DNA of 9,270 bases, taken from contig JAGLYR010000038.1 of assembly GCA_023132135.1 (NCBI GenBank), positions 1 to 9,270 of the forward strand, given 5' to 3'. The position numbers and the translations under genes are program-made. The notes beneath the pieces are model-generated. The model saw only the letters and a program-made list of their open reading frames with translations. It was not told where the DNA came from and did no database searches. Below are positions 1 to 9,270 of the stretch, piece by piece (position 1 is the stretch's first letter; the number at the start of each line of letters is the position of its first letter). This DNA is from Candidatus Eiseniibacteriota bacterium. GTDB lineage: Bacteria; Arandabacterota; Arandabacteria; JAGLYR01.

Positions 1-19
1 CCACCGGGTCGCCCCTACG
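1..19 (-). repeat. GTAGGGGCGACCC-type repeat, left copy (cut by the window edge)
   Basis: CCACCGGGTCGCCCCTACG here is the exact reverse complement (19 of 19) of positions 6913-6931, and the match stops abruptly on the inner side. The complete copy on the right forms a 9-bp hairpin; here the second arm would lie to the left of the window. Read on the minus strand it lies about 80 nt beyond the stop of the FBP aldolase/phosphatase gene, so both copies have the same orientation relative to the gene upstream of them. This fits a dispersed palindromic repeat that may act as a transcription end, which is inference. Confidence 0.75.
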
Positions 20-33
20 ATGTTCTTTTCCTT

Positions 34-68
34 GCACGGGGCACGTAGCACGAGGCACGAAGCACGTC
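34..68. repeat. Heptanucleotide tandem repeat GCACGNN, five units
   Basis: Five consecutive 7-nt units share GCACG and vary in the last two bases (GG, TA, AG, AA, TC). The array lies between the left-edge repeat and the stop of the minus-strand FBP gene. It is one of three unrelated repeat sequences in this window with the same 7-nt period; the others are at 4783-4816 and 6974-7075. Short heptameric tandem repeats in spacers are known as STRR sequences in filamentous cyanobacteria. No function is evident here. The 11-mer GACCAGGGACT at 81-91 also recurs at 4783-4793, inside the second array. Confidence 0.85.
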
Positions 69-101
69 TTTGATGCCCTGGACCAGGGACTGCTTTTCCT
101 T

Positions 102-1250
102 CTAGTCTTGGAGTTTCTTGAACCGCCCCTCCAGTTTATTCTTCACCTGCGGCAGCGTTGTGTACTCCATTTCCGACAGCGGGAGACGGTGTGGCTCGAA
201 TGGGCCATGGCGTCGCATGTACTCGGCGATTTCGTTGGCTTTCTGGCGCGTGAGGTCGAAGCTGGGATCGCCGAAGAAGTCGACGGGTCCTTCGAGACTG
301 CCGTTGTTCAGCTGGAATCCGTGGGCGATTACCCTTGGGGGCCCGTCGAAGCGCGTTGGCTGCGCATCCTTGGAGGACACCGGCATCAACGGTCCATGGT
401 GGGATCCCCTCATCCAACCCTCAACCAGGTGGGGGAATGCAAAGCCCTCGAGCGCTTCACCAACGGCCGGGAAACCGGATTGAGTCCGGATGATGAGGAC
501 CGGATCGTCCTTCCCGACGTACCGCCCCGCCATCAGGTTCAGCCTCTGGGTAGAGGCAGTGGCCCCAATCTCGCCATCGCTTTTCCGATACACCGAATGG
601 ACCATGTATCTCGAGGGAGCTCCAAGGAAGACCAGAAGGTCGTACATCTCCTCGGGGCAGCTGAGCCGGACCTCGGTGTTCTCCAATACATCCAGCACGA
701 GAAAAGTGAAGCCCCCGTGCATGCTGGGATCAATCACGAGCCCGGCGGTGTTGAAAGGATCGCCGAAGATACGGAACAGGGGCAGGTTGTAGGCGCCGGG
801 CGAGGTTTTGTCCGCCATGAAGATGATGACGGGCTCACTCTTGCGTTCCACGAAGGACATCTCCGCGCATCCGGGCCCGAGTCCCTTGATATTCCCACTG
901 AAGGAATCCGCCAGCATATCCTGGCCGGCGGCGTAGAGCTTCAGTTGCTGTGCTTTCCTGGTCCCCGCCATGAAGATGTCCCACGCCATCTTGTGGATTT
1001 CCTCGCTCTCCACGCCCTCCCGGTGGGTCATGATGAGCTCCAGATCATCCCCGCAGTGGGCTACGCGGAAGTCCACCAACAGCTTCGATTTCTTGGCCGT
1101 CTGGAGACCGCGTTCCGCCACCTTCATCAGCGCCGGATGCATGGTGGCGTGTCCGACAAAGCCGCCCACGTCCGCCTTGATGACGGAAAGGGTGATCTCC
1201 TTCTCTTTCGGTTTGGTTCCTGACTTCGCCTTGCGCTTCGATTGCGGCAT
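102..1250 (-). CDS. fbp: Fructose-1,6-bisphosphate aldolase/phosphatase (bifunctional, type V FBPase)
   Basis: A 382-residue protein of the archaeal-type bifunctional enzyme family. It condenses dihydroxyacetone phosphate and glyceraldehyde 3-phosphate to fructose 1,6-bisphosphate and then dephosphorylates it to fructose 6-phosphate, making gluconeogenesis one-way. Seen: Mg-binding and active-site residues D27 and H34 (ADVGGFVGH), D68-D69 (CGDD), Q110, D147 and D248-D249. The Schiff-base lysine is K247 in RYVGKDDP, with Y244 three residues before it, and the late Y363 is in MEYTTLP. These keep a near-constant offset of 15-16 from the archaeal numbering I recall (K232, Y229, Y348), so both activities should be intact. 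The basic N-terminal extension of about 16 residues is the only addition. The start is supported by AAGGAG seven bases upstream. It is divergent from purN with its own promoter (1299-1327). It is often the only FBPase in autotrophic or thermophilic archaea and deep-branching bacteria. Product assignment is nearly certain. Confidence 0.96.
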   Translation of the reverse strand: MPQSKRKAKSGTKPKEKEITLSVIKADVGGFVGHATMHPALMKVAERGLQTAKKSKLLVDFRVAHCGDDLELIMTHREGVESEEIHKMAWDIFMAGTRKAQQLKLYAAGQDMLADSFSGNIKGLGPGCAEMSFVERKSEPVIIFMADKTSPGAYNLPLFRIFGDPFNTAGLVIDPSMHGGFTFLVLDVLENTEVRLSCPEEMYDLLVFLGAPSRYMVHSVYRKSDGEIGATASTQRLNLMAGRYVGKDDPVLIIRTQSGFPAVGEALEGFAFPHLVEGWMRGSHHGPLMPVSSKDAQPTRFDGPPRVIAHGFQLNNGSLEGPVDFFGDPSFDLTRQKANEIAEYMRRHGPFEPHRLPLSEMEYTTLPQVKNKLEGRFKKLQD

Positions 1251-1298
1251 GAGGTTTCTCCTTTATGGGGATGCCCTGAGTATGCCAACGATGGGCAG

Positions 1299-1327
1299 AC
1301 GATACCAAGACGGGGAAATCCGGTCAA
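1299..1327 (-). promoter_or_regulatory. Predicted sigma70-type promoter of the FBP aldolase/phosphatase gene
   Basis: Read on the minus strand: -35 TTGACC (1327-1322), a spacer of exactly 17 bases, then -10 TATCGT (1304-1299) preceded by TGG, which makes an extended -10. The -35 matches the consensus in 5 of 6 positions and the -10 in 4 of 6. A start near 1291 would leave a leader of about 40 nt ending in the AAGGAG ribosome site. Its mirror image lies at 1359-1388. Confidence 0.6.
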
Positions 1328-1335
1328 CAACTGAC

Positions 1336-1352
1336 TGCGCGCACGCGCGCAT
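1336..1352. promoter_or_regulatory. Alternating pyrimidine-purine dyad between two divergent promoters
   Basis: Seventeen bases alternate strictly between pyrimidine and purine (TGCGCGCACGCGCGCAT), the classic composition for Z-DNA. The core is a dyad TGCGCG-CACG-CGCGCA centred at 1343.5. The inverted pair of extended -10 sequences (ACGATACCA at 1299-1307 and TGGTATCGT at 1380-1388) is centred on the same half-base. The position between the two -35 boxes suits an operator or a supercoiling-sensitive element serving both the FBP gene and purN. No known operator consensus is recognised. Confidence 0.4.
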
Positions 1353-1358
1353 TTGGGA

Positions 1359-1388
1359 TTGACGTGAAAGAGCTCGTGCTGGTATCGT
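1359..1388 (+). promoter_or_regulatory. Predicted sigma70-type promoter of the purN-purC-purH cluster
   Basis: -35 TTGACG (1359-1364), an 18-base spacer, then extended -10 TGG-TATCGT (-10 at 1383-1388). The -10 and its TGG extension are identical to those of the divergent FBP promoter. Transcription would begin near 1395, giving a purN leader of about 115 nt that contains the hairpin at 1457-1487. A weaker alternative, TTGCGG (1453-1458) with TAGAAG (1477-1482), was noted but fits less well. Confidence 0.5.
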
Positions 1389-1456
1389 ACGCCGCGTAGG
1401 ACAGAGAGTCGAACGGACTTAACAGTGTACTTCATGTAACAGTGGAATACCGTTGC

Positions 1457-1487
1457 GGTGCCGATAGATAGCAATCTAGAAGGCGCC
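1457..1487 (+). promoter_or_regulatory. Two-tier stem-loop in the purN leader
   Basis: Outer stem GGTGCC (1457-1462) pairs with GGCGCC (1482-1487), with one G-U pair. An internal loop of GA opposite GAA could form tandem sheared G-A pairs. The inner stem TAGAT (1465-1469) pairs with ATCTA (1474-1478), closed by the tetraloop AGCA. It ends 23 bases before the first purN ATG and is not followed by a T run, so it does not look like a terminator. I do not recognise a known purine riboswitch. It may affect translation or mRNA stability, or be chance. Confidence 0.35.
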
Positions 1488-1510
1488 ACCAACGGCAGGG
1501 CTCGGGAGAG

Positions 1511-2176
1511 ATGATGGCCGGACCACTGGCATTGGGGATTCTGGTCTCCGGTCGAGGATCCAACATGGAGGCGGTGCTCGACGCCATCGGGGCCGGGCAG
1601 CTCGATGCCGAGGTCCGGGTGGTCCTGAGTGATGTGGAAAGCGCGCCCGCCCTGAGAACCGCGCTGTCCCGCGGTGTTCCAGCGCTGCACATTCCCACAG
1701 GCAAATACCGGACTCGCCTCAGCGACGAGGCCGAGAAGGAGTGGGTCCGGGTCCTCAGGGAGCACGGAGTTGAGGTCATTGCCTTGGCCGGTTTCATGAG
1801 GATGATCCACGAGACGATCCTCTCAGCATTTGCCGGCCGGATTGTCAACATCCATCCCGCTCTCCTGCCGGCTTTCCCTGGACTCCATGGACAGAGGCAA
1901 GCCCTGGACTACGGGGCAAAGGTGGCCGGTTGTACCGTCCATTTCGTGAACGAGGGCATGGACACCGGACCCATAATCGGGCAGCGTGTGGTCCGGGTCG
2001 AAGCAGATGACACGGAGCAGTCCCTCTCGGCCAGGATTCTGGAGCAGGAACACGAGCTGTATCCGGAATGCCTCCAACTTCTGGCTGAAGGGAGACTCCG
2101 TATCGATGGCAGAAGAGTTCGCATCCTGAGTGCGCAGGATGCATTGAGGAAGGAATGCAATGACCCGAGTGGTTGA
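1511..2176 (+). CDS. purN: Phosphoribosylglycinamide formyltransferase (GAR transformylase)
   Basis: A 221-residue cytosolic enzyme that moves the formyl group of 10-formyl-tetrahydrofolate to glycinamide ribonucleotide, the third step of de novo purine synthesis. Seen: a Rossmann-type N-terminus with the phosphate-binding loop SGRGSN (13-18), AGFMRM in the middle, and the catalytic triad N113, H115 and D151 in NIHPALLP and NEGMDTGPI. These match E. coli N106, H108 and D144 with a constant offset of 7. Length is normal (E. coli about 212). Two tandem ATGs (1511 and 1514) are possible starts. GGGAG at 1504-1508 is only 2 bases from the first and 5 from the second, so the second may be the real one. 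It is first gene of the cluster and overlaps purC by 17 bases in another frame, which suggests translational coupling. Confidence 0.97.
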   Translation: MMAGPLALGILVSGRGSNMEAVLDAIGAGQLDAEVRVVLSDVESAPALRTALSRGVPALHIPTGKYRTRLSDEAEKEWVRVLREHGVEVIALAGFMRMIHETILSAFAGRIVNIHPALLPAFPGLHGQRQALDYGAKVAGCTVHFVNEGMDTGPIIGQRVVRVEADDTEQSLSARILEQEHELYPECLQLLAEGRLRIDGRRVRILSAQDALRKECNDPSG

Positions 2177-3050
2177 TGAAACCCGCCTTACGCAGGTCCC
2201 GCTTCTCCGTCGGGGCAAGGTACGAGACATCTACGATCTCGGGAACCAGTTACTTCTGGTTGCGACGGACCGCGTGAGTGCTTTCGACGTGGTGCTGCCG
2301 ACTCCGATTCCGGACAAGGGTTGCGTCCTGACGCAGCTGTCGGAGTTCTGGTTCGGTATGACGACGGGCATTCTTGCGAATCACATGATCTCAACCAACA
2401 CGTCGGATTTCCCGCCGGAACTCCAGCCTGAGGCGGAGACCCTGGAAGGGCGGTCCACGCTTGTCAAGAAGACCCGTCCCATAGAGGTCGAATGTGTGGT
2501 GAGGGGCTGCATCTGTGGCTCCGCGTGGAAAGAGTACAGGGACGGAGGAACGGTGGCGGGAGAGCCTTTCCCGCCCGGTCTGGTGGAGTTCGGATTGTTT
2601 CCGGAGGTGGTCTTCACCCCGGCGGTCAAGCGACACGAGGGGCACGACGAGAATATCTCCTTCGCAGAGCTCATAGACACAGTCGGGCCGGATCTGGCGG
2701 AGCGCCTGAAGAATCTGAGCGTCGCCATCTACGAACTGGGGCGGGCACACGCGGGGCAGGCGGGATTCATTCTCGCCGATGCCAAGTTCGAGTTCGGATG
2801 GGACGGGGACGAGCTGATTCTGATCGACGAGGTACTGACACCGGATTCATCCCGGTACTGGGTGGCGGAAACATGGGTGCCCGGCAAGCCGCCGGATTCG
2901 GCGGACAAACAGCTGGTGCGCGACTACCTGACGTCTATTGGTTGGGATGGGACACCGCCTGTTCCGGTTCTTCCCGGCGATCTGGTTGATCTGGTCCGCT
3001 CACGCTACCGGGAAATCTATCGCAGGCTGGTGGGCAGTGAGCTGCCGTGA
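2160..3050 (+). CDS. purC: Phosphoribosylaminoimidazole-succinocarboxamide synthase (SAICAR synthetase)
   Basis: A 296-residue ATP-grasp-like enzyme that joins CAIR and aspartate to give SAICAR, using ATP. Seen: GKVRDIYD (19-26) and DRVSAFD for nucleotide binding, the family signature around PIEVECVVRG, EGHDEN (160-165), ILADAKFEFG, and the metal and nucleotide site IDEVLTPDSSRYW beginning at I222 (D223, E224). It belongs to the long form like yeast Ade1 (about 300 residues) rather than the short form of about 237 in E. coli. The start ATG sits inside the end of purN and is preceded by AGGAAGGA (2148-2155 region) at good spacing, so the overlap is genuine. The protein is complete. purH begins 33 bases after its stop, so purN, purC and purH are probably one transcript. 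Confidence 0.98.
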   Translation: MTRVVDETRLTQVPLLRRGKVRDIYDLGNQLLLVATDRVSAFDVVLPTPIPDKGCVLTQLSEFWFGMTTGILANHMISTNTSDFPPELQPEAETLEGRSTLVKKTRPIEVECVVRGCICGSAWKEYRDGGTVAGEPFPPGLVEFGLFPEVVFTPAVKRHEGHDENISFAELIDTVGPDLAERLKNLSVAIYELGRAHAGQAGFILADAKFEFGWDGDELILIDEVLTPDSSRYWVAETWVPGKPPDSADKQLVRDYLTSIGWDGTPPVPVLPGDLVDLVRSRYREIYRRLVGSELP

Positions 3051-3083
3051 AACAATATCCGGACACGGAAGGGAGATAGGTGA

Positions 3084-4694
3084 ATGGGACCTGCTTCTGT
3101 CAGGCAGAACCAAAAGGGCGCGGACCCGTCGAAGTCCGGCCTCCGGAAGGTGGAGGTTGCCCTTTTGAGCGCGTACCACAAGGAGGGTCTCGTTGAATTC
3201 GCCCGTGGACTGGAGCGGCTGGGAGTGAGGATCCTCTCGTCGGGCGGATCCGCCGCCGCGCTCCGCGAGCGCGGAATCCCGGTAGAAGAGGTCTCCGACT
3301 ACACCGGCTGGCCGGAGATGTTGGGGGGGAGGGTCAAGACGCTGCATCCCAAAGTGCATGCCGGGGTCCTGGCGCGGCGGGATGACGCCGGGCAGATGGA
3401 CGAGCTCGCCTCAGCCGGGATTCTGCCCATCGATCTTGTGGCCATTGATCCCTACCCTTTTGAAGAAATCGCGGCTTCGAGCGATTCGCGTTCCAGAGCG
3501 GTGGAGGGGATTGACATCGGCGGGCCCGCGCTCTTGAGAGCTGCGGCCAAGAACCACGAGTTCGTGGTCGTGATCCCGGGCCGCGCGCTCTACGGCGATG
3601 TCCTCGATGTTCTGGAAGCAAACGATGGGGCAACGGATCTGGATTGCCGCCGCCGTTGGGCCGCGGACGCTTTTGATCTGGTGTCGCGCTACGATGCGAA
3701 GATCTCCTCCTTTCTCGGGTCGGATGAGGAAAAAGAGTTCCCTTCACGGCTACCGGCGGATTTGCGTCTGACGCGTGTTTTCCGCTACGGCGAGAATCCT
3801 CACCAGCGGGCCGCCCTCTACCGGGAGGAGGGCGCGCCGGAGGGTACAGCGGTCGGCGCGCGCCAGATCCAGGGGAAAGCGATCTCTTTCAACAACATGG
3901 TGGATCTGGATGCAGCCGTGAGACTGGCGGCGAGTCTTGACCGTCCGGGGGCGGCCGTTATCAAGCATGCCAACCCCTGTGGGGTGGCCGTTGACGATGT
4001 GCTCCGCGACGCTTTTGTCCGGGCAAGGCGGACCGATGAGAAGTCGGCTTTCGGCGGCGTGATCGCAGTCAATCGTCCTCTGGATGGAGAGACGGCAGCG
4101 GCCATCGTCGAGTTCTTCGTGGAGGCTGTGATCGCTCCCGAGGTTACGGAGGAGGCTCGGGAGATCCTGGCCCGGAAAAAGAAGCTGGTGGTCCTCGAGG
4201 CGGGAGATCTCCTCCGGCAATCTCCAGGCTCGCTGGAAATCCGTTCTGTCTGGGGCGGTGTCGTGGCACAGGAATGGGACCCAGGCAATTTCTCCTGGGA
4301 CGACGTCCAGGTTGTGACGGACCGGAAACCGACGGACGAAGAGATCGAGAAAATGACGTTCGGGTGGCGAGTGGTCCGGTTTGTCCGCTCCAACGCCATT
4401 GTCTTTGCCGATGCCAGGGCTACGACAGGGATCGGCGCCGGCCAGATGAGCCGCGTGGACTCCGTGCGCCTGGCCATCCGGAAAGCCCGGGAGGCCGGCC
4501 TGGAGATGACTGGATTGGCTATGGCCTCCGACGGGTTTTTCCCGTTCCCGGATTCTCTGGAAGTCGCGTCCGAAGTGGGAGTCCAGGCCGTGATCCAGCC
4601 CGGCGGTTCCATCCGGGATCAAAAGGTAGTCGATCGGGCCAACGAGCTCGGAATGACGATGGCCATGACCGGCTGTCGGCATTTCAAACATTAA
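3084..4694 (+). CDS. purH: Bifunctional AICAR transformylase / IMP cyclohydrolase
   Basis: A 536-residue enzyme for the last two steps to IMP: formylation of AICAR with 10-formyl-tetrahydrofolate, then ring closure. The N-terminal cyclohydrolase (MGS-like) domain shows SSGGSAAAL, GGRVKTLHPKVH (K85 to H92) and AAAKNH with K156, the likely equivalent of human K137. The C-terminal transformylase domain shows ISFNNMVDLDAA, KHANPCG with catalytic K294-H295 (human K266-H267), SAFGGV, GAGQMSRVDS and SDGFFPFPDS. It ends in the usual HFKH, so it is full length. About 20 extra residues precede the usual start of the family at VEVALLSAYHKEG. GGGAG (3071-3075) supports the ATG at 3084. Third gene of the cluster; it shares its folate cofactor with purN. 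A run of seven G at 3323-3329 lies in frame with no sign of a shift. Confidence 0.98.
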   Translation: MGPASVRQNQKGADPSKSGLRKVEVALLSAYHKEGLVEFARGLERLGVRILSSGGSAAALRERGIPVEEVSDYTGWPEMLGGRVKTLHPKVHAGVLARRDDAGQMDELASAGILPIDLVAIDPYPFEEIAASSDSRSRAVEGIDIGGPALLRAAAKNHEFVVVIPGRALYGDVLDVLEANDGATDLDCRRRWAADAFDLVSRYDAKISSFLGSDEEKEFPSRLPADLRLTRVFRYGENPHQRAALYREEGAPEGTAVGARQIQGKAISFNNMVDLDAAVRLAASLDRPGAAVIKHANPCGVAVDDVLRDAFVRARRTDEKSAFGGVIAVNRPLDGETAAAIVEFFVEAVIAPEVTEEAREILARKKKLVVLEAGDLLRQSPGSLEIRSVWGGVVAQEWDPGNFSWDDVQVVTDRKPTDEEIEKMTFGWRVVRFVRSNAIVFADARATTGIGAGQMSRVDSVRLAIRKAREAGLEMTGLAMASDGFFPFPDSLEVASEVGVQAVIQPGGSIRDQKVVDRANELGMTMAMTGCRHFKH

Positions 4695-4695
4695 C

Positions 4696-4724
4696 CAGCC
4701 TGGGTTATTCATGAATCCCTGCTG
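4696..4724 (+). repeat. Palindromic ATTCATGAAT repeat, copy 1 (hairpin just after purH)
   Basis: Positions 4697-4718 match the reverse complement of 7110-7131 in 21 of 22 bases, so this is a dispersed repeat. It folds imperfectly: CAGC with GCTG outside, GGG with CCC, then ATT-CATG-AAT with a TT bulge. It starts one base after the purH stop codon, so it could stabilise or end the purH transcript, though no T run follows. The second copy is a perfect palindrome. Confidence 0.75.
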
Positions 4725-4782
4725 CGAGGATCTCAGGATGTGCCTGGACTGCGCCCTGCCGCCGATTTCGATCCTCACCGGT

Positions 4783-4816
4783 GACCAGGGACTACGGACT
4801 AGGGACTAGGGACTAT
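4783..4816. repeat. Heptanucleotide tandem repeat GACTAGG, about five units
   Basis: Units of 7 nt starting at 4783, 4790, 4797, 4804 and 4811 follow GACTAGG with small changes (GACCAGG, GACTACG, GACTAGG twice, then a partial GACTA). The array occupies the spacer between purH and guaA, ending about 40 nt before the guaA start. The rest of the 161-nt spacer shows only copy 1 of the ATTCATGAAT repeat and the guaA ribosome site. No convincing guaA promoter was found, so guaA may be read from the purN promoter. Confidence 0.85.
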
Positions 4817-4855
4817 ATCCTGTCCTTTCCTTAATACTGGAGGTAGCTGCCGACC

Positions 4856-6382
4856 ATGATCGCTGTTCTTGACTTCGGTTCCCAGTACACGCAGCTCATT
4901 GCACGTCGGATCCGCCAGATGGGCGTCTTGGGGGAGATCTTCCCATGTGATGTCTCGCCGGTTCGTCTCAAGGACAAGCATGCGAGTGGCGTCATTCTGT
5001 CCGGCGGTCCGGCCAGTGTCTACGCTCCAGGAGCTCCGGACCTGAACCCCGAACTGCTGGATATAGGATTCCCGGTTTTGGGGATCTGCTATGGAATGCA
5101 GATCATGGCCAAGACACTGGGTGGGGTGGTGAAGTCATCTGGACAGGCGGAATACGGACCAGCGGAGGTCGATCTCGAGACCTCGGAGTTGCTGTTCCGG
5201 AATCTGGGCAGGCGGCAGTCCGTATGGATGAGTCATGGGGACCGGGTGGATGCGCTTCCCGAGGGTTTCACGTCCATCGGTTTCAGCAGTTCCAGTCCCG
5301 TGGCAGCCATGGCCAACGCGGGGCGGCGCTGGTACGGCGTTCAGTTTCACCCGGAAGTGAGCCACACGCCGGCGGGGATGGATATTCTCCGTCACTTCGT
5401 GTTCGATATCTGTGGGGCAGAGGCAGATTGGGACATCGGGCAGTTCGCGGACCAGGTCGTGCAGGAAATCAGTTCGCGGGTCGGCGATGGCAAAGTGATC
5501 ACGGCCGTGAGTGGTGGGGTGGACTCGACAGTGACAGCGGTTCTGATGCAGCGTGCGGTGGGCGACCAGCTGACCTGCATCTTTGTGGACAACGGGTTGC
5601 TCCGGGAGGGGGAGTGGGAAGAGGTCCCTGCCCGGTACAAGGAGCGGATGGGACTCCGCGTTGTTGCCGTGGATGCCCGGGAACGTTTTCTGAAAGCTCT
5701 CGAGGGTGTGACGGATCCGGAGATCAAGCGGAAGCGCATCGGCCGAACCTTCATTGAAATTTTTGAGGAGGAAGCCCGCCGCATGGGGAAGGTGGACTTT
5801 CTCGCTCAGGGCACTTTGTATCCGGACGTCATCGAGAGCATCTCGCAGAGAGGACCCTCCGCCACCATCAAGACTCACCACAACGTGGGTGGGTTACCCG
5901 AGACAATGAAACTGGAATTGATCGAGCCGCTCCGGGAGCTCTTCAAAGACGAAGTCCGGGAACTGGGCAGGGTGCTGGGGATCGATGCGGAGCTCCTGGG
6001 TCGCCACCCCTTCCCTGGGCCGGGTCTGGGAATCCGGGTCATCGGTGAGGTTACAGGGGAGCGGGTGAGGATTCTCCAGCGGGTGGACCGGATTTTCCTG
6101 GAACAGATCCGGAGGGCCGGGATCTACGACGAAATCTGGCAGGCCTTTGCCGTTCTCCTGCCTGTCCGGGCCGTGGGAGTGATGGGTGATGAAAGGACCT
6201 ACGAGGAAGCGGTAGTCCTGAGGGCGGTCACGTCCGAAGATGCAATGACGGCCGACTGGTCCCGGATCCCGGAGGAAATTCTGGCGGAGGTGTCGTCCCG
6301 AATCGTCAACGAGGTTCGCGGAGTGAACAGGGTACTGTATGATCTGAGTTCAAAGCCGCCGGCGACCATCGAGTGGGAATAG
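4856..6382 (+). CDS. guaA: GMP synthase (glutamine-hydrolysing)
   Basis: A 508-residue enzyme that aminates XMP to GMP using ATP and ammonia from glutamine. The class I glutamine amidotransferase domain (about 1-190) has LDFGSQYTQLIARR near the start, ILSGGPASVY, the nucleophile C78 in LGICYGMQ, and H165 and E167 in VQFHPEVSH, completing the triad. The ATP pyrophosphatase domain begins about residue 200 with the PP-loop SGGVDS (219-224), followed by FVDNGLLR and the XMP-binding region. The C-terminal dimerisation domain ends in SSKPPATIEWE, the standard end of the family. The protein is complete with no anomaly. GGAGG at 4839-4843 is 12 bases from the ATG, a long spacing, but no better start exists because homology begins at residue 2. 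It lies 161 nt after purH, same strand. The partner guaB (IMP dehydrogenase) is not in the window. Confidence 0.99.
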   Translation: MIAVLDFGSQYTQLIARRIRQMGVLGEIFPCDVSPVRLKDKHASGVILSGGPASVYAPGAPDLNPELLDIGFPVLGICYGMQIMAKTLGGVVKSSGQAEYGPAEVDLETSELLFRNLGRRQSVWMSHGDRVDALPEGFTSIGFSSSSPVAAMANAGRRWYGVQFHPEVSHTPAGMDILRHFVFDICGAEADWDIGQFADQVVQEISSRVGDGKVITAVSGGVDSTVTAVLMQRAVGDQLTCIFVDNGLLREGEWEEVPARYKERMGLRVVAVDARERFLKALEGVTDPEIKRKRIGRTFIEIFEEEARRMGKVDFLAQGTLYPDVIESISQRGPSATIKTHHNVGGLPETMKLELIEPLRELFKDEVRELGRVLGIDAELLGRHPFPGPGLGIRVIGEVTGERVRILQRVDRIFLEQIRRAGIYDEIWQAFAVLLPVRAVGVMGDERTYEEAVVLRAVTSEDAMTADWSRIPEEILAEVSSRIVNEVRGVNRVLYDLSSKPPATIEWE

Positions 6383-6598
6383 CCGGCGCACTCGGCACCG
6401 GCACTGTCACGAGCCGCGGCTCGGGGCGCGCAAAGCAGGAAACAGCAGGGGGTCATTTGTTCTGGTGAAAAGCGCGGCCCGGAGTTGTGTCTTGGTCTCT
6501 CTTTGTCACTTTCGAGCTTCAGTGGACGGACCCGCGGGCCGATCTTCCGTGTGGTTGAGCCGGGTGGCCGGCTCTCCAATTGGAAAGCGAGAAAGGAG
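6383..6598. other. Spacer between guaA and the cold-shock promoter, no gene seen
   Basis: No credible coding region, tRNA or known RNA was found. Dyads present: GCCGG/CCGGC (6382-6386 with 6398-6402, the first base being the end of the guaA stop), the perfect 12-base palindrome GAGCCGCGGCTC (6411-6422), GAGCCGG-GTGG-CCGGCTC (6557-6574), and immediately after it TCCAATTGGA (6575-6584). None has a T run, so none is a canonical terminator. The last two lie directly upstream of the cold-shock -35 box and could be regulatory or part of the end of the guaA transcript. Confidence 0.5.
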
Positions 6599-6627
6599 TT
6601 GACAGGTTTTGGGGTTCTATCTAGATT
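6599..6627 (+). promoter_or_regulatory. Predicted sigma70 promoter of the cold-shock gene
   Basis: A perfect -35 TTGACA (6599-6604), a 17-base spacer and a -10 TAGATT (6622-6627). A start near 6634 gives a leader of about 45 nt. The -10 region is woven into small palindromes: ATCTAG (6619-6624) pairs with CTAGAT (6640-6645), with TTTCGAAA (6627-6634) between. The best consensus promoter in the window, as expected for an abundant small protein. Confidence 0.7.
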
Positions 6628-6663
6628 TTCGAAAGCTAGCTAGATGTTTACAGTTCGGCCAAG

Positions 6664-6670
6664 AGGAGGT
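6664..6670 (+). promoter_or_regulatory. Strong ribosome binding site fixing the cold-shock start
   Basis: AGGAGGT is a near-perfect anti-16S match and lies nine bases before the ATG at 6680. An in-frame upstream ATG at 6644 has no such site, so the 66-residue product starting MPRGRVKWF is preferred over a 78-residue one. Confidence 0.85.
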
Positions 6671-6679
6671 AATTCGGTA

Positions 6680-6880
6680 ATGCCGCGTGGAAGAGTCAAG
6701 TGGTTCAATGAGAACAAAGGTTACGGATTCATCGAGCAAGAAGACGGCGCCGACGTGTTTGTTCACTTCTCGGCGATTAATCAGGAAGGATTCAAGACTC
6801 TTTCCGAAGGCGAAGAGGTTGAATTCGACATCACAGAGGGGGACAAGGGCCCCCAAGCGGCTAACGTCAGGAAACCATAG
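6680..6880 (+). CDS. Cold-shock domain protein (CspA family)
   Basis: A 66-residue single-domain protein with the five-stranded OB fold of the cold-shock family, which binds single-stranded RNA and DNA and acts as an RNA chaperone. Seen: [15 protein letters not shown] near the N-terminus containing RNP1 (KGYGFI), RNP2 as VFVHFSAI, the conserved EGF segment, and the ending [11 protein letters not shown] followed by a short basic tail. The length matches the family (65-70). The start at 6680 is chosen from the strong ribosome site and from homology. It is monocistronic, with its own promoter upstream and a hairpin 38 bases downstream. Which paralogue it is, and whether it is cold-induced or constitutive, cannot be told from sequence. 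Confidence 0.97.
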
Positions 6881-6917
6881 CCCCGGTAACTGCGGGAATA
6901 CGTTTCGTTCGACGTAG

Positions 6918-6938
6918 GGGCGACCCGGTGGGTCGCCC
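6918..6938 (+). terminator. Hairpin of the GTAGGGGCGACCC repeat, likely terminator of the cold-shock gene
   Basis: GGGCGACCC (6918-6926) pairs perfectly with GGGTCGCCC (6930-6938) around a GGT loop and is followed by TTTG, a short T run. The stem is part of the repeat whose left arm and flank (6913-6931) recur exactly, inverted, at 1-19. Located 38 bases after the cold-shock stop, it may be a repeat that doubles as a rho-independent terminator. The T run is weak, so termination is inferred. Confidence 0.55.
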
Positions 6939-6973
6939 TTTGCCTCGTCCCCTCTCTAATGATGCCAACACCC

Positions 6974-7075
6974 GTAAATCGTAAATGGTAAATGGCGCTC
7001 GGAGAACTGCATTGGAACAGCCCCCCTACTTTCTTGTCTCCGTGCGTTTTCACCCATTTACGATTTACCATTTAC
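6974..7075. repeat. Inverted pair of GTAAATS heptamer arrays
   Basis: The left arm (6974-6995) is three 7-nt units GTAAATC, GTAAATG, GTAAATG plus G. The right arm (7054-7075) is the reverse complement of GTAAATG, GTAAATC, GTAAATG plus G. Full-length pairing is 20 of 22; shifted by one unit, 15 bases pair perfectly (6974-6988 with 7054-7068). The 58 bases between (6996-7053) include a run of six C and no gene. The inverted layout differs from the two direct arrays elsewhere and could be a small non-autonomous element or just a repeat pair. Confidence 0.8.
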
Positions 7076-7110
7076 GTCCCTAGCCTGTTACCATTTGCGT
7101 CTCTAGCCTG
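7066..7110. repeat. Direct repeat, 22 bases twice with a 23-base period
   Basis: Positions 7066-7087 and 7089-7110 match in 20 of 22 bases, both running from TACCATTT to CTAGCCTG. The first copy shares its start with the GTAAATS arm and the second copy ends inside the ATTCATGAAT palindrome, so the three repeats interlock. This suggests stepwise duplication in the spacer. Confidence 0.8.
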
Positions 7111-7133
7111 GATTCATGAATAATCCAGGCTAG
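7103..7133. repeat. Palindromic ATTCATGAAT repeat, copy 2 (perfect)
   Basis: CTAGCCTGGATT (7103-7114) pairs perfectly with AATCCAGGCTAG (7122-7133) around the 7-base loop CATGAAT, a 12-bp stem. The reverse complement of 7110-7131 matches 4697-4718 in 21 of 22 bases. It lies just before the predicted secA promoter. The spacer 6881-7220 (340 nt) contains no gene: only the terminator-like hairpin, the repeats listed here and the secA upstream signals. Confidence 0.8.
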
Positions 7134-7140
7134 AAATTGC

Positions 7141-7169
7141 TTGCACCGCCGCACTCGCCACCTTAGATT
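7141..7169 (+). promoter_or_regulatory. Possible promoter of secA
   Basis: TTGCAC (7141-7146), a 17-base spacer and TAGATT (7164-7169), the same -10 hexamer as the cold-shock promoter. The -35 is poor (3 of 6). A start near 7176 would give a leader of about 45 nt. This is the best candidate in the spacer but uncertain. Confidence 0.35.
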
Positions 7170-7220
7170 TAACCGAGCCAGTAGGTTTTGCCACCACCCC
7201 AAGTCTCAGGCTGACGACAG

Positions 7221-9270
7221 ATGCTCGGAAAGCTCATAGCCAGGATCTTCGGAACCAAGCACGAACGCGACATCAAACGCATTCGTCCCGCCGTTGACAA
7301 AATCAACCGTGTTGCGCACTCGTACCGCCTGTTGAGCGACGGAGAACTCCGGGGGAAGACGCAGGAGTTCCGCGAGCGGGTGGCCCGCGATGAGACTCTC
7401 GACGATCTGCTTCCCGAAGCTTTTGCCGCAGTGAAGGAGGCATGCCGCAGGTTGTCGGGCAAGACCTGGAAGGTCTGCGGAGTGGACACCGTCTGGGAGA
7501 TGGTTCCCTTTGACGTGCAGCTGATCGGGGGTGTAGTCCTTCACGAGGGGAGAATCGCCGAGATGGCCACGGGTGAGGGGAAAACCCTCGTGGCTACCAT
7601 GCCGCTCTACCTGAATGCACTCGCCGGCGGAGGCGCTCACCTGATCACGGTGAACGACTACCTGGCCCGGCGGGATTCGGAATGGATGGGCAAGATCTAC
7701 GAGTTCCTCGGGCTTTCGGTTGGCTGCATCCAACACGACATGACTCCGGAGGTGCGCAGGCTCCAGTACGCGGCGGATATCACATACGGAACAAACAACG
7801 AATTCGGCTTCGACTACCTCCGGGACAACATGGCTGTACGGACCGAGGACCGAGTTCAGCGGGGGCACCATTACACGATTGTCGATGAGGTTGATAGTGT
7901 TCTCGTGGATGAGGCCCGAACGCCACTTATCATCTCGGGCCCGGTTGGGCACGCTTCGGACCAGAAGTTCTCAAAACTCAAACCCATGGTGGAACGCCTG
8001 GTCAAGAAGCAGATGCTCCTGGTCAGCGAGATCCTGAGTGAAGCCGAGACGTTCCTGAAGGAAGGCAATGATTACGAAGCCGGGGTCCGGCTCCTCCAGG
8101 TGCAGAGGGCTGCGCCCAAGAACAAGCGCTTCATGAAGATTCTCCAGCAATCCGGGACAAAGAAGCTCATCACCAGTGTGGAAGCCGACTTCATGCGGGA
8201 ACGCCGGCTTCCCTCCCTGGACGAGGATCTCTACTTCAGCATCGACGAGAAGGCAAACATCACGGGCCTCAGCGAGAAGGGCAGCGATTTCCTCTCGCCG
8301 GGCGAGAAGCAACTGTTCGTGCTTCCGGACCTGAGCATCGGGCTGAAGGAGATCGACGACAACGAGGCCATCGGGGCTGAAGAGAAAGCCCGGCGCAGAG
8401 AGGAACTCCATCGTCTCTACGCCGAACGCAGCGACACCGTCCACTCGCTGAATCAGCTGCTCAAGGCCTACTCCCTGTTCGAACGCGACGTGGGGTATGT
8501 CGTCCAGGAAGGCAAGGTTGTCATTGTAGACGAGTTCACGGGGCGTCTCATGGCGGGGCGGCGTTTCAGCGACGGGCTTCATCAGGCTCTGGAGGCCAAG
8601 GAAGGCGTGACCGTCGAGCGGGAGACGCAAACCTTCGCCACCATCACTCTCCAGAACTACTTCCGCATGTACGACAAGCTGGCGGGGATGACAGGCACCG
8701 CCGAGACCGAGGCGGGGGAATTATGGCAAATCTACAAGCTGGATGTCGTCGTCATCCCCACCAATGAGCCCGTGCGGCGTGTGGACTATGAGGACGTGAT
8801 CTATCGCACCAAGCGGGAGAAGTACAACGCTGCCGTCGAGGAAATCGCCCGCTGTCACGAGCAGGGACGTCCCGTGCTTGTAGGTACCGTGACGGTGGAA
8901 GTGTCCGAGGTACTGAGCCGTATGCTCAAGAGGCGGAAGATCCCGCACAGCGTGCTCAATGCCAAGCACCACCAGCAGGAGGCGCAAATCGTGGTGATGG
9001 CGGGCCAGCGGGGCTCAGTCACCATTGCCACCAACATGGCGGGCCGCGGGACCGACATCAAGCTCGGACCGGGTGTGGTTGCCTGCGATAACTGTTGTCT
9101 GCTATGCGAGACGCTGGATTGCGAGCACTGCGATCACGAGCCGCTGGAGTGCGCCGGTGCCGTTCCATGCGGACTCCATATCATCGGGACCGAACGTCAT
9201 GAGAGCCGGCGGATCGACCGGCAGCTCCGCGGTCGTTCAGGCCGCCAGGGCGATCCTGGATCGTCCCGTT
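7221..9270 (+). CDS. secA: Protein translocase ATPase SecA, 3' end beyond the window
   Basis: The motor ATPase that drives unfolded preproteins through SecYEG at the inner membrane. The first 683 residues are present and the frame is open to the window edge. Seen: N-terminus [17 protein letters not shown], Walker A ATGEGKT (116-122), DEVD (222-225) followed by [11 protein letters not shown], an enlarged preprotein cross-linking domain (about 226-430), VDEFTGR (436-442), [11 protein letters not shown], and in NBD2 GRGTD (608-612) and [19 protein letters not shown] (653-671) with arginine fingers. Between GPGVV and CGLH a 29-residue segment (622-650) carries eight cysteines and two histidines, where E. 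coli has its variable subdomain and B. subtilis a short link. The scaffold, wing and C-terminal zinc/SecB tail are off-window. An in-frame TGA at 7212-7214 makes 7221 the first possible start; the ribosome site is weak. Transcribed alone after the cold-shock gene. Confidence 0.98.

Follow-up and report, generated by a model that had tools for sequence, protein, structure and literature searches.

We describe an insert with eight cysteines in the second nucleotide-binding domain (NBD2) of the protein export motor SecA from a Candidatus Eiseniibacteriota bacterium, and we suggest that it represents a form of the VAR subdomain that binds metal, most likely zinc, and in which the cysteines would probably make two nested Cys4 sites with a structural role. 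As judged from the sequences collected here, the insert stands at one extreme of a larger family of VAR subdomains with four or eight cysteines. The window, i.e. the whole stretch of 9,270 nucleotides that we analysed (the full length of contig JAGLYR010000038.1), carries the following features of secA:

7221..9269, + strand: secA, 683 codons, running off the contig end and covering NBD1, the PPXD with a helical insertion, and most of NBD2
9033..9068, + strand: helicase motif V region (GRGTDI), intact upstream flank of the insert
9084..9170, + strand: eight-cysteine VAR insert, SecA residues 622-650, from the translation and with the spacing checked by script
9084..9095, + strand: first half of the outer quartet, C622-x2-C625, kept in four-cysteine relatives of type A; putative metal site 1, with the pairing as proposed below
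9096..9131, + strand: inner quartet, C626-x2-C629-x4-C634-x2-C637, missing as a unit in relatives of type A; putative metal site 2, with the pairing likewise proposed
9150..9170, + strand: second half of the outer quartet, C644-x5-C650, followed directly by GLHIIG
9171..9260, + strand: strand and lead-in to helicase motif VI (GLHIIG...), intact downstream flank of the insert

In translation, the insert reads C622 D N C625 C626 L L C629 E T L D C634 E H C637 D H E P L E C644 A G A V P C650, with C622 encoded at 9084-9086 and C650 at 9168-9170, and the script returned gaps of 2,0,2,4,2,6,5 between successive cysteines, corresponding to the in-frame pattern C-x2-C-C-x2-C-x4-C-x2-C-x6-C-x5-C. Pfam places this stretch inside the P-loop_SecA domain and thus in NBD2, where motif V (GRGTDI) precedes it and the strand of the downstream flank follows. 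When a profile of the region was compared with the PDB, it aligned from end to end with residues 497-555 of E. coli SecA (2FSF) and matched B. subtilis-type SecAs over its first 15 positions only, which locates the insert at the position of VAR. An earlier note, made from the window alone, had described this cysteine pattern in an open frame with intact flanking motifs and had assigned it to VAR; translation and script reproduce the pattern exactly, both flanking motifs are seen in the translation, and the domain placement together with the alignment to E. coli SecA bears out the assignment. No Pfam zinc-finger family was found on the insert of the window SecA and a PDB search with the insert alone gave no match, and we therefore dropped the idea that the insert is homologous to a zinc finger.

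The protein that carries the insert has the domains of SecA in the expected order in Pfam, i.e. SecA_DEAD (1.4e-125), the preprotein cross-linking domain SecA_PP_bind (3.1e-28), and P-loop_SecA (6e-64). Its NCBIfam scores of 777 bits for TIGR00963 (cut-off 800) and 812.9 for NF009538 (cut-off 814) are those of a protein that lacks its C-terminal third because the contig ends. We found no C-terminal third of this SecA elsewhere in the same assembly, where the sole match was a SEC-C-like stretch of 21 residues inside a frame of 55 amino acids. Genomes of the window's phylum have one secA each, and the window gene is accordingly the housekeeping copy; because the SecA models were also its best matches, an accessory SecA2 or a recent duplicate was ruled out. 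SecA residues 248-326 (window 7962-8198) form an extra, mostly helical segment in the preprotein cross-linking region that is modelled with high confidence by AlphaFold2; this segment is also present in Zixibacterial SecA and lies outside alignments to E. coli-type SecA. Upstream, Pfam identified a purine biosynthesis run on the + strand (1511-6382; purN-like formyltransferase, SAICAR synthetase, AICARFT/IMPCHase, and GMP synthase) that leads up to secA, and beside the purine genes on the - strand (105-1250) an archaeal-type fructose-1,6-bisphosphatase family member, FBPase_3 (PF01950, 5.9e-180).

Among the eight sampled genomes of the window's phylum, the six with a complete region all keep the eight cysteines, with gaps of 2,0,2,4-5,2,6-9,5; in G002 the region is broken by a contig start and the visible cysteines are kept, and in G004 the region is absent. 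In a second phylum (f72, sampled as 20 genomes around G076), all 19 readable genomes have the eight-cysteine form, and its spacing is almost unchanged. Across 25 distinct sequences from both phyla, each of the eight cysteines is invariant and the remaining columns of the insert average 62% identity, a degree of conservation that exceeds chance. The cysteines are thus kept together across relatives in two phyla, and this joint conservation makes a metal cluster the likeliest reading. The two histidines to which the earlier note had also drawn attention, H636 and H639, are present in the window SecA; neither is conserved among relatives of the class, and we have abandoned them as metal ligands.

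To place the insert in a wider context, we surveyed 386 genomes spread over the domain together with the phylum of G016 (98 genomes), which appears to be Zixibacteria, the phylum of G010, and named genomes. At least 41 of the 386 genomes carry the cysteine cluster, and beyond the window's class it occurs in no fewer than 23 families. Both numbers are lower bounds, since long-insert variants obtain poor scores. Counted per segment over distinct sequences, there were no cysteines in 85, one in 14, two in 1, three in 4, four in 67, five in 4, six in 1, seven in 1, and eight in 30, numbers that are not frequencies because the sequences were picked non-randomly, by similarity to a cysteine-rich profile. 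The counts cluster at 0-1, 4, and 8, with 11 distinct sequences at other numbers, and nothing in the similarity search as such accounts for a gap between four and eight. The insert of L143 is identical in sequence to that of record JAAYTW010000219.1 (L032).

The 67 distinct four-cysteine sequences come from Zixibacteria, Gemmatimonadota, and many unnamed lineages and have two main forms, type A (C-x2/3-C-x17-27-C-x5-C, n=15) and type B (C-x9-13-C-x5-7-C-x5/6-C, n=51, counting one with 8,9,5), while L201 has four cysteines in a rearranged spacing. Both types keep the terminal pair, which is present as C-x5/6-C-G-L in 102 of the 103 distinct VARs with at least four cysteines. In all four sequences with five cysteines, four form a quartet and the remaining one lies 57 residues upstream of it, within an extra segment. 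Further exceptions to the 0/4/8 pattern include L023 and L202, with three cysteines, and L198 and L199 (G376 and G249), whose VARs have seven and six, respectively; the latter two belong to a distant SecA lineage in which a basic GKRRKKK tail lacking SEC-C closes the frame, and their VAR resembles a version in decay or one of independent origin. Two other variants were observed in VARs with a four-cysteine quartet. In family f274 of the phylum of G010 (L174, L175, L177, L178, L180, and L181), VAR has grown to ~148 residues and has an extra segment of ~80 residues (KSFLLVAENGEVLRNL...) ahead of the quartet. In L006, L135, L139, and L142 (G037, G184, and G319), the motif VI lead-in reads GTSRHES in place of GTERHES, which is near-invariant elsewhere.

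SecA trees of 190 and 46 rows, from which the insert columns were excluded, indicate how these forms are related. The four-cysteine form is spread across a large FCB-like clade and was absent from the Bacteroidetes, Marinimicrobia, and Latescibacterota that were sampled. A clade with a support of 99 contains f151, the window's phylum, and f72, the other eight-cysteine phylum, and the f151 sequences (L136 and L138) are of type A, keeping the outer four cysteines and missing exactly the inner C-x2-C-x4-C-x2-C. L225-L227 (G403, G478, and G303), which make up one family inside the Zixibacterial four-cysteine clade, have a VAR of similar length that has lost all four cysteines together. Monophyly of all eight-cysteine rows was rejected (p-AU 0.0145), implying that the second quartet was gained or lost more than once; a single clade for the canonical eight-cysteine spacing was not rejected (p-AU 0.279). 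As read from these sequences, quartets came or went as units, and did so more than once.

Mainly on the grounds of this unit-wise gain and loss, we assign the cysteines to two sites. In our model, C622, C625, C644, and C650 would form the outer Cys4 site, and C626, C629, C634, and C637 would form the inner one, nested within it. Each metal would pin a short loop, thereby making the connection from motif V (GRGTDI) to the GLHIIG strand before motif VI rigid and fixing its geometry. Four-cysteine relatives would have one site only, and there would be none where the linker is short or VAR is of the E. coli type. Regulation of ATPase activity and of ADP release by VAR of E. coli SecA is stated in the title of Das et al. 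2012 (cited in PMC6620043), and, going by that title, the simplest role for a rigid VAR held by metal would be to set the dynamics of NBD2. By its position, the insert would tune NBD2 movement and the release of nucleotide (ADP) rather than make contact with the preprotein. The x11 spacing of type B fits C625-C637, making a different pairing of the cysteines possible.

The cysteine spacing alone would also permit Zn2Cys6-type or Fe-S arrangements. One or more Fe-S clusters, comparable to the cluster inserted in XPD/DinG helicases, would be in keeping with Cys4 quartets within an SF2-like motor and with the observation that most carriers of the eight-cysteine form lack a haem-copper oxidase; nevertheless, oxidase-bearing genomes retain the four-cysteine form, CxxC knuckles spaced as C-x2-C-x4-C-x2-C occur more typically with zinc than with Fe-S, and the weak non-SecA matches of the profile in the PDB are mostly zinc-finger proteins (Helios, Ikaros, and RBM22), matches that are at chance level and imply no homology. 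We therefore consider an Fe-S site unlikely. It would be very surprising if the cysteines bound no metal, forming disulfides or lacking function as a product of lineage composition, because SecA works in a reducing cytoplasm and the cysteines are invariant in two phyla and keep to a quartet stoichiometry over many lineages. What speaks for this idea is that AlphaFold2 was unconfident at the insert, with a pLDDT of ~40-50 both in the window SecA and in one Zixibacterial four-cysteine SecA; however, with no metals modelled and few cysteine-bearing rows, these models neither support nor exclude clustering of the cysteines.

Alternatively, the cysteines might act as a redox- or metal-responsive switch, in which oxidation or the supply of zinc or iron would change ATP turnover and link export to the state of the cell. 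The insert adjoins motif VI and lies in VAR, the subdomain with the regulatory role in E. coli named in the title cited above, and the C-terminal metal domain of E. coli SecA has been proposed to be iron- or redox-responsive (PMC6620043). Also in line with a switch, haem-copper oxidase is rare with the eight-cysteine form: in a survey of COX1, it was present in 1/16 genomes with 6-8 cysteines, in 29/70 with 4-5, and in 22/41 with 0-3. The four-cysteine form, however, occurs both with and without the oxidase, and the relation between cysteine number and oxidase was not significant in phylogenetically independent pairs. Thus, the switch is possible, though improbable in our estimation, and finds no support in the oxidase survey once relatedness is handled; because the COX1 differences are not significant in the independent pairs, we also dropped oxygen lifestyle as an explanation. 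Moreover, invariant cysteines in quartets suit structural sites at least equally well. It is equally a doubtful proposition that a dinuclear metal-binding VAR in the housekeeping SecA of several phyla brakes ADP release in response to metal or redox state and makes export follow that state. From the earlier proposal of a zinc, redox-sensitive, or Fe-S site, we retain the metal cluster and set aside the redox or Fe-S switch in view of the survey and the independent pairs.

Our preferred reading, a structural and most likely zinc-holding VAR, bears on a motor that is nearly universal and has been studied mostly in a few model species in which VAR is helical or missing. We found no published description of a cysteine cluster in VAR in the open-access literature, most subscription papers being outside this search, and we provisionally regard the four- and eight-cysteine forms as a new variant of the subdomain. 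If conserved in many FCB-type phyla, such VARs would give the core motor a further metal site, beyond the C-terminal zinc domain. The natural variants with zero, four, and eight cysteines could be used to probe the effect of VAR on ADP release, and the gain and loss of whole quartets would offer a clean example of stepwise evolution of a metal site.

The insert was compared with several known systems. It shares its insertion point, from motif V to the downstream strand, with VAR of E. coli SecA (within 497-555 of 2FSF) and differs in being rich in cysteines, whereas the aligned stretch of E. coli has none. The C-terminal SEC-C zinc domain (CxCx8C[CH]) is likewise a cysteine-based metal site in SecA; as the earlier note had pointed out, it differs from the insert in both place and spacing, and because relatives in the phylum hold SEC-C separately from the insert, the latter is not a relocated SEC-C motif, the corresponding end of the window SecA being missing. 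Lineage-specific surface inserts have been described in the ATPase domain of SecA from Thermotogales/Aquificales (50 amino acids) and Thermales (76 amino acids), in a paper that mentions neither cysteine nor zinc (PMC7023208); the 50-amino acid insert sits in NBD1 (PMC7023208), unlike the insert described here. The four-cysteine Fe-S domain of XPD/DinG is inserted between motifs I and II of lobe 1 and differs in location from the SecA insert, which follows motif V in NBD2. In the PriA helicase, a cysteine-rich region with eight cysteines and two zinc ions is inserted in the second RecA-like lobe, so that both proteins have eight cysteines inserted in lobe 2 of an SF2-type motor, although the insertion point and the spacing differ. 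No PriA chain was among the PDB matches up to an E-value of 10. The PriA region is probably the best functional analogy for the SecA insert, a likeness that does not make the two members of one family.
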